A stretch of DNA of 8,079 nucleotides from DASVDK01 sp036381125 [NCBI: Thermodesulfobacteriota bacterium]. Its GTDB lineage: Bacteria; DASVDK01. Shown here in pieces: positions 1 through 8,079 of the stretch. The DNA lies in the NCBI GenBank assembly GCA_036381125.1, contig DASVDK010000021.1, positions 1 to 8,079 of the forward strand, written 5' to 3'. Every line of letters starts with the position of its first letter. Position 1 is the first letter of the stretch. Position numbers and translations under genes: made by a program. Below the pieces are notes generated by a model. It was not told the DNA's origin. It saw nothing but the letters and a program-made list of their open reading frames with translations, and searched no databases.

Positions 1-1589
1 TCGGGGTCGCGCGGCGGCGTGGGCTGCACCGCCCCGCGCCCGCGGCGCGCCTCGTCGCCGCCGCCGCGGCGGCGCCGGCGGCGGCGCGGCTCGACCTCGC
101 CGGCGGCCGCCATCTGCCCGGCCGCCGCGGCGGCCCGCTCCCACTCGGCCAGGTCGTCGATCAGCTCGCCGCGACAGGCGAGGTCGCGGATGCGCAGGAG
201 CGTGAGGGCGTCGGGGAAGGCCGGCCGCCGCGCCAGCACCGAGGCGCGGCGCGTGTCGGGCTGTCCGACCATGCGCCAGAGGATGAAGAGCGCGCCCCGC
301 AGCGCCTCCGTGTCGCGCCGCGAGAGCGCCAGCCTGAGCGCCAGCGCGCTCGCGATGCCGTCGATGTCGGCCGCCACGCCGTGGCGGGCGCGGTGACGGA
401 CCGGACGGCCGCGGCCGCCGCGCCGGCCGCGCGAGTCGGGCTCGTCCTCGTCGCCGTCCTCGCCCGCGACCAGGAGATCGGCGGGGGGCGACCAGGCGGG
501 GAGCCCCTCGGGCCGGTCGAGGAGGAGCGGCATGGCGAGGGTGCCGACGAGCACCGCGTTCGAGACGCTGCGCCGCCCCTTGTCGAAGGCGTCGAGGGCG
601 GTGAGGTGCGCCTCGATGTTGCCCCAGAGGTAGGCCGCGATGGGGTTGCCCTCCTGCTGGAGCACCCAGAGGTTCTGCAGCTCGGGGAGGAGGACGCCGA
701 GGGCGCCCGTCTCGGCGAGCAGGCGCAGCGAGGCGCGCGCCGCGCCGCCGCCGAGGAGCCTGAGGACCTCCTCCATGATGCGCGGCGGCGCGCTCCGGAG
801 GATGTCGGCGCGGTGGCGGCGGATGGCCGACTCGGTGACCGGATCGAGCTGGAAGCCGAGGCGGGCGGCGAACTTGATCGCCCTGAGCATCCGGATGGGG
901 TCCTCGCGGAACCGGATGTCCGGGTCGCCGATGGTGCGGATGACGCGCCGCTCGAGGTCCTCGCGGCCGCCGACGTAGTCGATGACCTCGCCCCGCTCGA
1001 CGTCGTAGAAGAGGCCGTTGATCGTGAAGTCGCGGCGGACGGCGTCCTGCTCGGCCGTGCCGAAGACGTTGTCGTTGCGGATGAGGAGGTCGTCGCCGGC
1101 GCCGTTCTCGACCGGGTCGATCATGGCGCGGAAGGTCGAGACCTCGACGATCTTCTCGCGGAAGAAGACGTGCGCCAGGCGGAAGCGGCGCCCGATGATC
1201 CGGCAGTTGCGAAAGAGCCGCTTCACTTCCTCGGGCCGCGCCGAGGTCGCGATGTCGAAGTCCTTCGGCGTGCGGCCGAGGAGGAGGTCGCGCACGCCGC
1301 CGCCGACGAGGTAGGCCTCGAAGCCGTGCCGCCGAAGGCGCCGCAGGATCTTGACCGCGTCGGTGTCGAGGAGGAAGCGGGGGATGACGCCGTCGGGGTT
1401 GCCCCAGGCGTCGAGGTCGTCGCCCAGCCCGTCGCCGCTCTCGGCGAGGGTCGCGGTCGGCGCGGCGGCCGGGGGTGCGTCGGGAGAGGGCGCCGGGGTC
1501 GACTCGCCCTCGGGCGAGGACGGACGGTCGGCCGCCTGATCGGCGGGAGCCTCGGGCTCCGGGCCGCCGGGGCGCTGGAATTCTGTCAT
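1..1589 (-). CDS. pcnB: Poly(A) polymerase I, 3' end cut by the window edge
   Basis: Adds 3' poly(A) tails to RNA, which promotes RNA decay; a cytoplasmic class II nucleotidyltransferase. 529 codons are visible and no stop is reached. Residues 94-115 hold the nucleotidyltransferase signature (LVGGGVRDLLLGR, then KDFDIAT) with the metal-binding pair D110 and D112. RRDFTINGLFYD (185-196) and RFREDPIRMLRA (227-238) are the following conserved blocks. IIGRRFRLAHV (131-141) resembles the poly(A) polymerase signature rather than that of CCA-adding enzymes. Residues 1-65 form a Pro/Ala/Glu-rich extension. Residues 377-404 are a charged low-complexity insert, acidic then Arg/Gly-rich. Residues 502-508 are seven consecutive arginines, starting the basic tail usual in PcnB. 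The ATG start is supported by AAGGTGA (1595-1601) five bases upstream. Identity is confident; the exact C-terminus is not visible. Confidence 0.93.
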   Translation of the reverse strand, partial: MTEFQRPGGPEPEAPADQAADRPSSPEGESTPAPSPDAPPAAAPTATLAESGDGLGDDLDAWGNPDGVIPRFLLDTDAVKILRRLRRHGFEAYLVGGGVRDLLLGRTPKDFDIATSARPEEVKRLFRNCRIIGRRFRLAHVFFREKIVEVSTFRAMIDPVENGAGDDLLIRNDNVFGTAEQDAVRRDFTINGLFYDVERGEVIDYVGGREDLERRVIRTIGDPDIRFREDPIRMLRAIKFAARLGFQLDPVTESAIRRHRADILRSAPPRIMEEVLRLLGGGAARASLRLLAETGALGVLLPELQNLWVLQQEGNPIAAYLWGNIEAHLTALDAFDKGRRSVSNAVLVGTLAMPLLLDRPEGLPAWSPPADLLVAGEDGDEDEPDSRGRRGGRGRPVRHRARHGVAADIDGIASALALRLALSRRDTEALRGALFILWRMVGQPDTRRASVLARRPAFPDALTLLRIRDLACRGELIDDLAEWERAAAAAGQMAAAGEVEPRRRRRRRGGGDEARRGRGAVQPTPPRDP

Positions 1590-1594
1590 ACAGT

Positions 1595-1601
1595 TCACCT
1601 T
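1595..1601 (-). promoter_or_regulatory. Ribosome binding site of pcnB
   Basis: On the minus strand this reads AAGGTGA, five bases before the ATG at 1589. It fixes the start that includes the Pro/Ala-rich N-terminal extension. Confidence 0.7.
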
Positions 1602-1623
1602 GCTAACACGCTAGGGGCTCGGT

Positions 1624-1641
1624 CCGATCGATACGGATCGG
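1624..1641. repeat. Inverted repeat in the pcnB leader
   Basis: CCGATC and GATCGG form a perfect 6-bp stem around a 6-base loop; with one mismatch it can be extended by two more pairs. It lies about 35 bases upstream of the pcnB start. It could be a regulatory hairpin in the pcnB leader or an operator; nothing in the sequence decides this. Confidence 0.4.
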
Positions 1642-1719
1642 CCCAGGCGCGGGGTACTGGCGCTCGCACGCGGGCGAGCCCCCGCGCGGCCGCCGGGCGC
1701 CGCGTCGAGAGTGGGCGCG

Positions 1720-1735
1720 CGCCGGAAAGCCGGCG
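1720..1735 (-). terminator. GC hairpin directly after the 72-residue gene
   Basis: CGCCGG and CCGGCG make a perfect 6-bp stem with a 4-base loop, starting one base after the stop codon of the small membrane protein. No T-tract follows on the minus strand, so it is at best a weak terminator or an mRNA 3'-end stabiliser. The 147 bases between this stop and pcnB contain this hairpin, the inverted repeat at 1624-1641 and the pcnB ribosome binding site; I see no clear sigma70 promoter there. Confidence 0.35.
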
Positions 1736-1736
1736 A

Positions 1737-1955
1737 CTAGCGGTACTTACCCTTGAGTGCGTCCGGCACGGCCGTGCTGCTGGGCACGCCGTTGCCGGCA
1801 CCGGTTCGGCCGTAGTTGAGCTCCCAACCGGTGGCCTTCGTGTCCGTGGCGCTCGTGCGGGCGAAGTTCGCGAAGAGGAGCCCGCCGATCAGGAGCGCGG
1901 CGACGGTCCAGACCCAGGGGTTCTGCCAGTCGGTCGGTGCGGTGTGCTCGGCCAT
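1737..1955 (-). CDS. Small single-span membrane protein, function unknown
   Basis: A 72-residue protein that I do not recognise. Residues 1-12 are polar and followed by an aromatic patch (WQNPWVW). Residues 14-32 form one hydrophobic helix (WVWTVAALLIGGLLFANFA), followed by a polar tail rich in Thr, Gly and Asn that ends in basic residues. The single helix with a small charged tail suggests an inner-membrane protein; orientation is uncertain. It starts 10 bases after the stop of the upstream exported protein, but no SD sequence precedes the ATG. It is therefore either translated by coupling with the upstream gene or from a leaderless transcript (see the -10-like element at 1963-1968). Codon use matches the neighbours, which supports a real gene. 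Product is a description only. Confidence 0.6.
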   Translation of the reverse strand: MAEHTAPTDWQNPWVWTVAALLIGGLLFANFARTSATDTKATGWELNYGRTGAGNGVPSSTAVPDALKGKYR

Positions 1956-1962
1956 ATGGCCA

Positions 1963-1968
1963 ATTCTA
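1963..1968 (-). promoter_or_regulatory. -10-like element overlapping a stop codon
   Basis: On the minus strand this reads TAGAAT, a 5 of 6 match to the sigma70 -10 consensus. Its first three bases are the TAG stop of the upstream 173-residue gene. Transcription starting seven bases downstream would begin at the ATG of the 72-residue gene (1955), making it leaderless. No good -35 hexamer is seen at 16-18 bases, so this is tentative. Confidence 0.3.
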
Positions 1969-2487
1969 GCGCGAAGCGGGCCCGGCGTGGACCGGCAACT
2001 TGACCGGGATCGCGAGTCCGGTCGGCGCCCGGTCGACGAGAGGCGCCCCGACGGCCGGCGCCTGGGCCGCCGCCGCCTCGCGCGCCATCCGGACCACCCC
2101 GTCGACAGTCCCGCGGAAGCGGGCGTCGGTGAGCCCCCGTAGCGGGGCGAGCACGGCGGCGCACATGAGCCCCCGCACGGAGACCAGGCGGGCGCCGAGG
2201 TCGGGGATCATGTCCGGGGAGAGGGCCGAGGCGACGAGCCGGACGTCCGGATCGCCGAGGTCGCTATCCCAGGCGACCACGCGCAGCAGGCCGGCCTCCT
2301 CGTCGGTCAGGACGGAGACGGCCACGTCGTCGACGGCGAACCGGAAGCCGCCCGGGACCGCCACCGCCTCGGGCGCCATCGCCTCCACGGCCTGCGTGAC
2401 CACGCGCACCGGCCCGTCCCCGGTCCAGGCGGTCGCCGGCATGCAGGTGACGAGCAGCACGGCGGCCAGGACGGTCGGGCGGCGCAT
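1966..2487 (-). CDS. Exported protein of unknown function
   Basis: A 173-residue protein that I do not recognise. Residues 1-22 look like a Sec signal peptide: two arginines, a hydrophobic core (TVLAAVLLVTC) and an ATA cleavage-like site near residue 20. C15 lies in LVTC, which is not a good lipobox because the residue before Cys is Thr, so a soluble periplasmic or secreted form is likelier than a lipoprotein. The mature part is small, with a predicted strand-rich section (about 28-75) and then helical Ala-rich segments (about 84-145). Its end (LAIPVKLPVHAG) is hydrophobic. No catalytic motif is visible. The ATG is supported by GAGGAG (2497-2502), nine bases upstream. It is followed after 10 bases by the small membrane protein, so the two may form a pair. 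It is separated from the glc operon upstream by a strong terminator and so has its own transcription. Confidence 0.7.
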   Translation of the reverse strand: MRRPTVLAAVLLVTCMPATAWTGDGPVRVVTQAVEAMAPEAVAVPGGFRFAVDDVAVSVLTDEEAGLLRVVAWDSDLGDPDVRLVASALSPDMIPDLGARLVSVRGLMCAAVLAPLRGLTDARFRGTVDGVVRMAREAAAAQAPAVGAPLVDRAPTGLAIPVKLPVHAGPASR

Positions 2488-2579
2488 CGGGTCGAGCTCC
2501 TCGGAGAGGTTGGGGTCAGGCGCGCTGTGCTATACGCCACCGACCGGGCACGGTTCTGTAATGCGGGTCACAGGTTCGC

Positions 2580-2609
2580 AAAAAAGCGCCTGGCTGTCCA
2601 GCGAGGCAC
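2580..2609 (-). terminator. Intrinsic terminator of the glcDEF operon
   Basis: On the minus strand GTGCCT pairs with AGGCGC (one G-T wobble). Inside this are a single C-C mismatch, then GCT pairing with AGC around a GGAC tetraloop. Six T residues follow directly (2585-2580). It begins 15 bases after the glcF stop. Stem, small loop and T-run are all present, so this is a convincing rho-independent terminator. The rest of the intergenic stretch (2488-2579) must hold the promoter of the exported-protein gene. A weak TATAGC element is visible on the minus strand near 2528-2533, without a convincing -35. Confidence 0.85.
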
Positions 2610-2623
2610 CTGTCGGTCGGCGA

Positions 2624-3982
2624 CTAGGCGTCGAAGCGTGCCGGCTCGGCCGCCGCGCCGTCGCCCGCCTCGTAGGCGCGCGCCAGGAGCTCCACCGGGT
2701 GCACGACCGGCATCCGGAGCCCGGCCCGGGCCATCCCCTTGGCGATCTGGATGAGGCAGCCGGGGTTGCCGGTGGCCAGCACGTCGGCCTTCACCTCGCC
2801 GATCCGCGACATCTTCCGGTCGAGGATGCGCATGGAGAGGTCGGGGTGGACGACGTTGTAGACGCCGGCCGAGCCGCAGCACCAGTCGCTCTCGCGGATC
2901 TCGGCGAGGGTCACGCCCGGGATCTGTCGGAGGACCTCGCGCGGCTCCTGCCGGACCTTCTGGGCGTGCGCGAGGTGGCAGGCCTCGTGGTAGGCGACGA
3001 CGAGGTCGAGCCGGCCGAGCCGGCCCCTGAGCGGGCCGCCGGCCGCGAGCACCTCCGAGACGTCGCGCACCCGGGCCGCCACTCGCTTCGCCCGCTCCGC
3101 CCACTCGGGGTCGTGCTCGAGCAGCTCCCCCCACTCCTTCATGACGGAGCCGCAGCCCGAGACGTTCGTGACCACGTAGTCGACGTCGGCCGCCTCGAAG
3201 GCCGCCACGTCGCGCCGGGCGAGCGCCTTGCCCCGCTCGAGCTCGCCCTCGTGGACGTGGAGGGCGCCGCAGCACCCCTGCTCGCGCGGGACGACCACGT
3301 CCCACCCGTTCTCGGAGAGGACCCGGATCGTGGCGCGATTGGTTGCCTGGAAGACCTCCCGCATGACGCAGCCGGCCAGGAGCGCCACCCTCCCGCGCCG
3401 CTCCCCCTTCGCGGCCGTGAACTCCGGCAGCGGCCGACGGTCGGCCGGCGGTGGCACCTCGGGCAGGAGGGCCTCGCGCCGGGCGTTCGTCGCGCCGAAC
3501 GCCTTCACGAGCCCGGTCCTGCGGGCGAACGCCTGCAGGCCGCTGCGCTGGTAGAGGCCGATCAGCGTGACGAGCGCGCGCAGGACCCGCGGGTTGGGGA
3601 GCACGAGGCCGTAGCCGACCCAGCGTGCGAGCCGCGAGGCGAGCGGCCGCCGGTAGTGACGCTCGATCTGGCCGCGCGCCCGCTCCATGAGCGAGCCGAA
3701 CTGCACGCCCGAGGGGCAGGCGGTCTCGCAGGCGCGGCAGACGAGGCACTTGTACATGTGGTCCACGAAGCTGTCGGTGATGCCGAGCTTGCCCTCCTGG
3801 ACCTGCCGGATCAGGTAGACGCGGCCGCGCGGCGAGTCCATCTCCGTGCCCAGCTCGACGTAGGTCGGGCAGGTCGGCAGGCAGAGGCCGCAGTGGACGC
3901 AGTCGAGGATCTTCTCCCGCGAGGGCGGGTCGATCTCGTCGAAGCCCGGCCCGGCCGGCCGCGTCGTCTCGGCGATGGCCAC
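2624..3982 (-). CDS. glcF: Glycolate oxidase iron-sulfur subunit GlcF
   Basis: The iron-sulfur subunit of glycolate dehydrogenase, 452 residues, somewhat longer than E. coli GlcF. It passes electrons from the flavin subunits towards the quinone pool at the membrane. Two ferredoxin-type 4Fe-4S motifs lie near the N-terminus: C28/C31/C34 with C38, and C79/C82/C85 with C89. Two CCG (heterodisulfide-reductase-like) domains follow, marked by C205, CCG at 237-239 and C277, and by C335, CCG at 368-370 and C409. The start is a GTG that overlaps the last base of the glcE stop (TAGTG). GGGAGG at 3989-3994 lies six bases before it and fixes this choice. The same frame stays open far upstream within glcE, but that extension is antisense-type shadow without homology. 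Last gene of the operon, followed by an intrinsic terminator. A D-lactate dehydrogenase iron-sulfur subunit is the main alternative. Confidence 0.92.
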   Translation of the reverse strand: MAIAETTRPAGPGFDEIDPPSREKILDCVHCGLCLPTCPTYVELGTEMDSPRGRVYLIRQVQEGKLGITDSFVDHMYKCLVCRACETACPSGVQFGSLMERARGQIERHYRRPLASRLARWVGYGLVLPNPRVLRALVTLIGLYQRSGLQAFARRTGLVKAFGATNARREALLPEVPPPADRRPLPEFTAAKGERRGRVALLAGCVMREVFQATNRATIRVLSENGWDVVVPREQGCCGALHVHEGELERGKALARRDVAAFEAADVDYVVTNVSGCGSVMKEWGELLEHDPEWAERAKRVAARVRDVSEVLAAGGPLRGRLGRLDLVVAYHEACHLAHAQKVRQEPREVLRQIPGVTLAEIRESDWCCGSAGVYNVVHPDLSMRILDRKMSRIGEVKADVLATGNPGCLIQIAKGMARAGLRMPVVHPVELLARAYEAGDGAAAEPARFDA

Positions 3983-5367
3983 TAGATCCCTCCCACGAAG
4001 CGCCCCGGGTTCAACCGCCCGTCGGGATCGAACTGCGCCTTGAGCGCCTGCATGAGCCTGAGCGGCGGCCCCACGGGGCCCCAGACGTCGACGGCCGCCT
4101 TCACGGCCGCCGGCGCCGATTCGACCACGAGGTGACCGGCGTTCCTGCCGCCCGAGCGCGCCACCTCGCGCAGGTCGCCGAGCGCCGCGGCGAGCGCCGC
4201 CGGCTCGCCGCAGAGCGCCACGCGGGCCGAGCCGCTCCCCGCCTCGGCCGTCGCGACCACGTCGGCCAGGCCGTGCGCCGCCCGCATCGACTCGGCGGCC
4301 GCGAGGAAGGGCGGCACCGCCGTGACGACGAGCGCGGCCCTCGCGATCGCCCAGCTCCGGCCGTCGGCGGCCAGGCGCGCCGGCGCGTTGCGCACCGCCT
4401 CCCAGAAGGCGGCCTGCCGCTCGCCGTCGAGCAGCCGGTCGTGCCGCACGCCGAGCCCCGCGGCCGTGTCGCGGACGGCGACGACCTGCGAGGCGACCTC
4501 GTCGGCGATCCCGCCGAAGGCGATGGCCACGAGCACCCGGCCGTCGGGCAACGCCGAGAAGTCCGGCAGCGCGCGGACCGCCCCTCCCGAGACGATCTCC
4601 ATCGCGGTCGGCAGGAGATGGGAGTCGAGCACCCTGGCGACCAGGCTGCCGGCCACGTCGAGGCTCGGCATCTCGACCACCCAGGTCCGCTCCTCGGCGG
4701 GCCTCGGGTGGAGCTTGACCGTCACCCCGGCGATCACCGCGAGCGTCCCGAGCGAGCCGATGTAGAGCTTGTTCATGTCGTACCCGGTGACGTTCTTGAC
4801 GACCTTCGCCCCGCCCTTGGTGATCGTCCCGTCGGCGTGCACCACGCGGATGCCGATGACGAGGTCGCGCGCCGTGCCGTACCGGAGCCGCGAGGGCCCG
4901 CTCGCGTTGGCGGCGAGGACGCCGCCGAGCGTGGCGCGGTCGGCGTGCGGCGGGTCGAGGGCGAGCCACTGGCCCGCCCGCCCGAGGTGGGCGTTCGCGT
5001 CGGCCAGGCGGATGCCGGCCTCGAACGTCGCCGTGAGGTCGGCCGGCTCGTGCTCCACCACCCGGTTCATCCGCTCGACGCTCGCCACGAGGTCGACCCG
5101 CGCGGGCGTCGCGCCGAGCGACTGCTTCGTGCCGCCGCCCCAGGGGGCCACGACGGCCCCGAGCTCGGTCGCGACCCGCAGGAGGGCCGACAGCTCCTCG
5201 ATCGTCCCCGGCCGTGCCACCACGGCCGGCAGGACGCCGTCGACGGCGTACCGGGGCCGATCGGCCCGCGGCGCCACCGCGTCGCGGCCGAGGACCTCGG
5301 CCACGCGTGCCTCGAGGCGCGCCGGATCGGGCGCCTGCGTCTCGGGTCGAGCCGCTGCCGTGGACAT
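3982..5367 (-). CDS. glcE: Glycolate oxidase FAD-binding subunit GlcE
   Basis: The second flavin-binding subunit of glycolate dehydrogenase, 461 residues, longer than E. coli GlcE (about 350). The FAD-binding (PCMH/FAD_binding_4) fold is visible. TIEELSALLRVATELGAVVAPWGGGTK lies at about residues 55-81. TLGGVLAANASGPSRLRYGTARDLVIG lies at about 146-172. KNVTGYDMNKLYIGSLGTL lies at 191-209. The protein ends with DPDGRLNPGRF, the GlcD/GlcE-type C-terminal signature. The ATG lies 11 bases after the glcD stop; its SD GAGGAG (5375-5380) shares bases with that TGA, so translation is probably coupled. Its stop overlaps the GTG of glcF by one base. Subunit identity is confident from the fold and the D-E-F order. 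Confidence 0.9.
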   Translation of the reverse strand: MSTAAARPETQAPDPARLEARVAEVLGRDAVAPRADRPRYAVDGVLPAVVARPGTIEELSALLRVATELGAVVAPWGGGTKQSLGATPARVDLVASVERMNRVVEHEPADLTATFEAGIRLADANAHLGRAGQWLALDPPHADRATLGGVLAANASGPSRLRYGTARDLVIGIRVVHADGTITKGGAKVVKNVTGYDMNKLYIGSLGTLAVIAGVTVKLHPRPAEERTWVVEMPSLDVAGSLVARVLDSHLLPTAMEIVSGGAVRALPDFSALPDGRVLVAIAFGGIADEVASQVVAVRDTAAGLGVRHDRLLDGERQAAFWEAVRNAPARLAADGRSWAIARAALVVTAVPPFLAAAESMRAAHGLADVVATAEAGSGSARVALCGEPAALAAALGDLREVARSGGRNAGHLVVESAPAAVKAAVDVWGPVGPPLRLMQALKAQFDPDGRLNPGRFVGGI

Positions 5368-5374
5368 GGGATCG

Positions 5375-5380
5375 CTCCTC
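5375..5380 (-). promoter_or_regulatory. Ribosome binding site of glcE inside the glcD stop
   Basis: GAGGAG on the minus strand, seven bases before the glcE ATG; its first two bases are also the last two of the glcD TGA. This layout indicates translational coupling and sets the glcE start at 5367. Confidence 0.75.
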
Positions 5381-6836
5381 AGAACCGCTGGGCCAGGCCG
5401 GCCGCCTCGATCGGGTGCGGCGCGCGGTGGGACGAGGCCACCTCGCCGCAGGCGCGCGAGGTGGGGAAGATCTTCCCCGGGTTCATGCGGCCGTCCGGGT
5501 TGAAGACCGCCCTCAGCTTGCGCATGGCGTCGAGATCGGCCTCGTCGAACATGAGCGGCATGAAGTCCATCTTCTCGATGCCGACGCCGTGCTCGCCGGT
5601 GATGCTGCCCCCCGCCTCGATGCAGGCGCGCATCATGTCGGCCCCGGCGGCAACGGCCCGCTCGAGCTGGCCCGGCTGGCTGTTGTCGTAGAGGACGAGC
5701 GGGTGGAGGTTGCCGTCGCCGGCGTGGAAGACGTTGGCCACCTTGAGCCCCTGTCGCGCGGCCGCCTCCTCGACGACGCGCAGGATCGGCAGGAGCCGGG
5801 TCCGCGGGATCACGGCGTCCTGCACGTAGTAGTCGGGGCTGATGCGCCCCATCGCGCCGAAGGCGTTCTTGCGCCCCTTCCAGAGGAGGGCCCGCTCCGC
5901 CTCGTCCCGCGCGACCCGGATCTCGCGGACGCGGCAGTCGCGCAGGACCCGCTCGACGACTGCCATCTGCGCGTCGAGTCCGGCGGCGAGCCCGTCGAGC
6001 TCGACGAGGAGCACCGCGCCGGCGTCGGTCGGGTAACCGGCGTTCACCGCCGCCTCCACCGCCTGGATGGAGAGGTTGTCCATCATCTCGATGGCGGCCG
6101 GGATGATGCCGGCGGCGATGATCCCCGAGACGGCGCGCGAGCCGTCGTCCATCTCGTCGAACACGGCCAGCACCGTCTTCACCGCCTGGGGCTTCTTCAG
6201 GATGCGGACCTCCACCTCGACCACCACGCCGAAGGTCCCCTCGGACCCCACGAACGCGCCGACCAGGTCGTAGCCGAGCGCGTCGCTCGCCCGGCCGCCA
6301 AGGTGGAGGCGCTCGCCGTCCGGCAGGACCACGTCGAGGCCCAGGACGTGGTTCGTCGTGACCCCGTACTTGAGGCAGTGGGGGCCGCCCGAGTTCTCGG
6401 CGACGTTGCCCCCGATCGTGCAGGCCTTCTGCGAGGCGGGGTCGGGCGCGTAGTAGTAGCCGTACGGGGCGAGCGCCTCCGAGAGCCAGAGGTTCACGAC
6501 GCCCGGCTGGACGACGGCGCGCTGGTTGGGGATGTCGATCTCCACGATGGACATCATGCGCGAGAGGCCGATCATGATGCCCCCCTCGACCGGCAGGCAG
6601 CCGCCGGAGAGCCCGGTGCCGGCGCCGCGGGGGATGAAGACGATCCCCTCCTCCTTGCAGAGGCGCACGACCGCCTCGACCTCCTCGCCGGTCCTCGGCA
6701 GCACGACGAGGTCTGGCGGGTGTTTGAAGCCGGTGAGGCCGTCGCACTCGTAGGCCGCAAGCTCGTCCGGGTCGACGATGACGGCGTCCGGCCCCACGAT
6801 GGCGCCGAGCCGGCCGGCGATGCGCCGCACGTCCAT
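5379..6836 (-). CDS. glcD: Glycolate oxidase subunit GlcD, FAD-linked
   Basis: The catalytic flavoprotein of glycolate dehydrogenase, 485 residues, close to E. coli GlcD (499). It oxidises glycolate to glyoxylate, and related enzymes oxidise D-lactate. N-terminal FAD-binding domain: PRGAGTGLSGG at 69-79, and PDPASQKACTIGGNVAENSGG-type block at 131-151. C-terminal FAD-oxidase domain: HAGDGNLHP at 371-379, GEHGVG at 414-419 and NPDGRMNPGK at 446-455. The two histidine motifs are those expected at the substrate and metal site of the family. About 25 residues after NPGK form an unconserved tail. The ATG is four bases after the stop of the ArsC-like gene, with AAGGGG (6844-6849) seven bases upstream. 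It is followed at once by glcE. All motifs are intact and I see no damage. Confidence 0.93.
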   Translation of the reverse strand: MDVRRIAGRLGAIVGPDAVIVDPDELAAYECDGLTGFKHPPDLVVLPRTGEEVEAVVRLCKEEGIVFIPRGAGTGLSGGCLPVEGGIMIGLSRMMSIVEIDIPNQRAVVQPGVVNLWLSEALAPYGYYYAPDPASQKACTIGGNVAENSGGPHCLKYGVTTNHVLGLDVVLPDGERLHLGGRASDALGYDLVGAFVGSEGTFGVVVEVEVRILKKPQAVKTVLAVFDEMDDGSRAVSGIIAAGIIPAAIEMMDNLSIQAVEAAVNAGYPTDAGAVLLVELDGLAAGLDAQMAVVERVLRDCRVREIRVARDEAERALLWKGRKNAFGAMGRISPDYYVQDAVIPRTRLLPILRVVEEAAARQGLKVANVFHAGDGNLHPLVLYDNSQPGQLERAVAAGADMMRACIEAGGSITGEHGVGIEKMDFMPLMFDEADLDAMRKLRAVFNPDGRMNPGKIFPTSRACGEVASSHRAPHPIEAAGLAQRF

Positions 6837-6840
6837 GACG

Positions 6841-7191
6841 TTACCCCTTCTTCTTCTCGAAGAGCGCCGCGTAGCGGGCCCGATCGAAGCCGACGATCAC
6901 CTCGCGGCCGGTGTCGAGGATGGGGCGGCGCACGAGCCGCGGCTCCTTCGCCATGAGCGCCATCGTCCTCGCCGTGACCGGCGCGTCCGGGTCGATGCCG
7001 TGCGTCTTGATCTCCGCCGTACGGCGCGACAGGAGGTCCCCGTCGACGACGCGCGCGGAAAGGTCCTTGATCTCCTCGAGCGTGAGCGGCGCCTTGAAGA
7101 GGTCCCGCACCTCGATGTCGGCCCTGGCCTGCGAAAGGAACTCCTTCGCGTTGCGGCAGCCGGTTCAGCCCGGCTTCCAGTAGAAGGTCAT
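6841..7191 (-). CDS. Candidate selenoprotein: ArsC/Spx-family oxidoreductase with in-frame TGA
   Basis: A thioredoxin-fold protein of 116 residues, the normal length of the ArsC/YffB/Spx family. Seen directly: from the ATG at 7191 the frame reads MTFYWKPG, then TGA (7165-7167), then TGCRNAKEFL, and stays open to TAA at 6841. Family members have a Cys at the TGA position (KP-x-C-T-x-C-R), so reading TGA as selenocysteine gives a U-x-x-C active site. The family-typical RRPIL segment is at 88-92, near the expected cis-proline, followed by VIVGFD (99-103). The substrate is unknown; an arsenate reductase name would be by family only. GGGAGGGGAG (7203-7212) precedes it. An in-frame GTG at 7200 is an alternative start, three residues longer and with better SD spacing. 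It ends four bases before glcD and so heads the glc operon. Conventional calling would truncate it to a start near 7110, without the active site. A decayed gene or sequence error are the alternatives, less likely given the exact position and the downstream hairpin. Confidence 0.82.
7131..7149 (-). promoter_or_regulatory. Candidate bacterial SECIS hairpin
   Basis: On the minus strand GCG-AAGG pairs with CCTT-CGC around an AGTT loop, with one bulged U on the 3' side. The fold can also be drawn with AAGGA pairing TCCTT. The loop starts 22 bases after the TGA, within the range known for bacterial SECIS elements. It contains GU, as the E. coli fdhF element does (there with a bulged U on the 5' side). 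SelB recognition of this exact loop is inferred, not shown. Confidence 0.6.
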
Positions 7192-7202
7192 GCGCGCCAC
7201 GG

Positions 7203-7212
7203 CTCCCCTCCC
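7203..7212 (-). promoter_or_regulatory. Ribosome binding site of the ArsC-like selenoprotein gene
   Basis: Reads GGGAGGGGAG on the minus strand. GGGAGG is six bases before the GTG at 7200; GGGGAG is eleven bases before the ATG at 7191. It supports a start upstream of the TGA, which an annotation beginning after the TGA would leave unexplained. Confidence 0.65.
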
Positions 7213-7225
7213 ACCGTTGTCGAGG

Positions 7226-7231
7226 TATAGT
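7226..7231 (+). promoter_or_regulatory. -10 element of the gntR promoter
   Basis: TATAGT, a 5 of 6 match to the sigma70 -10 hexamer in a GC-rich region. No good -35 is seen upstream. Transcription would begin near 7238, inside the inverted repeat at 7234-7253, which fits autorepression by the GntR protein. Confidence 0.45.
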
Positions 7232-7233
7232 GC

Positions 7234-7253
7234 GACATCAGACGTCAGATGTC
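7234..7253. promoter_or_regulatory. Inverted-repeat operator candidate between the divergent genes
   Basis: GACATC and GATGTC are 6-base inverted arms placed symmetrically around a central GACGTC palindrome, with one A on each side of the centre. The two-fold symmetry is near perfect over 20 bases. It overlaps the predicted transcription starts of both the glc operon and the regulator gene. FadR-family GntR proteins bind short palindromes in this kind of position, so it is the likely site of the adjacent regulator. It does not match the usual GT-N3-AC core exactly. Confidence 0.6.
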
Positions 7254-7256
7254 TCA

Positions 7257-7285
7257 AGCGTAGGGCCCGCCGGGAGGCCTGTCAA
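7257..7285 (-). promoter_or_regulatory. Promoter of the selenoprotein-glcDEF operon
   Basis: On the minus strand a perfect -35 TTGACA (7280-7285) is followed by a 17-base spacer and TACGCT (7257-7262), a weak -10. Transcription would start near 7250, within the inverted repeat at 7234-7253. The -35 overlaps the regulator's ribosome binding site on the other strand, so the two divergent units share a very compact control region. Confidence 0.5.
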
Positions 7286-7291
7286 GGAGCG

Positions 7292-8017
7292 ATGGTGTCG
7301 CGCAGACCGCTGCCCGAGGAGGTGGCCGGGATCCTCGCCGAAGAGATCCGGACGGGACGTCTCCCGGCCGGCGCCTTCCTGCCGGCCGAGCCGCGGCTCA
7401 TCGAGCGTTTCGGCGTGAGCCGGCCGGTCGTGCGCGAGGCGACCCGCATCCTCGCCGCGCGCGGCCTGGTGGAGGTGCGCCGCGGCGTCGGGGTCGTGGT
7501 GCGCGACGCGCCCGATCCGAACCTCGGCGACGCGCTCGCCGCGCGCATCCGCAGCGATGCCGGCGTCCTGCGCGACATCTGGGACGTGCGGATGATGCTC
7601 GAGCCGGCCGTGGCCGCGGCCGCCGCCGAGCGGGCCACTGCCGAGGAGGTCGACGCCATCGCCCGTGCGGCGGAGGCGCTCGAGGCGGCCTCCGACCCCG
7701 TGGGGGCGGACCTGGCCTTCCACGAGGCGGTCATGCGGGCGGCCCACAACGGCGTCGTGGCGCTCATCCTCGCCCCGCTCGGCGACCTGCTGCGCGCCGA
7801 GCGGGCGGCGACCCTCCGCATGGGCCTCGACGCGGCGTCTCGCGGCCACCGGCGGGTCGCCGCCGCCATCGCCGCCCGCGACGCCGCCGCCGCCCGCGCC
7901 GCCATGGCGGAGCACCTCGTCGAGGCCCGTCGAGGACTCGAGCGCGCGCTGGCCGCTCCGGAGCGCGAGCCGGTCGCTGCAACGGATGCTCCAGGCACCG
8001 GACGGCACCAGGGGTGA
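7292..8017 (+). CDS. FadR-type GntR regulator with FCD domain, likely GlcC/LldR-like
   Basis: A ligand-responsive transcription factor of 241 residues. Residues 7-71 are the GntR winged helix (GRLPAG, FGVSRPVVREATRILAARGLVE, RRGVGVVV). Residues about 90-220 are the all-helical FCD domain. D140, H144, H186 and H208 have the spacing of the metal-binding D-x3-H, H-x21-H set known in FCD regulators such as LldR, so it probably binds a metal and a carboxylate such as glycolate or lactate. It is divergent from glcDEF, as glcC is in E. coli, and the operator candidate at 7234-7253 lies between. AAGGAG (7284-7289) is only two bases before the ATG at 7292; the adjacent GTG at 7295, five bases away, may be the true start. 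The frame is open further upstream to 7190, but that would run through the operator and both promoters. Whether it represses or activates is not shown. Confidence 0.88.
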   Translation: MVSRRPLPEEVAGILAEEIRTGRLPAGAFLPAEPRLIERFGVSRPVVREATRILAARGLVEVRRGVGVVVRDAPDPNLGDALAARIRSDAGVLRDIWDVRMMLEPAVAAAAAERATAEEVDAIARAAEALEAASDPVGADLAFHEAVMRAAHNGVVALILAPLGDLLRAERAATLRMGLDAASRGHRRVAAAIAARDAAAARAAMAEHLVEARRGLERALAAPEREPVAATDAPGTGRHQG

Positions 8018-8018
8018 C

Positions 8019-8039
8019 GGGGCGCGGCATCGCCGCCCC
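8019..8039 (+). terminator. GC hairpin after the gntR stop
   Basis: GGGG plus CGGC pair with GCCG plus CCCC around an ATC loop, with a CG bulge on the 5' side, starting one base after the regulator's stop. No T-tract follows, so it is a weak or rho-assisted terminator at best. The remaining bases to 8079 show nothing recognisable. Confidence 0.35.
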
Positions 8040-8079
8040 CGCGTTCCCGCCTCGACCGGCGTACCGGCCCTACTGATCG

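What the first reader, a model, noticed from the sequence alone, without database searches (positions are those of the whole stretch)
7165..7167. In-frame TGA at the catalytic cysteine: an ArsC/Spx-family selenoprotein
The codon at position 9 of the minus-strand gene 6841-7191 is TGA. The flanking residues (WKPG, then TGCRNAKEFL) align with the KP-x-C-T-x-C-R active site of this family, so the stop falls exactly on the nucleophilic Cys and gives UxxC. The rest of the gene is intact to a normal C-terminus, a good ribosome binding site precedes the full-length start, and a SECIS-like hairpin follows. UxxC at a Cys position is the standard form of thiol-oxidoreductase selenoproteins. As I recall, ArsC-like selenoproteins have been proposed from metagenomes, so the family may not be new, but it is little known and routinely misannotated as a truncated gene.
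Basis: partly seen in the sequence, partly recalled or inferred. Interest (0 to 1): 0.9.

Follow-up and report, generated by a model that had tools for sequence, protein, structure and literature searches.

The report
ArsC/Spx-like selenoprotein in glycolate-oxidase operon
A small bacterial redox gene that looks broken by a stop codon is very probably read through with the rare amino acid selenocysteine at its active site; this kind of protein is already known, but this member sits at the head of a gene cluster for oxidising glycolate- or lactate-like acids, which is a new clue to its job.

Summary
In detail: minus-strand gene 6841-7191 has one in-frame TGA (7167-7165), on the codon where the ArsC/Spx family has its nucleophilic Cys, giving UxxC. 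It is very unlikely to be an error or a decayed gene: 38 relatives (about 28-48% identical) carry TGA at the same codon and 28 carry TGC/TGT. A bacterial SECIS-type hairpin follows in 33 of 38 TGA genes tested and in 0 of 28 Cys genes; the window's has 7 bp and loop AGUUC, 22 nt downstream. In Acidobacteriota genomes TGA goes with selB (17 of 18, against 4 of 28 with Cys). The window's own genome is not held, so its Sec machinery is untested. ArsC-like selenoproteins are in print since 2006-2008: a known kind, though this member scores 29.5 bits against the cut-off of 85 of NCBI's named UxxC model. New here: in the window and in three related Methylomirabilota genomes the gene lies in a glcDEF 2-hydroxyacid-oxidase cluster (with lut genes and trxB in the three), but in none of 20 other homolog neighbourhoods checked. 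I read it as a thioredoxin-recycled selenol oxidoreductase serving 2-hydroxyacid oxidation; that last step is inference.

The parts
6841..7191 (-). ArsC/Spx-like selenoprotein gene (116 aa from ATG 7191; 119 aa if the GTG at 7200 is the start), stop TAA
   Evidence: Pfam ArsC 44.1 bits over cut-off 24; GC3 0.95 in frame
7165..7167 (-). TGA, predicted selenocysteine codon, at the first (nucleophilic) Cys of the CxxC motif
   Evidence: TGA at the same codon in 38 relatives, TGC/TGT in 28
7131..7149 (-). bacterial SECIS-type hairpin inside the coding region: stem GCGAAGG/CUUUCGC, loop AGUUC (7138-7142), 22 nt after the UGA
   Evidence: same kind in 30 of 35 TGA genes, 0 of 28 Cys genes
7156..7158 (-). 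TGC, resolving Cys (Cys12) of UxxC (role inferred)
   Evidence: invariant in the 13-sequence alignment
7203..7212 (-). GGGAGGGGAG, probable ribosome-binding sequence upstream of GTG 7200
   Evidence: read
7231..7256 (.). 13+13-nt imperfect palindrome between the divergent genes, candidate operator of the regulator
   Evidence: 85% complementary, 0 nt between the arms; function inferred
7292..8017 (+). GntR/FCD-family regulator (nearest NCBIfam models NanR, LldR, GlcC), divergent from arsC; start codon my choice among candidates
   Evidence: Pfam GntR and FCD; NCBIfam NanR 104.4, LldR 94.1, GlcC 77 bits, all below cut-off; start candidates
5379..6836 (-). GlcD-type FAD-linked 2-hydroxyacid oxidase subunit; starts 4 bases after the arsC stop
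   Evidence: glcD model 511.6 bits, cut-off 567.9
3982..5367 (-). GlcE-type FAD-binding subunit (start codon my choice)
   Evidence: Pfam FAD_binding_4 and FAD-oxidase_C on 3982-5415; long tblastn pieces 40-52% identical to the GlcE that follows GlcD in relatives
2624..3982 (-). GlcF-type iron-sulfur subunit (start codon my choice)
   Evidence: Pfam CCG and Fer4 on the frame 2624-4969; GlcF model 317.3 bits, cut-off 333

Best explanation
The gene encodes a full-length ArsC/Spx-family thiol oxidoreductase whose catalytic residue is selenocysteine. Ribosomes reading the in-frame UGA insert Sec through SelB, tRNA-Sec and the hairpin that starts 15 nt downstream inside the coding sequence (supported by comparison, not shown for this organism). 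The Sec selenolate (residue 9) attacks an oxidised substrate, Cys12 resolves the adduct as a selenenylsulfide, and thioredoxin/thioredoxin reductase regenerates it (inferred from the UxxC motif and from trxB close to the homolog in three genomes). Its place at the head of a glcDEF cluster beside a divergent GntR/FCD regulator suggests that it serves 2-hydroxyacid (glycolate or lactate) oxidation, for example by reducing oxidised thiols or peroxides produced there (inference). By curated models it is not a canonical arsenate reductase. The confidence below is for Sec decoding; I give the 2-hydroxyacid role about 0.35.
For: UGA on the active-site codon of an otherwise intact, family-matching gene. 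TGA at the same codon in 38 relatives and Cys in 28. Hairpin of at least 6 bp with a GU loop in 30 of 35 TGA genes, plus 3 of 3 further, against 0 of 28 Cys genes and 92 of 2230 codons of the window's other genes. In 15 distinct genes whose best stem has the same centre, six core pairs form in 15 of 15, with exchanges G-C/A-T, A-T/C-G and G-C/C-G; 0 of 2000 shuffles reach the paired count (see against). selB over cut-off in 17 of 18 Acidobacteriota genomes with TGA against 4 of 28 with Cys, Fisher p 5e-8; G294 is one more TGA genome with selB. selB in 16 of 16 TGA-bearing Methylomirabilota genomes and in G720, G684 and G745. Strong tRNA-Sec in G070, G071, G094, G720, G684 and G745. glcDEF linkage in the window and in the 3 Methylomirabilota genomes with the most similar gene, with trxB close by in those three.
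Against: The window's own genome is not held, so selA, selB, selC and selD are untested there. The best relatives are only 41-48% identical. The hairpin rule was set after seeing the sequences; a permissive energy measure did not separate Sec from Cys genes (p 0.42). Five of 35 TGA genes lack the strict hairpin, three of them even at 5 bp. All 28 Cys genes are from Acidobacteriota and 20 of them form one clade, so they are not 28 independent controls. The 15 genes were picked by their best stem centre, which favours pairing there, and the number of pair types alone was not unusual (1124 of 2000 shuffles). Sec/Cys and selB are clustered by descent: only 3 independent pairs, too few for a test. 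The selB contrast says little in Methylomirabilota, where 84 of 95 genomes have it. One relative (G380) has the TGA plus a nearby TAG and no selB over cut-off, though it has tRNA-Sec at 61.7 bits. No protein evidence. The glc link rests on two lineages, and a tblastn of the window's ArsC found none beside glcD in the 80 GlcD loci first fetched, many of them short.
Confidence: 0.93

Rival explanations
1. The TGA is a true stop: the gene is a decayed ArsC/Spx pseudogene, or is translated only from an internal start (89-aa ORF from GTG 7110).
For: Under table 11 the frame stops there, and an ORF from GTG 7110 is open. One relative, G380, has a further TAG and no selB over cut-off.
Against: The stop falls on the active-site codon and nowhere else; 38 relatives share it; the rest of the gene is intact with GC3 0.95; the strict hairpin was found in TGA genes and in none of the 28 Cys genes. 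An 89-aa product would lack the UxxC motif.
Confidence: 0.03
2. Sequencing or assembly error: the codon is really TGC or TGT.
For: A single base would do it, and the window may come from a metagenome (its source is not told).
Against: The same TGA in assemblies of 38 other genomes, with a hairpin found in none of 28 Cys genes but present here.
Confidence: 0.02
3. UGA is decoded as another amino acid (Trp or Gly recoding, or a suppressor), not Sec.
For: The tools cannot see the amino acid.
Against: TGA is the ordinary stop of GlcD and of the regulator, and TGG is used in the same genes. In the 28 relatives without TGA the residue is Cys, and selB/tRNA-Sec go with TGA.
Confidence: 0.01
4. The protein is a selenocysteine form of true arsenate reductase and its role is arsenic detoxification (compatible with Sec decoding).
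For: It belongs to the ArsC Pfam family.
Against: 28.9 bits against the arsC model's cut-off of 106; Spx-type models score higher. The neighbours scanned are a regulator, 2-hydroxyacid oxidase subunits, PcnB and two unmatched ORFs, with no ars gene among them.
Confidence: 0.12
5. It is an Spx-like regulator that binds RNA polymerase and senses oxidants through its UxxC switch (compatible with Sec decoding).
For: Best solved-structure matches are Spx; 57.9 bits on the Spx/MgsR model; its relative L086 passes that model's cut-off.
Against: The window protein is below that cut-off of 75. It lies in a glc cluster next to a conventional regulator. RNA-polymerase-binding residues were not tested.
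Confidence: 0.12

Closest known systems
Arsenate reductase-like UxxC selenoprotein ('Arsenate reductase 2', cd03032, in 2008; listed under NCBIfam NF041106 ArsC_rel_Se_1 in 2026)
   Same: Sec replaces the first active-site Cys of an ArsC-family protein, motif UxxC, with Cys homologs (PMC2398784, PMC9312934, PMC13188914: passages seen).
   Different: The window protein scores 29.5 bits against the NF041106 cut-off of 85. Of ten relatives scanned at E 1e-10, only L089 (YHRPGUKGC type) hits that model, at 138 bits; at E 1e-3, 12 of the 13 members of alignment A1 do, so they are distant kin. The example proteins of those papers were not available for comparison.
Arsenate reductase UxxS selenoprotein ('ArsC 1'; TIGR00014 in 2026)
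   Same: Sec in an ArsC-family protein (PMC2398784, PMC13188914: passages seen).
   Different: UxxS, not UxxC; the window protein scores 28.9 on TIGR00014, cut-off 106. L175 (G176, 91.2 bits, KPTUSTC) is nearer to that model.
Spx/MgsR (TIGR01617) CxxC regulators
   Same: Same family and CxxC position; best solved-structure match (3gfk, E 1.7e-10).
   Different: Below the TIGR01617 cut-off (57.9 against 75.05); Sec in place of Cys; glc-cluster context.
ArsC-like and 'distant ArsC homolog' selenoproteins of Desulfotalea and Desulfuromonas (PMC1794560)
   Same: Earliest genome-derived ArsC-like selenoproteins in the papers I saw (table passages).
   Different: Sequences not available here, so the relationship was not tested.

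Membership tests
Bacterial selenoproteins | In-frame UGA where homologs have Cys, with conservation on both sides | tested here: met
Bacterial selenoproteins | bSECIS hairpin: 4-16 bp stem, 3-9 nt loop, G in the first two loop positions, 16-37 nt from the UGA, MFE at most -7.5 kcal/mol (criteria from the Fig. 2 legend of PMC13188914, passage seen) | tested here: met
   7 bp, loop AGUUC, 22 nt; -9.7 kcal/mol for 29 nt
Bacterial selenoproteins | Sec machinery (selA, selB, selC, selD) in the same genome | not testable with these tools
   genome not held; selB and selC looked for in relatives only; selA and selD not searched in relatives
Bacterial selenoproteins | Selenium shown in the protein | not testable with these tools
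   needs mass spectrometry or 75Se
ArsC family (Pfam PF03960) | Gathering score 24 bits | tested here: met
   44.1 bits
ArsC_rel_Se_1 (NF041106) | Curated cut-off 85 bits | tested here: not met
   29.5 bits
Spx/MgsR (TIGR01617) | Curated cut-off 75.05 bits | tested here: not met
   57.9 bits; relative L086 reaches 83.4
Glutaredoxin-dependent arsenate reductase (TIGR00014) | Curated cut-off 106.05 bits | tested here: not met
   28.9 bits
Glutaredoxin-dependent arsenate reductase (TIGR00014) | Arsenate reduction | not testable with these tools
   needs an enzyme assay

The most novel reading that the evidence does not exclude
The window gene and the three Methylomirabilota genes (G070, G071, G094) define a separate ArsC/Spx-like selenoprotein subfamily, outside NCBI's named selenoprotein models, that is a dedicated component of glycolate/lactate (GlcDEF/LutABC) oxidation: a selenol redox partner or repair enzyme of these oxidases, driven by thioredoxin reductase. 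The one search for such a link listed a single paper, on another selenoprotein by its title and abstract.
Probability: 0.2. Interest if true: 0.6.

Novelty: new member of a known kind. Interest (0 to 1): 0.42.

Why it matters
It indicates that Sec-containing ArsC/Spx-like proteins extend beyond NCBI's named UxxC model, in Acidobacteriota, Methylomirabilota and a third phylum. It also gives a functional lead (2-hydroxyacid oxidation, thioredoxin reductase) for a kind of selenoprotein whose functions a 2026 review (PMC13188914, passage seen) calls largely uncharacterised. A gene caller using table 11 would cut such a gene at its active site.

Tried and rejected
Scans of genome contigs and viral contigs with the ArsC protein itself found no relative; the second genome scan was therefore spent on GlcD, in whose 80 loci a tblastn found no ArsC homolog at E 0.01. 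A permissive hairpin-energy measure did not separate Sec from Cys genes (means -13.2 and -12.9, p 0.42); I replaced it by a stricter definition (uninterrupted stem, GU in a small loop), chosen after seeing the sequences. An AlphaFold model from the single sequence was useless (mean pLDDT 40.8) and was not searched. Gemmatimonadota gave no match at 1e-12 in 249 genomes. The class of G720 gave no further match at 1e-12 in 52 genomes. The independent-pairs test had too few pairs. Plasmid records gave 14 matches under 60% identity, the eight listed being Spx-type or ArsC/Spx/MgsR genes or unannotated; not used further. The ARAGORN 'tRNA-Ala' at 7780-7877 lies inside the regulator gene and has no Rfam support: rejected.

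Rows dropped before counts: L169 (G231) because its N-terminus is missing; L083 and L084 as distant matches without the motif; L085, L101 and L102 (matches reported without an internal stop) never entered the script; L105 (G380) left out of the tree but kept in the TGA, hairpin and selB counts. G294 (L160) was missed in the script and checked, so it is in the count of 39 TGA genes (window included) but not in the 38 tested for a hairpin or the 46 of the selB table. L089 and L090 are identical proteins from two genomes and count as two.

Full report
What is there. On the minus strand, ATG 7191 to TAA 6841 is open except for TGA at 7167-7165, codon 9. Read through, the 116-aa protein matches Pfam ArsC (44.1 bits, cut-off 24) and Glutaredoxin (30.6, cut-off 22.9), and Spx in the Protein Data Bank over residues 2-106 (E 1.7e-10), with codon 9 aligned to the first Cys of the CxxC. 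Third-position GC is 0.95 in this frame. No other in-frame TGA occurs in the six other minus-strand frames checked, and TGA ends GlcD and the regulator. A purine-rich sequence suits a GTG at 7200 better than the ATG at 7191 as start (inference).

Relatives. Scans with the short protein found nothing, so I went through GlcD loci to genome handles. The ArsC protein then matched, at E 1e-6 or better, 15 of 95 genomes of the phylum of G001, in each case with TGA at the active site of the best match, three of them at 43-48% identity. At 1e-8 it matched 48 of 297 genomes of the phylum of G009, and at 1e-12 3 of 282 genomes of the phylum of G004, all three with TGA. I call the first two Methylomirabilota and Acidobacteriota from the record titles of the starting loci ('Rokuibacteriota', 'Acidobacteria'; that Rokubacteria belong to Methylomirabilota is recalled); no call checked this. 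In all, 39 genes including the window have TGA and 28, all from Acidobacteriota, have TGC/TGT at this codon (exclusions in Tried and rejected). Apart from G380, with a TAG soon after the TGA, the TGA genes run to a normal end. On a tree of 66 rows the Sec/Cys states need 4 changes; the window's place is unresolved, nearest by path to the three Methylomirabilota genes and G720.

Recoding signal. A 2026 review gives the bacterial SECIS rule: 4-16 bp, 3-9 nt loop, G in the first two loop positions, 16-37 nt from the UGA, at most -7.5 kcal/mol (PMC13188914, figure legend passage). The window hairpin meets it: 7 bp, AGUUC, 22 nt, -9.7 kcal/mol for 29 nt. By a stricter rule (uninterrupted stem of at least 6 bp, loop of 3-7 nt starting with G or NG and holding GU) 30 of 35 TGA genes have it against 0 of 28 Cys genes, 92 of 2230 codons of the window's other genes and 230 of 8908 flank positions. 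The rule was set after looking at the sequences; the Cys genes are a control from the same family, though 20 of the 28 are one clade. Three further TGA genes also have it. Of 38 TGA genes, 17 have their best stem at the window's centre; among their 15 distinct sequences six core pairs form in 15 of 15, including G-C/A-T, A-T/C-G and G-C/C-G exchanges. None of 2000 column shuffles reaches the paired count, but the set was chosen by its stem, relatedness is not controlled, and the number of pair types alone is not unusual (1124 of 2000). A permissive energy measure showed no difference between Sec and Cys genes.

Machinery. SelB (TIGR00475 over cut-off) is in 17 of 18 Acidobacteriota genomes whose gene has TGA and in 4 of 28 whose gene has Cys (p 5e-8; 46 of the 48 matching genomes). 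G294, with TGA, has selB too; G231 has selB but a truncated gene. The exception G380 has a 61.7-bit tRNA-Sec, so its assembly may simply lack selB. Descent inflates this test: only three independent pairs exist. In Methylomirabilota all 16 TGA genomes have selB (G001 added), but so do 84 of 95 overall. tRNA-Sec of 66 bits or more is present in G070, G071, G094, G720, G684 and G745. None of the 24 Cys genomes without selB has a listed match above 50 bits, but four selB-bearing TGA genomes (G356, G318, G333, G398) also show only 47-51 bits, and at Rfam's own threshold of 47 bits 37 of 54 genomes pass, Cys genomes without selB among them; so selC is the weaker marker. selA and selD were not searched in relatives. 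The window's own genome is not held.

Neighbourhood. The window reads: GntR/FCD regulator (divergent, +), 26-bp palindrome, arsC(TGA), glcD, glcE, glcF, two small ORFs without a Pfam match, pcnB. In G070, G071 and G094, which carry the most similar TGA genes, the order is 2-oxoacid:acceptor oxidoreductase, glcD, glcE, glcF, a lutA-like gene, lutB (over cut-off), a lutC-like gene (LUD domain), arsC(TGA), HAD hydrolase, thioredoxin reductase (over cut-off) (models run on G070 only, the other two by tblastn). None of 17 Acidobacteriota regions of 9.5-17 kb or 3 others has glcDEF hits. In the 13 Methylomirabilota genomes with the other type of TGA gene (YHRPGU/YHRKGU-like; only L089 of these was scored against NF041106), the listed GlcD hits are on other contigs or 2.4 Mb away. 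The three genomes are related, so this is two lineages. The reverse is not true: the GlcD loci fetched have no detectable arsC beside glcD.

How it most likely works. Supported by comparison: UGA at the nucleophile position, the hairpin, co-occurrence with SelB. Inferred: Sec9 as nucleophile, Cys12 resolving, recycling by thioredoxin, service to 2-hydroxyacid oxidation. The substrate is unknown; disulfides or peroxides are my first guess, arsenate less likely since the arsC model scores 28.9 against 106.

What is known. 'ArsC-like' and 'distant ArsC homolog' selenoproteins appear in tables of PMC1794560 (2006). PMC2398784 (2008) lists Arsenate reductase 1 (UxxS, 77 Sec sequences) and 2 (cd03032, UxxC, 42). 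PMC9312934 and PMC13188914 list both, the latter assigning the UxxC form to NF041106. I saw passages and tables, not whole papers. The window protein scores 29.5 against the NF041106 cut-off of 85, while L089 of the YHRPGUKGC type scores 138; so the window gene is either the cd03032 type of 2008 or an unlisted subgroup, which I could not decide. Searches for selenoproteins with ArsC and arsenate reductase, Acidobacteria plus Rokubacteria, Spx/ArsC, Methylomirabilota and glycolate oxidase listed no paper whose title or abstract start reports this subgroup or its operon; beyond the four papers above and one passage search on SECIS (PMC4607533) I saw listings only.

Verdict. A well-supported selenoprotein prediction of a known kind, with a new and testable operon link.

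Noticed in passing
window 7231-7256: 13+13-nt imperfect palindrome between the divergent regulator and arsC-glcDEF, a likely operator.
   Followed up: partly
L175 (G176): An Acidobacteriota ArsC nearest to TIGR00014 (91.2 bits, cut-off 106) with TGA at the active site, motif KPTUSTC (UxxC, not the published UxxS), placed among Cys relatives on the tree: perhaps a separate Cys-to-Sec change.
   Followed up: partly
L105 (G380:C2:19784-20107): TGA-bearing arsC with an extra in-frame TAG a few codons later, in a 2.5-Mb assembly with tRNA-Sec but no selB over cut-off: decaying gene, assembly error or incomplete genome.
   Followed up: partly
L144 10869-13018: arsC(TGA), a HAD hydrolase and thioredoxin reductase follow one another downstream of glcDEF and lut genes; same order in L142 and L143.
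   Followed up: yes
window 7780-7877: ARAGORN calls a 98-nt tRNA-Ala (cgc) inside the regulator gene; Rfam finds nothing at gathering thresholds, so probably false.
   Followed up: yes
G015:C224:20043-21440 and G016:C50:20926-22326: Two GlcD homologs are reported with one internal TGA each; not examined.
   Followed up: no
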